Of a stretch of DNA of 64,000 bases, positions 1 through 64,000 are shown piece after piece. The DNA lies in IMG/VR virus record IMGVR_UViG_3300032309_001318, positions 20,540 through 84,539 of that record, one strand, 5' to 3'. Within the stretch, counting starts at the first letter, position 1. Every line of letters starts with the position of its first letter. Under the pieces are notes generated by a model. It had not been told where the DNA came from, made no database searches, and saw only the letters and a program-made list of their open reading frames with translations. Made by a program: the position numbers and the translations under genes. This stretch comes from a virus.

Positions 1-192
1 ACTCTTCCTTCATCTGGATATTCAACTGGTCAGTCAATTGATTTCTACCAAGCATCAGGAACTGGAGCGTCATTTGCTTCAACAAACAGTGTTGTTGGTA
101 CACCAGGATTAAAATTTAGAACAACAAATTCGGTTGTAACAGCAATGAAAACTCCAAGCGGTTGGTTAGTTTTCGGAGATCTTTTAGCTTAA
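1..192 (+). CDS. C-terminal end of a tail-fibre-like structural protein (5' truncated)
   Basis: The reading frame is open from base 1 to the TAA at 190-192, giving 63 residues of a protein that starts outside the window. The tail is rich in Ser, Thr and Gly and ends in a WLVFGDLLA-type segment, a style of C-terminus common in phage tail fibre and appendage proteins (SGTWLLIGDL-like endings). The next gene follows after 24 nt with a good ribosome site (agaggag). A role as virion adhesin or appendage is inferred from composition and from the structural neighbour. The fold cannot be judged from this fragment. Confidence 0.55.
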   Translation, partial: TLPSSGYSTGQSIDFYQASGTGASFASTNSVVGTPGLKFRTTNSVVTAMKTPSGWLVFGDLLA

Positions 193-216
193 AGAAAATT
201 ATAGAGGAGATTATAT

Positions 217-1506
217 ATGTCAAAACAAGCAGGTAGAATGAGCCAATCGGCTAATGACTTTTTAGAGCCATTTAAGCCAATTATCGGAACAGCAACAGAT
301 ATAGGAACAGATAGAGCATTTAATAATGGAGCCGCATCTGTACCATTTACAATGAGCGTAGATTCACCACCAGCTACTTCATATACAGTTACCTCAAGTC
401 CAGGAAGTTATACTGCTTCTGGATCTTCTTCTCCTATTACGGTACAAGGTTTACAATCTGGAACTAGTTATACATTTACAGTTATAGCTACAAACTCAGT
501 TGGTAATTCTGTGCCGTCAGACGCAAGTAATTCAATAACAGCAACAACAGTTCCACAAACACCAAGCGCTCCAAGTCTTTCAAATAATGGAGCAGAAACG
601 AACTCTGTTTCTTGGTCAGCCCCAGGAAATAATGGTGGAAAAGAAATTACTGGATATGGATTAATTGATCATGAAAATGATGTTACGTCATATAACTCTA
701 GTACATTTAGCGCTAACCTATCAGAAAACGGAAATGAAACCCAGACTGTTAGAGTAAGGGCTCAAAATGCTAATGGATTCTCATCATACAGCTCTAGCTC
801 AAACTCAGTTACTACAACACCATTTAGCTTTAGCCCATTTGGATTTACCCCATTTGGATTTACACCGTTTGGATTCACACCATTTGGCTTTACACCATTT
901 GGCTTTACACCATTTGGCTTTACTCCAAAATCGGTTGGAGCAGAAACAGTTATTAAATCAAAGGTGCCAGAAGGATTAATTCTTGCACACAACCTAAGCG
1001 TTGGCGACGTTTTATACTCTGCTAATATCGAGGGAATAGATGTTTCAAATACAGCAATAGTAGATTACATACAAAATTGGTCTGTTAGTAGCGCAAACAT
1101 ATCCCCAGCCGAAACTACCATTGTTGCAATGGCAGCAAGAATTGCTGACGAAGGAGCTATTGTTATTAATGGAAATAAATATTCTTTACAGCACTTTATT
1201 TTAGTAAAAAGAGATGGACAGATTCAATTCCAACCATCATCAAGCGTATTGGAAACAGATTTAATTTTTTCACCAAGCGAAAATAACTGGAAAGAAATCA
1301 CAGACTATAAAGTAACTACACAAAAAGAGTTACTAATATCAATTGACGTAGAGCCATACGACGTATTCTTTACAGACAATGCGCTAGTACACGATTCATA
1401 TAGAGCAAAAACTGATCCAAACGCATTAACTTCTAGCGACGAGACATTTAGCGACAAGTTGGATGCAATGTATCAGCAATGGAGAGATTCTCAAGACCAA
1501 GCCTAG
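217..1506 (+). CDS. FN3-domain tail protein with PFGFT repeat and degenerate Hint-like C-terminal domain
   Basis: 429 aa; the ATG is preceded by agaggag. Residues about 45-205 read as two fibronectin-III-like units (SYTVTSSPG, SGTSYTFTVIATNSVG, then a second with VSWSAPGNNGG). Six perfect PFGFT repeats follow at residues 207-236. The C-terminal half resembles a Hint (intein/hedgehog) fold: an LSVGDVLYS block, an LQHFILVKRDG block like Hint block B, and a closing DVFFTDNALVHDS block where inteins end in a His-Asn motif. The N-terminal Cys/Ser nucleophile is absent and the terminal Asn is Asp, so autoprocessing is doubtful. FN3 units suggest a virion surface or tail-tip protein. The Hint assignment is from motif reading only. 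Confidence 0.6.
   Translation: MSKQAGRMSQSANDFLEPFKPIIGTATDIGTDRAFNNGAASVPFTMSVDSPPATSYTVTSSPGSYTASGSSSPITVQGLQSGTSYTFTVIATNSVGNSVPSDASNSITATTVPQTPSAPSLSNNGAETNSVSWSAPGNNGGKEITGYGLIDHENDVTSYNSSTFSANLSENGNETQTVRVRAQNANGFSSYSSSSNSVTTTPFSFSPFGFTPFGFTPFGFTPFGFTPFGFTPFGFTPKSVGAETVIKSKVPEGLILAHNLSVGDVLYSANIEGIDVSNTAIVDYIQNWSVSSANISPAETTIVAMAARIADEGAIVINGNKYSLQHFILVKRDGQIQFQPSSSVLETDLIFSPSENNWKEITDYKVTTQKELLISIDVEPYDVFFTDNALVHDSYRAKTDPNALTSSDETFSDKLDAMYQQWRDSQDQA
835..924 (+). repeat. Six tandem 15-bp repeats encoding PFGFT
   Basis: Six in-frame 15-bp units (ccattTggattTac type) encode PFGFT x6 between the FN3 part and the Hint-like part of the host gene. Units differ only at silent third positions (gga/ggc, ttt/ttc, acc/aca/act, cca/ccg), so the peptide is kept while the DNA drifts. 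Because 15 is a multiple of 3, slippage would change linker length without breaking the frame. Confidence 0.9.
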
Positions 1507-1521
1507 CAGTCAGGAATTAAT

Positions 1522-2169
1522 TTGTTTAAAAAAGTAAAGAAATTACGCTTAATGGGAATTTCTGGAGTTAGGTATTTTAAAGGTAAACCTGTACCTAAAT
1601 TTAGAAGGTATCCACAATACATAAAAGGTACTTGGGCACAATATACAGTGCTTACCGATAAAGGGAATTCTCAAGCTATAGAATGTCTTTATAAAAATGA
1701 TGATAATGAGTCTGGCACAATTGTTATGTCTTATTTTATTAACAACGATTATCCAGCATCTTGGGCTACAATAATTATAGACGGATATGATAAAGATCAC
1801 TATACTGCAATAACAGATAGGTTTTATACTAGCCCAATACATCGAAAGAAAAAGTACATAGAATCATTAGCTTTAATTGGATATCCAATATGGTGTACAT
1901 TTTTTAACATTTTACCAAGATTAGGCCCAGGCTATACACAAGGGACACAGGCCGTAGCATTAAGCGGATCCTCCCTCATAGCATCAGCAACTAAAAAAAG
2001 GTTTAATTTAAACAAAGATAAAATTGAAAAAATAGTTAAGGTTGGGATGACACCTGGGGAACTTCCTGAAATAAATATGCCAGCAGAATTAGTCATATAC
2101 AAAGATCCGATATTTCCAGCATTATTTCACTCTATGAGCATTTGGGAGCCAAATGATAAAAAATATTAA
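1522..2169 (+). CDS. Hypothetical protein, start of accessory cassette
   Basis: 215 aa, not recognised. The start is TTG at 1522, six bases after a cagga Shine-Dalgarno-like element; there is no ATG that would keep the basic N-terminus (FKKVKKLRLMG). The protein is basic and mostly soluble in appearance, with one hydrophobic stretch near residues 113-130 (ESLALIGYPIWCTFFNIL). Its last 17 nt overlap the next gene, so it is probably co-translated with the beta-helix and oxygenase cassette that follows. No catalytic motif stands out and I do not assign a function. Confidence 0.6.
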   Translation: MFKKVKKLRLMGISGVRYFKGKPVPKFRRYPQYIKGTWAQYTVLTDKGNSQAIECLYKNDDNESGTIVMSYFINNDYPASWATIIIDGYDKDHYTAITDRFYTSPIHRKKKYIESLALIGYPIWCTFFNILPRLGPGYTQGTQAVALSGSSLIASATKKRFNLNKDKIEKIVKVGMTPGELPEINMPAELVIYKDPIFPALFHSMSIWEPNDKKY

Positions 2170-2716
2170 TTCAATTAATAACAAAACTATGCTTTCCGAG
2201 TATAATAAAATGATCTCTCAGATGCACGAATATGTTTATAAATTTAATCCAGGAATTAAGCTAGGGTTTAAACCTAAAAAAGTTTCTTTAATTGATTATA
2301 AAACATTTAACTTTTTTGCAATGTATAACAAAAACATTCATATTCTATATAAAGAAATATCTGATTTAACAAAAGAATATTGCATTAAAAATGGAGTTAA
2401 TTTTGAAAGAAATTATTTTTATTTACTTGGCAATATAGTTAAAAAAGAAACTATTACATTAGACACATATCTAAATTTTGCACCTAATTATAAAACTACA
2501 TTTGTTGGATTTTATGTTATAGATTGCAATAAAGATCAAATTTTTATAAATGATGAAAAAATTGATTTAATTCCTGGACAATTAATATTTTTAGATTCAT
2601 CATCAAAGATATTGTTTAAAAAAATAAGTGATGGTTTGACAATACTATCATTTAATATCTCTCCGCTGGAGTATCTATACAGACAGTACTATCAGAAATG
2701 GATACCTTTAGCATGA
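2153..2716 (+). CDS. Degenerate double-stranded beta-helix protein, paralogue of the two 2OG-oxygenase-like genes
   Basis: 187 aa. The layout mirrors the proteins at 4885-5532 and 5526-6176: a helical N-terminal half with an Asn-Phe-Phe/Ile-Leu-Tyr-Lys segment, then a beta-rich half (FVGFYVIDCNKDQIFIND against GYYCVKAEPSTTYYK) and the same KWIP-type ending. The metal-binding HDH motif of its relatives is replaced by LNFAPN, and no distal His precedes the end, so Fe(II) binding looks lost. It may be a non-catalytic partner or scaffold. Homology is inferred from shared order and ending; overall identity is low. Its TGA overlaps the next ATG (ATGA). Confidence 0.55.
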   Translation: MIKNINSINNKTMLSEYNKMISQMHEYVYKFNPGIKLGFKPKKVSLIDYKTFNFFAMYNKNIHILYKEISDLTKEYCIKNGVNFERNYFYLLGNIVKKETITLDTYLNFAPNYKTTFVGFYVIDCNKDQIFINDEKIDLIPGQLIFLDSSSKILFKKISDGLTILSFNISPLEYLYRQYYQKWIPLA

Positions 2717-3432
2717 TTAAAATAGAATTTATTCCAAAATATAGGTTGTATAAAAAGGCATTCCCAGAGCCAGTAAGTGTTGCATCTAGCATACCAGAAT
2801 GGTGGAAGCATCAAGAAAGTTATTTAAATAATAATCAAGATATCCATAAAGGAACAATGATGTTGACAATTAAAAAATGCCAATCCATTTTTGACTCAAT
2901 GACATTTGGCTATTATTTAAAATGCCCAATGGATATATTTATAGATGCAACTGGAGATAAGATAAAAGTAGAATTGACATCTGAAATAATGGGTCTGCAC
3001 CAACAGTATATTCTTTCTCATCATTTAAAAGAGCAAATGTCCAAATACCCAATACCAGATTATTTTCACGAAGAAATTATTAGAATTCACCCAATGTGGT
3101 TAGTTAAAACAGAAGAGGGGCACAGCGCATTATTTATTTCTCCAATGCATGCAGAAGATTCCCCAATTAAAGCAATCTCTGGGGTCATAGACACAGACGC
3201 ATATGCATCAGATGGATACTTATCATTTTTTGTTAAAAAAGGATTTAAAGGAATAGTTAAACAAGGAACTCCAATTATTCAGGTAATTCCATTTAAAAGA
3301 GAAGACTGGGAAAGCTCAATAAGTGACGACAGGCAATCAGACACCAAGCTAAAAGAAAAAACTTTACAAGTTAGATCAGTATTTCAAAATGGGTACAGAA
3401 TGAAATTTTGGAAAAAGAAAACATATAGATGA
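2713..3432 (+). CDS. DUF6065-like phage protein (first of three)
   Basis: 239 aa from the ATG at 2713, whose ATGA overlaps the previous stop. An ATG at 2698 would add five residues but is buried in the KWIP codons of the upstream gene. Signature stretches are SIPEWWK near the N-terminus, a central block on a ligand-like theme (FDSMTFGYYL), and a C-terminal beta segment FISPMHAEDSPIKAISGVIDTD, then FKGIVKQGTPIIQVIPFKREDW. That closing pattern (hydrophobic-GTP-I-Q-IPFKRE-W) recalls uncharacterised aquatic-phage proteins and, more loosely, DUF6065. Function is unknown. Clear paralogue of 4135-4884. Confidence 0.55.
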   Translation: MIKIEFIPKYRLYKKAFPEPVSVASSIPEWWKHQESYLNNNQDIHKGTMMLTIKKCQSIFDSMTFGYYLKCPMDIFIDATGDKIKVELTSEIMGLHQQYILSHHLKEQMSKYPIPDYFHEEIIRIHPMWLVKTEEGHSALFISPMHAEDSPIKAISGVIDTDAYASDGYLSFFVKKGFKGIVKQGTPIIQVIPFKREDWESSISDDRQSDTKLKEKTLQVRSVFQNGYRMKFWKKKTYR

Positions 3433-4157
3433 CCAGTAAGGCTGTTAATAGAGTGCCTTATGAAGCAGAATCATGGTCTCTAATGTCAACAATGACTTTT
3501 GAGCAAATATGCAATACGTCTAATTTGTTCCCAAAGTGGAAAGAATGGCAATATGTTAAATCTGATCCTGCCTATAAACAATCAATTCTAAAACCAGTAA
3601 ACATGTATGCTCATCATTTTTCTAACCCACCAGAGATAATAAAGAATTCTAAAAATAGTTTAACAATTAGATATTATAGCTACGGGGATATATTAATTCA
3701 AATAGCTGATCCGTTGCTAGGGCATAGGGGGGTATTCAAATCAAATCCAATTAATAGCTTTTTTTATGCAACCGATAAATGCTGGCTGCGTCAATTTTAT
3801 CCATCAGAAAATCAATACAATATCGTAGATCAGAATGCGATTTCTAAAAGAATTTTTAAAATTTATATTCCTTGGTTTTTAGATATGGACGTAGATTATT
3901 CAATTAAATGTAATATAGAAAATCCTTCATTAAAAATAATAGAAAAAACGGATTTCTTTACAAAAACAAATGAGAATGTTATAATAAAAGAAGCAAATTT
4001 TGTTGATTTTTATTTTACAAATTCTAAAAATCATATGGAAGACAATATTTGCGGATTAATAAAAAGAGGTACGTATTTATTTGATATAGAAATAAACACA
4101 GATAAAAAAACTATTAAAAAAATTATAAGGGAATATGAAAAAAGAATTAGTAATTAA
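3429..4157 (+). CDS. Hypothetical protein, possible divergent member of the DUF6065-like trio
   Basis: 242 aa; the start ATG overlaps the previous TGA (ATGA). It sits between two clear paralogues and has the same size. Its C-terminal segment (NICGLIKRGTYLFDIEI) can be laid over FKGIVKQGTPIIQVIP and FIGIIPKGTPLFQMIP, and its N-terminus has LFPKWKEW where the relatives have IPEWWK or LPEWYK. The remaining sequence is very divergent, so relationship is a suggestion only. It may be a duplicated and re-purposed copy. No catalytic motif is seen. Confidence 0.5.
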   Translation: MTSKAVNRVPYEAESWSLMSTMTFEQICNTSNLFPKWKEWQYVKSDPAYKQSILKPVNMYAHHFSNPPEIIKNSKNSLTIRYYSYGDILIQIADPLLGHRGVFKSNPINSFFYATDKCWLRQFYPSENQYNIVDQNAISKRIFKIYIPWFLDMDVDYSIKCNIENPSLKIIEKTDFFTKTNENVIIKEANFVDFYFTNSKNHMEDNICGLIKRGTYLFDIEINTDKKTIKKIIREYEKRISN

Positions 4158-4884
4158 ATTTACGCCAGGATTTTCAATTAATCCTGATGACTTAAACAAC
4201 GGACTAATTGTTGAGCCAGAAGAGTCTAAAAACCATCTTCCAGAATGGTATAAAAAACTTTCTAGATTTTATAAGTCTAACCATATCAGCAAGCTTCATC
4301 CAGTTAATGATAGAGGAACCGATGGAAGCGCTGCTTCGACAAAGCTATGTATGCCATTTTTTGACGCATTAACTTCTGGATATATGTACACACTAGACTA
4401 CGATCTTCATGTTAACCAAGACAAAAACGGATTTCCAGTACTTTCCTGGGAAGGACAGAACATGATAGTAGACAAAAGATTAATGACAGACGTCCCAGTC
4501 CCAACACACCATCACCCATTACATTTTGGCTGGAAGGTAAACTGGTATTCGGAAACACCAAAAGGATATTCTTTATTAATAACCCATCCGTTAAATAGAC
4601 ATGATTTACCATTTACCACCCTTAGTGGAATAATAGACTCCGATTTATGGCACACACCAGTATTTACATCCTTCTTCCTAAAAAGGAACTTTATTGGTAT
4701 AATACCTAAAGGAACACCTCTATTTCAGATGATTCCAATTAAAAGAGAAGGTTGGGCTTTGGAGATAGACTATTCGGTCAAGGGGAAAGAAATGAATCAA
4801 ATTAAAGATGAAAAAAGAAGGTCTTCAATTTATGCCTATTATAAAAATATAGTATGGCAACGTAAACAGTATAAGGGAAAATAA
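4135..4884 (+). CDS. DUF6065-like phage protein (third of three)
   Basis: 249 aa. It shares with 2713-3432 the order: HLPEWYKKL near residue 33, a FFDALTSGYMYTLDYD block (FDSMTFGYYLKCPMD in the relative), a His cluster (VPTHHHPLHFGWK), then LLITHPLNRHDLPFTTLSGIIDSD and FIGIIPKGTPLFQMIPIKREGW. The family is seen in aquatic phages, from memory, without a known activity. The start at 4135 overlaps the previous gene by 23 nt; the aaggga just upstream is closer than ideal. The paralogues are embedded in an oxygenase and glycosyltransferase cassette, so a role in the same pathway is possible. Confidence 0.6.
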   Translation: MKKELVIKFTPGFSINPDDLNNGLIVEPEESKNHLPEWYKKLSRFYKSNHISKLHPVNDRGTDGSAASTKLCMPFFDALTSGYMYTLDYDLHVNQDKNGFPVLSWEGQNMIVDKRLMTDVPVPTHHHPLHFGWKVNWYSETPKGYSLLITHPLNRHDLPFTTLSGIIDSDLWHTPVFTSFFLKRNFIGIIPKGTPLFQMIPIKREGWALEIDYSVKGKEMNQIKDEKRRSSIYAYYKNIVWQRKQYKGK

Positions 4885-5532
4885 ATGATTAATAATATGC
4901 AAATGAATCAGCCAACAGGTAAAGAGCATAAATTTTTTGAAAGATATTTAGACAATGACCTAGGCCAATTAGCAGAGTTTTTACAGAACCAATATTCTAA
5001 TATGGAAAACTTAAATCTCACTGGCATAACAAAGGTGACAGAGAGAGATCACTGGCTATCATCAGACAGCGTCTCTACTATAAAATGGAGGGAATATAAT
5101 GTTTTTCAATTTTATCATCCATCAATACATAAGCTATATAAAAACCTTGTAGAAATGGTTAAAGAAGCTTGTGAGTATTATGAAATTGATTTTGAAAAAC
5201 AACAATACATGATTCAAGGCTGGTTTAATATTAATTATAACGACAAAGGAAAGCTAGACTGGCACGATCACGGTGGACCGTATGCTCCATATTTTCACGG
5301 ATACTATTGCGTAAAAGCAGAGCCATCTACAACGTATTATAAAGTTTTTGGTAAAGAAGTTGATAATCACAATAAAGACAACAGGCTTATCATATCAGAA
5401 ATGGGACATCCACATGCAATGGGATCTTGGGACTGGGAAGGCCCTAGAGTAACAATTGCATACGATATAGTTCCATTAAAAAGTTTAATAGCAAACAAGG
5501 CACATCCACAACATTGGATACCAATATGTTAA
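4885..5532 (+). CDS. 2OG-Fe(II) oxygenase-like protein (double-stranded beta-helix)
   Basis: 215 aa, ATG directly after the previous stop, with aaggga upstream. The metal site is visible: H127-D128-H129 in a LDWHDHGG stretch, a distal His (H175 or H177) in MGHPHAMG and R188 in a RVTIAYD strand, the order expected of 2-oxoglutarate/Fe(II) dioxygenases that hydroxylate a substrate with O2 and 2-oxoglutarate. The neighbouring YFHGYYCVKAEP strand is typical of TIGR02466-like phage oxygenases. It ends in HWIPIC and overlaps its paralogue. The substrate is unknown; neighbouring prolyl-hydroxylase-like and glycosyltransferase genes make a protein or sugar substrate plausible. Confidence 0.7.
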   Translation: MINNMQMNQPTGKEHKFFERYLDNDLGQLAEFLQNQYSNMENLNLTGITKVTERDHWLSSDSVSTIKWREYNVFQFYHPSIHKLYKNLVEMVKEACEYYEIDFEKQQYMIQGWFNINYNDKGKLDWHDHGGPYAPYFHGYYCVKAEPSTTYYKVFGKEVDNHNKDNRLIISEMGHPHAMGSWDWEGPRVTIAYDIVPLKSLIANKAHPQHWIPIC

Positions 5533-6176
5533 ATAAACCACAAAAATTTTTTGAATCATATTTAAATAATGATACGCAAGCACTATCAAAATATTTATAT
5601 AAAATAAACGATGAAATTATTAAAGAAAATTCTTTAAATTTATCTAATGAGGTTTTAGATAAATATAAAAATTTACCAGGCGCAGCAACAAAAATTGGAA
5701 TAAATCATTATAATATTTTTATGTTTCCAATCGATGAGATATATAACCTATATTGTGAATTAAAAAATCTTACAAAAAAAGCATGTGAATATTATGAAAT
5801 AGATTTTAATTTTGAAAACTATGTAATACATGGCTGGTTTAATTTTGACTATAAGTCTACCGAGAATAAGGTCGATCCAGTAAAAAATCCAGAGCAACTT
5901 CATGATCATTTTGGAGGAACTGGCATACCACATTTTCACGGGTACTATTGTGTAAATGCCGAGCCATCCATAACATACTATAAGCTAGATAAAAATAATA
6001 ATGATTTATTTGAAAATGTTAATAAAAATAATAGAGCAATTATTTCCGAAACTGGCTACCCCCATGCTAGAGGAGATTGGCAACAAGACCAAGCAAGAGT
6101 AACAATTGCATACGATATTGTTCCGTTTAGAGAGATTAGCAATAGTAAATCTATGAAATGGATACCATTCAAATAA
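5526..6176 (+). CDS. 2OG-Fe(II) oxygenase-like protein, tandem paralogue
   Basis: 216 aa from the ATG at 5526, which lies inside the previous stop region (ATGTTAA). An alternative ATG at 5514 adds four residues. It is a close relative of the preceding gene: KACEYYEIDF, IHGWFNFDY, then H126-D127-H128 in QLHDHFGG, HFHGYYCVNAEPSITYYK, and the distal H180 and R191 in YPHARGDW...RVTIAYDIVPF. All proposed Fe(II) and 2-oxoglutarate ligands are kept, unlike in the 2153-2716 copy. The two intact copies differ in the insert before the HDH motif, which may reflect different substrates. It ends in KWIPFK. Confidence 0.7.
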   Translation: MLNKPQKFFESYLNNDTQALSKYLYKINDEIIKENSLNLSNEVLDKYKNLPGAATKIGINHYNIFMFPIDEIYNLYCELKNLTKKACEYYEIDFNFENYVIHGWFNFDYKSTENKVDPVKNPEQLHDHFGGTGIPHFHGYYCVNAEPSITYYKLDKNNNDLFENVNKNNRAIISETGYPHARGDWQQDQARVTIAYDIVPFREISNSKSMKWIPFK

Positions 6177-6991
6177 TGGAAAATATTGGTATATGCATTT
6201 ACAGCTATCAAAATAAAAATTTATTTAAAACTGTATCTGAAATTATAGACAAATCTAGTCAAAAAAATATGTTATATTTTTACATTATTGATCAAAATAA
6301 TGTAGACAGAACTAGATCCCTAGACCAACCAGATTTTTATGCATCAATTGTTTATAAATATGTTACGTGGGACTCTATTAAAAGCCCAATTGAATATAAG
6401 CGGGATGCATTTAAGTCACTGAATAAAAAATATTATATGCAAATTGGAGACGATGTTTCATTAGCTAAAGATTGGGACATCCATGCAGTTGAATTTTTAA
6501 AGAATAATAAAAACTCAATTTTATCTGGAAATTCTACGGTTACCTTAAAAAATAAAAATTGGTTCATGCTAGAGCCAGAAAGAGTACCATCTTCAAATTT
6601 TAATAAAATAAATTATATAGACAGAAATTTTATATTTGCATTGTCTGAAGATTTTGCAATAATAAATCAACCAACTCACTTAAAATACTTTGGAGAAGAA
6701 GAAAGTATTTCAATAGATTTAATTAATAGTGGCGTAGATATTTATAATTTTCCAGACGAATACATATCAATTAATAAAAATTCAGTAGAGGATAAATATA
6801 CCCCATTTTCTTTAACCCATAACTATAATCAATTTATTGAAAAATATTCAAATGAAATTCAAAAAAACTTTAATATAAATTTAATGCAGCTACCGTTTGA
6901 AGATAACGATGTTGCTTACGACACTGGCCAGTCTCAAATAGATAGAATGGGCGGATTAAGATATCTTGACAGGATTAAGGAGATCAGGTAA
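6176..6991 (+). CDS. GT60-like (polypeptide hydroxyproline GlcNAc-transferase type) glycosyltransferase
   Basis: 271 aa from the ATG at 6176, overlapping the previous TAA by one base. An upstream ATG at 6158 lies in the paralogue's WIP codons. Features of the GlcNAc/GT60 family (PF11397) can be followed in order: an N-terminal ICIYSYQN strand, IIDQN at 37-41, WDSIKSP at 65-71 ahead of an Arg, MQIGDD near 88-93 followed by W100-D101, and FGEEESISIDLINSGVDIY. In characterised members the DxH/DxD-type motif binds UDP-sugar and the enzyme glycosylates hydroxyproline of Skp1. Two prolyl-4-hydroxylase-like genes follow directly. Family assignment is by motif; acceptor and sugar are unknown. Confidence 0.65.
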   Translation: MENIGICIYSYQNKNLFKTVSEIIDKSSQKNMLYFYIIDQNNVDRTRSLDQPDFYASIVYKYVTWDSIKSPIEYKRDAFKSLNKKYYMQIGDDVSLAKDWDIHAVEFLKNNKNSILSGNSTVTLKNKNWFMLEPERVPSSNFNKINYIDRNFIFALSEDFAIINQPTHLKYFGEEESISIDLINSGVDIYNFPDEYISINKNSVEDKYTPFSLTHNYNQFIEKYSNEIQKNFNINLMQLPFEDNDVAYDTGQSQIDRMGGLRYLDRIKEIR

Positions 6992-7533
6992 TGTTAATAA
7001 AAATAGTAGAAGATTTTATATCAGAACAAGATGCATTTTCTCTTATGGAAGAGATGCAATCGCCGTCAAAAATAAACCCGTATCCAGAATACTATAAAGA
7101 TAGAAACGGCGGAACTGCTTTCCCATATAACAATAGGGTAATGGATATACTTAAAAAATATTCAGTAAGAGCAAACCACATTCAGAAAGAATTTTTTAAC
7201 TTAAAAGACAAAGTAATTGTTACTAAGGCTTTTGGCTCGTGGTGGCAGCCAGGACAAAGTGGAAGTCCTCACATAGACGCAATTGAAAAAGAACCATTCA
7301 TAGAATATAGCACCGTAATTTATTTAAATGACGAGTACGAGGGCGGAGAGATATATTTTCCTAAACAAGCATTTTCTTTAAAGGCCAAAAAGTATTCTGC
7401 TATATTTTTCCCAGGAAATGATTATCAATATATTCATGGGGTTAAAGAAATTACTTCTGGCAGTAGGTATACAGCCCTCTATATGCAATCAACCAAGCAA
7501 GAGTTCGTAGACCCAGATTTTAGGGAGTGCTAA
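6991..7533 (+). CDS. Prolyl-4-hydroxylase-like 2OG-Fe(II) dioxygenase
   Basis: 180 aa; ATG overlaps the previous TAA by one base, with aggag upstream. Textbook P4H layout: H94-x-D96 in SPHIDAIEK, a YLNDEYEGGEIYFP strand pair (the E/GG turn is characteristic of P4Hc, SM00702), distal H149 in YIHGVKE and R159 in GSRYTALYM, which would hold 2-oxoglutarate. Size fits a single catalytic domain. Expected reaction: hydroxylation of a peptidyl proline or another substrate using O2 and 2-oxoglutarate, with succinate and CO2 released. It follows directly on the GT60-like gene. Many aquatic phages carry P4H-like genes, mostly with unknown substrates. Confidence 0.8.
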   Translation: MLIKIVEDFISEQDAFSLMEEMQSPSKINPYPEYYKDRNGGTAFPYNNRVMDILKKYSVRANHIQKEFFNLKDKVIVTKAFGSWWQPGQSGSPHIDAIEKEPFIEYSTVIYLNDEYEGGEIYFPKQAFSLKAKKYSAIFFPGNDYQYIHGVKEITSGSRYTALYMQSTKQEFVDPDFREC

Positions 7534-7535
7534 TA

Positions 7536-8189
7536 ATGCAATATCAAGAGTTGGCTTTAGGCGTTGTGTATTATAAAAATATTATAAAAGATCCCAATGA
7601 ACTAATTAATAAAATAGAGTCTTTAGAAGAAAAAAGAAGCCTACAAAAAGACTATAGGTCACAATCAGTAAAGCCTTGGCAAGCATGGGACTATGATCAC
7701 GGCAATAAAGAAAAAACAATATTCTGTTGGCAAAAATTTTTACCAAAGCCAAATGATATAGATGTTAATGATTATTTTTATAAAGAACAACACGAAATAT
7801 CTTCTGAGTTATTTAATGGTTTAGAAGATGGATTAAAACATTATTTTTCATTATATCCATATGCTGAAAAAAATATTAAATCTAGAGAAAAAACAATGCA
7901 CCTATTAAAATATAAAGAAAGCGGATTCCTACCAGCCCACTCAGACCATGGTATAAGCAGTAGAGTTTTATCGGCACTTCTTTATTTAAATGACGATTAT
8001 GAAGGTGGCAACATAAGATTCCCGCATTGTAATATTGACATGAAGCCAGAAGCTGGAAGCCTATTGTTTTTCCCATCAAATTTTGTTTACGTTCACGAAG
8101 TTGATGCGGTAACAAGCGGAACAAGATATTCATTGCCAAACTGGTATCATAATAGAAAAAACGCATACTACTCAGACGGGACAGAATAA
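7536..8189 (+). CDS. Prolyl-4-hydroxylase-like 2OG-Fe(II) dioxygenase, second copy
   Basis: 217 aa. I choose the ATG at 7536 because agggag lies eight bases ahead; a GTG at 7527 is possible but has no better site. The catalytic core is intact: H135-x-D137 in PAHSDHG, LLYLNDDYEGGNIRFP, distal H187 in VYVHEVDAV and R197 in GTRYSLPNWY. An N-terminal extension of about 100 residues compared with the preceding gene may bind substrate. Only the core motifs are shared with its neighbour, so it is an old duplicate or an independent acquisition. It ends one base into the SDR gene. Confidence 0.8.
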   Translation: MQYQELALGVVYYKNIIKDPNELINKIESLEEKRSLQKDYRSQSVKPWQAWDYDHGNKEKTIFCWQKFLPKPNDIDVNDYFYKEQHEISSELFNGLEDGLKHYFSLYPYAEKNIKSREKTMHLLKYKESGFLPAHSDHGISSRVLSALLYLNDDYEGGNIRFPHCNIDMKPEAGSLLFFPSNFVYVHEVDAVTSGTRYSLPNWYHNRKNAYYSDGTE

Positions 8190-8878
8190 TGATTATAGTA
8201 ACTGGATCGAGCAGGGGAATTGGGAATGTAATAGCAAATAGGCTTTCTAAAAATGGATATGATGTCATTGGCATATCAAGAGGTATGCCTCAAAACGATG
8301 TATCCTTTAAAACTTATCAAGCAGACGTAAGCCAAAAAAATACCTTAACTCCAATATTTGAAGATTTAAAAGAAAAAAATATTACAGTACAAGCTTTAAT
8401 AAATTGTGCTGGAATACTAGAAACCCCATTTGTAGACTGGCTAACAATAGAACAGAGCGAAATGGAATCAATATTTTCTACAAACGTAATAGGAACAATG
8501 AATTCTTGTCAAGTGTTTTTACCATTAATGGACAAAAAACAACATACACCAATAATAAATATGGCAAGCCTATCAGCGCATTCAGTAACCGATTTTGCAA
8601 TATATGGGGCAAGCAAGCATGCAGTATATGGATTTACAAAATCTTTAGCAAAAAAATTACAAAATACATCTATCAGACCAAACTGCATATCACCAGGCCC
8701 AATAAAATCAACAATGACAGAGGGCATACCAGACATGGCTTTTAAGCTATTTGCTGGCCCACAAATTATTAACCGAACAGTGTTCACATCTGACGACATA
8801 TGCAATATTGTAGAGCTTTTGCTTGACCCAAAATCAAGTAGTTTAACTGGACAAGCATTCCACATTGGTGGATACTAA
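8189..8878 (+). CDS. Short-chain dehydrogenase/reductase (SDR)
   Basis: 229 aa, ATG overlapping the previous TAA. A complete classical SDR: nucleotide-binding TGSSRGIG at residues 5-12, NCAG at 72-75, a serine in NMASLSA at 127-129, the catalytic YxxxK as Y139-GAS-K143, and a PNCISPGPI loop. The fold binds NAD(P)H and reduces or oxidises an alcohol or carbonyl group. Last gene of the cassette; a promoter for the next gene overlaps its 3' end. In this context it might act on a nucleotide sugar or on a product of the oxygenases, but the substrate cannot be told from sequence. Confidence 0.85.
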   Translation: MIIVTGSSRGIGNVIANRLSKNGYDVIGISRGMPQNDVSFKTYQADVSQKNTLTPIFEDLKEKNITVQALINCAGILETPFVDWLTIEQSEMESIFSTNVIGTMNSCQVFLPLMDKKQHTPIINMASLSAHSVTDFAIYGASKHAVYGFTKSLAKKLQNTSIRPNCISPGPIKSTMTEGIPDMAFKLFAGPQIINRTVFTSDDICNIVELLLDPKSSSLTGQAFHIGGY

Positions 8879-8897
8879 ACTACATTGATGGTATAAT
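8869..8897 (+). promoter_or_regulatory. Extended -10 promoter for LamG tail gene
   Basis: TGG+TATAAT with TG at 8889-8890 and TATAAT at 8892-8897; TGGATA at 8869-8874 is a weak -35 at 17 bp spacing. The ATG of the next gene lies six bases after the -10 and no Shine-Dalgarno is present, so the mRNA should be leaderless. Confidence 0.6.
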
Positions 8898-8903
8898 TTT
8901 TAA

Positions 8904-10643
8904 ATGTCATACTCTTATAAAATACTAAAAGACCATCCAATTGGATTCTGGCAACTAGATGACTCTACGGCTACAGCAATAGACATTTCTGGATGCGGTA
9001 ATAATGGAGTTTATACAGGAAGCCTTCCAAGCCAAACTAAAATAATGCCAATGGTTTCTGGAGGCCAGTACTCAGCAAAAATTACTTCCTTATCAAAAAT
9101 AGAGTTTGCAATTATTAATGATTATTACGCACAAGCAGCAGGGGGAGGATTTGGAACGCTAGACACAGCTGATAATGAATTTACGCTAGAGTGTTGGATT
9201 TTACCAAAAATATCTTCTACAAACCTTACTCCAATTTTTATAGATTCTTCTAATGATCTTGGAATTGCTTGGCAAAACAACAATATTATATTTGTTATTG
9301 GCACCGAAACTTTAGAGTACACAGTTCCAGAAACTAATAAGTCTATTTATGTTGTATGCAAATATTCAGTAAATTCAGCATCAATATATTTAGACGGGAA
9401 CTTGGCTATTAGCAAAACAATAACTGGCGTTCCCTTTGAAAATACACAGGTCTTATTAAAGTCTGGGCCTACACAAAATAGCGCAGACGAGTTTTTAATA
9501 GATAATCCAGCAGTGTATAGATACTCTTTATCAGAAAAACAAATTAAAGATCATTACCTAAGTAATCAAAATACTTTACCAATACAGATTGCGTATCCAG
9601 ATAATGGAGAAATTTTTAATATTTATGACAATGGAATGAGAACATCATTTACTTATAATTATCCAAAAGATAAATCTTGGCAATATTTTTTAACAGAGGA
9701 TCTTACGCTAGGTAGGTCAGAAGAATATATTCAATTATCTAAGACAGATTTATTAGAAACAAAAGAAGTTATTTTAAAAGATATTATATCTATGCCTTCT
9801 GGTATATCAATGGATTCTTCAAAAATTCAATGGGACGGTAGCTCTGGAATTTCTGTTTATACAAGTCTAGACGGAGTGTCTTATGAACAATGCGAAAACG
9901 GATATTCAATACCTCAGTACAAGTATTCAGATTTTAACCAACAAAGATTTTTTCATTTAAAAATAGTAGTTTCTTCAACAGACTCCTCTAGATATATTCC
10001 AAAACTTTATTCATTATCAGTAAATTTTTACTCTGAGCAAATAGCTTATTCTAAAAATGGAGCGTCTTATGTTTATAAAATAGATAACCTAGATTATAGC
10101 CTTGGCAAAGAGGCTTATCCAATATTATCAATGAATAAATTAAATGGAGTATTAGTCCCAAATAATTCAGGGTTTAAGGTAGATATTCCATATGATACAA
10201 ATAGCATTGAGTTTTTCTATACCCCAAGCAGTATATTAAAAAGTTTATTAATATCATCTACTGGTACGGAATTTAGCTGGGCGGATAGCGGGTCTATATC
10301 AAAAACTAATATATCTAAAATATACGTAAATGGTGAAGATAAAACAGCACAATCAAATATATCCAATGTATTAAATTCAGGATATTTAAATCATATTGTA
10401 ATTGTTTTTCAAGCACCCATCTCTGGAGATCTGGTCTTTAATTATAAAAGCACTGGGTCTAAGAAGGGCTCATATCAGCATATAACCCTATATAGGGATG
10501 CTTTAGATCAAAATAAGGCAATAACTCATTACAATTTATATACTGGAAGATCGGTATATACCTCTACCGCATCTGCCATGTCGGTGACAGAAAGATCTCC
10601 TGAAATATATAATAATGACTGGATTGTTATTCAAAATTCATAA
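8904..10643 (+). CDS. LamG/concanavalin-like domain tail protein
   Basis: 579 aa. The N-terminal 220 residues read as a LamG-type jelly roll: HPIGFWQLDDSTATAIDISG, a GNNGVYTG strand, FTLECWILPK, VCKYSVNSASIYLDGNLA and FLIDNPAVYRYSLSEKQIKDHY. Such domains bind glycans and are frequent in phage tail fibres and minor tail proteins. The rest is beta-rich with no recognised catalytic motif and has a discoidin-like flavour (YLNHIVIVFQAP). The start follows a -10 element so closely that it is probably translated as a leaderless message. It lies just upstream of the head genes and probably encodes a virion adhesin. Confidence 0.6.
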   Translation: MSYSYKILKDHPIGFWQLDDSTATAIDISGCGNNGVYTGSLPSQTKIMPMVSGGQYSAKITSLSKIEFAIINDYYAQAAGGGFGTLDTADNEFTLECWILPKISSTNLTPIFIDSSNDLGIAWQNNNIIFVIGTETLEYTVPETNKSIYVVCKYSVNSASIYLDGNLAISKTITGVPFENTQVLLKSGPTQNSADEFLIDNPAVYRYSLSEKQIKDHYLSNQNTLPIQIAYPDNGEIFNIYDNGMRTSFTYNYPKDKSWQYFLTEDLTLGRSEEYIQLSKTDLLETKEVILKDIISMPSGISMDSSKIQWDGSSGISVYTSLDGVSYEQCENGYSIPQYKYSDFNQQRFFHLKIVVSSTDSSRYIPKLYSLSVNFYSEQIAYSKNGASYVYKIDNLDYSLGKEAYPILSMNKLNGVLVPNNSGFKVDIPYDTNSIEFFYTPSSILKSLLISSTGTEFSWADSGSISKTNISKIYVNGEDKTAQSNISNVLNSGYLNHIVIVFQAPISGDLVFNYKSTGSKKGSYQHITLYRDALDQNKAITHYNLYTGRSVYTSTASAMSVTERSPEIYNNDWIVIQNS

Positions 10644-10646
10644 AGT

Positions 10647-10697
10647 TGTCCACCATAGCGACAAAATGTGGACATTAATTAGAAAGAATGGTAAAAT
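10647..10697 (+). promoter_or_regulatory. Promoter of the head operon with overlapping inverted-repeat operator candidate
   Basis: TGGACA at 10669-10674 and TGGTAAAAT with TAAAAT at 10692-10697 give a 17-bp spacer. A perfect 7-bp inverted repeat, TGTCCAC at 10647-10653 and GTGGACA at 10668-10674, has arms 21 bp apart start to start, two helical turns, and its right arm coincides with the -35. This is what a dimeric repressor site would look like. Confidence 0.6.
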
Positions 10698-10706
10698 TAA
10701 CATCTA

Positions 10707-11042
10707 ATGGACATTAAAAGAATTAATCAAAAAGTAGTAGAGGAAACTACACTAGGAATTTATGTGTGGGAAATGCCAGACGGAAGATGGATTGGCGATG
10801 ACGATGGAAACTTTTTATCAATAACAGCTAAAAAAGGTAACCGATCAAAGATGGATTTGTTGGCGAGAGAAGTAAGATCATATGGAATACACGAAGGACA
10901 GCCTAAATTTTTATCAGGTAGACGTAAAGTTGACGACGAAGAGTTTCAGCATCAAAAACAAAGACTAGAATGGGGACTAACACCAGATCCTCTTGACATA
11001 GGTGTTTACAAGGATTCATTAAAAAGCGGAGGCAAACAATAA
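10707..11042 (+). CDS. Small head-operon protein of unknown function
   Basis: 111 aa, first gene of the head operon, directly before the portal gene. Starts with ATG nine bases after a TAAAAT -10 and without an SD sequence, so nearly leaderless. The sequence is charged and soluble (GIYVWEMPDGRWIGDDDGNFLSI, then a basic LAREVRSYGIHEG segment), with no known motif. Position alone suggests a virion or head-assembly role; small proteins upstream of the portal are common in actinophage-like genomes, but no function can be named. Confidence 0.6.
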   Translation: MDIKRINQKVVEETTLGIYVWEMPDGRWIGDDDGNFLSITAKKGNRSKMDLLAREVRSYGIHEGQPKFLSGRRKVDDEEFQHQKQRLEWGLTPDPLDIGVYKDSLKSGGKQ

Positions 11043-12626
11043 ATGGAGTTCATGAACGAAGACCCTAGCGTCTCAGAAACTATTGACATATCAAACTCTG
11101 CAGACTGGATAAAGTTTAATAATAAAGAAGTTGTATTAAGTGATGATCCATTTAGCATTGAAGGCGAAGAGTTAAAGAAAGTTAATGGACTAAGCCCAAC
11201 ATTTCGTAGAAAAATATCTAGAGAGTTTCAAAAGCGTTTTATAGGACAAGAAGGAACTGGAACACAACAGAATCTACTACAACAAGCAGTTACTGGATAC
11301 GCAATGTTTGACCTTGTCCAACCAGTCTATAATCTTGAATATCTTTCAAAAATTTATGAGATATCCCCATACAACTACTCAGCAATTAATGCAAAGGTTG
11401 CTAACATTGTTGGCCTTGGATACTCTTTTGTAGAAACAAAAAAAGCTAACGATGCTTTAGATAATATTACTGATAAAAAACAATTAGAACGTGCTCGACG
11501 TAAATTAAATAAACTTCGTCAAGATTTAGATTATTGGCTAGAGGAAACAAATGAAGAAGAAACATTTACAGAAACATTAGTAAAAGCTTATACAGATTTA
11601 GAGGCTACTGGCAATGGATACATTGAAATTGGAAGAACCGTGTCTGGGAATATTGGGTACATCGGACATATACCATCCAAGACAATGCGGGTACGTAGAC
11701 TTCGTGACGGATTTATACAACTTCTTTATGGCAAGGCAGTATACTTTAGAAACTTTGCAGATCAAGAAACTCCTAACCCAATTTCTGGAGCAGAAGATCG
11801 TCCAAATGAAGTTATTCATTTAAAGAAATATACGCCAATGAACAATTACTACGGAATCCCAGATATAATTGCTGCACAAACTGCAATGGCAGGAAATGAA
11901 TTTTCTGGAAAATATAACTTAGATTATTTTGAAAATAAAGCGGTTCCAAGGTATATAATTACAGTAAAGGGTGCAAAGCTTTCACCAGAATCCGAACGTA
12001 AACTACTAGAATTTTTCCAAGTTGGGCTAAAGGGTAAAAACCATAGATCACTCTATGTACCACTTCCAGCGGATACATCTGACTCTAAAGTTGAATTTAA
12101 AATGGAACCTATTGAGGCAAACCCACAGGAGTCTTCATTTAATGTATACAGAAAAGCAAATAGAGATGAAATCCTTTTAGCACACAGAGTCCCAGTAAAT
12201 AAAATTGGAGTTCCAGAAGGAGTCAGCCTAGCTTCAGCAAGAGATGCAGATAAAATGTTTAAAGAACAAGTTTGTAGGCCAGCTCAAGATATTTTAGAAA
12301 AGAAAATAAATAGAATTATTTCTGAAAAAACAGATGCATTAATGCTTAAATTTAATGAATTGACTTTAACAGACGAAGATACACAATCTAAAATTGATGA
12401 AAGATATTTAAGAATGCAGGTGATTACCCCCAATGAAGTTAGAATTAGAAAGGGTATGATACCGATGGACGGTGGAGATGAGGTTGTTGATTTGCAGGCA
12501 CAAGCAGCCGAAATCAAGGCTCAGGCATTAAATACCAGAAATAGAACTCAGGAAAGATCGGCCAATTCACCAGATAGTTCTGGGGAAGCCAGAAATCCAA
12601 AAGGTGAGGGTAGAGTCACAGCTTAA
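11043..12626 (+). CDS. Phage portal protein
   Basis: 527 aa; the ATG follows the previous TAA and is preceded by ggagg. Recognisable portal features (HK97/PBSX portal families): an LEYLSKIYEISPYNYSAINAKV helix, an ATGNGYIEIGR strand, a VIHLKKYTPMNNYYGIPDIIAA segment and an FENKAVPRYIITVKG stretch, then a clip-like region and a C-terminal basic, disordered tail. It would form the dodecameric ring at the capsid vertex through which terminase pumps DNA. The following gene is the prohead protease, the usual order. A terminator and new promoter separate the two. Confidence 0.88.
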   Translation: MEFMNEDPSVSETIDISNSADWIKFNNKEVVLSDDPFSIEGEELKKVNGLSPTFRRKISREFQKRFIGQEGTGTQQNLLQQAVTGYAMFDLVQPVYNLEYLSKIYEISPYNYSAINAKVANIVGLGYSFVETKKANDALDNITDKKQLERARRKLNKLRQDLDYWLEETNEEETFTETLVKAYTDLEATGNGYIEIGRTVSGNIGYIGHIPSKTMRVRRLRDGFIQLLYGKAVYFRNFADQETPNPISGAEDRPNEVIHLKKYTPMNNYYGIPDIIAAQTAMAGNEFSGKYNLDYFENKAVPRYIITVKGAKLSPESERKLLEFFQVGLKGKNHRSLYVPLPADTSDSKVEFKMEPIEANPQESSFNVYRKANRDEILLAHRVPVNKIGVPEGVSLASARDADKMFKEQVCRPAQDILEKKINRIISEKTDALMLKFNELTLTDEDTQSKIDERYLRMQVITPNEVRIRKGMIPMDGGDEVVDLQAQAAEIKAQALNTRNRTQERSANSPDSSGEARNPKGEGRVTA

Positions 12627-12631
12627 TTATT

Positions 12632-12654
12632 AGGCAACCATTATTTGCCTTTTT
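12632..12654 (+). terminator. Intrinsic terminator after portal gene
   Basis: AGGCAA at 12632-12637 pairs with TTGCCT at 12645-12650, a seven-base loop, followed by a short T run. The right arm doubles as the -35 of the next promoter. Confidence 0.65.
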
Positions 12655-12673
12655 AAATATACAAAGATAAAAT
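12645..12673 (+). promoter_or_regulatory. Promoter for protease/scaffold gene, -35 inside the terminator stem
   Basis: TTGCCT (12645-12650), 17-bp spacer, TAAAAT (12668-12673). The ATG at 12681 begins seven bases later without a Shine-Dalgarno site, so a leaderless mRNA is likely. Confidence 0.55.
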
Positions 12674-12680
12674 TGAGCAT

Positions 12681-13991
12681 ATGAATATTGAAAAATCTTA
12701 TTGGTCCAGCAATGGCGATAATATCAGCCTATCAGTTCCATTCACAAAAGTAAACCGTGAAAAGAGAACTGTATCTGGTTTTGCCACACTAGACAACCTA
12801 GATCAAACAAATGACGTTGTAACCGCAGAAGCAAGTCTAAAAGCATTTGAAGGTTTCCGTGGAAACATTAGAGAAATGCACGGGTCAAACGCAGTTGGTA
12901 AAATGGTTTCATTTAAGCCAGAAACATACTTTGACGCAAAAAGCGGAGAATTTTATAACGGAGTTTATGTAGATGCATACATTTCTAAAGGTGCACAAGA
13001 TACATGGGAAAAGGTTTTAGACGGTACTCTTTCAGGATTTTCAATTGGTGGAAAAATTATTGAGTCTGATAACGAGGTTAATAAATCTACAGGTCAATCA
13101 GTTCGTTTTATTAAAAACTATTCTTTACTAGAGCTATCAGTCGTAGATTCTCCAGCAAATGAACTATGTAACATTATCTCAATTTCCAAAATGAATGGTC
13201 AATTAATTTTTAAAGGAATTGCAACAGAAGTTTCAACAGAAAATATTTTTTATTGTGAAGAAAGCGATTCTGTTTTTATGTCAAAAGAAAAAGAATTTAA
13301 TTCTCCAATAACTGGTAAGCCAGCAAGTTTAATTGGCTGGGTAGAAAGTAACGATGTAAACAAAGCTAAAGAAATAGAAAAGATTCTTGCTTCATTTAAG
13401 AAGTCAAGATTAACGTTGCCTGAAACACAAACAATAGCAAAACAGGCAAACGCACAAGGAGGTAATGAAGTGTCAGAAAACACAGAAACAGTAGCAGTTG
13501 AAGAAACTGCTCTAGTAGAAGTTTCAGCACCTGCACAAGATGCAGTAGTTGAAAAAGCTGTTACAGAAGACGTAGTAGCAGATACTTCTGCCGAAACCGT
13601 TGAAAAAGCAGCAGACGTCTCAGAGGTCGTTGTTGATGAACCTGATTTTGCAAAAATGTTAGGTGATTTAAAAGGCTTTTTCTCAGATACTCTAAGCAAA
13701 GCTTCAGAAGCTAATGCTGCACAGGTAACAACTATTAAAGAAACAGTTGAAGCTTTCAGCAAGAGCGTTGAGACTCAAATCTCAGAGTTGGCAGATAAAC
13801 ACACAGAACTCAGCAAAACAGTTGAGAACATCAAGAGCACGATTGATAATGTAGAAAAGCGTGTCGACGCAGTAGAATCAGAGACTGCAATTAAGAAGTC
13901 CTCAGACCTTGGCGGGTCTCAGGAAGTAGTAATACAAAAATCAAAATGGAACGGTTCTTTCCTCGGTTCCGTAAACGAACTATTTAAATAA
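12681..13991 (+). CDS. Prohead protease with fused scaffold domain
   Basis: 436 aa. Residues 1-170 are an HK97-type prohead protease (peptidase S78/U35 type): a KRTVSGFATLDNLDQTNDVV strand, catalytic-type His67 in REMHGSNAVGK, Ser118/Ser121 in TLSGFSIGGK and the LLELSVVDSPANELC segment. The remainder is acidic and coiled-coil (VEKAADVSEVV, then ELADKHTELSKTVENIKSTIDNVEKRVD), as in scaffold domains. The fusion is expected to guide capsid assembly and then degrade the scaffold. An in-frame GTG at 13470 with a perfect SD would also produce the scaffold alone. Start at 12681 is supported by the -10 seven bases upstream. Confidence 0.85.
   Translation: MNIEKSYWSSNGDNISLSVPFTKVNREKRTVSGFATLDNLDQTNDVVTAEASLKAFEGFRGNIREMHGSNAVGKMVSFKPETYFDAKSGEFYNGVYVDAYISKGAQDTWEKVLDGTLSGFSIGGKIIESDNEVNKSTGQSVRFIKNYSLLELSVVDSPANELCNIISISKMNGQLIFKGIATEVSTENIFYCEESDSVFMSKEKEFNSPITGKPASLIGWVESNDVNKAKEIEKILASFKKSRLTLPETQTIAKQANAQGGNEVSENTETVAVEETALVEVSAPAQDAVVEKAVTEDVVADTSAETVEKAADVSEVVVDEPDFAKMLGDLKGFFSDTLSKASEANAAQVTTIKETVEAFSKSVETQISELADKHTELSKTVENIKSTIDNVEKRVDAVESETAIKKSSDLGGSQEVVIQKSKWNGSFLGSVNELFK
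13470..13991 (+). CDS. Nested scaffold protein from internal GTG start
   Basis: 173 aa, in frame within the protease gene. AAGGAGG at 13456-13462 lies seven bases before a GTG at 13470, the best Shine-Dalgarno in this region, and it falls exactly between the protease domain and the acidic coiled-coil part. The same design is known from phage lambda, where the scaffold Nu3 is made from a start inside the protease gene C. The product (VSENTETVAVEE onward) contains only the acidic, alanine-rich coiled-coil region. Translation from this site is inferred from sequence alone. Confidence 0.7.
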   Translation: MSENTETVAVEETALVEVSAPAQDAVVEKAVTEDVVADTSAETVEKAADVSEVVVDEPDFAKMLGDLKGFFSDTLSKASEANAAQVTTIKETVEAFSKSVETQISELADKHTELSKTVENIKSTIDNVEKRVDAVESETAIKKSSDLGGSQEVVIQKSKWNGSFLGSVNELFK

Positions 13992-14009
13992 AGGGTAGGT
14001 GAAATAAAT

Positions 14010-15062
14010 ATGAGCAATGAATTATTAGAAAAGGCAATTGCAACTGGCACAACAGCTACAGGAACATTTGCTTCAACAACTGGAGGAGAGGGAATTCACA
14101 CAGGGTCAGAAAATGGCAATGGTGGACTACTTAATCCAGAACAATCAGCTCGATTTCTAGACTACATGTTCGATGCAACCGTAATTGGTAAAGTCGCACG
14201 TACCGTTAGAATGAAATCTGATACAACTGAAATTGATCGCATGGGAGTAGGCGAAAAGCTTATGAAACTTGCGACTGAAGGAGATGACGCAAACAGTGGT
14301 AACTCTGCTGTGACATTCTCAAAAATTTCTTTGACAACAAAGAAGTTACGTCTAGATTGGGAACTTTCAACTGAGTCTCTAGAAGACAATATTGAAGGTG
14401 CAGATCTAGAAGATCATATTGCACGTCTGATGGCAACACAGGCTGGTAACGATATTGAAGATTTGGTTCTTAACGGAAACACATCTCTATCATCTGATCA
14501 ACTTTACAAAGCATTTGACGGAACAGTTAAGCTTGCAAAAGCAAACGGTCACGTAGTAGATGCTGGTGGAGCCGCAATTACTCGTGCTGTATTTAACAGC
14601 GCATTAAAGGCACTTCCACGTAAGTACAAGCAACGTCGTACAGACCTTCGCTTCCTTTCAGGTTCAAACCTGATTCAGGATTACTTATACGCAACTTCAC
14701 AAAATATCCAAAACGTTAACCCACAAGATATTGCTTCTGGCATTATCCGTGGTGAGGTAGCACCTGTATCTGGCCCAGCTGGATACGTAGCTCCATACGC
14801 ATTTGGTATTCCAATTGTTGAAGTTCCATTACTAAGCGAGACACAAACTGGCTCATACTCAGGAGCAACAGGATCACACGGTGACGTCCACTTGACATTC
14901 CCAAATAACGTAGTTATTGGTATCAAGCGTGATGTAACTGTATACAGATTCTTCTGGCCAAAGAAGGACTCAATCGAGTACACAATGTATACTCGTGTTG
15001 GTGTTCAAATTGAGCAAGCAGATGCTTGGGTAGTAGTAAAGAACGTTAAGATTGCTTCCTAA
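14010..15062 (+). CDS. Major capsid protein (HK97 fold)
   Basis: 350 aa, directly after the protease/scaffold gene, preceded by gggtaggtg. Features of HK97-type capsid proteins: LLNPEQSARFLDYMFDATVIGKVARTVRM near the N-terminus, an IDRMGV strand, LRLDWELSTESLEDNIEGADLEDHIARLMATQAGNDIEDLVLNG helix ending in the characteristic NGNTS, and a beta-rich C-terminus including VVIGIKRDVTVYRFFW. Codon choice is enriched in cgt and preferred codons compared with the flanks, typical for a highly expressed gene. It is followed by a strong terminator. Confidence 0.9.
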   Translation: MSNELLEKAIATGTTATGTFASTTGGEGIHTGSENGNGGLLNPEQSARFLDYMFDATVIGKVARTVRMKSDTTEIDRMGVGEKLMKLATEGDDANSGNSAVTFSKISLTTKKLRLDWELSTESLEDNIEGADLEDHIARLMATQAGNDIEDLVLNGNTSLSSDQLYKAFDGTVKLAKANGHVVDAGGAAITRAVFNSALKALPRKYKQRRTDLRFLSGSNLIQDYLYATSQNIQNVNPQDIASGIIRGEVAPVSGPAGYVAPYAFGIPIVEVPLLSETQTGSYSGATGSHGDVHLTFPNNVVIGIKRDVTVYRFFWPKKDSIEYTMYTRVGVQIEQADAWVVVKNVKIAS

Positions 15063-15081
15063 TTAGGAATTAATCCAAATA

Positions 15082-15114
15082 GAGGCCCCCAATTAATTTT
15101 GGGGGCTTCTCATT
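15082..15114 (+). terminator. Intrinsic terminator after major capsid gene
   Basis: GAGGCCCCCAA (15082-15092) pairs with TTGGGGGCTTC (15099-15109) with one G-U pair and a six-base loop; the downstream side is T-rich (tctcatttt). Confidence 0.85.
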
Positions 15115-15135
15115 TTAATTTAGTAATGCTATAAT
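15107..15135 (+). promoter_or_regulatory. Extended -10 promoter for connector genes
   Basis: TGC+TATAAT at 15127-15135; TTCTCA at 15107-15112 is 17 bp upstream and overlaps the terminator's right arm. The gene starts 26 bp further on behind aaggaga. Confidence 0.65.
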
Positions 15136-15161
15136 TAAATAACCTAGACTAAGGAGAATAT

Positions 15162-15557
15162 ATGTCATTTGAGACATTAAAATTAGCTGAACTTAAAAAG
15201 GTTGCCGAAGACTTCGGAGTAGACTTAGAAAACTTAAAAAGCAAAACAGACATAATTGCGGGACTATCAGAAGAAGGTGTAACTTGGGCGGTATACTCAA
15301 AAACACTTAAAGATATAGATGATGCAAAAGAAGAGATTGAAGTTTTACCAAGATTTGATGTAAAGAAAAAACAAAATAAAGACGAAGTTCTTGTAAGAAT
15401 GGATAGATCTAACCATAGGTACGATACAATGGGATACACGTTTACAAAAGATCATCCTTTTGCAGCAATGTCAGAAGAGGCAGCTCAAGAAATTTTTGAT
15501 AAGGAGGAGGGTTTTAGATTAGCCACACCAAAGGAAGCACAAGACTTCTACAACTAA
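15162..15557 (+). CDS. Small head-proximal protein with N-terminal HeH/LEM-like motif
   Basis: 131 aa, ATG behind an aaggaga site. The first 45 residues (LKLAELKKVAEDFGVDLENLKSK...IIAGL) resemble the helix-extended-helix (HeH/SAP/LEM) motif that occurs at the start of many small phage head proteins. The middle contains an acidic segment and an RFDVKKKQNKDEVLVRMDRSNHRYDTMGYTFTKDHPF part, reminiscent of proteins that sit between capsid and connector genes in other siphoviruses. Probably a virion or head-assembly protein; the exact role is unknown. Confidence 0.6.
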   Translation: MSFETLKLAELKKVAEDFGVDLENLKSKTDIIAGLSEEGVTWAVYSKTLKDIDDAKEEIEVLPRFDVKKKQNKDEVLVRMDRSNHRYDTMGYTFTKDHPFAAMSEEAAQEIFDKEEGFRLATPKEAQDFYN

Positions 15558-15571
15558 TTTAAACCTTTAAT

Positions 15572-16558
15572 ATGGCAGAAGTATACATAAATACTAATTC
15601 ACCAACATCAACTAAAATACTTTTTGGTGGTGAAATTATAAATTCAGACAATGATTACGTTATGGCTACAGTTTATGATATTACAGAAGATCCTGCCGTC
15701 ACACCATTGGTAAATCCAGAAATGCCAGTTCTTTCTATTCAAGCAACAAAAATAGAAACCGATAATGGTTCATACAAAATAAACATCCCATATCACTTAA
15801 CTAATAGAATAAAGAAATTTAAGGTTAATTGGGGATACCAAATAAATAGTCAATCTCAAAGCCATGCAACCTATGTCGATGTGGTACAGCCGTATTGCAA
15901 CCTAGCAGAAGCTATTGAAGATCTGGGTTTTGGAACTGATTCATCTGACCCAAACTATAAAACGTATCACGAACTAGTAATGGCAGAAAAGTATGCACGT
16001 AAAGTAATAGAAAACTATACTGGCCAAAAGTTTTGTCTATACGATGATGTCCAAGTTGCATATGGTTCGGGATCAGATATACTTCCGCTACCATTTAAAT
16101 TAAACACATTGCATGAATTATATTCAAATGATATTTTATTAGTAGACACTCTTAATGAAATAAATAATTGGAATTATTCAACTCAAATAACAGAATCTGG
16201 TTTTGGAATAAGAATTAATCGAGCAGACATGCTGGACAATACAGTGTACACAGCAAATGGAATGGTTCCACCATCAATCAATGATCATGGCTCTGGAATT
16301 TTTATTAAAGACTACAGGTATCGTGTGCAAGGAAGATATGGATGGGACACCGTACCAGACGATATTGAAATAGCATGTATAGAGTTAATGAAAGATTATT
16401 TTTCTAAAGACTCTATTTGGAGAGCAAAATACGTAAACAATGTTCAGTCATTTGATTGGAAGTTTGAGTACAATGCAGAGGCATATCGTGGAACAGGAAA
16501 TGTATACGTAGACCAAATGCTTCTTCCATATGTATTAACTCAATTAATGGTAATCTGA
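15572..16558 (+). CDS. Head-tail connector (adaptor) protein
   Basis: 328 aa. The N-terminal 115 residues are beta-rich. The C-terminal part (LGFGTDSSDPNYKTYHELVMAEKYARKVIENYTGQKF, then RYGWDTVPDDIEIACIELMKDYFSKDS) has the helical arrangement of gp6/gp15-type head-tail adaptors that dock on the portal; the GWDTVPDDIEIACIEL motif is a good marker of this family. Fusion to an N-terminal beta domain is longer than usual. Its ATG stop/start overlap with the next gene (tgATG) implies coupled translation with the head-closure protein. Confidence 0.7.
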   Translation: MAEVYINTNSPTSTKILFGGEIINSDNDYVMATVYDITEDPAVTPLVNPEMPVLSIQATKIETDNGSYKINIPYHLTNRIKKFKVNWGYQINSQSQSHATYVDVVQPYCNLAEAIEDLGFGTDSSDPNYKTYHELVMAEKYARKVIENYTGQKFCLYDDVQVAYGSGSDILPLPFKLNTLHELYSNDILLVDTLNEINNWNYSTQITESGFGIRINRADMLDNTVYTANGMVPPSINDHGSGIFIKDYRYRVQGRYGWDTVPDDIEIACIELMKDYFSKDSIWRAKYVNNVQSFDWKFEYNAEAYRGTGNVYVDQMLLPYVLTQLMVI

Positions 16559-16986
16559 TGTTTAGAGTAGTAGATGCTTCGTTTTCTATGCTTATGGATG
16601 TCTACAAGCAGTCTGACTCTCAAGACGTATCTACTGGGGCAATCAAAAAAGAGTGGAACTATATAAAAACAGTTTCTTGTTATGCAAAAGGCGTTATCAG
16701 TAACACAGCCACAGCACGAAGTGGTGATAGGCAAGTTCTTGGAACTAAATACGAAAACGTTCAAGTTATAGAAGTTAGAACAAACTCAAAGCTATCCATT
16801 AGAGAAAAAATCACAAATATTAGAACAGGCAATGGGGAGAATATTTGGACAGAATTAGATTATCCAAATGATACCCCAACCGTATTTGAAGTAGTAGGAG
16901 TAACCCCAATGACAGATCCATTTGGAGATGTGCTTGCATGGAGTGCCGTACTAAAAAGATCGGAGAATCAGCAAATTGGAATCTAA
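16558..16986 (+). CDS. Putative head-closure (stopper) protein
   Basis: 142 aa; ATG overlaps the adaptor's TGA. Beta-rich small protein (FSMLMDVYKQSDSQDVSTGAIKKEWNYIKTVSCYAKG...VFEVVGVTPMTDPFGDVLAW), in the size and position of gp16-like head-tail joining or stopper proteins that close the portal channel. The VFEVVGVTPMTDPFGDVL segment resembles the end of such small beta-barrels. Role is taken mostly from genomic order: adaptor, stopper, neck protein, tail terminator, tail tube. Confidence 0.55.
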   Translation: MFRVVDASFSMLMDVYKQSDSQDVSTGAIKKEWNYIKTVSCYAKGVISNTATARSGDRQVLGTKYENVQVIEVRTNSKLSIREKITNIRTGNGENIWTELDYPNDTPTVFEVVGVTPMTDPFGDVLAWSAVLKRSENQQIGI

Positions 16987-17764
16987 CGTAATGTTATTAC
17001 AGGCTGCCTCTGGACTAGAGCGGTTAATGCAGGGTCAACCCAAAGACTCCTTAATTAAAGACAGTAATGTAGCGCAAATATCAGCAGCCCTATATTATGA
17101 AGCTAATGTTATAGCTAAATTTAGTAACAGCAAAAGATTTAAAAATGCATTTAAGAAAATAATCTTTACTCAGATAAATAAAGATTTTGGAGAACATATA
17201 GATGCTCAAGCTAGATCAAAGCCAAAATCATTACACCATGTTTATGAGTGGCAAAGGACTGGAAATAAAAGCGCTAGATTGTTTAAATTAAAAACAATTG
17301 ATGGCGATGGTATTTCATTTAAGGTAAATTATGAGTTACAGCCATCTAAATCATTTGTCCCATCTCCAGAAAATAATAGAAAGCATGTTTTTGTTAATAA
17401 AGCGTCCGTGATGGAAGCAGGCATGCCCCTAATAATTGCTCCACGCCATTCTGAGAGGCTAGTATTTGAATCTAATGGTAGAACAGTCTTTATGCCAATA
17501 GGGGCCTCAGTGACCGTTAAAAGGCCAGGAGGACCTAGTGTTAAAAATCAATTTACATTATATTATTCAAGATTCTTTAGTGGTAATTTAGTAAATAACG
17601 CTATTAGAAAATCTGGATTTCAACAGATATTTAATTCAGAAATTTCCAAGGCATTAAGAATACCTGCTCCAATTAAAAGAGTTCAATATTCATTCTCTCC
17701 AAACTCAATTAGATCTATGGCGGACTCAGCAGTAGAACAATCATTTGGGGGTGCAATAATATGA
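16976..17764 (+). CDS. Putative neck / tail completion protein
   Basis: 262 aa from a TTG at 16976 that has ggag ten bases upstream; an ATG at 16991 would shorten it by five residues. Amphipathic N-terminal helices (AALYYEANVIAKFSNSKRFKNAFKK), a basic SKPKSLHHVYEWQ segment and a beta-rich second half (LVFESNGRTVFMPIGASVTVKRPGG). The position, between stopper and terminator, is that of HK97 gp10-like neck proteins, but it is larger than those. The reading ends four bases into the next gene. Not recognised by sequence. Confidence 0.5.
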   Translation: MESNVMLLQAASGLERLMQGQPKDSLIKDSNVAQISAALYYEANVIAKFSNSKRFKNAFKKIIFTQINKDFGEHIDAQARSKPKSLHHVYEWQRTGNKSARLFKLKTIDGDGISFKVNYELQPSKSFVPSPENNRKHVFVNKASVMEAGMPLIIAPRHSERLVFESNGRTVFMPIGASVTVKRPGGPSVKNQFTLYYSRFFSGNLVNNAIRKSGFQQIFNSEISKALRIPAPIKRVQYSFSPNSIRSMADSAVEQSFGGAII

Positions 17765-18273
17765 CGGCCAATTATAAATTAGACGCCATGTTTGAAATTA
17801 GAAAGTATTTATGGGAAAACCTATGCTCGTATAATGTCTTTGATCCAGAAGAGTATTATAGCGATTCTCTTGGAGACGTCATAATCCCTATTATTCCAGT
17901 TCAACAGTCCCCAGAAATGAATCAATTTTTAAGCGGGAAAAAGCATATTGTATATGACAAGGTTGGATTATCATATGAAGAAAATTGGCTAATATGTTGT
18001 GAGCAAATACTATTTACTGTTTATTCTACAGATGTCTCTGAAATATCAGAAATTCGAAATCTAATGACAGACCTATTTAGACGTATGGACGACTCTGCTG
18101 GAGACATAAATAAATCAGATAACATAAATGATAAATTTAAATTTCATAGTATATTTATAGCAGATATATCCCCAACGGCACCTTCTCAAGAGCTCCAAGG
18201 GTTCCTTTCAGCAGATATAACATTAGAGGTTAAATACTCTAGAATAACAGACCAGGCAGGAAGATTTCTATAG
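17761..18273 (+). CDS. Putative tail terminator protein
   Basis: 170 aa; ATGA overlap with the preceding gene. N-terminal helix followed by a DVIIPIIPVQQSPEM segment and a strand-rich core with a helix RNLMTDLFRRMDDS, then a HSIFIADISPTAPSQELQGFLSADITLEVKY hairpin. This topology and length match the tail terminators that cap the tail tube near the head, and the gene immediately precedes the major tail protein, the usual order. Homology cannot be proven by eye. Confidence 0.5.
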   Translation: MTANYKLDAMFEIRKYLWENLCSYNVFDPEEYYSDSLGDVIIPIIPVQQSPEMNQFLSGKKHIVYDKVGLSYEENWLICCEQILFTVYSTDVSEISEIRNLMTDLFRRMDDSAGDINKSDNINDKFKFHSIFIADISPTAPSQELQGFLSADITLEVKYSRITDQAGRFL

Positions 18274-18274
18274 G

Positions 18275-18303
18275 TTGCTTTTAGTCAACTTGTTCCGTAT
18301 AAT
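18275..18303 (+). promoter_or_regulatory. Promoter for major tail protein
   Basis: TTGCTT (18275-18280), 17-bp spacer, TATAAT (18298-18303). The following leader of about 70 bases ends in aggaggt ahead of the ATG at 18381; this separate promoter would lift tail-tube expression. Confidence 0.6.
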
Positions 18304-18380
18304 TGGATACGAGGAAAGAAGCCTAGCCAGCTTGAGTTTAAGATTTAAATATATATATATTGAAATACAGGAGGTAGTAA

Positions 18381-19043
18381 ATGTCATTTAACAATGCCAA
18401 AAATATTCTTGTAGGTGCATCACCACTTTTCATTTCTGAGAAGGACTCAACACAGTCAGGTTATGTAGTACAAGAACCAGGATCAGTAGCAGCAGCTGCT
18501 TTTGCAGCTGGAGTTTCATACACAACAACATTAAACGCTTTAAATGGTTCAAAGTATCGTAACGTTGGTTTTACCAACAACGGTCTTCAAATCACTTATA
18601 ATCCAACATACGATTCAGTAACAGTAGATCAGCTACTTGATACAGCTAAGCTGTTCAAGTCTGCGATGGAGGTTATGATTGCAACAGAAATGGCCGAAGG
18701 AACACTAGAAAACGTTCTAGTAGTTTTCGGACAGGCTGGAGCACCAGCAACATCAGGCACAGGAAATACAAAGACAGACACAATCGGTCTTGAAGCAGGA
18801 GCTCTTGGTATTGCACCAACAGAGCGTCAGCTAATTGCCGTAGGTCAAGCACCTACAGCAGATGCCGCATCAGCTGAGCGTATTTACTATGGACGTCGTG
18901 TTTTGTCAGTACAACAGTCACAATTTTCTTTGGCTCGTACCCAAGCAACAACATTCCCAGTAACATTCCGTCTTCTTCCAGATTCAGCATACGCTGGTCA
19001 AGAATACGGTAAGATTATTGACCGTACATTAACAGTAGCTTAA
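18381..19043 (+). CDS. Major tail (tube) protein
   Basis: 220 aa with a strong aggaggt site, an own promoter and an own terminator, as expected for a highly expressed virion protein. It uses frequent cgt and gca codons like the capsid gene. The N-terminal part (NAKNILVGASPLFISEKDSTQ) and the ending (FPVTFRLLPDSAYAGQEYGKIIDRTL) resemble siphovirus tail-tube proteins, and it lies directly upstream of the tail chaperone genes. A beta-sandwich tube fold is expected. Confidence 0.75.
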   Translation: MSFNNAKNILVGASPLFISEKDSTQSGYVVQEPGSVAAAAFAAGVSYTTTLNALNGSKYRNVGFTNNGLQITYNPTYDSVTVDQLLDTAKLFKSAMEVMIATEMAEGTLENVLVVFGQAGAPATSGTGNTKTDTIGLEAGALGIAPTERQLIAVGQAPTADAASAERIYYGRRVLSVQQSQFSLARTQATTFPVTFRLLPDSAYAGQEYGKIIDRTLTVA

Positions 19044-19064
19044 TTTAATTTAATTAAATTATAG

Positions 19065-19096
19065 AGACCCCCATTGATTTGGGGGTCTTTCTATTT
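19065..19096 (+). terminator. Intrinsic terminator after major tail gene
   Basis: AGACCCCC (19065-19072) and GGGGGTCT (19081-19088) form a perfect 8-bp stem with an eight-base loop, followed by tttctattt. Confidence 0.85.
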
Positions 19097-19123
19097 GTAG
19101 TGATAATGCCTATATGTTATAAT
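19095..19123 (+). promoter_or_regulatory. Extended -10 promoter for tail chaperone/tape measure operon
   Basis: TGT+TATAAT with TATAAT at 19118-19123; TTGTAG at 19095-19100 lies 17 bp upstream, in the tail of the preceding terminator. The gene begins at 19150 behind taggagga. Confidence 0.6.
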
Positions 19124-19149
19124 AATTTAGACAATCCTAGGAGGATAAA

Positions 19150-19482
19150 TTGGCTACAACCGTATACAATGTAGAAGAAATTGAACTGCAAAATGGTTCA
19201 AAGATTAAATTAAAGCCACTGAGCATTAAGGCGCTACGCCTGTTTATGGCAGAGATTCAAAAAACACAATCGGCAGAAAATGAAGACGAAACATTAACAA
19301 TTCTAATTAACGCATGTGGAATTGCAATACAGTCACAGTTACCAGATTTGGTAGCAAATAAAGATTTACTAGAAGAAGCTTTGGACATGCCAACAATCAA
19401 TCGCATTCTTGACGTTTGCGGAGGGATCAAGCTTGACGACCCAAACCTTCTAGCGGCAGCGGTTCTGGCTGGTCAGAACTAG
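19150..19482 (+). CDS. Tail assembly chaperone, short (G-like) form
   Basis: 110 aa, starting at TTG 19150 behind a taggagga site. Mostly helical and acidic: VEEIELQNGSKIKLKPLSIKALRLFMAEIQK, then ILINACGIAIQSQLPDLVANKDLLEEALDMPTINRILDVCGGIKLDD. This pattern (substrate-like strand, helix, then L..ALD..T...IL.VCGGI) matches tail chaperones from actinophages, which bind the tape measure until the tube polymerises. A slippery CCCAAAC lies at 19440-19446, so a fraction of ribosomes should shift to make the longer form. Confidence 0.85.
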   Translation: MATTVYNVEEIELQNGSKIKLKPLSIKALRLFMAEIQKTQSAENEDETLTILINACGIAIQSQLPDLVANKDLLEEALDMPTINRILDVCGGIKLDDPNLLAAAVLAGQN

Positions 19483-19808
19483 ATTTAGCCGCTTTGCTAG
19501 GAGAAGTTTTTCTTTTAGGTAATTGGAAAAATTACGAAGAACTAGAAGAAAGTCTTTCAATGCCAGAGTTAATACAAACATTTAAGTCTATGCAAAAGAC
19601 TGAAGAAGAAAAAAGAAAATTCTTGGCTTCTTTACAAGGTGTAAACTTAAACGAAGAAGAAAAAACAGAAGGTCCAACCTTCGAAGATATACAAAGAAGG
19701 GCTTTGGGAATAGATGCATCAGGAGATGATGTAGTTTCCTTACAAGGCCCACTTGCAGCACAGCAAGGATTTGGTATTGGGGTAGGGTTAGGATACTCTA
19801 AGGGGTAG
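19150..19808 (+). CDS. Tail assembly chaperone, long (GT-like) form by -1 frameshift
   Basis: Joined 19150-19446 and 19446-19808, giving 219 aa. The zero frame reads C_CCA_AAC at 19440-19446; after a one-base slip both tRNAs re-pair on CCC and AAA and reading goes on in the -1 frame, which is open from 19440 through a GSGSGW-containing linker into the T part (ELDLAALLGEVFLLGNWKNYEELEESLSMPELIQTFKSMQK, then acidic EEEK segments). The downstream part has no good independent start. The product would chaperone the tape measure, whose gene follows directly. Shift frequency cannot be estimated here. Confidence 0.85.
19440..19446 (+). other. -1 frameshift slippery heptamer CCCAAAC
   Basis: Perfect X_XXY_YYZ heptamer in the zero frame (X=C, Y=A, Z=C), 36 bases before the zero-frame stop at 19480-19482, at the position where tail chaperone genes of siphoviruses shift. 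Downstream bases (agcggcagcggttctggct) could form a stimulatory structure, which I did not fold. Confidence 0.85.
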
Positions 19809-19818
19809 AATATAGTTA

Positions 19819-22800
19819 ATGGCTGAAGAACAAATAGTAACGAACATAGTTGCTAAATCTGATTTTTCAAATCTTATTACAGATCTTAATAAGGTATCTT
19901 CAGCCTTAACAGGTTTACAAGACAAACTACAAGCAACCAATAAAACATTAGCAGCGCAAGTTGCTGTAATGAATAGATCCTTTGCAGAAACAATGCGAAG
20001 CACAGGTCAATTCTCAACACACTTTGTTAGCCTAAGTTCAGACGTAGAAAAATTTGGCTCTCAATTAGATAAAGGCCAGATGAAGCTTGGTAAGTTTTTT
20101 CAAACTTATTCACAACACATAAAATCAAACGGTGGATTAATAAGAGATTTAGCAAAACAGCAAGTACAACTACAAAATTCAGTTCTTCAACCACTGGGCA
20201 GAAATGCCGAAGGTATGATGCAATACAATGTTCATATACCAAGAGGCTTAGATGTAGTTAAAAACAAAACAGCAATAGCCAAGCAAGAATTAATGATTAT
20301 GAATAAAGTTATTCAAGAAGGTGCTGGGCAATTAATTAACTGGGGTAAAAATACACAGTGGGCTGGACGTCAATTAACAGTAGGATTAACAGTACCACTT
20401 CTAGCATTTGGAAAAGCCTCTGCAGATGCATTTAAAAACGCTGATCAACAACTTGTAAGATTAACAAAAGTTTATGGCGGAATTGCAGCAGTTTCATCAC
20501 AAGAACTTGGCAAAGTAAGGCAAGACGTAATTCAAACCGCAAATGAAATAGCTAAAGCTTACGGTAGTTCGTTTACAGATACCATTGCTCTTGCTGCAGA
20601 CATTGCAGCTACTGGAAAACAGGGAAATGAACTACTTGGTTCAATTAAAGAAACTACTCGCTTAGCAGTTCTTGGCGAAGTAGATAGACAAGATGCAATG
20701 AAAGCAACACTTGCAATTCAAACAGCATTTAAACAAAATACAGAAGAGTTGTCTGAATCAATTAACTTTCTTAACGCAGTAGAAAACCAAACTTCAACTA
20801 CTCTAAACGATTTAGTAGAAGCAATTCCTAAAGCGGGTCCAATTGTTAAAGGTCTTGGTGGAGACGTAAAAGATCTTGCTCTTTATTTAACTGCAATGAG
20901 AGAAGGCGGAATTAATGCTTCAGAAGGAGCAAACGCATTAAAATCTGGTTTAGCTTCTTTAATTAATCCAACTAAAGTAGCAAAAGGAATGTTTGAGGGT
21001 TTTGGAATATCTTTAACAGATATAGTTCAAAGAAATGCAGGAGACACAACAGCAACTATATTAGAGCTACAGTCAGCATTAGAGACATTGAATCCATTAC
21101 AAAAGCAACAAGCTTTAGAGCAACTGTTTGGAAAATTCCAATTTGCTCGCATGAATGCATTATTTGAAAATCTTGGAAAGCAAGGAAGTCAAACTTTACA
21201 GGTATTAGATTTAATGAAAGCAAGCTCTCAAGAGCTAGGAAGTTTAGCTGATCGAGAATTATTGGCTGTAACAGAATCTGCATCTGGTAAATATCGTAGA
21301 GCAATAGAAGGATTAAAAGCAGACCTAGCTGGGGTCGGAGAACAATTCCTAAAAATTAATACTTCTTTAATAAAATTTGTTAACGGAATATTGGATTTTG
21401 CACAATCTTTACCAAACCCAATTAAACAAGCATTAGGATTTATTGGAATGATTACTGCTGCATCTGGTCCATTAATTATGTTAACTGGTGTGCTTGCAAA
21501 CTTCTTTGGATATATTATTAAAGGAGCTTCACACTTTAGGTCTTTCTTCAAAGGTGGAGAAGGCTGGAAACTGTTAACTCCAGAAATACTTGCAGCACAA
21601 AAAGCTGGTAATTTAGTTGAACAAACATTTTATAGCGATGCAAAAGCCGCTGCTGTATTAAAACAAGCAATATCATCTTTGTCTGCAGAGTTCGCAACAT
21701 TAGAACAAAGAGCAATGTCTGCAGCAGTTTCCGTAAACCCAGCAGTTTCAACTGTTGGCGGAACAACAATAATGGCAGGAAGTGTAAACTCATCACATCC
21801 ACTTGTTGGAAAACCAGGAACTAGAGCAGCAGCACACCATAATCCAAGATCTGGAATGTCTCAGTCACAAAGAGACTCACAAACTATTCACTCAGTTACA
21901 CCAGCACCAATTCCTGTAAATCAAAAAATAGGAGCGGTGCCACAAATATTTATGGGAGACAATTTCCCACAATATGAAGGACTAACAACTTCTAAAGGAG
22001 TTTCAACTGGAATTGTTGCAGGAGAAGCAGCAAAGTGGCATGCAATGATGGGTTCTTTGTCTATGATGACAAAACAAGAAGTTGCTGCGCTTAAAAAAGA
22101 AATTGCTAGAACTGGAACATTCAGCGCAGAAATAAACAGTACATTTGGTCAACTCCTACCAGCGATGACAAAACTAACATCGAATGCAGCAACAGAGTCA
22201 GCAGCAATTGTTAGACAGCTTCAGTCTGGTAAAATAACAGTAGATGCGGCTCGTACAAAAATTATTGCAGTTAATGCTGAACTAGAAAGATTGATGGCTC
22301 AAACAACATCACAAGTAGCAGCAGGATTAGGAAGAACTGCAAACTTAACGCAGGTTCCTTTAATTAATCAGCCTATTGTAAGTAATACTGGAAAATCAAA
22401 TATTAAAGAAATATTTAGACCAAATAGAAAAGCATCTGGAATTCTTGATAAAATTGCTAAAACATTAGGAGTAAGAACCTGGGGTGGCGGATACTCAACA
22501 GAAACAACTATTCCAAAAAGATTTAATACAGGCAATATTGTTCCAGGAACAGGCAATACTGATACAGTTCCAGCAATGCTTACCCCAGGAGAGTTTGTTG
22601 TTAACAAAAAGTCAACACAAGAAAATCTTTCTTTGTTACATGCAATAAATGGTGGTGGAATTTCTAATAATGGACAATATAATAAAGGCGGCAAAGTAAC
22701 TGACAGGATTACTCAGGCACTTCTAAGCCTATTTGGCAAAGCATCGGAATCCCCAACTTCCCCACAAAGAGCACACATGGCTCCAGACGAAAAATCTTTA

Positions 22801-25800
22801 TTGATGTGGTCTACAAGAAGAGTAAATCAAAATACTAGAAGCAATACAAAAACAGATTCATTGTTTATGACTGGTAACCAAATTGCAGATGACTTTGACT
22901 TCTTAATGTCTCAGGGTTTGCACCCTATGGACTTAATTCAAGAATCTGGCATGAAGCTAGGTTATTCAATAAGTGGATCAGATAAAGATAGAATTTATAA
23001 AGATTTTATTTCTAAATTAAGAAACAATCATGGAGGTCAATTATTCGGGGGAAAAAATAACATTCCTTTAGAAGTAGTTGCAGATTCAATACTAAGGCCG
23101 CATCTAGAACAGTTTACAAGTTCAAAATCTACCATGCCAAATTATTACGAAGACGTTACGGACCTTCAAACAGTTAGAGGATCTACTGCATCTCATCCAA
23201 ATCGAAGCACAGGATTTATTTCTAGGTCGGGAAGAGCAATTCCTAGAGGAATAAAAAGTATTTTATCTACAGCAACTGGAGGAAGCAAAAGATCAAGAAT
23301 TAATTTTTCATTAAAAAATCTATCTCCAATGTCTAGAAGGCTTCCAATGTTTAGAAACTTAGGTGGTTCAGTTCCAGGATACAACTTAGGTGGAGTTGTT
23401 GGAAACGTATTAAAGGGAACAGCATTTAAAAATGTAGGTGCTAAATTTGGAAAGATTGGCGATACCTGGGGTGCTACATCTATGTCACTTGGAATGGGTA
23501 AAAAATTATTTGGTAGTTCTGGCTTAACTCCTAAAGCACAAAATTTAATGTATGGAAAACTTATAGAAAATCTTGAAAAAGAAAGACCATATGGATATGT
23601 AAAAGATGCTAGAGGAAGTCTTCAAAGGGCTCTGGAGCCAGATATTGTAGACACACTTCTCAAATCATCTGCATCAGATGTACTTAGCTCAGGTGGTAAA
23701 AGTTTAAGTAAAATTGATAGAGAAATATTAAAGACTAAATTTGCAAATTGGGATTCAAAATCATGGACACCATCAACATCTAAAGTAAGAAAACAAATGT
23801 TTGGTATGAATAAGGGTGGAATGGTTGGCGGAAGAATTCCAGGAGTCCAGTATTATAATCAGGGTGGAGGACCAGTATCAGCGTTCACTTCTGGATTAAA
23901 AAATCCATATGGCAAAAGTTTAGTTTCTGGCGGAATGAATATTCCACAAATGGGTATGGGCGCTCAAATGGGAATTGGTATGGGCGGAATGATGGTAGGA
24001 AGCATGGTTGGTGGACCTGCTGGTACGGGAATAATGCTAGCGTCTAACATGCTGCCATTAATCTCTGGGTTAAAAGGTCTTGGAGGAGTTTTGCCAACTG
24101 TTACAAAGCTTGCAGGAGTTCTTGGAAAACTAACAATTCCTGGTGCAGTAATTGGCGGAGCATTTATGCTAGGAAAAGCTTTACTGGCTCTTAAGAAAAA
24201 TTATGAAGATGTAGGTAAAGCAAACAGGTTAGCATTTGGTGGCACTCAGGAATCATTTGCATCTGTTGGAATTACTAAATTTAAAACGTTATCAGATAGA
24301 ATAAAAGAAGTTAATGAGCAAATAGAATTAAATAAAGTTAAAGCCCAATCATCATATGAACAGTATACAAAAAATGGACCAACTGGAATCACATTAAGTA
24401 TAGCCGAATTAAATAAGGCTGTAGAAGAAGCTAAAAAGAATCAAACTGAATACATAGAAGCATTTAATAAAATTGATAGTAGCCAGGTAAATAAATATGC
24501 TTCTGATCTTAAAGCACAATTTGTTGCTATGGGCCTATCAGCATCAGAAGCGTCTAATAAAATATATGCAATGATTAAAGCTTCTGAAAAAGCTGGCCAG
24601 TCATTCTCCGCAGTAACAAGCAATGATTTTAGAAGCATAATAGATCAAAGTTCTGCACTAGCTAAATTATTTGAAAACCTTAGCAAAGCATCGACAGTAA
24701 ATAACTTTAACCCAGAAGAGTTTGCTACTGGACTAGAAACTTTAATTAATTCGGTAATGGCATATCAAGAAGGTTTAATTGGAACAAAAGACGCAGTAAA
24801 TCCTGAAAAAATAATTAGCGCAGCAGATTCACTTAGAATAACAATGGAAAAAATTGGTAAAATAAATAAATCTAATGCCACATTAAATTCAGATCAAGTA
24901 AATAAATTAAAAGAGCAGAATGTAATATATGCATCTATTTTAGGAAAAGCAGAGTCTTTAGCAAGCGTAACAGCGAAAGTATTGCTGTATAACTCAGAAC
25001 TTGGATCTGTAATAAATCTTTCAAGAATGTCTGGCCAAGAAGCTATAGACCTTACAAGCAACCTTTCAGTATTACAAAATGGATTAAATCAAATAACAGA
25101 AGATACAAATAAGGGAAATAAAAATCCATTATCATTCTTGGCAGGCGCTATTGCTAGAGCAACTACAGCAACAAAAGATTATGCAACATCAATTAAAACT
25201 GCTCAAAAACAAGATGCAGATTATTATAGAAATAAAATAAAGGCAATAGATTTAGAAATAAAGAAAATCAATGAAGCGGCAAATGCTAGGAAAAAGGCTT
25301 TACAAGATCAGCAAGATGCTGAGTCATTTGCAACTGAAATTAAAAAGAAGCAAATAGAATATCAAGATGCTTTAGCTGCTGGAGACATGTCAAGAGCTGC
25401 ACAAGCACAGGCAGACATACAGCAATTAACTAAAGAAAAGCAAATTAGATCTGCCATTGCAGCAATTGATGAAAAAGCAGCAGCAGACATAAAAATAAAA
25501 GAAGCACAAAAACAAAAACTGCAAGATGCTGAAGATAAGTTTAATAAGGGAATACAAACATCAATGGCTAAATCTGCAGAAACAACTGCAAATTTAACTA
25601 AACTAAAAAGCATTAGAGATGAAATCGAAAGACTATCAATCCTAGGGAGAACGCCAGGTGCCGATAAAGAAGGAATTAAAAAACAAATTGCAGATATTTT
25701 AATTGGGTTAAAGACTGGCACAAAAGATGAAAGAAGCATGTACTCCGAATACGAGAAGCAATACGGAGGAGGGGACAGACCTTATAATCAACGAAATCCA

Positions 25801-26517
25801 TTAAGTATGGCTGGAAACCTGCTATCAGCAATGAATTCATCAATTAATTCAAAGGGAGCCTCAGACTCAACATTCCAATCTGCTGTTACTAAATTTGACG
25901 CTGCTGTAAATAAGTTTGCTAATAATGAGCCAATTCAAAAATTTAGAATGGCAAAAGAAGGAGAATATAATAAAAAGTTTGGGGCATATGATACTGCATA
26001 TATGACATTTGAAGGCCCTACAGGAGATAAGCAAACTAAATTAATTAGTTCAAAACAATACCAGCAAACGTTTGATAGTATGATTAAAAATAAATATGTA
26101 TTCTTAGGATACTCTCAAACAAATAGCACAGGCGCAGCTCAGGGTGCAACTGATCGTGGGGATAAAGGATTTCAAGTTAAAAAAGCATACGGAGGATTTG
26201 TTTCTGGTCCAGGTACATCAACGTCAGACTCTATTCCAGCAATGCTTTCAAACGGAGAGTATGTAATAAATGCTGATTCAGTTAAAAAGTATGGAGTCCA
26301 AACATTTGAAGCATTTAATAATAAAAAATATGCAATGGGCGGATACGTACAAAGAACTCCTTATGCCGAAGGCGGGTTAGCAAAGTCATCTAACTCTTTA
26401 TATAATATTAATGTTACACTTAACGGATCAGATCTTGATGCAAATGATGTAGCAAGAGCAATTCATAGAGAAATGAAAATGCGTGAGATAGCCTCTGGAA
26501 GGAGTAGAACATTATGA
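19819..26517 (+). CDS. Tail tape measure protein, TP901 type
   Basis: 2232 aa, the longest gene. Residues about 150-500 match the TP901 core (WGKNTQWAGRQLTVGLTVPLLAFGKASADAFKNADQQLVRLTKVYGG, then ETTRLAVLGEVDRQDAMKATLAIQTAFKQ and ALYLTAMREGGINASEGANALKSGL). A hydrophobic stretch lies at about 535-570, and a long glycine/methionine-rich hydrophobic region near 1380-1460; both may be membrane-insertion segments. Two copies of a D-x-(V/I)-PAML-x-x-GE(F/Y)V(V/I)N motif are at about 915 and 2140. A Lys/Gln/Glu-rich coiled coil occupies about 1800-1930. At about 1.5 angstrom per residue the tail would be near 330 nm. The gene overlaps the next one by four bases. Confidence 0.9.
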   Translation: MAEEQIVTNIVAKSDFSNLITDLNKVSSALTGLQDKLQATNKTLAAQVAVMNRSFAETMRSTGQFSTHFVSLSSDVEKFGSQLDKGQMKLGKFFQTYSQHIKSNGGLIRDLAKQQVQLQNSVLQPLGRNAEGMMQYNVHIPRGLDVVKNKTAIAKQELMIMNKVIQEGAGQLINWGKNTQWAGRQLTVGLTVPLLAFGKASADAFKNADQQLVRLTKVYGGIAAVSSQELGKVRQDVIQTANEIAKAYGSSFTDTIALAADIAATGKQGNELLGSIKETTRLAVLGEVDRQDAMKATLAIQTAFKQNTEELSESINFLNAVENQTSTTLNDLVEAIPKAGPIVKGLGGDVKDLALYLTAMREGGINASEGANALKSGLASLINPTKVAKGMFEGFGISLTDIVQRNAGDTTATILELQSALETLNPLQKQQALEQLFGKFQFARMNALFENLGKQGSQTLQVLDLMKASSQELGSLADRELLAVTESASGKYRRAIEGLKADLAGVGEQFLKINTSLIKFVNGILDFAQSLPNPIKQALGFIGMITAASGPLIMLTGVLANFFGYIIKGASHFRSFFKGGEGWKLLTPEILAAQKAGNLVEQTFYSDAKAAAVLKQAISSLSAEFATLEQRAMSAAVSVNPAVSTVGGTTIMAGSVNSSHPLVGKPGTRAAAHHNPRSGMSQSQRDSQTIHSVTPAPIPVNQKIGAVPQIFMGDNFPQYEGLTTSKGVSTGIVAGEAAKWHAMMGSLSMMTKQEVAALKKEIARTGTFSAEINSTFGQLLPAMTKLTSNAATESAAIVRQLQSGKITVDAARTKIIAVNAELERLMAQTTSQVAAGLGRTANLTQVPLINQPIVSNTGKSNIKEIFRPNRKASGILDKIAKTLGVRTWGGGYSTETTIPKRFNTGNIVPGTGNTDTVPAMLTPGEFVVNKKSTQENLSLLHAINGGGISNNGQYNKGGKVTDRITQALLSLFGKASESPTSPQRAHMAPDEKSLLMWSTRRVNQNTRSNTKTDSLFMTGNQIADDFDFLMSQGLHPMDLIQESGMKLGYSISGSDKDRIYKDFISKLRNNHGGQLFGGKNNIPLEVVADSILRPHLEQFTSSKSTMPNYYEDVTDLQTVRGSTASHPNRSTGFISRSGRAIPRGIKSILSTATGGSKRSRINFSLKNLSPMSRRLPMFRNLGGSVPGYNLGGVVGNVLKGTAFKNVGAKFGKIGDTWGATSMSLGMGKKLFGSSGLTPKAQNLMYGKLIENLEKERPYGYVKDARGSLQRALEPDIVDTLLKSSASDVLSSGGKSLSKIDREILKTKFANWDSKSWTPSTSKVRKQMFGMNKGGMVGGRIPGVQYYNQGGGPVSAFTSGLKNPYGKSLVSGGMNIPQMGMGAQMGIGMGGMMVGSMVGGPAGTGIMLASNMLPLISGLKGLGGVLPTVTKLAGVLGKLTIPGAVIGGAFMLGKALLALKKNYEDVGKANRLAFGGTQESFASVGITKFKTLSDRIKEVNEQIELNKVKAQSSYEQYTKNGPTGITLSIAELNKAVEEAKKNQTEYIEAFNKIDSSQVNKYASDLKAQFVAMGLSASEASNKIYAMIKASEKAGQSFSAVTSNDFRSIIDQSSALAKLFENLSKASTVNNFNPEEFATGLETLINSVMAYQEGLIGTKDAVNPEKIISAADSLRITMEKIGKINKSNATLNSDQVNKLKEQNVIYASILGKAESLASVTAKVLLYNSELGSVINLSRMSGQEAIDLTSNLSVLQNGLNQITEDTNKGNKNPLSFLAGAIARATTATKDYATSIKTAQKQDADYYRNKIKAIDLEIKKINEAANARKKALQDQQDAESFATEIKKKQIEYQDALAAGDMSRAAQAQADIQQLTKEKQIRSAIAAIDEKAAADIKIKEAQKQKLQDAEDKFNKGIQTSMAKSAETTANLTKLKSIRDEIERLSILGRTPGADKEGIKKQIADILIGLKTGTKDERSMYSEYEKQYGGGDRPYNQRNPLSMAGNLLSAMNSSINSKGASDSTFQSAVTKFDAAVNKFANNEPIQKFRMAKEGEYNKKFGAYDTAYMTFEGPTGDKQTKLISSKQYQQTFDSMIKNKYVFLGYSQTNSTGAAQGATDRGDKGFQVKKAYGGFVSGPGTSTSDSIPAMLSNGEYVINADSVKKYGVQTFEAFNNKKYAMGGYVQRTPYAEGGLAKSSNSLYNINVTLNGSDLDANDVARAIHREMKMREIASGRSRTL

Positions 26518-26987
26518 CAACAGTAACAATGCCTAGAGGATCTATACTTCAAATTCAAGGGTATGACGCATCTGCAAATGGCGGAGATGGTTCATTAAAA
26601 TACAATAAAGTTTCAGAACACAATAGATCTCAATTTGATATTTCAACTGATCGCATTGAAAAGCAACAAAGAATGTCTAATGGAACACTTAGAAAGTTTT
26701 TTATAGCAGACAAAAAAACATTTACCTTGTCATGGGACATGCTTCCATCATATAGAACATTAACAGTTGATGGTGCATGGGGAGCAGAAGATTTAAGAAC
26801 ATTTTACAGTAGTGCCCAAGGGCAGTCATCATTTAATATTAGAGTAAATTTAGCAAAAAATGGAACTAATCAGGAGGCAGCAAATTATGAAGAGTACACA
26901 GTTGTGTTTAGCGACTGTAACTTTACAGTATTAAAACGAGGCTTACAGCCATTTTGGAATGTATCAATAACACTGGTAGAGGTCTAA
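26514..26987 (+). CDS. Putative distal tail or baseplate protein
   Basis: 157 aa; ATGA overlap with the tape measure gene. Beta-rich, with ISTDRIEKQQRMSNGTLRKFFIADKKTFTLSWDMLP and WNVSITLVEV at the end. Small proteins of this type, with RMSNGTLRK followed by KKTFTLSW, follow the tape measure in several actinophage-like genomes and are taken to be tail-tip components. Position supports this; the exact role (hub adaptor or Dit-like) is not established. Confidence 0.55.
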   Translation: MTTVTMPRGSILQIQGYDASANGGDGSLKYNKVSEHNRSQFDISTDRIEKQQRMSNGTLRKFFIADKKTFTLSWDMLPSYRTLTVDGAWGAEDLRTFYSSAQGQSSFNIRVNLAKNGTNQEAANYEEYTVVFSDCNFTVLKRGLQPFWNVSITLVEV

Positions 26988-26988
26988 A

Positions 26989-29022
26989 ATGATAACAGCT
27001 TCAACTAATTTAAAGAATACACTTTATAATAACACTAACATTCAAATAGACTCAGGATGCTATATTGAATATAACATGAATAATATGCTTGACAATATTT
27101 CTGCAACAAACAATATCTCTGATTCGTCATACACAGGTCAAATTACCAATGCAATAGGGCAAGCATCTTGGCCCTCAAGCCGACCAAATCCTTATAAAAA
27201 ATTATTCCCCGTAGACTCATTAATAAAACCCTTTAGGCCTTTAAGCTCAGGAATTAAATATTTTATTATGGCAGATGCTGATACATACACAAATTCATTT
27301 TCATCATACAGATCAGTAAAGTACCCAGAGACACAACCAAGAATATATTATCCTGGAGTTGAAACATTTTACAAGTATTGGGTAACACCTATAAACACGG
27401 GCGCAAATGTAACAGTTAATTATGCAACATCTGGTACACGGTATGCCCTTACAAATAAAATAGTATTAAGATTTGAAAAAAACCATACACTGCCATCAAC
27501 TTATACTGTAACAATAACAAAATCAGATAACACTCAAACAATAATTGCAAATGCTTTGTCGACTCCATCTAGCGGAAATGTGGAGTTATATTATAATGGA
27601 ACTTCTTGGTCTGCCACACAACCAACAGAGCCAATGTCTTTTGGATCTCCAATTTCAATTAAATCAATTACAGTTACAACACCAAGTGCTGGTGTTGGTA
27701 AAATTATAGGATTGATAGAGGTATCAGCAAGATGGATTAAAGACATATCATCGGATGTTGTATCTTTTCAAATTAATAAAGAGTCTTCTTCATCATCCGA
27801 AGACATCTTGCCAGTAGGAAAAGTAACGGCAAATAGTTTAAACTTAAGTTTGGCTAAGTACAATCAGTCAGCACCTCAATATATTTCATACAATAGGACC
27901 TCAACATTGGATAGTTCATTAACCTATATTTACAAAAATGCAATTTTAAATCCGTATTTTAAAATATATCATTCAAACGGAGCAATAACAGAAGGCTCCA
28001 AAAAATACGATAAAGTTTCTCAAGGATACTACTATACAGACAGTTGGGAGATAGATACTTACGGAGAATCATCAATAACAGCATTAGATAATACAAAGTA
28101 TTTAATGGAGACGGTAGCCCCAGACATACTGTGTGAATACTATCCCGCAACTGCAGTTATAAGAAGGCTGCTAGATTCCGTAGGATTTACAAATTACTCA
28201 TTTAACCTAACATCAGATACCGATTCGTCTATTCCATTTATTAATTATTTTTGGACAGATGGCTCTAAGACTGTATGGGAAAATATTCAAGAGCTATGTA
28301 GAGACATACAAATGAATGCCGTTATGGACGAAAACAATATTTTACAGTTTTATAGCAGAAATTATATGTATTCAAGAACAGAAAAAACTTGGAATTTCTA
28401 TTATGAAAAAGATGGGGACTCTCTTCCAAATATAATTGATTTTGATCAAAAAGAAATAGCCTCTGCCAACCAAGTTAAAGTTTTATGGTCTACTCCAATA
28501 TCATCTAGTTATTTAGGTGCGTCTGGCCCACTGTGGCAGTCACCGACTTCATATTTAATTGCTGGTGGATTGAAAGAAACTTTAACGTCAACTAGTACTA
28601 AAATAATATTAGATTTAGGAACTTTAGATAAATATAGCAAATTCCAATCTGGATTTAATTTTAACGGATACTTTATGATAGACTCAGAAATAATAGAGTT
28701 TGATGCAATAGGTTATCAATATATTCCAAAAGAACTAAGCCCTTCTACAATTTATGACGCATTAACAGAAACAAACGTTTCAAATAATGGATCGAACTTT
28801 ATAAATATTTGGATAGAAAACTCAGCAGATGTAAATAAATATAGAAACTTTTCAAAAGTAGGAACTGCAGACATAAACTCAGAAATTTACTTTAAACCAA
28901 ACGGAGCATATAGAGTTAAAGCAAGAGGTGCTCTGGGAACTACAGCAGCGGCACATAATGCTAGCGGTGTGCCCTCAACAGAATATTTTTGGACTGGAAC
29001 TTTGGTGACTCAAAATGCGTGA
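26989..29022 (+). CDS. Minor tail protein with discoidin-like domain
   Basis: 677 aa. The N-terminal 240 residues contain a region like a coagulation-factor 5/8 (discoidin) beta-sandwich (TYTVTITKSDNTQTII, then SITVTTPSAGVGKIIGLIEVSARW). The middle has VSFQINKESSSSSEDILPVGKVTANSLNLSLAKYN, typical of tail-tip hub proteins of actinophages, and ILCEYYPATAVIRRLLDSVGFTNY with a long ETVAPD part. It starts right after the small tail protein and overlaps the next by eight bases. Probably part of the tail tip or baseplate that contacts the cell. Confidence 0.6.
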   Translation: MITASTNLKNTLYNNTNIQIDSGCYIEYNMNNMLDNISATNNISDSSYTGQITNAIGQASWPSSRPNPYKKLFPVDSLIKPFRPLSSGIKYFIMADADTYTNSFSSYRSVKYPETQPRIYYPGVETFYKYWVTPINTGANVTVNYATSGTRYALTNKIVLRFEKNHTLPSTYTVTITKSDNTQTIIANALSTPSSGNVELYYNGTSWSATQPTEPMSFGSPISIKSITVTTPSAGVGKIIGLIEVSARWIKDISSDVVSFQINKESSSSSEDILPVGKVTANSLNLSLAKYNQSAPQYISYNRTSTLDSSLTYIYKNAILNPYFKIYHSNGAITEGSKKYDKVSQGYYYTDSWEIDTYGESSITALDNTKYLMETVAPDILCEYYPATAVIRRLLDSVGFTNYSFNLTSDTDSSIPFINYFWTDGSKTVWENIQELCRDIQMNAVMDENNILQFYSRNYMYSRTEKTWNFYYEKDGDSLPNIIDFDQKEIASANQVKVLWSTPISSSYLGASGPLWQSPTSYLIAGGLKETLTSTSTKIILDLGTLDKYSKFQSGFNFNGYFMIDSEIIEFDAIGYQYIPKELSPSTIYDALTETNVSNNGSNFINIWIENSADVNKYRNFSKVGTADINSEIYFKPNGAYRVKARGALGTTAAAHNASGVPSTEYFWTGTLVTQNA

Positions 29023-30724
29023 TATATATCCAATTGGAGGATCCTACACTGGGCTAGCATTTGTTAAAAATTTAGTAATAAAACCACTCTCATACACCTC
29101 AGTAGAAATAAATATAGACACGTACGAATGGTCTGTTAACCCAACATCGTACAGTATTTATATACAAAAAAAGATATACTCTGGCGGGGTGTGGGTAAAC
29201 GACCCAGCATCTGCAGAAGTTTCATTAAGCAAAACTGCCGATCCTTTTGTTATTGATAATTTAATCATGGGAGCAACCTATGATTTTCAAGTAGTGCCAT
29301 ATCTAAATTCAAACATGGGCTACGGAATACAGCAAAAAGATTACACAATGCCAACTGATGGAATTTCCATACAAACGCTTTCATCTACTCCAAAAGATTT
29401 TAAAGTGGCAAAATCATACATGGCTTTATCTGTTACAGAGCAAGACTACTTGGCAAAAAGATACGCTATTGCTTCTAGAGAATTTCCAGCTATCGTTGTT
29501 CCAACAACAAAAACAGTTTCTCAGGTAAATGGAAATGAATACAATGTGGGATACTTTTCTTATGGCACTAGTTTAATTTTAGATAATACTGTTGAAAATC
29601 CAAATCAGATGGGGGGTCTGGGATTTTTTGTAAATAGCTTGGGGCAAACTGGATACTATATTTTAATAGAATCCACATCGTCAGCAGCAGCAGCAGATAA
29701 AAAATCAGTAAGAATTGTTAAGTTTGTAGGAAATAAAGTAAAGCCATTAAAAGAAATTGGAACAAGAACAGAGTCTACAGTAGAAGGAATCTATGGCGGA
29801 AGAATATATAATATTGATGTAAAAGTAAAAATAGAAAACAGAGTCGTAAATATTGATGCTTATATAAATGGCTATAAAGTTAGCTATCAAGACTCAACCG
29901 TTAAAACAGCAAATAAGGTTGCCCTACTAGAAACATCTATTCTTGCACCAACTAATAAAGTTGCAGTTATATGTGGCCGTGGCGAAGTTGCATTTGATTA
30001 TGTTTACGGAAATGAATTAAAAGATTATCAGTACGTAGATGCAAGCTTTGATGTAAATCTATATCAAGGTCAATTTGGAAATGATTTAATTAATACTTCA
30101 TTTGGAGACCTCTCATATGTCGGAAACTATTCTCAAGATGAGATAGCGATTGGAAACAAAAAGCTAACCGCTCTAGACGAGTTTGGAACAGTTGTAAGAG
30201 AAATTTTAAAAGTAGATGTTAAATATGATACAAGGCCATCGTATCCAATTAAATGGAGCACTGGTATAAATCAATATGCAAGTATTATTGGTCAAAAAAT
30301 ATCTAACTTTGGAGCACAAGCATATATATTAAACAATACATCTACTAGCATACCAGTATCAAATGGACTTGAAGCAAGCCTTTATATATATGGAAATACT
30401 TTAGGAAGTTCTGGGGAGCTAGAATATAAAACAGACGGGCTAAATGATTACGCAACTGCAGAGCCAGTTATATTTCAATCTTCATGGCTTCAAAACGAAG
30501 CGGACGTAAAAGCCCTTGCCTTATGGATTAAAAGTAATGTTATTAACAAAGGTAAACTAGTAGATATGTCAATATTTGGAAACCCACTTATTTCGGTAGG
30601 AGACATAGTTGGAATTAACTACTCTTATCATGGATTATCTGGAGAAGGAAATTTTATAGTAACTAATGTAAAGCATTCATATTCTCAAGGACTGGAGACT
30701 CAAATAACCTGTCGAACCTTATAG
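29015..30724 (+). CDS. Minor tail protein with FN3-like and LamG-like parts
   Basis: 569 aa, ATG inside the previous gene's end (8-nt overlap). Residues about 20-120 form an FN3-like unit (SYTSVEINIDTYEWSVNPTSYSIYI, GATYDFQVVPYLNSNMGYG). Residues about 170-340 read as a concanavalin-like sandwich (YFSYGTSLILDN, GLGFFVNSLGQTGYYILIES, IYNIDVKVKIENRVVNIDAYINGYKVSY). The end (VDMSIFGNPLISVGDIVGINYSYHGLSGEGNFIVTNVKHSYSQGLETQITCRTL) is the typical ending of tail-hub (gp27/Tal-like) proteins, where receptor-recognition parts are carried. Tail-tip or adhesin role inferred. Confidence 0.6.
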   Translation: MRDIYPIGGSYTGLAFVKNLVIKPLSYTSVEINIDTYEWSVNPTSYSIYIQKKIYSGGVWVNDPASAEVSLSKTADPFVIDNLIMGATYDFQVVPYLNSNMGYGIQQKDYTMPTDGISIQTLSSTPKDFKVAKSYMALSVTEQDYLAKRYAIASREFPAIVVPTTKTVSQVNGNEYNVGYFSYGTSLILDNTVENPNQMGGLGFFVNSLGQTGYYILIESTSSAAAADKKSVRIVKFVGNKVKPLKEIGTRTESTVEGIYGGRIYNIDVKVKIENRVVNIDAYINGYKVSYQDSTVKTANKVALLETSILAPTNKVAVICGRGEVAFDYVYGNELKDYQYVDASFDVNLYQGQFGNDLINTSFGDLSYVGNYSQDEIAIGNKKLTALDEFGTVVREILKVDVKYDTRPSYPIKWSTGINQYASIIGQKISNFGAQAYILNNTSTSIPVSNGLEASLYIYGNTLGSSGELEYKTDGLNDYATAEPVIFQSSWLQNEADVKALALWIKSNVINKGKLVDMSIFGNPLISVGDIVGINYSYHGLSGEGNFIVTNVKHSYSQGLETQITCRTL

Positions 30725-30730
30725 GCGAAA

Positions 30731-30739
30731 TGGTATAAT
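30731..30739 (+). promoter_or_regulatory. Extended -10 element before 30745
   Basis: TGG+TATAAT (30731-30739) with no clear -35. The ATG at 30745 is five bases downstream, suggesting a leaderless or nearly leaderless message. Confidence 0.5.
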
Positions 30740-30744
30740 AAAAT

Positions 30745-31545
30745 ATGGCTAAAAATATTAGAACAGACATTAAGGATATCACTAGAGGATCAGTAATAGC
30801 CCTTCCAGTAGACCACCCAGACGCTATACATCTGCATCCAAATGACTATATTGCAGTTAAAGGTGGATCAATAGACTATTCTAAATATTTAAATTCTAAT
30901 CCTTACGCATACATATCTACACCAGACACATTAGAAAATCAAGATATTTTAGCGGGAGATCCAATAACAATAGATGAAATGTTAGACATTCCATCATTAA
31001 GCGATATAGAGAGCGTTGTTTATGAACCATATTATGACACTGTTTCTAAATTACAAAAAGTTAGAGCATTAATTAAAATTAGAAACTCCAGTAAAAATCC
31101 AACTAATATTGCAGGTGTAGACGCAAGAATATTTAACCCTAGCACAATAGTGCCAGTTGTTTCAAATACAAGCACTACAAAGTCTGTAGAATTTATTACT
31201 CCGTCTCCAGGTGTCCCAAATGTTGTATTCAAAAGAGACTCAACCGCAATTGCATGGGGTTGGGACAATGTTTCTGGACTTGGATCATATTCTTCTGTAT
31301 CATATCAATGGATAATTAGCTCATCAAGCGGAGCCTCAGCAGCAACATTAGATAGCGGAACATTAACATACTCAACATCTACAAGTAAGCAAATAGGAAT
31401 TGGTGGAAGCATGAAGCAGTATAGAGTAAGTTCTAGAGATGGAAATACTAGTGCTACATCTTCACCAAGATGGCTAAGAGTAAGGACAGTTGTAGTGGGA
31501 ACAAATGGTACTACATATAGTTCTAGTTACTCTACACCAATTTAA
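30745..31545 (+). CDS. Tail protein with C-terminal module shared with the large fibre gene
   Basis: 266 aa. The N-terminal 140 residues are unrecognised. The C-terminal 110 (from TPSPGVPNVVFKRDSTAIAWGWDNVSG to RWLRVRTVVVGTNGTTYSSSYSTPI) match in order the last domain of the protein at 34558-36993, including the closing GTNGxTYSS motif. The shared module is probably a beta-sandwich for receptor or glycan binding. The probable promoter lies just upstream, with no Shine-Dalgarno. It is followed by another tail gene after ten bases. Confidence 0.55.
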   Translation: MAKNIRTDIKDITRGSVIALPVDHPDAIHLHPNDYIAVKGGSIDYSKYLNSNPYAYISTPDTLENQDILAGDPITIDEMLDIPSLSDIESVVYEPYYDTVSKLQKVRALIKIRNSSKNPTNIAGVDARIFNPSTIVPVVSNTSTTKSVEFITPSPGVPNVVFKRDSTAIAWGWDNVSGLGSYSSVSYQWIISSSSGASAATLDSGTLTYSTSTSKQIGIGGSMKQYRVSSRDGNTSATSSPRWLRVRTVVVGTNGTTYSSSYSTPI

Positions 31546-31555
31546 TAGGAGAATA

Positions 31556-32626
31556 ATGATAACAAAATTTGGAAAAAGATTTTTAACCGATCAAATGGCT
31601 GGCAACGTATCTGGTTTAAATAAGGACATTGCCATAGGAATTGACTACACCGCAGATACTGAAAATGATACTAGACTTGGGTTCGAGTTCTACAGAGTTC
31701 CAGTTTCATTTGGAACTACAGATATACAAACATTAGACGGAATCACATCTTACTCAGTAATTTTTAAAGCAACAATTCCACAAGATGTTGAAGGTCACAT
31801 TAACGAGATAGGTCTTTATCCATCAACAAGGTCTTCAATAAATAACTTTGACAGTAAATTTATAACAGATTTTGCAACCTACACAGACTGGACAGACACA
31901 GACGGATTTAAATCAGACTATTTAACTGGAAGCCAAAGAATTGGAAACACTATACTACTTATGCAGTCAGCTGCAACTTCTGCAAACGAATATATTCAAA
32001 ACACAGTTAATTTAGATTTATCTGGATATAGCGCTAATGATACTTTAAGATTGGCATATTACAAACAAGATGAAAATTTAGCATCTATAAAAATTAGATT
32101 CTATAGCTCAGACACAGAATATTTTGAAAAAGTAATTACACCAGCATCTGGGACTGGAAACAAATTAACTGCAGACATCCCAATGTCAGAAATTTTTAAT
32201 GGGGCAACAGCCGTAGCACCAGATAAGTCATCTATTATAAAAATAGGAATAATTATAACCCCATCTGCAGGACAGACAACTTACGTTGGATTTGATGGAT
32301 TAAGAATAAATGATGAAGACACATTTGATCCAAACTTTGGATTAATTGGAAGATCTGTTGTATCTACAACAACTACAGTGTCTGGAGTATCTGGGCAAAG
32401 TACTATAACGGTAGGTTCTGTTAATAATTTATTTATAGGACAACCCGTATCTGGAACTGGAATAGCGACAGGTGCTTTAATTAGCAGCATATCAGATACA
32501 ACAATTACCCTTTCATTAAGCAATACAGGAACAGTTTCTGGAAATGGAACTTTTTATGGAATTAAAAAACTTGCTGGAAGATCTTTAGATCTTGAGTATA
32601 AATTAGATTTGGACTGGAATATCTAG
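31556..32626 (+). CDS. Tail fibre or baseplate-associated protein
   Basis: 356 aa. The ATG at 31556 with aggaga ahead is chosen over an upstream GTG at 31505, which would add 17 residues overlapping the previous gene. N-terminus FGKRFLTDQMAGNVSGLNKDIAIGIDYTADTENDTRLGFEFYRVPV resembles tail-fibre assembly and baseplate-like proteins; the middle has an FDSKFITDFATYTDWTDTDGFKSDY jelly-roll-like region; the end has repeated valine/threonine strands (VSTTTTVSGVSGQSTITVGSVNNLF). Role as receptor-facing structural protein is inferred from location. Confidence 0.5.
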   Translation: MITKFGKRFLTDQMAGNVSGLNKDIAIGIDYTADTENDTRLGFEFYRVPVSFGTTDIQTLDGITSYSVIFKATIPQDVEGHINEIGLYPSTRSSINNFDSKFITDFATYTDWTDTDGFKSDYLTGSQRIGNTILLMQSAATSANEYIQNTVNLDLSGYSANDTLRLAYYKQDENLASIKIRFYSSDTEYFEKVITPASGTGNKLTADIPMSEIFNGATAVAPDKSSIIKIGIIITPSAGQTTYVGFDGLRINDEDTFDPNFGLIGRSVVSTTTTVSGVSGQSTITVGSVNNLFIGQPVSGTGIATGALISSISDTTITLSLSNTGTVSGNGTFYGIKKLAGRSLDLEYKLDLDWNI

Positions 32627-32627
32627 G

Positions 32628-34553
32628 ATGGCAGCGTATCAAGATTTGTTAAAAGATAACTCCGTTGCAGTTGAAAACGGAAATTATTTTATTGTAACAG
32701 TAACAGACCTTGATTTAAATGAAAACTATCCAATTCAATTTAGATGGAAATACCAAGATGGCACATTTGGATTATGGTCAGCATCTAAACTATTAACAAC
32801 CATAGGAGAAACTTTACCAGGAAGTCCAAATTTATCTTTAACAGATGTTGTTGGCGATGATGGATTTATTAAAATTACTTGGAACGGTAATGATAAATCT
32901 GGTAAGCCAATAACAAATATAGATAGAGTAGATATTTTTATTGATGGATCTCCATTTGATGCAACAAAAGCTGCAGCAAGCTTTAAGGTAGCTGGAACAC
33001 AAACAATAGCAGCACCAGCAGGAGATTATTTAGTAGCTCTATACGCTATTTCAAGCTATGGAAGTAAATCAGCGGTCAGCGATGCAAGACTTGTAACTGT
33101 TTATAAATCTGGACAATCTGCTATAAACCCAGAAGACCCTTCTGCACCAGAAGTAACAGCAGGACTAGCATCAGTAATTGTTGAGTGGGATGGAAAGAAA
33201 AATGACGGAGAAGGCGGAGTTGAAAATTTTACTCCAGGGTCTTTTGCGGGAGCAAAAGTATTTATTGGTACCACTGCAGATTTTGTCACAAGTGATAACA
33301 ATTGGGTACATACATTAAACTTTGCAAACGGATCTAATAAGGTTTCAATAGGAGTAGGCACAGTTATTAATAAATCTACTGGCGCTACATTACAATATGG
33401 AGTTCCTTATTATGTAAAAATAGACACAATTAATTCTAATAATTTAGCCAACGGACAACCAGTATCAGCAAGCGGAAACCCAATAACAGTAGATATGCTT
33501 CCTGCAAGCGAAATTAAAACAGGATTCCTAGACGCAGATGCTTATATTAAAGCTGGCGCAAGTGGTGGAGCAAGAGTTGAAATAGGTGGATCTACTACAC
33601 CATTAGTTATTTATGGAACAGATGGAACAACAGAATTATTAAAATTTACTGGAGGGTCTACAGGAACATTAGCTATTAATGGATCTGGAACATTTACTGG
33701 AAATCTTTCTATTGGCACAGGCGATACAGTTTTCAAAGCAGAGCCAGCAACTGGAATATGGCTAGGAGACGCAGACTATGCAGACGCAGATTTTAGAGTT
33801 GCAACAAATGGTGTTATAAGAGCAAAAGCAGGAACTGTTGGAGGATGGAACTTAGCAGAATCGTATTTACAAAACTCAACAGGTACACTTAAAATAAATA
33901 GCGGAGATAGTCCATCTATTTATCTGGGGCCAGCTTCTGGCGCACATATAAGACTGTCACCAGATTCAATAACACATTATAATGGCGGATCACCAAGTAA
34001 TAAGTTTACATTAACAACATCAAACGGAAATATATATTTATCTGGAAATATTACAGCAGGATCTAATATTACTGGATCTACAATTACTGGAAGTACCATA
34101 ACTGGATCAGATATTAGCTCTACTGGTATCGGGGCCTATAACGGTACACTAACAATAAGTGGAGGATACATAACTCATGGCAGCGGAGTTTGGATTAACT
34201 CTCCTGAATTTTCAGTAGGTACATTTGCTGGTAACGTTGGATATTTTAGTACAAAAACAGATGGAAGCTCTTATTTAGGAAATAGTAATTCATCTAGTTT
34301 AGCTTTTAGAATAGATATTTCCCAATCTGGAACTTTTGCAAGGGGATACCATTTAAATAATCTTGGAGCCGCAGAGTTCCATCAGCCAGATCCAAACGGG
34401 TACAGTCCATCAAGAACAGTTGTTGTTGGAGACGGTGATGGTTGGCTACACACAGGAAGAGCATTTTACTATGGATCACAAGGAACTTCTTCAACAATTA
34501 ATAGTGTAACTGGCTCCGCCCGAATAGGCGACATATTTTTTAGTACGAGTTGA
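32628..34553 (+). CDS. Tail fibre protein with FN3 and beta-helix-like parts
   Basis: 641 aa. The N-terminal third has two FN3-like units (NYFIVTVTDLDLNENYPIQFRWKYQDG and ITWNGNDKSGKPITNIDRVDIFIDG). Residues 290-430 have repeating glycine-rich strands (ASGGARVEIGGSTTPLVIYGTDG, AKAGTVGGWNLAESYLQNS), and residues about 475-500 carry a short ITGSTITGSDISSTGIG repeat, typical of trimeric fibre shafts. The end is a globular, aromatic-rich tip. No chaperone domain is visible. Expected to be a trimeric adhesin on the tail tip. Confidence 0.6.
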   Translation: MAAYQDLLKDNSVAVENGNYFIVTVTDLDLNENYPIQFRWKYQDGTFGLWSASKLLTTIGETLPGSPNLSLTDVVGDDGFIKITWNGNDKSGKPITNIDRVDIFIDGSPFDATKAAASFKVAGTQTIAAPAGDYLVALYAISSYGSKSAVSDARLVTVYKSGQSAINPEDPSAPEVTAGLASVIVEWDGKKNDGEGGVENFTPGSFAGAKVFIGTTADFVTSDNNWVHTLNFANGSNKVSIGVGTVINKSTGATLQYGVPYYVKIDTINSNNLANGQPVSASGNPITVDMLPASEIKTGFLDADAYIKAGASGGARVEIGGSTTPLVIYGTDGTTELLKFTGGSTGTLAINGSGTFTGNLSIGTGDTVFKAEPATGIWLGDADYADADFRVATNGVIRAKAGTVGGWNLAESYLQNSTGTLKINSGDSPSIYLGPASGAHIRLSPDSITHYNGGSPSNKFTLTTSNGNIYLSGNITAGSNITGSTITGSTITGSDISSTGIGAYNGTLTISGGYITHGSGVWINSPEFSVGTFAGNVGYFSTKTDGSSYLGNSNSSSLAFRIDISQSGTFARGYHLNNLGAAEFHQPDPNGYSPSRTVVVGDGDGWLHTGRAFYYGSQGTSSTINSVTGSARIGDIFFSTS

Positions 34554-34557
34554 TAAT

Positions 34558-36993
34558 ATGACAGTATGGACAAAAACTGGAAACTCTACTTGGACAAAAA
34601 TAAACTCTATATTTAATAAAACAGGTGCAACTACTTGGACAGAACTTTTAGGGGTATGGGTAAAAACGGCAGCAAGTACATGGACAAGAGTATTTACAAG
34701 ATTGTCAGTTCCAGCCAATACAGTGGCACCAGCAATTACTGGCAGTCAATATTTATACGGCACATTAAGTGGAACACTTGGAACATGGACAGCACCAAAT
34801 GGAACTAACTCTTATGCTAGACTATGGCAAAGTGCTGCAAACAGCAACGGAACTCCAGGATCATATTCAAGTACGGGTGGAACATCTAGTACATTTACAA
34901 CTACTTTAAATGAAAATGGCAGATGGGTTAGATTAAGAGTAACTGCAACAAATTTAAGTGGAGACTCTGTTGCATTTTCAAATGAAGTTTTAATTACAAA
35001 ATACGCCCCAGTAGCCTTAACAATTCCAGTAATTAGCGGATCTCCATCAGTTAATTCAACTTTAACAGCATTAACAACGGTTGGTACATATTGGAAAAAT
35101 ACTACAACAAATTCAGGGGACACAGCACCAGATAGTTTTTCTTATAGATGGCATCAAGGAGATACTGGAAATAACATAGGAACAGATTCCTCTACATATA
35201 TTGTTCAACCCTCCGATATTGATCACACAATAAGAGTAGAAGTAACAGCTACAAATACTGGTGGATCTGCATCTTCAACAAGCAGTGCAACATCAACAGT
35301 CGGTCAGGCGGTAGGAATATCAAATATTGCATTTAAAGATTCAAATGATAATAATGGATTTAACAATAGAGGTAACTTAGTTACTGCAACATCAACAAAA
35401 TTAAGTTGGAAAGTTTCTGGTATAAATTCTTTAACAACATTTAGAGTAAGATATAGAGTATTTAATAATCAAACCTCAGCGTACTGGAACCCATACACAG
35501 TGACAGCAGCAGCTGCATCTGCGGCATGGGATGAATACGTATCTGACTATTACAATACTGGGGGCATCAGCAATGTAACGATATCAGGTAGTGATGCTTA
35601 TTTGTATGATGTATTTCAAATTAATGAAACATTTAATGGGTCAACATATGGTGGTGGAATTTCAAGGTGGACATGGGAGTATGAAATAAGTGCAGTGATA
35701 GCTGGAGTTAGATATTATTGGGTACCAGGCGACACTGTTAGTACATCACAAACTAATGATTATTATAATATTGATCCTACGTCTTTGGGCACTATTACTG
35801 CTACACCAACTTCTGGTGGCCCAGGAACATCTGTAACGTTTTCAGGAACAATTCAGAGTTATCCCTCAGCATTAAATTCCTATCCATATGCGTATAGAGT
35901 TGTTTATGGAGATGGAAATAGTAGTGGTTGGATCAACCAATCATATGGAACTGCTAATCCAACTTACAGCTTATCAAATATCTACAATTCAACTGGATCT
36001 TATACCGCTTATGTAGAAACAATACCAAATTATTCATTCAATACAGCATCAGTATCAATTCAAAATGTCTTAACAGCACCATCTATTTATAATGTAACTG
36101 CTGGTGATTCTAGTGGACAACCAGTGTCAGTTTACTTTACTGGAGGGTCTGGTCCTTTTTATCAAATGTACTGGACTACTGGATCTGCGCCAACAAGCGC
36201 AGTAACACCAGATGGTTCAGGATCATCTAATCCAGTAATTGATCCTTCTGGACCTACTGTTGCAAGCTCTCCTAGCGTTATTTGGTATGCATATATTAGG
36301 TCTGTCTCATCAGTTGGAGAAACAAGTGTTGGTCCTTCAGCACTAGCAAGCGCTTGGAGCGTTGGATATCAGTTTACTGTTACTCAAGCCCCAATTATTC
36401 CTACCATATCTGGATTAAACGCAACTTCAATAGGTACTACTAGCGCAACAATTTCTTGGTCTTCTACAAATCAATCTTCATATAGTATAAGCGGAGGCCC
36501 AACATTTTTAACTGGTACTACCTCTAAGTCAGTAGTTTTAGGTGGTTTATCCCCAAGTACTTTTTATAATATTACAGTAACGGTAACATCTTCTAGCGGT
36601 AACACAGCTGAGGCTAGCGTTGGATTTAATACAGCATCTTCATTCGTTACTCCCTCTATATCATTAAGTACTAACCCACCAGCATTTGCTAGATCAGGAT
36701 CAACATTTAACTGGGGATGGAACAACGCTTTTTGGAGTGGAAGTACTTCTGGAAACCCTAGCTACCCATGGAGAATTCGTTCTGGAAGCTCTAGTGGAAC
36801 CATTATTGCCAGCGGAACTAGATCATACACAACAGGAACTAGAAGCGTTGGAGGCACCCAATATAATTACAGAATAGGAACAACAGATGGAGATACTCCA
36901 ACAACTACTGCTGGTAGGTGGGGAAGCTATCAAGCAACAATATTAGGAACTAATGGTCAGACATATTCTTCAGGATTCTCGGCTAGCGTATAA
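34558..36993 (+). CDS. Large multidomain tail adhesin with WTK repeats and Ig/FN3-like domains
   Basis: 811 aa. The N-terminal 50 residues repeat a W-T-x motif about every ten residues (MTVWTKTGNSTWTKINSIFN... TTWTELLGVWVKTAASTWTRV). Next come Ig-like beta sandwiches (NTVAPAITGSQYLYGTLSG, VALTIPVISGSPSVNSTLTALTTVG), a PKD-like domain (GPGTSVTFSGTIQSYPSALN, YTAYVETIPN), an FN3 domain (ISGLNATSIGTTSATISWSSTNQ... STFYNITVTVTSSSG) and a C-terminal domain shared with 30745-31545 ending GTNGQTYSSGFS. It would be an extended cell-surface binding fibre. Followed by new promoters for small genes. Confidence 0.6.
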   Translation: MTVWTKTGNSTWTKINSIFNKTGATTWTELLGVWVKTAASTWTRVFTRLSVPANTVAPAITGSQYLYGTLSGTLGTWTAPNGTNSYARLWQSAANSNGTPGSYSSTGGTSSTFTTTLNENGRWVRLRVTATNLSGDSVAFSNEVLITKYAPVALTIPVISGSPSVNSTLTALTTVGTYWKNTTTNSGDTAPDSFSYRWHQGDTGNNIGTDSSTYIVQPSDIDHTIRVEVTATNTGGSASSTSSATSTVGQAVGISNIAFKDSNDNNGFNNRGNLVTATSTKLSWKVSGINSLTTFRVRYRVFNNQTSAYWNPYTVTAAAASAAWDEYVSDYYNTGGISNVTISGSDAYLYDVFQINETFNGSTYGGGISRWTWEYEISAVIAGVRYYWVPGDTVSTSQTNDYYNIDPTSLGTITATPTSGGPGTSVTFSGTIQSYPSALNSYPYAYRVVYGDGNSSGWINQSYGTANPTYSLSNIYNSTGSYTAYVETIPNYSFNTASVSIQNVLTAPSIYNVTAGDSSGQPVSVYFTGGSGPFYQMYWTTGSAPTSAVTPDGSGSSNPVIDPSGPTVASSPSVIWYAYIRSVSSVGETSVGPSALASAWSVGYQFTVTQAPIIPTISGLNATSIGTTSATISWSSTNQSSYSISGGPTFLTGTTSKSVVLGGLSPSTFYNITVTVTSSSGNTAEASVGFNTASSFVTPSISLSTNPPAFARSGSTFNWGWNNAFWSGSTSGNPSYPWRIRSGSSSGTIIASGTRSYTTGTRSVGGTQYNYRIGTTDGDTPTTTAGRWGSYQATILGTNGQTYSSGFSASV

Positions 36994-37000
36994 AATGACC

Positions 37001-37028
37001 TTTACAGGTTATTTAAAAATGATATAAT
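37001..37028 (+). promoter_or_regulatory. Promoter for small coiled-coil gene
   Basis: TTTACA (37001-37006), 16-bp spacer, TGA+TATAAT (TATAAT at 37023-37028). The gene starts at 37055 behind agaaagg. Confidence 0.6.
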
Positions 37029-37054
37029 AGAACAAATATAAGAAAGGTAAATTA

Positions 37055-37276
37055 ATGACAAGCCCTGATTTAAATAATGAACAAAAAATAGCAATAATTA
37101 ATGCCCATATTATGGAATTAAAAGCCGAACAATACAGTCACGAAATTAGAAAAGTAGAACTAGAAACAATATCAAGCACGGATAATGAAATTTATTCAAA
37201 TATTGTTAGAATAATTGGAGACTATAATTTACAAATTTCTACTCTAGAGTCTTTAAAATCTAACTTGCCAGCATGA
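37055..37276 (+). CDS. Small coiled-coil protein
   Basis: 73 aa. Helical with regular heptads (EQKIAIINAHIMELKAEQYSHEIRKVELE..., ending YNLQISTLESLKSNLPA). Related in size and order to the next gene, which suggests a duplication. Both have their own extended -10 promoters. Located right after the tail fibres, so a minor virion or assembly role is possible. No function recognised. Confidence 0.6.
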   Translation: MTSPDLNNEQKIAIINAHIMELKAEQYSHEIRKVELETISSTDNEIYSNIVRIIGDYNLQISTLESLKSNLPA

Positions 37277-37292
37277 ATTTAAATGCTATAAT
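37265..37292 (+). promoter_or_regulatory. Promoter for second small coiled-coil gene
   Basis: TTGCCA (37265-37270) overlaps the end of the upstream gene; 16-bp spacer; TGC+TATAAT with TATAAT at 37287-37292. The start codon at 37308 sits behind aaggagg. Confidence 0.65.
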
Positions 37293-37307
37293 ACAAAAGG
37301 AGGAAAA

Positions 37308-37535
37308 ATGACTATTAACTTAACAAAAGAAGAAAAAGCTCAGATTATATCTTCGCATATCAAAAATTTAAATTATACAAAATATAATTTAGAAATTGAT
37401 ATTGTTCAGGAAAATGCTAAGGCCACCCCATCAGCAAGTGCATTAACTAATTTTAATACACAAATAGATGAGGTTGACGATCAAATAGCAGCACTTCAAA
37501 CACAACTAACAGCAGTTAATGCTTTAACGGAATAG
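37308..37535 (+). CDS. Small coiled-coil protein, tandem relative
   Basis: 75 aa with an excellent aaggagg site. Begins EEKAQIISSHIKNLNYTKYNLEIDIVQENAK, parallel in pattern to EQKIAIINAHIMELKAEQYSHEIRKVELET of the preceding protein, then TNFNTQIDEVDDQIAALQTQLTAVNA, a clear heptad coil. Its own extended -10 promoter suggests expression independent of the tail operon. Function unknown. Confidence 0.6.
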   Translation: MTINLTKEEKAQIISSHIKNLNYTKYNLEIDIVQENAKATPSASALTNFNTQIDEVDDQIAALQTQLTAVNALTE

Positions 37536-37542
37536 AGATAAA

Positions 37543-37722
37543 TTGGAAAAAGCAGAACTAGTAATAACAGCACTACAACAGCGTATAGGGGAAATTGTAT
37601 CTAATTATGAAACTCAGATTGCAGTACTACGTGCAGAAATTACTCAACTTATTGATGAAAAGCAGGAACGTGAAAAGTCTATTCAAGAATACTCAGACTC
37701 TCTTAATAACATCACCGACTAA
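37543..37722 (+). CDS. Short coiled-coil protein
   Basis: 59 aa, starting with TTG at 37543; no ATG in frame. Sequence MEKAELVITALQQRIGEI then VSNYETQIAVLRAEITQLIDEKQERE forms a continuous coiled coil; short proteins with this opening are familiar from actinophage genomes, from memory, without known function. The Shine-Dalgarno is weak (tagagat). It overlaps the next gene in another frame. Confidence 0.55.
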   Translation: MEKAELVITALQQRIGEIVSNYETQIAVLRAEITQLIDEKQEREKSIQEYSDSLNNITD

Positions 37723-38068
37723 TTTCCCTTCAGGAATTGCGGTTAAAACCGATAAGGCAACTTATTGGATTAAAGACGGAAAGAGATATAAATTGATTTC
37801 GGACAGGGCTTCAAAGTCTTGGTCATTTGCTACAGCAAATGCAACAGAAGAGGCATTATCGTTAATCAAGATTGCAGGAAAACTTGGGTTTAGAGACGGC
37901 TCTTTGATAAAGAATATAGCAGATGGTAAAATATATTTAATATCACAAAATAAAAAGAGACATATTGTAGACCCAGATTCATTTACTAAATACGGCCTAG
38001 ATAGATCAAAGGTTATAGAGGTAAGCGAGTCGGAATCAAATGCTCATGATTTAGGAGAAAATTTATAA
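37655..38068 (+). CDS. Cell-surface or tail-associated protein with GKxYLI / GKKRHI repeats
   Basis: 137 aa if the ATG at 37655 is used; other starts upstream (37595) or a GTG at 37670 are possible, and none has a good Shine-Dalgarno. The convincing part begins after about residue 25: FPSGIAVKTDKATYWIKDGKRYKLIS, then GKLGFRDGSLIKNIADGKIYLISQNKKRHIVDPDSFTKYGLD. The repeating unit (G-x-L-I-K-x-x-x-D-G-K-I-Y-L-I, KKRHI-x-D-x-D-x-F) occurs in actinobacterial and phage surface proteins and may bind cell wall. A gene without a good start that overlaps a coil in another frame could reflect ribosomal frameshifting or re-initiation. Confidence 0.5.
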   Translation: MKSRNVKSLFKNTQTLLITSPTNFPSGIAVKTDKATYWIKDGKRYKLISDRASKSWSFATANATEEALSLIKIAGKLGFRDGSLIKNIADGKIYLISQNKKRHIVDPDSFTKYGLDRSKVIEVSESESNAHDLGENL

Positions 38069-38502
38069 TGGCAGAAACATGGAAGTCCGTAGTATTCAAT
38101 GAGGGTGCCCCACTAGATCCTAATGATTTAAATCAATTACAAACTAATTTAACAAACGTATTTAACACATCTAAGTCTTTATTAAATGCAACTAAAGATG
38201 CCTCTGGCACAAATAGAGTTGCAATTATTGACTCAAATGTAGAAACAATTCCATTAAGTGGAAAAGCAAACATAGCCTCTTCAGCATATCCAGTAACATT
38301 TAGTTCTTCATTTAATTCTGGAACCGAAATATCATTTACGGCCTCTGTAGGAGACGTACCCTTATCGGGAGCTGGAGTCATATCTGTTGCAGCCGTTGTA
38401 ACACCTGGAACTCTAAGCGGCAAGATATATGTTACAACTAGTTTAGCAAAGGCTGGTTCAGTTAAAGTGAACTGGATTGCAGCCCAATTAAAAGACATTT
38501 AA
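38068..38502 (+). CDS. Small tail-fibre-like structural protein
   Basis: 144 aa; ATG overlaps the preceding TAA by one base. N-terminus MAETWKSVVFNEGAPLDPNDLNQLQTNL is a familiar opening of phage tail appendage or fibre N-terminal anchors (a strand followed by GAPLDPxDLN). The rest is beta-rich and ends in VKVNWIAAQLKDI. Probably a short structural or fibre protein, the last of the tail module. Confidence 0.6.
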   Translation: MAETWKSVVFNEGAPLDPNDLNQLQTNLTNVFNTSKSLLNATKDASGTNRVAIIDSNVETIPLSGKANIASSAYPVTFSSSFNSGTEISFTASVGDVPLSGAGVISVAAVVTPGTLSGKIYVTTSLAKAGSVKVNWIAAQLKDI

Positions 38503-38505
38503 TAC

Positions 38506-38533
38506 TTGACGATATTTAACAATATGCTACAAT
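38506..38533 (+). promoter_or_regulatory. Promoter ahead of a terminator hairpin
   Basis: TTGACG (38506-38511), 16-bp spacer, TGC+TACAAT (TACAAT 38528-38533). Transcription would start near 38540 and run at once into the hairpin at 38548. Confidence 0.65.
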
Positions 38534-38547
38534 TCCATGTGGTATGC

Positions 38548-38572
38548 AAAGTCACGAAACCGTGACTTTTTT
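38548..38572 (+). terminator. Intrinsic terminator, possible attenuator
   Basis: AAAGTCACG (38548-38556) and CGTGACTTT (38561-38569) form a perfect 9-bp stem with an AAAC loop followed by T's. It terminates the tail operon and, given the promoter upstream, may also attenuate the phosphoesterase gene. Confidence 0.85.
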
Positions 38573-38589
38573 AATTTAAGGAACAAAGA

Positions 38590-39405
38590 ATGTCAAATGA
38601 TTTAAAATGGATGCTTTCATCAGATCAGCAATTTCCGTACCAAGATGATAAAATGATTGATCTTTGGTTTAAAGTAATGAAATGGTTTAAGCCAGACGTT
38701 GTAGATTATCTTGGCGATACAGATGATCAGGCATGCTACAGTAAATATACTGATGGTAAACCAACAGAATTTTTAAAGGCATACAAGAACGATGATGTAA
38801 CTAATGACCTAGAGTTAATGTTAAAAGATATGAAAATTGAAGCAAGCGGTGCTAGAGAATTTTATGCTAAGACAAGGAAAATGCTTCCGAAGGCTCAACT
38901 GTTTTCTGCTCTAGGAAATCACGATATAAGAATATTTGATTACCTAGATAAAAAGATTCCAGAGTATGCAAAGCACGTAACCCCAGAAGCTTTATGGAGT
39001 TTAGATTCTTTAGGATACGATTATATATATTATGATAGTTTGCCTAAGAAACGATTTGGAGATATCCATGTTCACCACGGACTTTCAATATCAGCAACTG
39101 GAGCAGTAAGAAAAGATATGGAAGATATGCAGGTTTCATTAATTAGAGGACATTCTCATAGAATTGCTTCTCATATGGTAACCTATGAACTTAGAAATAA
39201 CGGAAAAGGCGAAACTCTTAGAGGATATGAGATTGGTCACATGTGTGACGAAAAAGGTCCAGGAATGAAGTATACTCAACATCATGATTGGCAAAAGGGA
39301 TTTGCTATAGCACATATTGAAAATGGAAAGTATCCACACGTACAAATGATACATGTATCCCCAAATTATACATGCGTAGTTGATGGAAAGACGTTTGCTT
39401 TATAA
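38590..39405 (+). CDS. Metallophosphoesterase
   Basis: 271 aa, behind aaggaa. Calcineurin-like phosphoesterase motifs can be traced: SSDQQFPYQD (D-x-Q/H variant), DYLGDTDDQ (GDxxD), ALGNHDIR (GNHD), DIHVHHG and RGHSHR (GHxH), which together bind two metals. Members cleave phosphomonoesters or phosphodiesters of nucleotides, nucleic acids or proteins. The substrate here is unknown. First gene of the early/replication half; its expression may be held by the attenuator-like hairpin just upstream. It overlaps the next gene by one base. Confidence 0.8.
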   Translation: MSNDLKWMLSSDQQFPYQDDKMIDLWFKVMKWFKPDVVDYLGDTDDQACYSKYTDGKPTEFLKAYKNDDVTNDLELMLKDMKIEASGAREFYAKTRKMLPKAQLFSALGNHDIRIFDYLDKKIPEYAKHVTPEALWSLDSLGYDYIYYDSLPKKRFGDIHVHHGLSISATGAVRKDMEDMQVSLIRGHSHRIASHMVTYELRNNGKGETLRGYEIGHMCDEKGPGMKYTQHHDWQKGFAIAHIENGKYPHVQMIHVSPNYTCVVDGKTFAL

Positions 39406-39590
39406 TGTGGTGTCAAAAATGTAAAGGAAGAGTTTTTGTAGATAGAGTGTTTTCTCAAAAACTTCACATAGAACTTTTTTGCATTCTTTGTGGAAAAAGA
39501 TGGATGATTAACAAAGAGACGAATAGGTTTGGTAAATGGTTAGAAAAAAAAGATCAGGCGTACGCAAAAAATTCCTCTATTTCTTCTTAA
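39405..39590 (+). CDS. Small zinc-ribbon protein
   Basis: 61 aa; ATG overlaps the previous TAA. CxxC...CxxC arrangement (WCQKCKGRVFVDRVFSQKLHIELFCILCGKRW) with 23 residues between the pairs is a classical zinc ribbon. Could be a DNA- or RNA-polymerase-associated adaptor. Overlaps the next gene by 55 nt in another frame. Confidence 0.6.
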   Translation: MWCQKCKGRVFVDRVFSQKLHIELFCILCGKRWMINKETNRFGKWLEKKDQAYAKNSSISS

Positions 39591-40015
39591 ACGATAAATT
39601 ACATAAAGTAATTAGATTGTCTAGGGCGAAAGACGAACTAGTAGCATGGTCATACCTAGATAAAAAAAGAGTCCTGTATTCATTTTCAGATGTACAAAAG
39701 AATATGGAAACAGCATATACAATGAAACAAGCTGGACAAATATTGGGCAGGCACAAAGTTACAATTGAAGAGTATATACTTCAAGGTAAAATAAGCAGAC
39801 CTCAGAAGGTATACCCAATAAGTAATCCAAATAGCAGATGGTATAAATTTATGTTTAGTGAATCTAGTATACTTAAAATACACGAGTATATACTCGAAGC
39901 TGGATATTCTAAAAATTTACCCTCAAAGGCAGAATTGCAGGCCCTTCTCAAACACAACATGATATTGTATACTAAGACCGCTGACGGATTCGTACCAGTA
40001 TGGAAGGCGGAGTAA
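39536..40015 (+). CDS. Helix-turn-helix (MerR/excisionase-like) DNA-binding protein
   Basis: 159 aa. The central segment ETAYTMKQAGQILGRHKVTIEEYILQGKISRPQKVYPI is a winged-helix/MerR-type recognition region (a helix, a turn at GR, a second helix, then a wing), followed by SRWYKFMFSESSILKIHEYILEAG. Basic N-terminus. Candidate transcription regulator or recombination directionality factor. The start at 39536 lies within the preceding gene; a later in-frame ATG is at the METAY motif. Confidence 0.6.
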   Translation: MVRKKRSGVRKKFLYFFLNDKLHKVIRLSRAKDELVAWSYLDKKRVLYSFSDVQKNMETAYTMKQAGQILGRHKVTIEEYILQGKISRPQKVYPISNPNSRWYKFMFSESSILKIHEYILEAGYSKNLPSKAELQALLKHNMILYTKTADGFVPVWKAE

Positions 40016-40125
40016 TGTCTAATAGAGTTGTTGTATGCGATATATGCAATAAAGAAATAGACTTACGCTGGGCAATATTTGCAAGTGATACTTTAAGACG
40101 ACATATTAAGGCGGAGCATAAGTAA
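40015..40125 (+). CDS. C2H2-type zinc-finger microprotein
   Basis: 36 aa. Start ATG overlaps the upstream TAA by one base, and its own stop TAA overlaps the following ATG by one base, a good sign of a real gene. It has CDIC near the start and HIKAEH at the end, i.e. C-x2-C ... H-x4-H, a C2H2 zinc finger. A tiny nucleic-acid-binding or adaptor protein is likely. Confidence 0.6.
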   Translation: MSNRVVVCDICNKEIDLRWAIFASDTLRRHIKAEHK

Positions 40126-40331
40126 TGTCAGAAACAAAAGTAAAGGTGGATCTTTCATTTACTAGAAATCTTGGTAATTATGAAAGCATTAAAATTAGTA
40201 TTGGTGTAGAGGACGATGTTCGCTCTGGGGAAAATGTCGACTCAGCCACAGAAAGAGTGTATAAGTTTGTTGAAGAAAAATTAATTAAAAAAACTCAAGA
40301 AATAGAAGAAGAGCTAAACAGTGGAAAATAA
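40125..40331 (+). CDS. Small hypothetical protein of the replication operon
   Basis: 68 aa. Beta strands followed by an acidic C-terminal helix (KVDLSFTRNLGNYESIKISIGVEDDV, then ERVYKFVEEKLIKKTQEIEEELNS). Proteins opening with an RTxNLGNYES-type strand are widespread beside replication genes of phages, without known function. It overlaps the next gene by 11 nt. Confidence 0.6.
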   Translation: MSETKVKVDLSFTRNLGNYESIKISIGVEDDVRSGENVDSATERVYKFVEEKLIKKTQEIEEELNSGK

Positions 40332-40665
40332 TTTAGAAATTTTACAGGTTGATAAAAACAAGCAGCCATATGTTATGCTTTGGAAGTACGAAAAGTTGTA
40401 TGAAGAAAAATATGGCAAAAAGCCGATGTTAAATAAATATAGAGATAAGTCAGCTATGAAAGATGTAATTGAAAGTGTTGGGTTTGAAAGGGGCATGGAT
40501 CTTTTAGAATATTATTTTAAAACACCAAAGTATGGACACCCACTTATATTTTTTTTATATAATTTTGATAGAATGGACCGTGCAGAAAAAGAATTAATTA
40601 AGGATAAAAAGAATCGTAAACTTTTAAGAGAAGCAACTAAGAAGATGGTAGAGGGCGAAGAGTGA
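40321..40665 (+). CDS. Hypothetical protein directly upstream of the helicase; possible helicase loader
   Basis: 114 aa, GTG start inside the preceding gene. Helical and charged: YVMLWKYEKLYEEKYGKKPMLNKYRDKSAMKDVIESVGFERGMDLLEYYFKTPKYGHPLIFFLYNFDRMDRAEKELIKDKKNR. The order and size (just before DnaB, 4-bp overlap) resemble phage helicase loaders or primosome components. No sequence proof; a small DNA-binding winged helix is also possible. Confidence 0.5.
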   Translation: MENNLEILQVDKNKQPYVMLWKYEKLYEEKYGKKPMLNKYRDKSAMKDVIESVGFERGMDLLEYYFKTPKYGHPLIFFLYNFDRMDRAEKELIKDKKNRKLLREATKKMVEGEE

Positions 40666-41900
40666 ATACAGAAGCAACAGTAATATCGGCGGTTTGCAAA
40701 AACAAAGACATAAGCACTTTGCTTGCAGATAACGTTGATGATTTATTTACTTCGCATAGAGATGTATGGGATGGCCTAAAGTCATACTATTATAAGTTTA
40801 AATCAGTTCCAGAAATTGGAGTATTACAAGAAAAATTTAAAGACTTCGACCCAGACATAAATGTTAAAGCCGAAACTGGATACTATTTAGATAAATTAAA
40901 AAATGAATATCTTTCTTCTAGGTTAAAGTCAATTATGTTGCAGGGCGGAGCAGCGCTTAAAGAAGATGCTGCATCTAGAGTCTTATCTGATATGCAAAGT
41001 AAACTTGCTGGGCTATCTAGATTTACAAACAACGTAAGAGATTTAGACGTAACAGACCTAGAGTCAGCAGAGCGACACTTTATGTCTGTGAAAGATAGAT
41101 CATTAGCAATGGGTGGAAGCCCAGGAATTAAAACTGGATTTCAAGCAATAGACACAGCATATCCAACTGGAATGGCACCAGGACATTTAATTGTTGCAAT
41201 TGGTTGGCCAGGAAAAGGTAAAACGTGGTTTACATCGTATCTTGCATGCAAAGCTTGGGAGCAAGGATTTAAGCCAATGATTATTTCTCTCGAGATGTCT
41301 CCAGAAAATATGCGTGATCGCATTTATACAATGTTAGGATCTGGCTTATTTAAAGCTAGCGATTTATCTAAGGGAGATATTAATATAGATGACTTCAAAT
41401 CATGGGGTCAGAAAAAGTTTGAAGGGAAAAATAGTTTTGTATTAGTTTCAAATGAGGGAGCTGGCGATGTTACACCTGCTACAATCCAGGGAAAGATTGA
41501 TCAGCACAAGCCAGATTTGGTTATCTTAGACTATCACCAACTATTTAATGATAACAAAAGAAGCAATTCTGAAGTGGAAAGAAATAGAAACGTGTCTCGT
41601 GAATTTAAGTTATTGGCTGTAACAAATAACATACCTGTCATTGATATCACAGCAGCAACCGCAGACGATATATCAGATCAAGATAATCCACCAATGATGT
41701 CTCAAGTTGCTTGGTCAAAGGCAATCGAATACGATGCAGATATGGCACTTGCCGTACACAGACACCCAGGCACAAATTTAATTGAAATTGTTTCTAGAAA
41801 AAATAGACATGGAACTGAGTTTGCCTTTCATTTAGATTGGGATATTAACAGAGGTATTATCAAAGAATTGTACGATTATGTACCAGCACAAACAAATTAA
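40662..41900 (+). CDS. DnaB-like replicative DNA helicase
   Basis: 412 aa, GTG start. RecA-fold motor with Walker A GWPGKGKT at 181-188, IISLEMSPENMRDRI (H1a glutamate), DLVILDYHQLF (Walker B), a VNISREFKLLAVTNNIPVIDI segment (NVSREFKLLAVTNN) and arginine-finger region VAWSKAIEYDADMALAVHRH. The N-terminal domain is shorter than in cellular DnaB. Expected to unwind the fork ahead of the phage polymerase together with the DnaG-like primase encoded next. Confidence 0.85.
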   Translation: MNTEATVISAVCKNKDISTLLADNVDDLFTSHRDVWDGLKSYYYKFKSVPEIGVLQEKFKDFDPDINVKAETGYYLDKLKNEYLSSRLKSIMLQGGAALKEDAASRVLSDMQSKLAGLSRFTNNVRDLDVTDLESAERHFMSVKDRSLAMGGSPGIKTGFQAIDTAYPTGMAPGHLIVAIGWPGKGKTWFTSYLACKAWEQGFKPMIISLEMSPENMRDRIYTMLGSGLFKASDLSKGDINIDDFKSWGQKKFEGKNSFVLVSNEGAGDVTPATIQGKIDQHKPDLVILDYHQLFNDNKRSNSEVERNRNVSREFKLLAVTNNIPVIDITAATADDISDQDNPPMMSQVAWSKAIEYDADMALAVHRHPGTNLIEIVSRKNRHGTEFAFHLDWDINRGIIKELYDYVPAQTN

Positions 41901-42171
41901 AAGATTTAATATAGATGTAGAGTTTAAAGACGACTCAGATATAATTAGGCTCAAACATCAATATGAAAGTATGCTAACTCATAAAATGAGAGACAAGGGA
42001 TATTCAAGGGTACTTGACATAGACACCTCATTTTCGGTAGAATTTACTGGTACAACATGGAGATTCTTAATGACTCTTTATGGTATATATACAGGAAGGC
42101 GGAAAGCATGGCAATCAGAGGGAATAACACAGGGCAAGTTAGTTCCACGCAATATGCACCCAGCCATATAA
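41878..42171 (+). CDS. Hypothetical protein between helicase and primase
   Basis: 97 aa, ATG within the end of the helicase gene (23-nt overlap). Basic and mixed alpha/beta: RFNIDVEFKDDSDIIRLKHQYESMLTHKMRDKGYSRVLDIDTSFSVEFTGTTWRFLMTLYGIYTGRRKAWQSEG. Unrecognised. Its 3' end carries the Shine-Dalgarno and start of the primase gene in another frame, so it may serve to couple primase translation. Confidence 0.55.
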   Translation: MYQHKQIKRFNIDVEFKDDSDIIRLKHQYESMLTHKMRDKGYSRVLDIDTSFSVEFTGTTWRFLMTLYGIYTGRRKAWQSEGITQGKLVPRNMHPAI

Positions 42172-43106
42172 AATCTGTTATAAAGGAAATTGGTTTAAGG
42201 ATAATTAGCGAGTCAAATAATAATTTGGTTATATATTGCCCATTTCATAATAATACCCATAGCCCTAGTTTTTATATTAGCGAAGAAAATGGAGCATGGC
42301 TTTGTTTTAATCCGTCATGTGGAGAAACTGGAAACATAATTCAATTAGTTAAACGCATTGCAGGTAAAAATGATTTTGAAGCTATTAGATTAATTACATC
42401 AAAAGAGTCACAGGCACTAGATAATTTTGACGAAGCCCTAAGTCAGATGTTTGAAGATAAACCAGATTTTGTAGAGTTTGATCAAAAAAAACTTGACGAC
42501 TTATCTTTAGAATTAACTTTAAATAAACCCGCTAGAGATTATTTTGAGTCTCGTGGAATCAATGAACAATCTATGAATTATTTTAAATTAGGATATTCTG
42601 AGGCACAAGGCATGGTTATTGTCCCAGTTCATAGTCCAGACGGTACTCCAGTAGGACTAGTAGGCAGATCAATATCTGAAAAGAAATTTAAAAATAGCAC
42701 AAACCTTCCTAAGAATAAAACTCTATTTAATATACATAGGGCAAAAAGAATTGGTGATCAAGTTATTATTGTTGAATCTAGTTTTGATGCAATAAGAATA
42801 CATCAATCTGGATTCCCAAATGTTATTGCCACATTGGGCGGACATATATCTACAGATAATTTAAAGTTATTAAATAGATATTTTAATAAAGTAGTAATAA
42901 TGACAGACGCAGATCAGGCTGGCAGAGAATTAGGAATGTCAATTTCTAGTAAATTAAAAAATAAAGACATCTTGTGGGCTTCGCATTCTTATGGTAAGAT
43001 ATACCCTCATGATGCAAAAGATGCAGGAGACATGACTGAGGATGAAATTAAGCTTTGTATTAACAACGCTGTTTCTGATATAGAATACAAATCCTGGAGC
43101 TTGTGA
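42108..43106 (+). CDS. DnaG-like primase
   Basis: 332 aa from the ATG at 42108, chosen because AGGAAGG lies eight bases before it; starts further upstream lack such a site. CHC2-type zinc finger: C44-x2-H47 (YCPFH) and C66-x4-C71 (CFNPSC). TOPRIM fold: VIIVESSFDAIRIHQSG near residue 220-236 and VVIMTDADQAGRELG near 260-275, with the acidic residues expected. Lacks a helicase-interaction domain of cellular length, as usual for phage primases. Makes RNA primers for DnaE-driven replication. Confidence 0.85.
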   Translation: MAIRGNNTGQVSSTQYAPSHIKSVIKEIGLRIISESNNNLVIYCPFHNNTHSPSFYISEENGAWLCFNPSCGETGNIIQLVKRIAGKNDFEAIRLITSKESQALDNFDEALSQMFEDKPDFVEFDQKKLDDLSLELTLNKPARDYFESRGINEQSMNYFKLGYSEAQGMVIVPVHSPDGTPVGLVGRSISEKKFKNSTNLPKNKTLFNIHRAKRIGDQVIIVESSFDAIRIHQSGFPNVIATLGGHISTDNLKLLNRYFNKVVIMTDADQAGRELGMSISSKLKNKDILWASHSYGKIYPHDAKDAGDMTEDEIKLCINNAVSDIEYKSWSL

Positions 43107-43138
43107 TATAATACAGTTACAGATGGATTTATACCATC
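43104..43138 (+). promoter_or_regulatory. Extended -10 promoter plus leader hairpin for SSB-like gene
   Basis: TGA+TATAAT (TATAAT at 43107-43112), overlapping the primase stop. A hairpin GATGG (43122-43126)/CCATC (43134-43138) follows directly in the leader. The ATG at 43162 sits behind gaggaaa. Confidence 0.55.
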
Positions 43139-43161
43139 AACTATAGAAAAGAGGAAATAAA

Positions 43162-43827
43162 ATGGGTCTAGTAAAAGGACTAAAAGATTTAAATAAGGTA
43201 ATGGATAAACCGCAATCATCTGGCGGAGATAGCTCAAGAGCACGTTGGGTTAAATTGGATGACGCAGAAAGTGTTAAAATTAGATTTCTTCAGGAATTAG
43301 ATCCTGACTCTCCCCACTATAATGAAAAAAATAGTTTGGGATTTATTGCAGTAGAACACACGAACCCAAAAGACTATAAGCGTAAAGCTTTATGTACAAT
43401 TGACGATCAAGGAAAATGTTGGGGATGTGAACAACATCGTAAAGATTACAAAGCAGGATGGAAAGGCCGTTCTCGCCTATACATCAATGTTCTTGTAGAT
43501 GATGGTAAAGAAGATCCATATGTTGCCATCTTGTCTCAGGGTAGTAGCGGAAAGACTATTACTCCTACATTAATTGAATATGCTGGCGAAATGGGTAGCA
43601 TATCAAATTTAGTGTGGCGCATCAAGCGTACAGGCACAAAGACAGACACCAGTTATACATCAATCCCTCTTGCCAAAGATGAAAAACCATTTGATTCATC
43701 TGGACTGGAATTGTATGAATTGGAAAAGGTTGCAGTTCGTGACCTACCCTATACAGAGCAAGAAGCCTTCTTTAATGGTGAAGGTGGAGAAGAGCCATCA
43801 AACGCAACAGGTAGCGTAGAGTGGTAA
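43162..43827 (+). CDS. Single-stranded DNA-binding (gp32-like) protein
   Basis: 221 aa with its own promoter and terminator, as expected for an abundant protein. Architecture resembles T4 gp32-type SSBs of phages: LKDLNKVMDKPQS basic opening, RWVKLDDAESVKIRFLQELD strand, a zinc-like cluster C-x7-C-x2-C-x2-H (CTIDDQGKCWGCEQH), an OB-fold-like core (RSRLYINVLVDDGKEDPYVAILSQ) and an acidic tail (FFNGEGGEEPSN). Position between primase and polymerase supports this. The identity is inferred from architecture; sequence similarity must be checked. Confidence 0.65.
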   Translation: MGLVKGLKDLNKVMDKPQSSGGDSSRARWVKLDDAESVKIRFLQELDPDSPHYNEKNSLGFIAVEHTNPKDYKRKALCTIDDQGKCWGCEQHRKDYKAGWKGRSRLYINVLVDDGKEDPYVAILSQGSSGKTITPTLIEYAGEMGSISNLVWRIKRTGTKTDTSYTSIPLAKDEKPFDSSGLELYELEKVAVRDLPYTEQEAFFNGEGGEEPSNATGSVEW

Positions 43828-43839
43828 ATTAAATAGACT

Positions 43840-43869
43840 TAGGGGTGGCTATTGCCACCCCTAGTTTTA
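43840..43869 (+). terminator. Intrinsic terminator after SSB-like gene
   Basis: TAGGGGTGGC (43840-43849) and GCCACCCCTA (43854-43863) form a perfect 10-bp stem with a four-base loop, followed by gttttattt. Confidence 0.9.
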
Positions 43870-43880
43870 TTTAGTAAAAT
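43852..43880 (+). promoter_or_regulatory. Promoter with -35 inside the terminator stem
   Basis: TTGCCA (43852-43857) lies in loop and right arm of the terminator; a 17-bp spacer leads to TAAAAT (43875-43880). The ATG at 43887 is six bases downstream, hence probably leaderless. Confidence 0.55.
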
Positions 43881-43886
43881 CCATAT

Positions 43887-44093
43887 ATGATAACTTATGA
43901 GATACCAGATCCATTTGCCACTTTTGTAAGAAATAGAAACATAAACTGTGTTGGTTCAACATATGATTATTTTTCTAAAGAGTGGAGTTTTAAATGCTCA
44001 ACATGTTCAGAAGTTATGTTTGCTCCAAGTAAAAAAACAATAATAAAAACCAGACTTTATCACACAAGAAATATTTGCTTAGGCGGTTACTAA
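43887..44093 (+). CDS. Small zinc-binding protein
   Basis: 68 aa. Cysteine arrangement C-x14-C-x2-C plus a later His and Cys (NCVGSTYDYFSKEWSFKCSTC, YHTRNIC) suggests a small zinc finger. The ATG lies six bases after a -10 and has no SD, so the message should be leaderless. Its stop overlaps the DnaE start by one base. Might be an accessory to the polymerase; no function known. Confidence 0.55.
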   Translation: MITYEIPDPFATFVRNRNINCVGSTYDYFSKEWSFKCSTCSEVMFAPSKKTIIKTRLYHTRNICLGGY

Positions 44094-47000
44094 TGAGTTT
44101 TACACACCTACACGTTCACAGTTATTACTCTTTAATGGATGGACTTAATTCTCCAAAAGAGCTATGCCAAGCGGCATTAGATGCTGGACAAACAGCTATT
44201 GCTATTACAGACCATGGCACACTATCATCACACCGTGAAATGCAAATTGCTGCAAAAGAATTAGGCATTAAGCCAATTCTTGGAGTAGAAGCCTACATAT
44301 CTCCAACAGATAGATTTGATAGGTCATCTAAAACAGATAAAAGTATTCAAGCCTATAATCATATTATTTTATTGGCAAAAAACCAAAATGGATTAAAGAA
44401 TATTAATAGTTTGCAAGAAATTGCATGGAACGAAGGCTTCTATCACAAGCCACGTATTGATATGGAGATTTTAAAAGAATATGCAAAAGATATTATTGTT
44501 CTTTCTGGATGTCTTAATGGACTTATTAGTAAGTGTATTGAAAAGGGAGAGTTTGAGGAAGCGAAAATTATTCTTAAAGATTTTAAGAAAACTTTTGGCG
44601 AAGATTTTTACATTGAAGTTCAATCTCATAACCCCAAAGAAATAAATGAAAACTTATTAAATCTAGCAGATGAACTAGGAATTAAACCAGTTGCAACTGG
44701 AGATGCTCATTTTGCCAAAGGCGAAGATAAAATTTTAGAAGAAGCCATGCTAATTCTATCTACCTCACCTAAGTCTGATAAAGAAGCAGATTTTGAAATG
44801 TCTAGAAACATGAATAACATGTTAGATAGATTTAATTATCTTTATCCTGACCGTAGAATTTCATTCCAAGACTATAATTTATTTATTCAATCTAGATCAG
44901 AGATTGAATCTGATTTTAATAAGGCTGGAATTAAACGAGTAGACATTTATGAGAATACCACTGAGATATCCGAAAAAATTGGAGAATACGATTTTAACAG
45001 GGGTTTAGACCTACTCCCTATCCCAAAGACCAACGCCGACCAAAAGCTGTCTGATATGGCCTTTGAAGGCCTAGAAAGGCTACGCCTGAGAGAGAACTGG
45101 CTGGGAAATGACGTATATGACCAAAGGCTTATAGAAGAGCTTGAGATTATTAAAGATAAAAATTTTGCCTCCTATTTCTTAGTTGTTGCAGATATGATTA
45201 ATTGGGCTAAAGAAAATGGTATTATGGTTGGGCCTGGACGTGGTTCTGCTGCAGGATCTTTAGTTTGTTATGCATTAGGAATTACTGATGTAGACCCAAT
45301 AGAATATGACTTATTGTTTTTCCGATTCATTAATCCAGATCGTAATGACTTCCCAGATATCGACACAGACTTTGAAGACCGTCGTCGTAAAGAGGTTAAA
45401 GATTATCTTAAGAAAAAATTTAAACACGTAGCATCAATTTCTACATATACATATTTTAAAGATAAAGGTGTTATTAGAGATGCAGCCCGTGTATTTATGG
45501 TTCCTCTACAAGACGTAAATCGTGCACTAAAATCAATTGATACTTTTGAAGACTATATGGAATCTCCAAACACTAAAGAATTTAGAATGAAGTATCCAGA
45601 AGTAACATGGCTAGCAGAAAGACTGCGTGGCAAAATTAGAAGCGTTGGTGTTCATGCTGCTGGTGTTGTTGTTGCTAAAGATGACCTTAGAAATTTTGCA
45701 CCGATAGAATCAAGGGCAGACGCACAAGATCAAGTTTCTGGACGCATACCAGTAGTTGCATACGACATGGATACGGTTGCAGATATCGGGCTAATTAAAC
45801 TAGACGCATTAGGGCTAAAAACACTTTCCGTTATTTCAGACACGATAAAAGCTATTAAAGAAAGACACAACAAGGATATAGTTTTATCAAATTTATCTAT
45901 GGACGATAAAGAAGTTTATAAGGTGCTAAGCGAAGGATATACAAAAGGAGTGTTTCAAGCTGAAGCAACTCCGTACACAAATCTATTAATTAAAATGGGT
46001 GTTGATAAATTTGAAGATCTTGCTGCTTCAAACGCCCTAGTACGGCCAGGAGCAATGAATACTGTAGGAGCCTCCTATATTAAACGAAAACATGGAGAAG
46101 AAGCGGTATCGTATGTTCATGAAATTATGAAACCTTTTACCGAGAATACATATGGTGTTATCATATATCAGGAGCAGGTCATGCAGGCCTGTGTACACTT
46201 AGGTGGTATGTCTTGGTCAGAAGCTGATAAGGTTCGCAAGATTATCGGAAAGAAAAAGGATGCAAAAGAATTCGACCAATTCAAGGATCAGTTTATTGCT
46301 GGGGCTTCAAAACACATTTCTGAGAAAAAGGCCCAGTCTTTATGGAGTGACTTTGAGGCTCATGCTGGCTACTCTTTTAATCGTAGTCATGCTGTTGCTT
46401 ATTCCATGCTTAGTTATTATACGGCTTGGCTTAAAAAGTATTACCCTCTTGAATTTATTTTTTCAATTCTTAAAAACGAAAATGATAAAGACAAAAGAAC
46501 AGAATATTTAATTGAGGCTAAAAGATTAAACCTTAAAGTATTACTGCCTCACATTAATGAATCTGAACTTTATTTTTCATTAAAAGAAAACGCAATTCAA
46601 TTTGGATTAGCTGAAGTTAAATTTATTTCAGATAGCATTGCAAATAAAATTATAGAAAGAAGGCCTTATGCCAATTATTCCGATTTCGTACAAAAAGCCT
46701 CTACGAAAGGTAGTGGGATTAACAGTAGGGCTGTATCTGCTCTTAATGCTATTGGCGGTTCTGCTTTCGAGGACAATCTCAGAGACGGTAAGGAAAAAGA
46801 AAACTACTACGAATACTTAGGAATTCCTACATTTAATTTAGAATCTATTCCACCTAGAATTAAGGCACAAGCAAAACCAATTGAAGAGTTTGATGACTTA
46901 GGATCTTTTCCCATGTTTGGTATGGTTAAAAGTATTAAAAGAGGAACTGGCTGGGCAAGAGTTGAGTTAGTAGATGAAACTGGATCTATAGGTTTATTTC

Positions 47001-47374
47001 ATAATGAGCAAACTCAAATAGAGACTGGACAAATGTATTTTATTCTTGTTGGAGATAATAGAATAGCAAGATACATTAAAATAAACGACATGGACCCGAA
47101 CGGCTCAGATTTATTTGTAGACTATTTATATAGAAAAGAATATGACATGGAAGATGACGAGCAGATAGTTATTAACTTTAGTCCATATAAAACTAAAGCT
47201 GGAAAAACAATGGCACACATCGTGATGTCCGATAAAAATAAACAATTAACTAGAGCAATTGCATTCCCAACAATGTATACAAAAGTTTTAGCAAGAATGC
47301 GTGAAGGAATGAAAAGCAAACCAGTTCTGTCAAAATTAGATGACGGTACATTAATGATAAAGGAGATAAAGTGA
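44093..47374 (+). CDS. dnaE: DNA polymerase III alpha subunit (DnaE)
   Basis: 1093 aa from the ATG at 44093, overlapping the previous TAA; a TTG at 44075 is less likely. PHP domain with its metal ligands present: HLHVHSYYS, AITDHGTL, GVEAYI, SGCLNG and GDAHF. Palm motifs GPGRGSAAGSLVCYALGITDVDP, then PDIDTDFEDRRR (catalytic aspartates) and DIGLIKLDALGLKTL (third Asp). Fingers and C-terminal helix-hairpin-helix (INSRAVSALNAIGG), then an OB fold (FPMFGMVKSIKRGTGWARVELVDETGSIGLFHN). Family C replicative polymerase, complete in length. The intact PHP site implies built-in proofreading; no separate exonuclease subunit is seen in the window. Confidence 0.93.
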   Translation: MSFTHLHVHSYYSLMDGLNSPKELCQAALDAGQTAIAITDHGTLSSHREMQIAAKELGIKPILGVEAYISPTDRFDRSSKTDKSIQAYNHIILLAKNQNGLKNINSLQEIAWNEGFYHKPRIDMEILKEYAKDIIVLSGCLNGLISKCIEKGEFEEAKIILKDFKKTFGEDFYIEVQSHNPKEINENLLNLADELGIKPVATGDAHFAKGEDKILEEAMLILSTSPKSDKEADFEMSRNMNNMLDRFNYLYPDRRISFQDYNLFIQSRSEIESDFNKAGIKRVDIYENTTEISEKIGEYDFNRGLDLLPIPKTNADQKLSDMAFEGLERLRLRENWLGNDVYDQRLIEELEIIKDKNFASYFLVVADMINWAKENGIMVGPGRGSAAGSLVCYALGITDVDPIEYDLLFFRFINPDRNDFPDIDTDFEDRRRKEVKDYLKKKFKHVASISTYTYFKDKGVIRDAARVFMVPLQDVNRALKSIDTFEDYMESPNTKEFRMKYPEVTWLAERLRGKIRSVGVHAAGVVVAKDDLRNFAPIESRADAQDQVSGRIPVVAYDMDTVADIGLIKLDALGLKTLSVISDTIKAIKERHNKDIVLSNLSMDDKEVYKVLSEGYTKGVFQAEATPYTNLLIKMGVDKFEDLAASNALVRPGAMNTVGASYIKRKHGEEAVSYVHEIMKPFTENTYGVIIYQEQVMQACVHLGGMSWSEADKVRKIIGKKKDAKEFDQFKDQFIAGASKHISEKKAQSLWSDFEAHAGYSFNRSHAVAYSMLSYYTAWLKKYYPLEFIFSILKNENDKDKRTEYLIEAKRLNLKVLLPHINESELYFSLKENAIQFGLAEVKFISDSIANKIIERRPYANYSDFVQKASTKGSGINSRAVSALNAIGGSAFEDNLRDGKEKENYYEYLGIPTFNLESIPPRIKAQAKPIEEFDDLGSFPMFGMVKSIKRGTGWARVELVDETGSIGLFHNEQTQIETGQMYFILVGDNRIARYIKINDMDPNGSDLFVDYLYRKEYDMEDDEQIVINFSPYKTKAGKTMAHIVMSDKNKQLTRAIAFPTMYTKVLARMREGMKSKPVLSKLDDGTLMIKEIK

Positions 47375-47610
47375 CCCAAACACCAGCAGAAGTATATAAA
47401 GCAATGAGCGCTACTAACATTCTAGTAGCTATTTTAGAATCACAAAAAAAGATATCTATTCCTATAGATGTATTTTTAAATGCGTCAAAAGGAGATAAAA
47501 ATTTAAATGTTGAGTATGACGAAGATACATCTTCATTTGTATTTGAGTTAAAGGAGAAAATTGAACAGCCAGATGATAATCAGAATGCTGATGCAGAACC
47601 AAATATCTAA
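47371..47610 (+). CDS. Small acidic hypothetical protein
   Basis: 79 aa; GTG start overlapping the DnaE stop (gTGAcc). Sequence ...VYKAMSATNILVAILESQKKISIPIDVFLNASKGDKNLNVEYDEDTSSFVFELKEKIEQ then a Asp/Asn-rich tail. No known domain. Location between polymerase and RecA implies a replication- or repair-linked accessory protein, without evidence for more. Confidence 0.55.
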   Translation: MTQTPAEVYKAMSATNILVAILESQKKISIPIDVFLNASKGDKNLNVEYDEDTSSFVFELKEKIEQPDDNQNADAEPNI

Positions 47611-47679
47611 AACCCCTACTCCTATTTTAAATAAAAGGTCAAAAGACTTTAATTATAATGACACAGAGCCTGATTTTAA

Positions 47680-47688
47680 TGCTATAAT
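47680..47688 (+). promoter_or_regulatory. Extended -10 promoter for recA-like gene
   Basis: TGC+TATAAT (TATAAT at 47683-47688); ATGACA at 47658-47663 could be a -35 but with 19-bp spacing. The ATG at 47711 has gagaaag upstream. Confidence 0.55.
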
Positions 47689-47710
47689 GGGCATATAGAG
47701 AAAGAAAACA

Positions 47711-48715
47711 ATGACAATTTTAATAGATGATGTATTGGCAAAATTAGATCCAAAAACAAGAGCAAGAGTTCAGTCAGCACAAGATATAAAAGTTGAAAAA
47801 CAAGCTACGCCAAGCATAGGATTAAATTTATCCCTAAAGGGTGGCCTTGGATACGGTAGACAAGTTTTGGTTTGGGGAAATAAGTCTGCTGGCAAATCAT
47901 CATTTTGTTTACAAATGATTGCTATTGCACAAAAAGAAGGAAAGACGTGTGCTTGGATTGACGCAGAAGCATCATATGATCAATCATGGGCAGAGCAATT
48001 AGGAGTAGACTCATCAAAGTTAATTTATTCTTCGGCTAAAACAGTTAACGATATGGTTGATGTTGCAACTAAACTTATGGACGCAGGAGTAGATTTAATT
48101 GTAGTAGATTCAATATCTGCTTTGCTTCCAGCAATTTATTTTGAAAAAGATGGAAATGAAATGAAAGATTTGCAAGACACCAAACAAATAGGTGCAGAAG
48201 CAAAAGACATGACACACGCAGTTAAAATGTTAAACTATGCAAATAAAAACACATTGCTTGTTCTTATTTCACAACAAAGAAATCAATTTGGATCTATGCA
48301 TGCTAGCCATATTCCAACAGGAGGCATGGCAGTAAAATTCTTTTCTTCTACGGTAATTAAATTATGGTCTTCTGAAGCTGAGGCAAATGCAATTAAAGCT
48401 GGAGTTAAAGTTGGAGATAAAATTATTGAACAAAGAGTTGGAAGGCCAGTTAATTGGATTATTGATTACAATAAACTAGGGCCCCCAAATTTATCAGGAC
48501 AGTATGACTTTTATTACCAGGGAGAAACTCTTGGTGTGGATTCGGTAGGAGAAACTTTAGATGTTGCTGAAATGGTTGGAGTTGTTGAAAAGGGTGGAGC
48601 ATGGTACACCGTTAATGGAGAAAGATTTCAAGGACGTGCAAAAGCTGTTCAGTATTTAAAAGAGAATCCAAAAGTTGTTGAAGTACTTAAAAGGGGCATA
48701 GATGCCAAAAATTAA
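47711..48715 (+). CDS. RecA-like recombinase
   Basis: 334 aa. Walker A GNKSAGKS at 56-63, CAWIDAEASYDQSWAEQLGVD (substrate-sensing Glu), LIVVDSISALLP (Walker B) and ISQQRNQFG. The GGMAVKFFSSTVIKLW segment follows RecA topology. Shorter and more divergent than cellular RecA, with few of its C-terminal residues, as in other phage RecA/UvsX-type proteins. Expected to catalyse strand exchange in recombination-dependent replication or repair with the nuclease genes downstream. Confidence 0.88.
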   Translation: MTILIDDVLAKLDPKTRARVQSAQDIKVEKQATPSIGLNLSLKGGLGYGRQVLVWGNKSAGKSSFCLQMIAIAQKEGKTCAWIDAEASYDQSWAEQLGVDSSKLIYSSAKTVNDMVDVATKLMDAGVDLIVVDSISALLPAIYFEKDGNEMKDLQDTKQIGAEAKDMTHAVKMLNYANKNTLLVLISQQRNQFGSMHASHIPTGGMAVKFFSSTVIKLWSSEAEANAIKAGVKVGDKIIEQRVGRPVNWIIDYNKLGPPNLSGQYDFYYQGETLGVDSVGETLDVAEMVGVVEKGGAWYTVNGERFQGRAKAVQYLKENPKVVEVLKRGIDAKN

Positions 48716-48890
48716 TGAGTTTTTTAAAAAACCAGAAATTTTGCATAAAAAAGATTTAGAATTAATTCCTGGAACAAAACCTTGCGGCAAGTGCAATAAA
48801 GATGCACAAGAATCTTTTTGGGACCCAACAAATTTAATTATGTCCTGGAAATGTCCAGACGGACATAGCAATCAGTATAAGGTTAACTAA
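48702..48890 (+). CDS. Small zinc-ribbon protein
   Basis: 62 aa; ATG within the end of recA (14-nt overlap). CGKC near residue 28 and CPDGH near 51 (C-x2-C, then C-x3-H) suggest a small zinc ribbon. Ends one base into the next gene. Unknown role, probably nucleic-acid-binding. Confidence 0.55.
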   Translation: MPKINEFFKKPEILHKKDLELIPGTKPCGKCNKDAQESFWDPTNLIMSWKCPDGHSNQYKVN

Positions 48891-49204
48891 TGTCTGAAAG
48901 GTCGGAGGCTAAACGTGACGGAGCAAAACAACAAAAAAATAGTGGACGTGGTGATTATCAAAAAGGTGACGCTCAATGGAGAGATTTTGTGGTGGATTAT
49001 AAAGAGTACGAAAAGTCAATCTCTATTTCGCAAAACATATGGGCTAAAATTTGTACAGATACTTTTAAGGTCAGCAGGGATAAGTATCCAGTACTTAAAC
49101 TAATACTTGGCTCTACTAGCAGTAAAACAAGGCTTGCTGTTATTGAATGGGCACTTTTAGAACAACTAATAGAATGTTGGGAGGAAAATAATGGGATCAA
49201 ATAA
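48890..49204 (+). CDS. Small PD-(D/E)XK nuclease-like protein (possible Holliday-junction resolvase)
   Basis: 104 aa. NSGRGDYQKGDAQWRDFVVDYKEYEKSISISQNIWAKI recalls small phage nuclease-like proteins with the pattern GSGR(G)...KGD...(F)(V)(V/I)(D/E)xK. The catalytic set would be D27, D36 and K38 (VVDYK). The basic, unstructured N-terminus fits DNA binding. It lies directly after RecA, in line with a role in recombination. The residue assignment is by pattern only; activity is unproven. Confidence 0.55.
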   Translation: MSERSEAKRDGAKQQKNSGRGDYQKGDAQWRDFVVDYKEYEKSISISQNIWAKICTDTFKVSRDKYPVLKLILGSTSSKTRLAVIEWALLEQLIECWEENNGIK

Positions 49205-49322
49205 TAAAATACCTTTTAATCCTACTGTTATTAAAAATGGTAGAATAGTAAGAATTAGAAAAGATGGATCAATTAAAGCAGATTTAGGTCTATATAAACC
49301 TAAAAAGAAAACAGATAAATGA
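49191..49322 (+). CDS. Basic microprotein
   Basis: 43 aa. ATG at 49191 behind gggagg, which is a strong site; the TGA overlaps the next ATG (ATGA). Very basic (about one third Lys/Arg): NNKIPFNPTVIKNGRIVRIR, then KDGSIKADLGLYKPKKKTDK. May bind nucleic acid. Coding is supported by the start/stop coupling on both sides. Confidence 0.6.
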   Translation: MGSNNKIPFNPTVIKNGRIVRIRKDGSIKADLGLYKPKKKTDK

Positions 49323-49423
49323 TTAAATTTTTTATAGGAGTTTTAATTGGATTTTTAATCGCATATCCAATAGGGTTATGGGCTGGATATTATACTGATT
49401 GGATAAATAGAGATGGAAAATAA
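49319..49423 (+). CDS. Single-pass membrane microprotein
   Basis: 34 aa from ATG 49319 to TAA 49423. A continuous hydrophobic helix (FFIGVLIGFLIAYPIGLWAGYY) flanked by a Lys and the charged tail DWINRDGK, so membrane insertion is likely. It overlaps neighbours on both sides (ATGA upstream, 11 nt downstream), which supports coding. Could be a small membrane effector such as a pinholin-like, superinfection or lysis-timing factor, but that is only an idea. Confidence 0.55.
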   Translation: MIKFFIGVLIGFLIAYPIGLWAGYYTDWINRDGK

Positions 49424-49760
49424 ATCTGATTCAAAAAACACATTAGAATTAATTAGCGATATTACTGAATTTAATGATTTACATGAGTTTATGAAGGATG
49501 AACATTTAGATAAAGCTCTTGCAATTGTGGTAAAATTGTTAATGAACCCAGATGTGCCTTCAGCTAAAGCACCTCATTTAATTATGGAGCTACAGGCAAT
49601 GTCTACTAAATTTGCAGTTATGTCTTCTGTATACTCAACTATTATGAAAGATAAAGCTGGAACAGTTAATAATAATAAAAAGAATGTATATTATTCAGTA
49701 AAAGAGTCTATAGACAAACTTGTTGATGCCCTTAAATATGTTGTTAGGTACAACTCATAA
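49413..49760 (+). CDS. Hypothetical helical protein
   Basis: 115 aa. Mostly helical: LELISDITEFNDLHEFMKDEHLDKALAIVVKLLMNPDVPSAKAPHLIMELQAMSTKFAVMSSVYSTIMKDKAGTVNNNKKNVYYSVKESIDKLVDALKYVV. Similar proteins precede the RecB-like nuclease in a number of phage genomes, from memory. Probably partners that nuclease; no domain recognised. The next gene begins at the following base. Confidence 0.55.
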   Translation: MENKSDSKNTLELISDITEFNDLHEFMKDEHLDKALAIVVKLLMNPDVPSAKAPHLIMELQAMSTKFAVMSSVYSTIMKDKAGTVNNNKKNVYYSVKESIDKLVDALKYVVRYNS

Positions 49761-50546
49761 ATGAGTAGAGAAATAGTAAAGAACCTTAAGTTTAAAAAAC
49801 ATACTGGAAAATTCTTCGACCCAGAACTTTTTGCAAATCTTCTCGATGAGTCTTATAGAAATACAAAACGTCCAAGCGGAGAAATGACAAAGAAATCTTT
49901 TAGCCCAAGCTCACTTGGGTATGGTCATGGCACTTGTCCAAGATATTGGTACATGGCATTTTCTGGCGCTATGTTTATAGACGACAACGACGCTGTTGCT
50001 GTTGCTAATATGGCTCAAGGAACTCAAGCACACGAGAGACTTCAAAAACTTATTTCTACTATGCCAGAGTGGAAAGCAGAAGAAGAAGAAATTGTTAATG
50101 AGTATCCACCAATTAGAGGGTTTATAGATCTTATTATGGAATACGATGGCGAAACAGTAATTGGTGAAATAAAAACAGCAAAGCAAGAGGTTTGGGACAT
50201 AAGGCAGTCAGAAATGAAACCTACAGCAAACCATTTGTTGCAATTATTAACTTATATGAAATTAAAAAAAGCAAAAGAAGGATTTTTTCTTTATGAAAAC
50301 AAAAACACACAGGAGCTAATAGTCATTCCAGTTTCCATGAATGAAAAAAATACAGCAATTATTGAAGAAACTTTTACTTGGATGTGTGAAGTTTGGGATA
50401 ACTTTAAAGATGGAGATCTTCCAATGAAGCCATCTGGAGCTACAAAATCTAAAATGCCTTGCACCTATTGCCCAGTTAAAAAAGAATGCTACGCAGGACT
50501 TACTGGAACAGTTCAAATAGAATCTTATAAGGTACCATCTATATGA
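49761..50546 (+). CDS. Cas4/RecB-like PD-(D/E)XK exonuclease with Fe-S cluster
   Basis: 261 aa. Cas4-like order: C59 in GTCPRYWY, H91 in QAHERLQ, D123 in RGFIDLI, E136-x-K138 in IGEIKTA, then QLLTYMKLKKA (motif QxxxY) and a terminal trio C234, C237, C243 (CTYCPVKKEC). Four cysteines would hold a [4Fe-4S] cluster, and the metal-dependent nuclease core would resect DNA ends. Adjacent to RecA and RuvC-like genes, so a recombination role is more likely than any CRISPR role; there is no array or other cas gene here. Confidence 0.85.
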   Translation: MSREIVKNLKFKKHTGKFFDPELFANLLDESYRNTKRPSGEMTKKSFSPSSLGYGHGTCPRYWYMAFSGAMFIDDNDAVAVANMAQGTQAHERLQKLISTMPEWKAEEEEIVNEYPPIRGFIDLIMEYDGETVIGEIKTAKQEVWDIRQSEMKPTANHLLQLLTYMKLKKAKEGFFLYENKNTQELIVIPVSMNEKNTAIIEETFTWMCEVWDNFKDGDLPMKPSGATKSKMPCTYCPVKKECYAGLTGTVQIESYKVPSI

Positions 50547-50821
50547 TTTGTTTTAATAAAGAATGTGGTAAAGATTTTGAACCCAAAACGCATAATCAAA
50601 AATATTGTAATGAACAGTGTTGTCGTATTTCTACAAATAGAAAAATAATGGAAAAATATTATGAAAAAAAAGCAATTAAAAATGGGGCACCAAGAATTTG
50701 TAAATCTTGTAAAACTAAATTAAGCAGATATAATCAGCAAAAGGTGTGCTCTTCTTGTGAAAAAAATATTAATCAGGAAGCTAAAGCAGCAATATGGAGC
50801 ATACTAAATGAACTTAGCTAG
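50543..50821 (+). CDS. Zinc-finger protein
   Basis: 92 aa. Two cysteine groups, CFNKECGKDF ... KYCNEQCCR and ICKSCKTKL ... KVCSSCEK, each of which could bind zinc, separated by a basic region. The first group follows the pattern of small HNH-associated or ribosome-type zinc proteins. Overlaps its neighbours by 4 and 14 nt. Function unknown; DNA binding is likely. Confidence 0.6.
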   Translation: MICFNKECGKDFEPKTHNQKYCNEQCCRISTNRKIMEKYYEKKAIKNGAPRICKSCKTKLSRYNQQKVCSSCEKNINQEAKAAIWSILNELS

Positions 50822-51374
50822 TTTAGTTAAAACTAAAGCAAACAGAGTTTTGGGGATAGATGCCTCCACTAACTCAGTAGCATTTTGTTTAATGGAAAAT
50901 GATGTTCCATTAAAATGGGGTAAAGTAGAACTATCTGGGGCTGACATATACGAAAAGATATATGATGCAAAAGTTAAAATGAAAGCAATGCTTAATGAAT
51001 TAAAGTCTGATTATATTGTTGTAGAAGGCGCCATACTTGTCAGATCACCAGATGCTGTGATAAAATTATCATATGTATATGGAGTTGTTATTGCTGAGCT
51101 TATGTCTACTGGCGCTAAGGTTATTACTATTGGCCCATCCTCGTGGCAGGCGTACATTGGCAACAAAAATCCAACAAAGGATGAAAAATCTGCAATAAGA
51201 TTAAAAAATCCAGGGTATGCAGATTCTTGGTACAAAAATCAATTAAGGAATATGCGTAAACAAAGAACGGTAGATTATTTTAATAGTAAGTATAATTTAT
51301 CTTTAACCGATTTTGATGTCGCAGATAGTTTTGGAATTGCTCATTATTCAAATCAAGTTTTAACCAAAAGATGA
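50808..51374 (+). CDS. RuvC-like Holliday-junction resolvase
   Basis: 188 aa. RNase H fold with RuvC order: D18 in RVLGIDASTNS, E72 in YIVVEGAI, SYVYGVVIAELMSTGAKVITIGPSSWQAYIGNKN (GxxxW), and the closing D170/D173 in DVADSFGIAHY. All four acidic residues of the family are present. Expected to cut four-way junctions that arise during phage replication and before packaging. It overlaps the next small HTH gene by four bases. Confidence 0.85.
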   Translation: MNLASLVKTKANRVLGIDASTNSVAFCLMENDVPLKWGKVELSGADIYEKIYDAKVKMKAMLNELKSDYIVVEGAILVRSPDAVIKLSYVYGVVIAELMSTGAKVITIGPSSWQAYIGNKNPTKDEKSAIRLKNPGYADSWYKNQLRNMRKQRTVDYFNSKYNLSLTDFDVADSFGIAHYSNQVLTKR

Positions 51375-51517
51375 AATTATACCAAAGCCATCCTTGGCTA
51401 TATAGAAGATATATTGTACAAAAAAAGACAGTTACAGAAATTGCTATTGAGTGTGCGGTTTCTCCAATGACAATACAAAGATATCTAGAACAGTTTGGAC
51501 TAATTAAAAAGCGATGA
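51371..51517 (+). CDS. Small helix-turn-helix protein
   Basis: 48 aa, ATGA-coupled at the 5' end and overlapping the next start by four bases. TVTEIAIECAVSPMTIQRYLEQFGLI is a compact recognition helix-turn-helix like those of Hin-type recombinases or sigma-region-4-like proteins; the flanking YRRYIVQKK is basic. Probable DNA-binding regulator. Confidence 0.6.
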   Translation: MKLYQSHPWLYRRYIVQKKTVTEIAIECAVSPMTIQRYLEQFGLIKKR

Positions 51518-52209
51518 ATATTGCATATAAAATATTTCATTTACCAAGAGACTATGATAGAAATAAATTAGTTGAAAATGTTCATTCTAATTTGCTTAAA
51601 AATATAAAGATCTTGGATACAGATACTATTAAAATTTCATCATATGATGAATATGTTAGCTTTAAAAATCAAAACTTAGATTTTAATATAGATTTTAATG
51701 GATATAATTTAGAAAATAGGCAGGGCTGGAGATATGGAGAAGTTGGCATATGGGCAAGCAACTGGCTAGCATGGAAAAATTTTATTGATTCTGATTATGA
51801 CTATTTAATATTAATGGAAGACGATATTGTTTTATATGAAAATTTTTTAATTGAGTTAGAAAAATATATGAAGCAATTGCCAAAAGGATTTGATGCATTC
51901 CATGCATTTTGTCCAGCAGATCAAAATCACAAGTATAACGCTTCGTTAGATGTCTCAGATGAATTATGTTCATCTTATCAAGATTGGTCTGCTGCTTGCT
52001 ATATAGTAAGTAGGACGGGTGCTCAAAAAATGATACATTTTGCAAGCAACGGTATAAATTTACCATTAGATTGGTTTATGTTTAGACAAAAAAATTTATT
52101 AGAGGTTTTCACGCTAAAGCCAGACGCTAAAAGAATTTGTGACATATTGCCAATACAATCAACATTTCAAACAAAAGAAGATAGGAAGCCACTAAATGGG
52201 ATACTCTGA
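51514..52209 (+). CDS. Glycosyltransferase family 25-like protein
   Basis: 231 aa. Sequence features of GT25/LPS-type glycosyltransferases: WASNWLAWKNFIDSDYDYLILMEDDIVLYENF (ExDD donor-site acidic cluster), the CPADQNH region, CSSYQDWSAACYIVSRTGAQKMI and a LPLDWFMFRQ motif. Such enzymes add a hexose to a lipooligosaccharide or protein hydroxyl. A methyltransferase and a GT32-like gene follow with overlapping starts, so the three probably act on one glycan. Confidence 0.75.
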   Translation: MNIAYKIFHLPRDYDRNKLVENVHSNLLKNIKILDTDTIKISSYDEYVSFKNQNLDFNIDFNGYNLENRQGWRYGEVGIWASNWLAWKNFIDSDYDYLILMEDDIVLYENFLIELEKYMKQLPKGFDAFHAFCPADQNHKYNASLDVSDELCSSYQDWSAACYIVSRTGAQKMIHFASNGINLPLDWFMFRQKNLLEVFTLKPDAKRICDILPIQSTFQTKEDRKPLNGIL

Positions 52210-52714
52210 TCCAACAAATAAGCCTTGGACTAAGGACAAAATAGTCGAACTAAATCCAAAAACAGTTCTTGATGTTGGGGCTGGTCAAGGCGTGTATCTT
52301 GATTTAATTAGAGATGGACTTGGCGCTGGGGTAATAGTAAATGCAGTAGAAGTCTGGCAACCGTATATAGATCAATTTAATTTAGAAAATAGATACGATA
52401 AATTATTTGCTATGGATGTAAAAAACATGACAAACTTTGCCTATGACCTTGTTATTTTAGGAGATGTTCTTGAGCACATGTCTAAAGAATCTGCTGTTGA
52501 TCTTTGGGAAAGAATATCTAGACAAGCTAAATATGCAATTATATCTATTCCAATTATTCATTATCATCAAGATGCAATTAACGGCAATCCGTATGAAATT
52601 CATGTTGAAGAAGACTGGAACACTGATAGGGTGCTAAAAACATTTAAAAACATCATTGAACATAAAGAGTTTCCAATTACAGGAGTATTTGTAGCGAAAT
52701 TTGATAACCAATGA
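52196..52714 (+). CDS. SAM-dependent methyltransferase, class I
   Basis: 172 aa. Motif I VLDVGAGQGVYLDLI at about 24-38, motif II VNAVEVW, then AMDVKN and DLVILGDVLEHMSKESAVDLWERI (motif IV-like), all diagnostic of Rossmann-fold methyltransferases. Compact catalytic domain without a target-recognition domain, so it looks like a small-molecule or sugar methyltransferase, not a DNA methylase. Embedded between two glycosyltransferase genes, overlapping each by a few bases. Confidence 0.8.
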   Translation: MGYSDPTNKPWTKDKIVELNPKTVLDVGAGQGVYLDLIRDGLGAGVIVNAVEVWQPYIDQFNLENRYDKLFAMDVKNMTNFAYDLVILGDVLEHMSKESAVDLWERISRQAKYAIISIPIIHYHQDAINGNPYEIHVEEDWNTDRVLKTFKNIIEHKEFPITGVFVAKFDNQ

Positions 52715-53427
52715 TTCCAAAAATTATTTGGCAAACATATAAGGATCCGTACGACCAACTTCAGCCATATATGCTTGATGCAATTAATACATGGAAGACA
52801 TTAAATACAGAATATGAATATCGCTATATGGATGATGCTCAGGCTACTGAATTTATACTACAAGAATATGGTCAAGAGTGGCATGACATATTCGTAAGTC
52901 TTCCAGTCGGAGTAATGCGTGGAGACCTATGGCGATATATGATTATATATAAATATGGCGGAATCTATACTGATCTGGATACAGAATGCTTAAATCCAAT
53001 TAATGTATGGCTAAACGAAGACTATGAAATGATTGTTTGTCCTGAAACAGATATTCATTTTTGTCAGTGGACATTTGCTGCATCGGCTGGTCATCCTATA
53101 TTAAAATCAGTTCTAGATACAATTAAAGAAAAATTAAATAATCCAGAGTATGGATCACCACACTTTGTTCATACACATACAGGACCAACCATTTGGACAG
53201 AAGGAATATTAAATGCTTTAGATATTAAAGTTGATAATTTAATTACTGATGAACTATTGCTAAATTCTTCTGATAATGCTAAACTATATAAATTCCATTG
53301 CTATGGCGGAGATAATTGGCGGATATTCCATTTTATTGATGTTAAACATATTTATGGAAGCCAAAAATGGGATGACGGAAACTATATTCAATGGATTGAA
53401 GATCCACTAGTGAGAGGTACAAGATGA
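52711..53427 (+). CDS. GT32-like (DXD-sugar-binding) glycosyltransferase
   Basis: 238 aa. IPKIIWQTYKDP near the start, YRYMDDAQATEFI, then GVMRGDLWRYMIIYKYGGIYTDLDTECLNPI with DLD near residues 87-89 as nucleotide-sugar/metal site; HFVHTHTGPTIWTEG in the second half. These are the markers of PF04488-type (Och1/GT32) enzymes. Together with the GT25-like gene and the methyltransferase this forms a short glycan-modification operon. Donor and acceptor unknown. Overlaps the next gene by four bases. Confidence 0.8.
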   Translation: MIPKIIWQTYKDPYDQLQPYMLDAINTWKTLNTEYEYRYMDDAQATEFILQEYGQEWHDIFVSLPVGVMRGDLWRYMIIYKYGGIYTDLDTECLNPINVWLNEDYEMIVCPETDIHFCQWTFAASAGHPILKSVLDTIKEKLNNPEYGSPHFVHTHTGPTIWTEGILNALDIKVDNLITDELLLNSSDNAKLYKFHCYGGDNWRIFHFIDVKHIYGSQKWDDGNYIQWIEDPLVRGTR

Positions 53428-53750
53428 ATTTAAAGCCAGTGTTTGCAGATGTAAAAGAATTCTCATACCAAGACTTATACCTTCATGCAATTAGTGCACC
53501 AGCAGGGCATAAGATATTAAATTCTTGCTTAGAAATTGCACAGATGTTAATTGAAAAGAATATATCATATGGCAACTCAGCTTTAGACCCCATTAGAATA
53601 TTTTCAACGGCTGATTCTACAGAGCAATTAAAGGTAAGAATTGACGATAAACTAAATAGAGTAAAAAATAACCAGGGTTTTGCAGGAGATAATGACATAG
53701 ATGACCTAATTGGATACCTATTATTATATAAAATAGCAAAATCTAATTGA
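53424..53750 (+). CDS. DUF6378-like protein
   Basis: 108 aa; ATGA overlap with the GT32-like gene. The pattern EKNISYGNSALDPIRIFSTADSTEQLKVRIDDKLNRV...DIDDLIGYLLLYK matches a widespread phage family (from memory DUF6378), characterised by NSALDP, RIDDKLxR and DLIGYL. Helical bundle with several conserved acidic residues, compatible with an all-alpha NTP-pyrophosphohydrolase-like fold. No activity is established. Confidence 0.65.
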   Translation: MNLKPVFADVKEFSYQDLYLHAISAPAGHKILNSCLEIAQMLIEKNISYGNSALDPIRIFSTADSTEQLKVRIDDKLNRVKNNQGFAGDNDIDDLIGYLLLYKIAKSN

Positions 53751-53775
53751 CTTTTCAGTCAACTAGAATTATAAT
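53747..53775 (+). promoter_or_regulatory. Promoter for terminase operon
   Basis: TTGACT (53747-53752), 17-bp spacer, TATAAT (53770-53775): the best sigma70-type promoter in the window. The transcript should begin near 53782-53784; the ATG at 53784 then makes a leaderless mRNA, whereas the ATG at 53778 would lie upstream of the start. Confidence 0.75.
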
Positions 53776-53783
53776 AGATGTAT

Positions 53784-54320
53784 ATGGAAATTGAATTATC
53801 TGATCATTTTGATCGAATGAATAAGGTTGTTGCCGAACTATTAAAAGGTAACAATCCTACACAAATAGCTACCCTAACTGGATTCAAAAGGTCTGATGTA
53901 GTAGAGCTTATAGATGAATGGAAAGCTGTTGTCTATAACGATACAAGTTCAAAAGAACGTGCCAAGGAAGCAATCTCTGGGGCTGACCAACACTACTCTA
54001 TGCTTATTAAAGAAGCATGGAAAACAGTAGAGGACGCAGATCAGGCAGGACAATTAAATGTTAAGGCTAACGCACTCAAGTTAATTTCAGACATTGAGAC
54101 TAAAAGAATTACAATGTTAAAAGAGGTAGGCCTACTAGATAATGCTGAGATGGCATCTCAAATTGCAGAGACAGAACACAAGCAAGACATTTTAATTAAA
54201 ATATTAAAAGAGGTTACAGCCAGTTGTCCAAAATGCAAAATGGATGTTGCACGTAGACTATCTCAAATTACTGGGATTGTTGAACCAATAGAAATTATTG
54301 AGGAAGTAAGTGGATCTTAA
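53784..54320 (+). CDS. Putative terminase small subunit
   Basis: 178 aa from the ATG at 53784, chosen because it lies eight bases after the -10; the ATG at 53778 adds two residues. DNA-binding HTH-like N-terminus (MNKVVAELLKGNNPTQIATLTGFKRSDVVELIDEWKAVV), an acidic central coil and a C-terminal CPKCK that may bind zinc. Its end overlaps the large-subunit start by 11 nt. Small subunits recognise the packaging site and activate the motor. Identity rests on HTH and position. Confidence 0.65.
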   Translation: MEIELSDHFDRMNKVVAELLKGNNPTQIATLTGFKRSDVVELIDEWKAVVYNDTSSKERAKEAISGADQHYSMLIKEAWKTVEDADQAGQLNVKANALKLISDIETKRITMLKEVGLLDNAEMASQIAETEHKQDILIKILKEVTASCPKCKMDVARRLSQITGIVEPIEIIEEVSGS

Positions 54321-56109
54321 TTTTAATGACCTTATTGACATACTCGATGGAGAAGAGTTTGAAGAAAGACCAGTAGATCTAAGAGCATTTGTAACCAACC
54401 CAGAGTATCTTGGACTTCCACCACTTTCCGAATATCAATATACTCTAATTGAAAAAAGTTCGCAAATATATAAAGAAGCAACACTAATGAAACTTTTTGG
54501 AGAAGAAGAAGGTTCTAGAATATTTAAGCAAACGGCTAACGAAGTAATTGCTCAACTTGGTAAGGGTTCTGGTAAAGACTACTGCTCAACAATTGCAACA
54601 GCCTATATAGTTTATTTATTATTATGCTTAAAAGACCCAGCGGCATATTACGGAAAGCCACCAGGAGATGCAATTGATATTTTAAATATTGCTATTAACG
54701 CACAGCAAGCAAACAATGTTTTTTTTAAAGGGTTTAAAACACGAATTGAAAAGTCTCCGTGGTTTACTGGAAAGTACACAGATAAAGCTTCTGAAATGAA
54801 GTTTGATAAATCTATTACAGTTCATTCTGGTCACTCTGAGCGTGAGGCTTGGGAAGGTTATAACGTTATTGTTGTTATCCTTGATGAGATTTCAGGATTT
54901 GCTACAGAAAATACAACTGGACACGATCAAGCAAAAACTGCAGATGCAATATATGATATGTACAGGGCTTCAGTAGATTCACGTTTCCCAGACTTTGGTA
55001 AAGTAATATTGCTTTCTTTTCCAAGATTTAAAAATGATCCAATACAAAAATTCTATGAATCTGTCATTGCAGAAAAAGAAATTGTAATAAGAAGTCATAA
55101 TTTTAAAATGGATATCGACCTACCAGACGGAACTGAAGGAAATGAGTTTTCTGTTGAATGGGAAGAAGACCATATACTTTCTTATTCTATTCCAAAAGTA
55201 TACGCATTGAAACGTCCAACTTGGGAAATTAATCCAACTAGAAGCATTGATGATTTTAAAGTAGCATTTTATAAAAACTCTATGGACGCACTAGGAAGAT
55301 TTGCCTGCATGCCGTCAGACGCAGTAGATGCATTTTTTAAATCAAGAGAAAAAATAGAAACTGCATTTAACAATACAGCAATTGCCCTAGATCAATTTGG
55401 AAGATTTGAAAACTGGTTCGCACCAGATCCAGATAAAGAATATTTTATACACGTAGACCTTGCACAAAAGCATGACCACTGTGCAGTTTCTTTAGCGCAT
55501 GTTCAAAAATGGGTAAATGTAAAAGTTACAGACACGTACTCACAACCAGCGCCAATAGTAGAAGTAGATGCTGTCAGGTTTTGGACCCCCACGCCAGACA
55601 AATCTGTGGACTTTGCAGAAGTAAGAGACTACATACTATCTTTACAGACAAAAGGATTTAAAATAAGACTTTGTACTTTTGATAGATGGAACTCTCACGA
55701 CATGATGCAACAATTAAAACAGTACGGAGTTAATACGGAAATTTTGTCTGTTGCTAAAAAACATTATGATGACATGGCAATGATAGTTTTAGAAGAAAGA
55801 CTTAAAGGTCCACACATACCATTACTTATAGATGAACTATTGCAATTAAAAATTATGAGAGACAGAGTTGATCACCCTAGGAAAGGTTCAAAAGACTTAG
55901 CCGACGCAGTTTGTGGCTCTGTTTACAATGCAATATCTAGGACAAAGCACGACAAAAATGAAGAAATCAAAATACATACATATGAATCTATGAGTTTTGA
56001 TAACGACTTCTCAAAAGATAACCCAGATGTTACGGCTACCAACATGATACGGGCTCCCCGTATGCCAACTAGTTTGTCAGAGTCTTTAGAAAGGATGACA
56101 ACATTATGA
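54310..56109 (+). CDS. Terminase large subunit
   Basis: 599 aa; GTG start inside the previous gene. Motor domain: Walker A GKGSGKD at 84-90, Walker B VVILDE ending near residue 193 in YNVIVVILDEISGF, with an adenine-binding YCSTIA region and coupling motif. Nuclease domain (RNase H fold): D near 382 in YFIHVDLAQKHDHCAVSL, D near 457 in CTFDRWN, and D533 near the end in SKDLADAVCGSVYN. It cuts concatemers and pumps DNA into procapsids with the portal. The pair lies far from the portal gene. Confidence 0.92.
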   Translation: MDLNFNDLIDILDGEEFEERPVDLRAFVTNPEYLGLPPLSEYQYTLIEKSSQIYKEATLMKLFGEEEGSRIFKQTANEVIAQLGKGSGKDYCSTIATAYIVYLLLCLKDPAAYYGKPPGDAIDILNIAINAQQANNVFFKGFKTRIEKSPWFTGKYTDKASEMKFDKSITVHSGHSEREAWEGYNVIVVILDEISGFATENTTGHDQAKTADAIYDMYRASVDSRFPDFGKVILLSFPRFKNDPIQKFYESVIAEKEIVIRSHNFKMDIDLPDGTEGNEFSVEWEEDHILSYSIPKVYALKRPTWEINPTRSIDDFKVAFYKNSMDALGRFACMPSDAVDAFFKSREKIETAFNNTAIALDQFGRFENWFAPDPDKEYFIHVDLAQKHDHCAVSLAHVQKWVNVKVTDTYSQPAPIVEVDAVRFWTPTPDKSVDFAEVRDYILSLQTKGFKIRLCTFDRWNSHDMMQQLKQYGVNTEILSVAKKHYDDMAMIVLEERLKGPHIPLLIDELLQLKIMRDRVDHPRKGSKDLADAVCGSVYNAISRTKHDKNEEIKIHTYESMSFDNDFSKDNPDVTATNMIRAPRMPTSLSESLERMTTL

Positions 56110-56354
56110 GTGAATATCAAGAAAAAGCAAAAGAATGCAAATGTTGTGGCAAGCATGTTCCACTTCCAACAGTATTAAAAGAATACAATGGAATGGTTGT
56201 ATGCCCAACTACATTTTCAAACATTGTTGAATATCAAAGAATATGGAATGCTATTGGATCTAGGCCACCTGGAAACATAAGAAAGCATTTTTCAGAGTAT
56301 GTACAACAAATAGTAGAATTGCATTTTATAGAAAACAAAAAAGATGAAAAATAA
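56106..56354 (+). CDS. Small zinc-finger protein
   Basis: 82 aa; ATGA overlap with the terminase gene. CKCCGKH near residue 11-17 and VVCPTTF around residue 32 give a C-x-C-C-x2-H plus C arrangement that could bind zinc. The C-terminal half is helical (VEYQRIWNAIGSRPPGNIRKHFSEYVQQIVELHF). Overlaps the next gene by 11 nt. Function unknown. Confidence 0.55.
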   Translation: MSEYQEKAKECKCCGKHVPLPTVLKEYNGMVVCPTTFSNIVEYQRIWNAIGSRPPGNIRKHFSEYVQQIVELHFIENKKDEK

Positions 56355-57336
56355 AAGAGCATCTTCCTGGCACGAAAATAATAATGATGTTTTTAGTAAA
56401 TTACAAAATAAAGAAACTGTAAATCTAATGTGGTCTTGTATTAATAACATAGAGCCAGAACAGCCAATGCTACTGCAAAATACATTGCGTTTAAACGAAG
56501 ACAGAATGTATTTTGATTTAGGCGATAATATAGAAAAAAGAATAAATACAGATGGACACAGGGGCCCAGATTTTATTAAAAATGTAGATATTTTATTTGC
56601 TGGATGTTCGCAAACCTATGGTTTAGGAGTTAAAGATGGGGCAATATGGGGGGAGATGGTAGCTAAAAATCTAGGCCTTAAATATAATAATGTGTCTTAT
56701 CGTGGAGGATCCGTTATGCAAATAGTTTATAACATTTTTAACTATTTTGAAAAATATGGTAATCCAAAATATATCCTATGTGCATTACCATCGTTTGCCA
56801 GAACTCATGTATTTATAGATTCTGAAATATTAACCTCAGCACCTCATAACAAAATATTAGAAAAAACATATGGATCCGACAAAGGACCTTATAGAGCAAT
56901 ACATCTTTCTAAAAATAGCAGGTACATAAAGCTTCCAGCCAAAGTAGAAGAAGTTTTTCCAAATGAACATAGAGTTTGGATTAACTTAATGTTTATTTCA
57001 ATGTTAGAAACATATTGTCATTCAAATAATATAAAATTACTATGGACAACATGGCTAGACGTATATGAAGATAACAATCAACAAATGTATGATAAATTTA
57101 AAAATTTTTTTGAATTATCAGAAGACTGGGACCAGACAATACCGCCAGACGGCATTTATCCAGAAAAAGAAAGCGTGTGCCATCAAAACTTTAAAGATAA
57201 ATATGAAAATTTTTTTCATAGGGGAACAGATTGGGATATTAGGGATCTTAAAGTTTGGGAAGGGCATTGGGGTGCCCACACACATATACACATATATGAA
57301 AATTTTATAAGAGAAATGAAAAAACTTGGACTATAG
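56344..57336 (+). CDS. SGNH/GDSL-hydrolase-like protein (first copy)
   Basis: 330 aa. Order of an SGNH hydrolase: NTDGHRGPDF lead-in (compare N-x-x-G-x-R-G-P), VDILFAGCSQTYGLGVKDGAIWGEMVA (nucleophile S89 in GCSQ, G), a YNNVSYRGGSVMQIVYNIFNYFEKYGNPKYILCALP segment (block with Gly and Asn) and a C-terminal D-x-x-H-like WEGHWGAHTHIH. Such enzymes remove or add acyl (often acetyl) groups on sugars or lipids. A paralogue lies 2 kb downstream, with a carbamoyltransferase between. Substrate unknown; surface-glycan decoration fits. Confidence 0.6.
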   Translation: MKNKRASSWHENNNDVFSKLQNKETVNLMWSCINNIEPEQPMLLQNTLRLNEDRMYFDLGDNIEKRINTDGHRGPDFIKNVDILFAGCSQTYGLGVKDGAIWGEMVAKNLGLKYNNVSYRGGSVMQIVYNIFNYFEKYGNPKYILCALPSFARTHVFIDSEILTSAPHNKILEKTYGSDKGPYRAIHLSKNSRYIKLPAKVEEVFPNEHRVWINLMFISMLETYCHSNNIKLLWTTWLDVYEDNNQQMYDKFKNFFELSEDWDQTIPPDGIYPEKESVCHQNFKDKYENFFHRGTDWDIRDLKVWEGHWGAHTHIHIYENFIREMKKLGL

Positions 57337-57423
57337 ATTTATTATTTATTTATACTATAAGGTTATTTATAAAATAAAAAAAATATTTATAAAACAGCCT
57401 AAGCAAAAAGATAGGTACATATA
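57337..57423. other. Very AT-rich spacer before the carbamoyltransferase gene
   Basis: 87 bases with almost only A and T, no ORF, no clear -10/-35 pair. It ends in an aggtacatat stretch that could serve as a weak ribosome site for the TTG start at 57424. No terminator hairpin is seen. Confidence 0.6.
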
Positions 57424-58863
57424 TTGATAATTTTAGGAATTAATGAAACTTCCCATGATGCTTCTGTATCTTTAATTAAAGATGGAGACATATTATTTTC
57501 TGGGCATGCCGAAAGATATAGTAAGCAAAAAAATGATTGGTTTACAAATGATAGTTTAATTAAAGATGCATTAGAGTACGGGTATCCAGATAAAATAGCC
57601 TATTATGAAAACAGATGGCTAAAGAAGGCCCGTATAGCCATTCATGGCGGGTTTGGTGGTGACAAGCCATACTTTCTTCAAACACCCCTTAAAAAAATTC
57701 CTAGGGCTTCCTTTGGGCATCACAAATCCCACGCAGCAGCAGGATACTACACAAGTAGTTATACAGATGCGGTTATTGTAGTTTTAGATGCAATTGGAGA
57801 ATTTAATACTTCTACGGTATGGGTGGGAGAAGGATCTAACATTAAACAAGTTTACAAACAAAACTACCCTGTAAGCTTTGGACTTTTTTATTCCGCATTT
57901 ACTCAGCTTATAGGGTTAATGCCAAATCAAGAAGAATACATTATGATGGGAATGGCTGGTTACGGAGATCCAAATAAGTATTTAAAAAAAGTTAATGAAT
58001 ATTTTCCAAGCATAACAAAACAAAAATACAATTTTCATAAAGGAATTACTGACTGGGGCTGGGTGTCAGACCAAGATAAATTTGATATTGCAGCCTCTGC
58101 TCAATTAATTTATGAACAAAGACTAATTGAATTTATGAATATGGCTAAATCAATAACTGAAAAAACAAATTTAGTTTTTATGGGAGGGTGTGCCCTTAAC
58201 TGCTCTGCCAACACATTGCTTTGGAAAATATTTGATAGCGTTTGGATTATGCCCAACCCAGGAGATGCTGGAAGTTCATTGGGAGCAGCAGCGTTATTGT
58301 ATGGCAAACATTTAAATTGGAATGGTCCATATCTTGGATATAATTTATCAGGGGAATATCCTGTTAATGAAATTGTTGATGAAATATTAAAAAATAAAAT
58401 AGTAGCAGTAGCAAACGGAAGGGCCGAATACGGACCAAGAGCATTAGGCAATAGAAGTATACTAGCGGACCCCAGAGACCCAGACATTAAAAATAAAGTT
58501 AATTTAATTAAACAAAGAGAAAACTTTAGGCCGTTTGCCCCAGTAATTATGGAAGAATGTGCTAGCGAATGGTTTGAAATGAATTTTAATTCACCATATA
58601 TGCAATATGCTGTAAAATGTAAAAAACCAGATTTAATACCCTCTGTTGTTCACATAGACGGCACGTCTAGAGTACAGACAGTAAACAAAGAACAGCATCG
58701 AGGATTGTGGCGTGTTTTAAATAAATTTTATCAAGAAACAGGTGTGCCAGTTTTATTAAATACTAGCCTAAATATAAAGGGTCAGCCACTTATTAATGAT
58801 AAAAATGATATCATTGACTGGCAGCAGCATTATAAGTATAATATACTAACTGGGCAACAGTAG
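57424..58863 (+). CDS. NodU/CmcH-family carbamoyltransferase
   Basis: 479 aa, TTG start. N-terminal ASKHA/Kae1-like domain: ILGINETSHDASVSLI, the iron-site H99-H-K-S-H103 in GHHKSHAAAG, EFNTSTVWVGEG, EEYIMMGMAGYG and FMGGCALNCSAN. C-terminal domain: GRAEYGPRALGNRSILADPRDP, KQRENFRPFAPVIMEE, HRGLWRVLNKFYQETGVPVLLNTSLNIKGQPL. All diagnostic NodU/TobZ segments are there; the length is a little under the usual 540-600. It makes carbamoyl-adenylate from carbamoyl phosphate and ATP and transfers the carbamoyl group to a sugar hydroxyl. Its stop codon lies inside the tRNA gene. Confidence 0.85.
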   Translation: MIILGINETSHDASVSLIKDGDILFSGHAERYSKQKNDWFTNDSLIKDALEYGYPDKIAYYENRWLKKARIAIHGGFGGDKPYFLQTPLKKIPRASFGHHKSHAAAGYYTSSYTDAVIVVLDAIGEFNTSTVWVGEGSNIKQVYKQNYPVSFGLFYSAFTQLIGLMPNQEEYIMMGMAGYGDPNKYLKKVNEYFPSITKQKYNFHKGITDWGWVSDQDKFDIAASAQLIYEQRLIEFMNMAKSITEKTNLVFMGGCALNCSANTLLWKIFDSVWIMPNPGDAGSSLGAAALLYGKHLNWNGPYLGYNLSGEYPVNEIVDEILKNKIVAVANGRAEYGPRALGNRSILADPRDPDIKNKVNLIKQRENFRPFAPVIMEECASEWFEMNFNSPYMQYAVKCKKPDLIPSVVHIDGTSRVQTVNKEQHRGLWRVLNKFYQETGVPVLLNTSLNIKGQPLINDKNDIIDWQQHYKYNILTGQQ

Positions 58864-58927
58864 CTTAGTTGGTTAAAGCCCCGAACTCATAATTCGGTAA
58901 CCGTAGGTTCGAGTCCTACCTGTTGTA
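58854..58927 (+). tRNA. tRNA with CAU anticodon (Met or Ile2)
   Basis: Full cloverleaf: acceptor GCAACAG/CTGTTGT (58854-58860 with 58920-58926; first pair G-U), D stem GCTT/AAGC with loop AGTTGGTTA, anticodon stem CCGAA/TTCGG and loop CTCATAA with anticodon CAT at 58888-58890, variable TAACC, T stem GTAGG/CCTAC with loop TTCGAGT, discriminator A58927, no encoded CCA. The anticodon stem lacks the three G-C pairs of initiator tRNA, so elongator Met or lysidine-modified Ile. Ten bases overlap the preceding CDS. Confidence 0.9.
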
Positions 58928-58939
58928 CAAGGAGATATT

Positions 58940-59254
58940 TTGGAAGACTCAGAAGAACAGTTTGACAGAGACCTTGAGTATTATATTGAAATAGGAGCTA
59001 TTGAAATATCTGGCGTTGATGAATACGGCGAAATAATTTTTAAAATTACAGACGAAGCAGAGGAGTTGGCCCCAGAACTATGGCAATCTCACAAAGACTA
59101 TATAGACAAAACGCTTCTTGATCTTTATGAAAAAGATTTAATATCTGTGGAATATAATGAAAATCTTGAAGCAACAATTACTTTAACAGAAGAAGCAAAA
59201 AAAATAGCAAAACAACATGGCCTGATTGAGACTGAGGAAAAAAATAATGAATAA
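58940..59254 (+). CDS. Small acidic phage protein, winged-helix-like
   Basis: 104 aa; TTG start at 58940 with aaggaga ahead, 12 bases after the tRNA. DLEYYIEIGAIEISGVDEYGEIIFKITDEAEELAPELW, then a helix (HKDYIDKTLLDLYEKDLISVEYNENLEATITLTEEAKKIAK). The strand-helix-strand repetition with IxLTEEA recalls winged-helix domains, and very similar small acidic proteins occur beside late genes of actinophages, from memory. Function unknown. Its end overlaps the second SGNH gene by eight bases. Confidence 0.55.
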   Translation: MEDSEEQFDRDLEYYIEIGAIEISGVDEYGEIIFKITDEAEELAPELWQSHKDYIDKTLLDLYEKDLISVEYNENLEATITLTEEAKKIAKQHGLIETEEKNNE

Positions 59255-60218
59255 AAATATTAACATATACAAAAAAGAAAACTTTTCTGGACTTCCATTT
59301 AATAAAGGATTAATTCGTTTTCAAATGCCAAACTCAAGTTTTAAATTAATGATACATGAAGAAAAGCTGGGCATCCCAGAAGATGACGAAATTACTTATA
59401 GTTATAATTCCGAAGGATTGCGGTCAGACGAATTCACAAACAATCATTCTGGAACACATGTTCTTTTTGCTGGCTGCTCTGAAACAGAGGGTCTTGGGAA
59501 TAAATTAGAAAATATTTGGGCAAATCAATTATATAAAAAAATTATAAATGAAGAGCCATGTTCTGGATTTTTTAACGTAGGAGTTCGGGCTGTTGGTATC
59601 TCTGCAATAAATAGGCAAATAGTTAGCTACATGCAAAAATACGGAAAACCAGATAATTTATTTGTTAACTATCCAGATTTTTATAGACTTTATAAATGGA
59701 ACGATATAAAAAAATTTTGGGAACAAAAAATTGGCTTAGAAACAATGGCTTCATATAACCTTAAAGATAAATTCTTTTTAAAAGAATTTAAAGATGCAAT
59801 AATTAATGACTCTGAGTCTTTTTTTATAGATGACAACTTGCCTGAAGAGGCAATGAAACAATCGGCAATAGCAAACGGGAAACTCATGATTCATGAATAT
59901 ATGAGTGATGAAAGAAAATCTGACTTTGTTATAAACTCAATTCATAATATAATGTTAATGGAACAGATTTGTAAGGTAATGAAAATAAATTTTTTGTGGG
60001 GAACTTGGGATCAATATGCTTCTGCAACTATCAGAGAAAGTGGTTTATTTAATAGCTATGTAGATATTGGTAATGTCAAAAATTTTTATAAATGGGCAGA
60101 AGAGTCTGGATACAATACAAAAGATCTGTCGGCCAGAGACCATGGGCATTCTGGAATTCCATATCATACATACTGGGCAGAACAATTTTTTAATTCATAT
60201 AAAGAAAATAAAAAATGA
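59247..60218 (+). CDS. SGNH/GDSL-hydrolase-like protein (second copy)
   Basis: 323 aa from the ATG at 59247 with gagg ten bases upstream; an upstream TTG (59226) would add seven residues. Same pattern as the copy at 56344: NSEGLRSDEF, then GTHVLFAGCSETEGLGNKLENIW (nucleophile in GCSE), NVGVRAVGISAINRQIVSYMQKYGKPDNLFV, and at the end a RDHGHSGIPYHTYWAEQF motif with Asp/His. Overall divergence from the first copy is large, so the duplication is old or they are independent members. It overlaps the next gene by four bases. Confidence 0.6.
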   Translation: MNKNINIYKKENFSGLPFNKGLIRFQMPNSSFKLMIHEEKLGIPEDDEITYSYNSEGLRSDEFTNNHSGTHVLFAGCSETEGLGNKLENIWANQLYKKIINEEPCSGFFNVGVRAVGISAINRQIVSYMQKYGKPDNLFVNYPDFYRLYKWNDIKKFWEQKIGLETMASYNLKDKFFLKEFKDAIINDSESFFIDDNLPEEAMKQSAIANGKLMIHEYMSDERKSDFVINSIHNIMLMEQICKVMKINFLWGTWDQYASATIRESGLFNSYVDIGNVKNFYKWAEESGYNTKDLSARDHGHSGIPYHTYWAEQFFNSYKENKK

Positions 60219-61051
60219 AATTTCATTGGATGCATAGGTTTGATTTTGGTAACACGCAAGATAAATTAATGGACATGGCATGGACTTTAGAAAAATCAAG
60301 AGCCTATTCTGTTCTTATGACCTACTCTATATCCTCACCAGACTATGTTCCCTTTTTGCAAAGCATGATGAGAGTATCAAAAAATCTTAAATTCATGATG
60401 GCGTTTAGGGCTTATACTATAAGCCCAGAGTATGCAATTAGATTTTTTAATACAATGAATATTAACGGCAAAAATAGAGTAACATTTAATTTAGTTGCTG
60501 GAAAAATGCTTGAAGATGAACAAAAAGAAGCAATAGATATGTATAATTTTGACGATTCTTTAATAAGTACTGTTGAAAAAAGAATAGAGCTTGCGGATAA
60601 GTGGGCAGATAAATTTTTTAACAAGATGGGTGATCAAGCGCCAATTTCTTATACAATTGCAAATTCTCCAATGACAATTGACTTGGCTAATAAATGGACA
60701 GACTATGCTATTATTAATGATAGTGGATTAAAAGAATCAAAATTAAAAGAATCAATTAATAAATTAAAAAATACTAAGATAGTATTAATTATTGACCCAC
60801 TTATTAGAGAAAACAAAGATGACCTAGACTCAGACATAGAATATCATTATCAATCATGGGCAACAAATGAAGGACTAAAACCCTCTATTTGGGAAAAAAG
60901 AGAGCATTTAATACGTGGTAGCATGGAAGAAGTTAAGCAGCAAATTAGAGACATATCTAAAAAATATGGGATAGATGACTTTATGATAGTAACCAGCCAA
61001 AAAGACATATCCAGCCTTTTGAAGCTTATGCAAGAAATGTCTGACTGGTAG
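60215..61051 (+). CDS. Luciferase-like flavin-dependent monooxygenase
   Basis: 278 aa; ATGA overlap with the previous gene. TIM-barrel luciferase-like (LLM, PF00296) features: SSPDYVPFLQSMMRVSKNLKFMMAFRAYTISPEYAIRFFNTMNINGKNRVTFNLVAGK, close to the SsuD/nitrilotriacetate-monooxygenase pattern (A-x-x-T-x-x-x-K/R-F, S/PEYA, the GR-V-x-NLV-G stretch). Shorter than many members. It would use FMNH2 and O2 on a small organic substrate. No flavin reductase gene is nearby. Unusual cargo for a phage; in this context the substrate may be a surface or nucleotide sugar, but no evidence says so. Confidence 0.7.
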   Translation: MKFHWMHRFDFGNTQDKLMDMAWTLEKSRAYSVLMTYSISSPDYVPFLQSMMRVSKNLKFMMAFRAYTISPEYAIRFFNTMNINGKNRVTFNLVAGKMLEDEQKEAIDMYNFDDSLISTVEKRIELADKWADKFFNKMGDQAPISYTIANSPMTIDLANKWTDYAIINDSGLKESKLKESINKLKNTKIVLIIDPLIRENKDDLDSDIEYHYQSWATNEGLKPSIWEKREHLIRGSMEEVKQQIRDISKKYGIDDFMIVTSQKDISSLLKLMQEMSDW

Positions 61052-61065
61052 AATTTTTTAATAAA

Positions 61066-61100
61066 TGATATAATAATATATAGGTCGCCGAATGGGGCCT
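61066..61100 (+). promoter_or_regulatory. Extended -10 promoter and short leader hairpin for hsp20
   Basis: TGA+TATAAT (TATAAT at 61069-61074). AGGTC and GGCCT in the leader (about 61082-61086 and 61096-61100) could form a five-pair hairpin with one G-U. The ATG at 61133 sits behind aaagggg. Confidence 0.5.
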
Positions 61101-61132
61101 AATTTAAATTATTCGCTTGAAAGGGGAATAAA

Positions 61133-61549
61133 ATGGTAACACAATTCGCTATGGATCTTTTCAATGATCCTTTTTTTATTGGCTTTAACAGAGAGTTAAG
61201 CCGTCTAAACAATGCACATAAGGTCAACTCACAGTCATATCCTCCATATGATCTTATTAAGCTAGATGAAGATACATATCGTATTTCTATTGCTGTAGCA
61301 GGTTTTGGCAAAGAAGACATAGATGTGTCAGTAGATAATGGAACTCTTATCATTAAGGGTGAGATTACAGAAGTCGCTGACGCAGAAGTGGTACACAAGG
61401 GTATTGCAAGCCGTAAGTTCACACGCTCATTTGCTCTTGGTGAGTACATGGAAGTGACTGGGGCAGATCTAAAGGACGGTATGTTAAATATTAATGTAGA
61501 TCGTATTGTGCCTGAAGAGAAAAAGCCAAAAACAATTAAAATAAAGTAA
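61133..61549 (+). CDS. Small heat shock protein (Hsp20)
   Basis: 138 aa. Alpha-crystallin domain from about residue 38: SYPPYDLIKLDEDTYRISIAVAGFGKEDIDVSVDNGTLIIKGE, then KGIASRKFTRSFALGEYMEVTGADLKDGMLNINVDR, typical of IbpA-like proteins; the C-terminal KTIKIK replaces the IxI motif. A chaperone holding unfolded proteins, common in phages of aquatic bacteria, including many cyanophages. Has its own promoter and leader, so probably expressed apart from the preceding operon. Confidence 0.88.
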   Translation: MVTQFAMDLFNDPFFIGFNRELSRLNNAHKVNSQSYPPYDLIKLDEDTYRISIAVAGFGKEDIDVSVDNGTLIIKGEITEVADAEVVHKGIASRKFTRSFALGEYMEVTGADLKDGMLNINVDRIVPEEKKPKTIKIK

Positions 61550-61552
61550 TAG

Positions 61553-61558
61553 TATAAT
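61553..61558 (+). promoter_or_regulatory. -10 element for structured leader and thermonuclease
   Basis: TATAAT at 61553-61558, without TG extension or clear -35. Transcription would begin near 61565, at the base of the leader's first hairpin. Confidence 0.5.
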
Positions 61559-61564
61559 AGATAT

Positions 61565-61664
61565 CTGCACCCCGTCACTGGGGAGTCGCAGACTATTCGG
61601 GTCGCTACCCGAAGGATGGACCTGAGCACGTCCGCAAACTGCTCTTTAATATTTTAGGAGAATA
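61565..61664 (+). ncRNA. Structured 5' leader RNA upstream of thermonuclease gene
   Basis: Three hairpins can be drawn: CTGC/GCAG (61565-61568 with 61588-61591) enclosing CCCC/GGGG (61570-61573, 61580-61583); TTCGGGT (61596-61602)/ACCCGAA (61607-61613) with a CGCT loop; and GGAC (61618-61621)/GTCC (61630-61633). GAGCA (61624-61628) can instead pair with TGCTC (61640-61644), which precedes a short T-run, an arrangement like a switch between two folds. Richer in G and C than the surroundings. I do not recognise a known riboswitch class, and it does not form a tRNA. Confidence 0.55.
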
Positions 61665-62069
61665 ATGTTTGAGTACAGAATTAAGCAAGTAACAAAAATT
61701 GTAGATGGAGACACAGTAGATGTCGACATAGATCTAGGATTTAGCATTTCATATGCTCAAAGACTTAGACTGGCAGGTATCGATACGCCAGAGTCTAGAA
61801 CTACCGATAAGCTTGAAAAAACATTAGGCCTCGAATCAAAAGAATATCTTAAGTCTAAGTTTAAAGACGCAAAGATTATAGTTGTAAAAACAGAAAAACC
61901 AGACAGCACAGAAAAGTATGGTCGCATACTTGGATGGATTTACATTGACGGCAACACAAAGTCTATTAACGAACAGATGATTGAAGATGGATACGCTTGG
62001 GGATACATGGGGGAGACTAAAGTAAAAGATTTTGATGCTTTAGCAAAACAAAGAGCAAGGAAGAAGTAG
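61665..62069 (+). CDS. Thermonuclease-like (SNase) nuclease
   Basis: 134 aa, ATG behind ttaggag. Staphylococcal-nuclease fold: VTKIVDGDTVDVDIDLGFSISYAQRLRLAGIDTPESR with acidic metal ligands (D21, D40, E43) and R35, then LGLESKEYLKSKF and KYGRILGWIYIDGN (the second arginine) followed by MIEDGYAWGYMG. Cleaves DNA and RNA with calcium. No signal peptide is seen, so it may act inside the cell. In phages it may degrade host DNA. Directly followed by an FmdB-like gene without a gap. Confidence 0.8.
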   Translation: MFEYRIKQVTKIVDGDTVDVDIDLGFSISYAQRLRLAGIDTPESRTTDKLEKTLGLESKEYLKSKFKDAKIIVVKTEKPDSTEKYGRILGWIYIDGNTKSINEQMIEDGYAWGYMGETKVKDFDALAKQRARKK

Positions 62070-62252
62070 ATGCCAATATATGAATACTCATGTATAACAT
62101 GTGACAAATCATTAGAAGTTACTCGTAAGTTTGATGAAACAGAAGTTGTGCCACCTTGTCCTTCTTGCGGATACGGAATGGCAAGATCATATGGAACAGT
62201 TGGAATACAATTCAAAGGAAATGGTTTTTACAAAACAGATAATCCTAAGTAA
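62070..62252 (+). CDS. FmdB-like zinc-ribbon protein
   Basis: 60 aa, ATG right after the previous stop. PIYEYSCITCDKSLEV, then PPCPSCG and GIQFKGNGFYKTDNP: exactly the CxxC...CxxC zinc-ribbon and closing GxGFYxTD signature of the FmdB family (PF09723). Widespread in bacteria and phages, usually with unknown function, possibly transcription-related. Confidence 0.8.
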   Translation: MPIYEYSCITCDKSLEVTRKFDETEVVPPCPSCGYGMARSYGTVGIQFKGNGFYKTDNPK

Positions 62253-62277
62253 CTAAGATTATTTAAATAAACAAACA

Positions 62278-62311
62278 TGATATAATCTCTATGTAACAAA
62301 AATTTTGTTAC
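62278..62311 (+). promoter_or_regulatory. Extended -10 promoter with downstream palindrome
   Basis: TGA+TATAAT (TATAAT at 62281-62286), then a perfect inverted repeat GTAACAAAA (62293-62301)/TTTTGTTAC (62303-62311) at the expected transcription start and directly before the ggag site. It may be an operator or a 5' hairpin. Confidence 0.6.
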
Positions 62312-62323
62312 TTGGAGATCCAA

Positions 62324-64000
62324 TTGCATAGAAAGTTAAAACTATTTTTAGCTAGCCTTTTTGTAACAGGTTGGCTATTTTTTATTGGTCCAAGTTATGC
62401 ATGGGCAACAGACAATAGCGGACAAGAACAAGTTGTTGTAAGCCCTGCCCAACAAGCAGTTAATTCAGCCCTTGCAACAGCCACCACAGAAGTTCAACAG
62501 GCTATCGCAGCCACAGATACCGCCACTGCCACAATAGTAACAGCAGTTTCTGAAAGATTAGAAGCTCAAGAAGCGGTAAACATAGTAACATCCGCAGTAA
62601 CAGTAGCGCAATCAAATGTAGCTTTAGTAGACACCGCCACCGCTACAATTAATAACATAAATTTAGCCGTCACACCAATAGATCAAAGTTCGCAGGTAAT
62701 TGCAGATGCAAAAAATACAATTACAACAGCACAAAATTCTATAAATAATATTGACACATCAACTGCACAGGTACAAATATCTGAAGCCGTTGCAACAAAA
62801 ACAACGGCAACAACAGCACAAGCCACCGCACAAACCGAATTAACTCAAGCCAACATTGCAATTGATAATGCACAAACAGCAGTTAATAATTTACAAGCCA
62901 TTATTGGAACTACTGTTAACGTTTTGGCTGGTGTAGATGATGCTGGTGTTCAAATGAATCTTCCGTTTGGAATGCAAATGGGTGGCACTGTTTATAACAA
63001 TGTTTACGTTGGATCTAATGCAACCGTAACGTTTGGCGTCAACGAAGGTCCTAATTATTATTCTACTCCAAGTGCACCATCCGTATCTATTGCTGGCTGG
63101 GACTGGACAACCTGGAGTAGTGGAACTGGAATTACGTATTCAACTACTGGAACAAGTTTAGATATTGCTTGGGACTTAAGACCTTATCCACAACAAGATG
63201 CTTCTACACAAATGGTTCAAATTAGATTCAATGCAGATGTAAATCCAAATGATGGCGCATGGATGGCAAACGTAACCGCAGTTGGACCAATACCAGGCGG
63301 AGCAAGGTTTAATTATAGAGAAACAACTAATGGAGGCGTAACAGAAATTATTGATACTAATTCTGGTACTGGATTTGCTGGACAAATAAGTCAAGGCTCA
63401 GCATTTACTCCGTATGTAGATCCGAACACTTCAACAATTCAAGCAGCAGTAGATTCAGCAAATGCAACCATTACGCAATTAAATCAAAGCCTTTCTCCAG
63501 TTGTTGCACAGAACACCACAAATACATCAGCAATAAATGCTATCAATACAACATCTTTAACTAATATAGTAAACTCAGCGGTGTCAACAAAAACATCTTT
63601 GCAGTCATCATTAAATACTAAAGCTATTCAACTAGTTACTGCAATTAATAACAATATTCCAACCCCTGCCCCAATAATTTTAACTCCAATTGTTGCAGGA
63701 ACTACTGCAACTATTACACCGTCTTTACCTGAAGGATATACAGCAAACACTTGGTTTTATCAAGTAGTAACAGATGATCCAGATGCAGAAAATCCATACG
63801 AAGGTGGAACATATAATACAGATGGTGCACCAGAGTCTATTCAATTAACTGGTTTGACAGAAGGCGCTACTTATACAGTTAGAGTTGCTAACTGGTCTGG
63901 ACCTGTAAGTCAATATACTGAGACTGTTATTTCTGTACCCGCACCACAAGGCTCCAATTTAACTACTGGTGGCAATAGTTCCCCAATAGATACAACTCCA
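62324..64000 (+). CDS. Large secreted protein with signal peptide (3' end outside window)
   Basis: At least 559 codons, open to the last base. TTG start at 62324, six bases after a ttggag site. N-terminus is a clear signal peptide: KLKLFLASLFVTGWLFFIGPSYAWA, cleavage likely after the AWA. Residues 35-195 form long alanine/threonine-rich repeats (ATATTEVQQAIAATDTATATIVTA and similar), then a beta-sandwich-like region (VTFGVNEGPNYYSTPSAPSVSIAGWDWTTWSSG), a second Ala/Thr coil and an FN3-like end (ANTWFYQVVTDD, LTGLTEGATYTVRVANWSG). Predicted to be exported from the cell. Such a protein in a phage could be a host-surface or superinfection factor, or a cell-wall-spanning protein. Function unknown. 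Confidence 0.65.
   Translation, partial: MHRKLKLFLASLFVTGWLFFIGPSYAWATDNSGQEQVVVSPAQQAVNSALATATTEVQQAIAATDTATATIVTAVSERLEAQEAVNIVTSAVTVAQSNVALVDTATATINNINLAVTPIDQSSQVIADAKNTITTAQNSINNIDTSTAQVQISEAVATKTTATTAQATAQTELTQANIAIDNAQTAVNNLQAIIGTTVNVLAGVDDAGVQMNLPFGMQMGGTVYNNVYVGSNATVTFGVNEGPNYYSTPSAPSVSIAGWDWTTWSSGTGITYSTTGTSLDIAWDLRPYPQQDASTQMVQIRFNADVNPNDGAWMANVTAVGPIPGGARFNYRETTNGGVTEIIDTNSGTGFAGQISQGSAFTPYVDPNTSTIQAAVDSANATITQLNQSLSPVVAQNTTNTSAINAINTTSLTNIVNSAVSTKTSLQSSLNTKAIQLVTAINNNIPTPAPIILTPIVAGTTATITPSLPEGYTANTWFYQVVTDDPDAENPYEGGTYNTDGAPESIQLTGLTEGATYTVRVANWSGPVSQYTETVISVPAPQGSNLTTGGNSSPIDTTP

What the first reader, a model, noticed from the sequence alone, without database searches (positions are those of the whole stretch)
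56344..61051. Sugar-modification island of SGNH, carbamoyltransferase, SGNH and luciferase-like monooxygenase
Two SGNH-hydrolase-like genes flank a NodU-type carbamoyltransferase, followed by an LLM-type oxygenase. Carbamoyl and acyl groups on sugars are well-known decorations of capsules and secondary metabolites. The gene set could alter a host glycan after infection or decorate virion glycans made by the GT25/GT32/methyltransferase operon at 51.5-53.4 kb.
Basis: inference. Interest (0 to 1): 0.6.

Follow-up and report, generated by a model that had tools for sequence, protein, structure and literature searches.

The report
Phage carbamoyltransferase with variable SGNH partners
A virus of (probably freshwater) actinobacteria carries a sugar-type carbamoyl-adding enzyme flanked by two fast-diverging esterase-fold proteins, a gene team that recurs in many phages and some bacteria and probably decorates sugar chains inside the infected cell, while the neighbouring oxidoreductase is only a lineage-specific passenger.

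Summary
The four genes are real. CarbT (57424-58863) is a full NodU/TobZ-type O-carbamoyltransferase. The flanking genes at 56344 and 59226 are paralogous SGNH-fold proteins (26% identical). The gene at 60215 has an SsuD-like LLM fold.

The conservation test splits the group. SGNH+CarbT is a widespread module: of 77 SGNH clusters (60% identity), 56 have CarbT within 3 kb, and all 186 nearby SGNH-CarbT pairs lie on the same strand. It occurs in phages without a related terminase and beside glycosyltransferases in bacterial chromosomes; these CarbTs form one supported clade. LLM is not part of it: distant LLM loci have 0/28 CarbT.

CarbT tracks terminase divergence (78% against 80%) while SGNH partners differ drastically (21-30%). 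No signal peptides or membrane helices were seen, so a cytosolic substrate is likely. No thymidylate synthase or C5-methylase was found in relatives, which argues against 5hmC-DNA carbamoylation.

Best reading: a cytosolic O-carbamoyl/O-acyl glycan-decorating module of an actinophage. Virion and host target remain unresolved.

The parts
56344..57336 (+). SGNH1: SGNH-fold protein, 330 aa, GCSQTYG block I; start overlaps the stop of the upstream 82-aa ORF
   Evidence: ORF; motif; alignment; model and Foldseek
57424..58863 (+). CarbT: NodU/TobZ-type O-carbamoyltransferase, 479 aa, TTG start; its stop codon lies inside the tRNA-Met
   Evidence: junction sequence
58854..58928 (+). tRNA-Met (CAT), overlapping the last 10 nt of CarbT; the overlap is conserved in relatives
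58940..59254 (+). Small conserved ORF, 104 aa, function unknown; in another clade it lies upstream of CarbT
   Evidence: no family hit below E 0.01
59226..60218 (+). SGNH2: SGNH-fold paralog of SGNH1, GCSETEG block I and DHGH block V; TTG start at 59226, or ATG at 59247
60215..61051 (+). LLM: luciferase-like/SsuD-fold oxidoreductase, 278 aa, ATGA-coupled to SGNH2; adjacent but not part of the conserved module
51514..53427 (+). GT25 - methyltransferase - GT32 operon, a variable glycosylation slot
2698..8189 (+). Operon of two phrog_7084/DUF6065 genes, a GlcNAc-GT-like gene, two 2OG-Fe(II) oxygenase-type genes and others; its homologs lie directly upstream of SGNH-CarbT in other phages

Best explanation
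This is a cytosolic glycan-decorating module of a phage that infects Actinobacteria. CarbT makes carbamoyl-adenylate from carbamoyl phosphate and ATP in its C-terminal YrdC-like domain. It then moves the carbamoyl group to a hydroxyl of a sugar acceptor in its N-terminal metal-binding domain (inferred from TobZ/NovN-type enzymes). The two SGNH proteins act on the same acceptors by adding or removing O-acyl groups, and set which glycan or position is decorated (inferred). CarbT is the constant part and the SGNH genes are the interchangeable part. The decorated product is a glycan built in the cytosol, on virion proteins or on a lipid-linked or nucleotide-sugar precursor. The LLM gene is a separate oxidoreductase coupled to SGNH2 only in this lineage. 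Shown: gene identities, linkage, divergence pattern, absence of export signals. Inferred: substrate, direction of the acyl reaction, and target.
For: CarbT keeps the family's motifs: HHxSHA, GRAExGPRA and RExFRPFAP in 58/58 relatives. Its solved homologs are NovN, GdmN, a 597-aa carbamoyltransferase and TobZ, several of which carbamoylate sugars (own knowledge). SGNH linkage: 56 of 77 SGNH clusters have CarbT within 3 kb, 186/186 nearby pairs share a strand, and the LLM control gives 0/28. CarbT relatives fetched from bacterial genomes by CarbT sequence alone also have an SGNH neighbour in the same clade; Geodermatophilus and Reyranella add glycosyltransferases nearby, and the clade has support 100. 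Phage neighbourhoods: GT2, GT60, GT61, NTP transferases and an epimerase, against none of these glycosyltransferases listed for the control (shown lists are cut at 25 families). In L127, L134, L136 and L138 the homolog of the window's 2.7-8.2 kb glycan-type operon sits directly by SGNH-CarbT. Divergence: TerL 80%, CarbT 78%, SGNH 30/21%. No signal peptide or transmembrane signal by hydropathy. Host: WhiB in all 11 searched relatives of 85 kb or more.
Against: No substrate is known. SGNH folds are also used on lipids, thioesters and proteins. SGNH1 lacks the usual block V Asp (Trp at that column) and block III is not recognisable; a few family members have Glu for the catalytic Ser. The SGNH linkage was scored on loci found through SGNH, so the phage part of the tree is ascertained. 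One close clade has CarbT without SGNH (L030).
Confidence: 0.55

Rival explanations
1. Host-envelope remodelling: the module decorates cytosolic precursors of the host's surface polysaccharide so that the infected cell or its debris no longer binds phages (superinfection exclusion), rather than virion glycans.
For: Bacterial members of the CarbT clade sit in glycosyltransferase neighbourhoods of Geodermatophilus and Reyranella. Hypervariable SGNH partners fit variable host glycans.
Against: No transport or export gene was recognised next to the module, and all products look cytosolic. The related operon in the window (2.7-8.2 kb) lies beside virion structural genes (tail-type gene at 217, portal at 11043).
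Confidence: 0.25
2. DNA hypermodification: CarbT carbamoylates 5-hydroxymethylcytosine, as the MetaGPA phage enzyme does (PMC8670742).
For: Same Pfam domains as the characterised 5hmC carbamoyltransferase.
Against: In that study the DNA-acting enzymes co-occur with thymidylate-synthase homologs, and carbamoyltransferases of unmodified contigs lie by glycosyltransferases. No PF00303 in G000 or six relatives, including contigs of 111 and 116 kb. No PF00145 C5-methylase in ten records. Virus records may be incomplete.
Confidence: 0.06
3. All four genes form one pathway in which the LLM oxidises or hydroxylates the acceptor before carbamoylation.
For: ATGA overlap of SGNH2 and LLM, and the fixed order in this clade.
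Against: LLM relatives in 28 other phage clusters have no CarbT and one has an SGNH gene. Most distant SGNH-CarbT loci show no LLM in the held stretch. The LLM allele is exchanged independently (74% where SGNH2 and CarbT are 95%).
Confidence: 0.1
4. A small-molecule tailoring set (antibiotic-like or metabolic), not glycan polymer decoration.
For: Solved homologs are antibiotic carbamoyltransferases; one related clade carries a TipAS antibiotic-recognition protein in the SGNH2 slot.
Against: No core biosynthetic enzyme for a small molecule was recognised in the stretch examined. Neighbours in other phages are glycosyltransferases and sugar-nucleotide enzymes.
Confidence: 0.12

Closest known systems
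TobZ / NovN / NodU O-carbamoyltransferases
   Same: Both domains, family motifs, full-length match by profile
   Different: Shorter (479 aa), phage-borne, recurrent SGNH partners, substrate unknown
PHROG 1601 'Nol-like carbamoyltransferase' of cyanophages and pelagiphages
   Same: Same family, E 2e-108; glycan-type neighbours such as heptose and nucleotide-sugar genes in S-CAM1
   Different: Named cyanophage and pelagiphage proteins are about 27-32% identical; no SGNH gene of this family was detected beside those examined
5-hydroxymethylcytosine carbamoyltransferase (MetaGPA)
   Same: Pfam domains
   Different: No thymidylate-synthase partner
SGNH/GDSL esterases and O-acyltransferase-type SGNH domains (Est2A, TesA, AlgX)
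   Same: Fold and Ser block
   Different: No Pfam match; block III not recognisable; very fast divergence
SsuD/MsuD FMNH2-dependent alkanesulfonate monooxygenases
   Same: Fold (E 3e-13)
   Different: Shorter, 14-16% identical, phage-borne, substrate unknown

Membership tests
NodU/TobZ O-carbamoyltransferase | Carbam_trans N and C domains above curated cut-off | tested here: met
   127 and 191.7 bits against 24 and 27
NodU/TobZ O-carbamoyltransferase | HxxxH metal motif, PGDAG, YrdC-like ATP/carbamoyl motifs | tested here: met
   invariant columns; motif counts
NodU/TobZ O-carbamoyltransferase | O-carbamoyl transfer activity | not testable with these tools
   needs an enzyme assay
5hmC DNA carbamoyltransferase | thymidylate-synthase-type hydroxymethylase in the genome | tested here: not met
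   no PF00303 in seven records, some of them incomplete
5hmC DNA carbamoyltransferase | placement in the MetaGPA clade | not tested
   its sequences were not held
SGNH hydrolase superfamily | three-layer alpha/beta/alpha SGNH fold | tested here: met
   Foldseek top hits are SGNH proteins, although the model has mean pLDDT 66.5
SGNH hydrolase superfamily | block I Ser (GxSxT) | tested here: met
   both window genes; 125 of 135 family members
SGNH hydrolase superfamily | block V Asp-x-x-His and block III Asn | tested here: inconclusive
   SGNH2 has DHGH, SGNH1 keeps only His; block III not recognisable
Luciferase-like monooxygenase | SsuD/LLM fold | tested here: met
Luciferase-like monooxygenase | PF00296 above curated cut-off | tested here: inconclusive
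   window protein no; its 42% homolog L053 yes, 32.3 against 27.9 bits
Luciferase-like monooxygenase | FMN or F420 use | not testable with these tools
   needs biochemistry

The most novel reading that the evidence does not exclude
The SGNH proteins are exchangeable specificity partners of a constant carbamoyltransferase: a two-part system in which phages swap acceptor-selecting SGNH subunits (some without the catalytic Ser) to follow changing glycans. It is shared by phages and bacterial glycan loci, and no description was found in the literature held here.
Probability: 0.22. Interest if true: 0.72.

Novelty: new variant of a known kind. Interest (0 to 1): 0.5.

Why it matters
Phage carbamoyltransferases are common but read in conflicting ways: pyrimidine synthesis (PMC9146016), antibiotic synthesis (PMC5705922), or DNA modification (PMC8670742). 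A defined subfamily with recurrent SGNH partners, present in phages of Actinobacteria and in a few bacterial glycan loci, gives a testable glycan role. The contrast of a constant enzyme with variable partners points to an arms-race surface.

Tried and rejected
Searches for SGNH1, SGNH2 and LLM in 50,697 named phage records found nothing. Collagen-like Gly-X-Y repeats as acceptors for GT25/2OG enzymes were sought; no run of five or more was found in window proteins or the first 20 kb of the record. The DNA-modification reading was tested and disfavoured. Literature searches for SGNH plus phage carbamoyltransferase gave no relevant paper in the open-licence library held.

Full report
Setting. 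The window is the last 64 kb of an 84,539-base IMG/VR virus record. Its terminase is up to 65% identical to Streptomyces phages such as Francob. That phage shows the same backbone: Cas4-like exonuclease, RuvC-like resolvase, glycosyltransferases and a nucleotidyltransferase, terminase, then a tRNA-rich stretch. Related contigs carry WhiB, a gene restricted to Actinobacteria and their phages (PMC6802176); G000 itself lacks a hit but is incomplete. So this is most likely a phage of Actinobacteria. The freshwater origin is an inference from my knowledge of the IMG sample numbers.

Observation. The genes are present as described. CarbT is unambiguous. The two SGNH genes match no Pfam or PHROG family, but are paralogs, carry GCSxTxG and SGNH1 folds like SGNH esterases. 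The LLM is supported by structure and by a homolog that passes PF00296. Junctions are tight: SGNH1 starts inside the preceding ORF's end, SGNH2 and LLM overlap by ATGA, and the CarbT stop codon lies within a tRNA-Met. That tRNA overlap recurs in ten of the fourteen relatives scanned.

Is it a unit? Close relatives show that CarbT, the small ORF, LLM and mostly Hsp20 follow the terminase, while the SGNH slots vary. SGNH1 can be replaced by a zinc-dehydrogenase-like gene (L044) or be absent (L047). SGNH2 can be replaced by a TipAS-domain gene plus a 2OG oxygenase (L027, L030). A wide scan with the SGNH alignment then gave the key result. Among 77 SGNH clusters at 60% identity, 56 have CarbT within 3 kb and 36 within 300 bases, and all 186 pairs within 1.5 kb share a strand. 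LLM loci taken the same way give 0 CarbT in 28 clusters. SGNH-CarbT occurs at other genome positions and in contigs of 152-154 kb with no relative of this terminase. It therefore appears to move as a module; the LLM does not belong to it.

Bacterial relatives. A scan of GTDB genomes by CarbT alone found the nearest bacterial-titled proteins at 45-46% identity. Five of the seven nearest have an SGNH gene directly beside CarbT, and a sixth, L218, has a GDSL-family protein directly downstream. Geodermatophilus amargosae and Reyranella have glycosyltransferases nearby. In a tree of 81 rows these and the phage proteins form one clade (SH-aLRT 100; 23 of 27 rows SGNH-adjacent by the profile). The phage rows were partly chosen through SGNH, so the rows fetched by CarbT are the fair test. 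Some contigs titled as bacteria (L220-L222) look like phage DNA.

Pattern of change. Where terminases are 98% identical, CarbT is 96% and the SGNH partners 83% and 63%. Where terminases are 80%, CarbT is 78% and SGNH 30% and 21%. dN/dS for SGNH is mostly 0.1-0.3 (0.58 at very low dS) against 0.04-0.14 for CarbT. The SGNH genes are therefore functional but diverge and are swapped quickly. Some family members lack the catalytic Ser.

What it does. CarbT keeps the family motifs. Its solved homologs carbamoylate sugars or macrocycle hydroxyls of antibiotics (substrates from own knowledge). Neighbours of the module in other phages include GT2, GT60 and GT61 glycosyltransferases, NTP transferases and an epimerase. 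The control set showed none of these glycosyltransferases in its listed families; both lists are cut at 25. A window operon about 50 kb away (2.7-8.2 kb: two phrog_7084 genes, a glycosyltransferase-like gene, two 2OG-oxygenase-type genes) has its homologs directly beside SGNH-CarbT in L127, L134, L136 and L138. No protein has a signal peptide or membrane helix by hydropathy, so the acceptor is probably cytosolic: virion proteins, glycan precursors or nucleotide sugars. DNA is disfavoured because the known DNA-acting carbamoyltransferase needs 5hmC, and no thymidylate-synthase homolog or C5-methylase was found.

Conclusion. The LLM part and the special tie to the 51.5-53.4 kb operon are not. 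Substrate and target remain open.

Noticed in passing
58854-58928: tRNA-Met whose first 10 nt are the last codons and stop of CarbT; in relatives such as L044, L047 and L075 the coding overlap reaches about 23 nt.
   Followed up: partly
2698-8189: Operon of phrog_7084/DUF6065 pair, GlcNAc-GT-like gene and 2OG-oxygenase-type pair that sits next to SGNH-CarbT in other phages (L127, L134, L136, L138).
   Followed up: partly
51514-53427: GT25-MTase-GT32 slot is replaced in near-identical relatives by GT2 or GT32 plus a nucleotidyltransferase (L017, L011, L009).
   Followed up: partly
61133-61549: Hsp20 allele is 96-99% identical to that of a more distant clade (L021, L027, L030) but about 53% to otherwise 98-99% identical phages (L003), a sign of allele exchange.
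   Followed up: no
L018:9525-10262; L021:9379-10128; L044:13957-14691: Short SGNH-family paralogs with GCExT (Glu for catalytic Ser) and no C-terminal His block, elsewhere in related phages.
   Followed up: no
L027:6857-7315: TipAS antibiotic-recognition domain protein in the SGNH2 slot of a related phage clade.
   Followed up: no
L044:4276-5211: Zinc-dehydrogenase/quinone-reductase-like gene in the SGNH1 slot.
   Followed up: no
60215-61051: SsuD-fold LLM relatives are frequent in other phage contigs without CarbT, sometimes two per locus (L185, L189, L207).
   Followed up: partly
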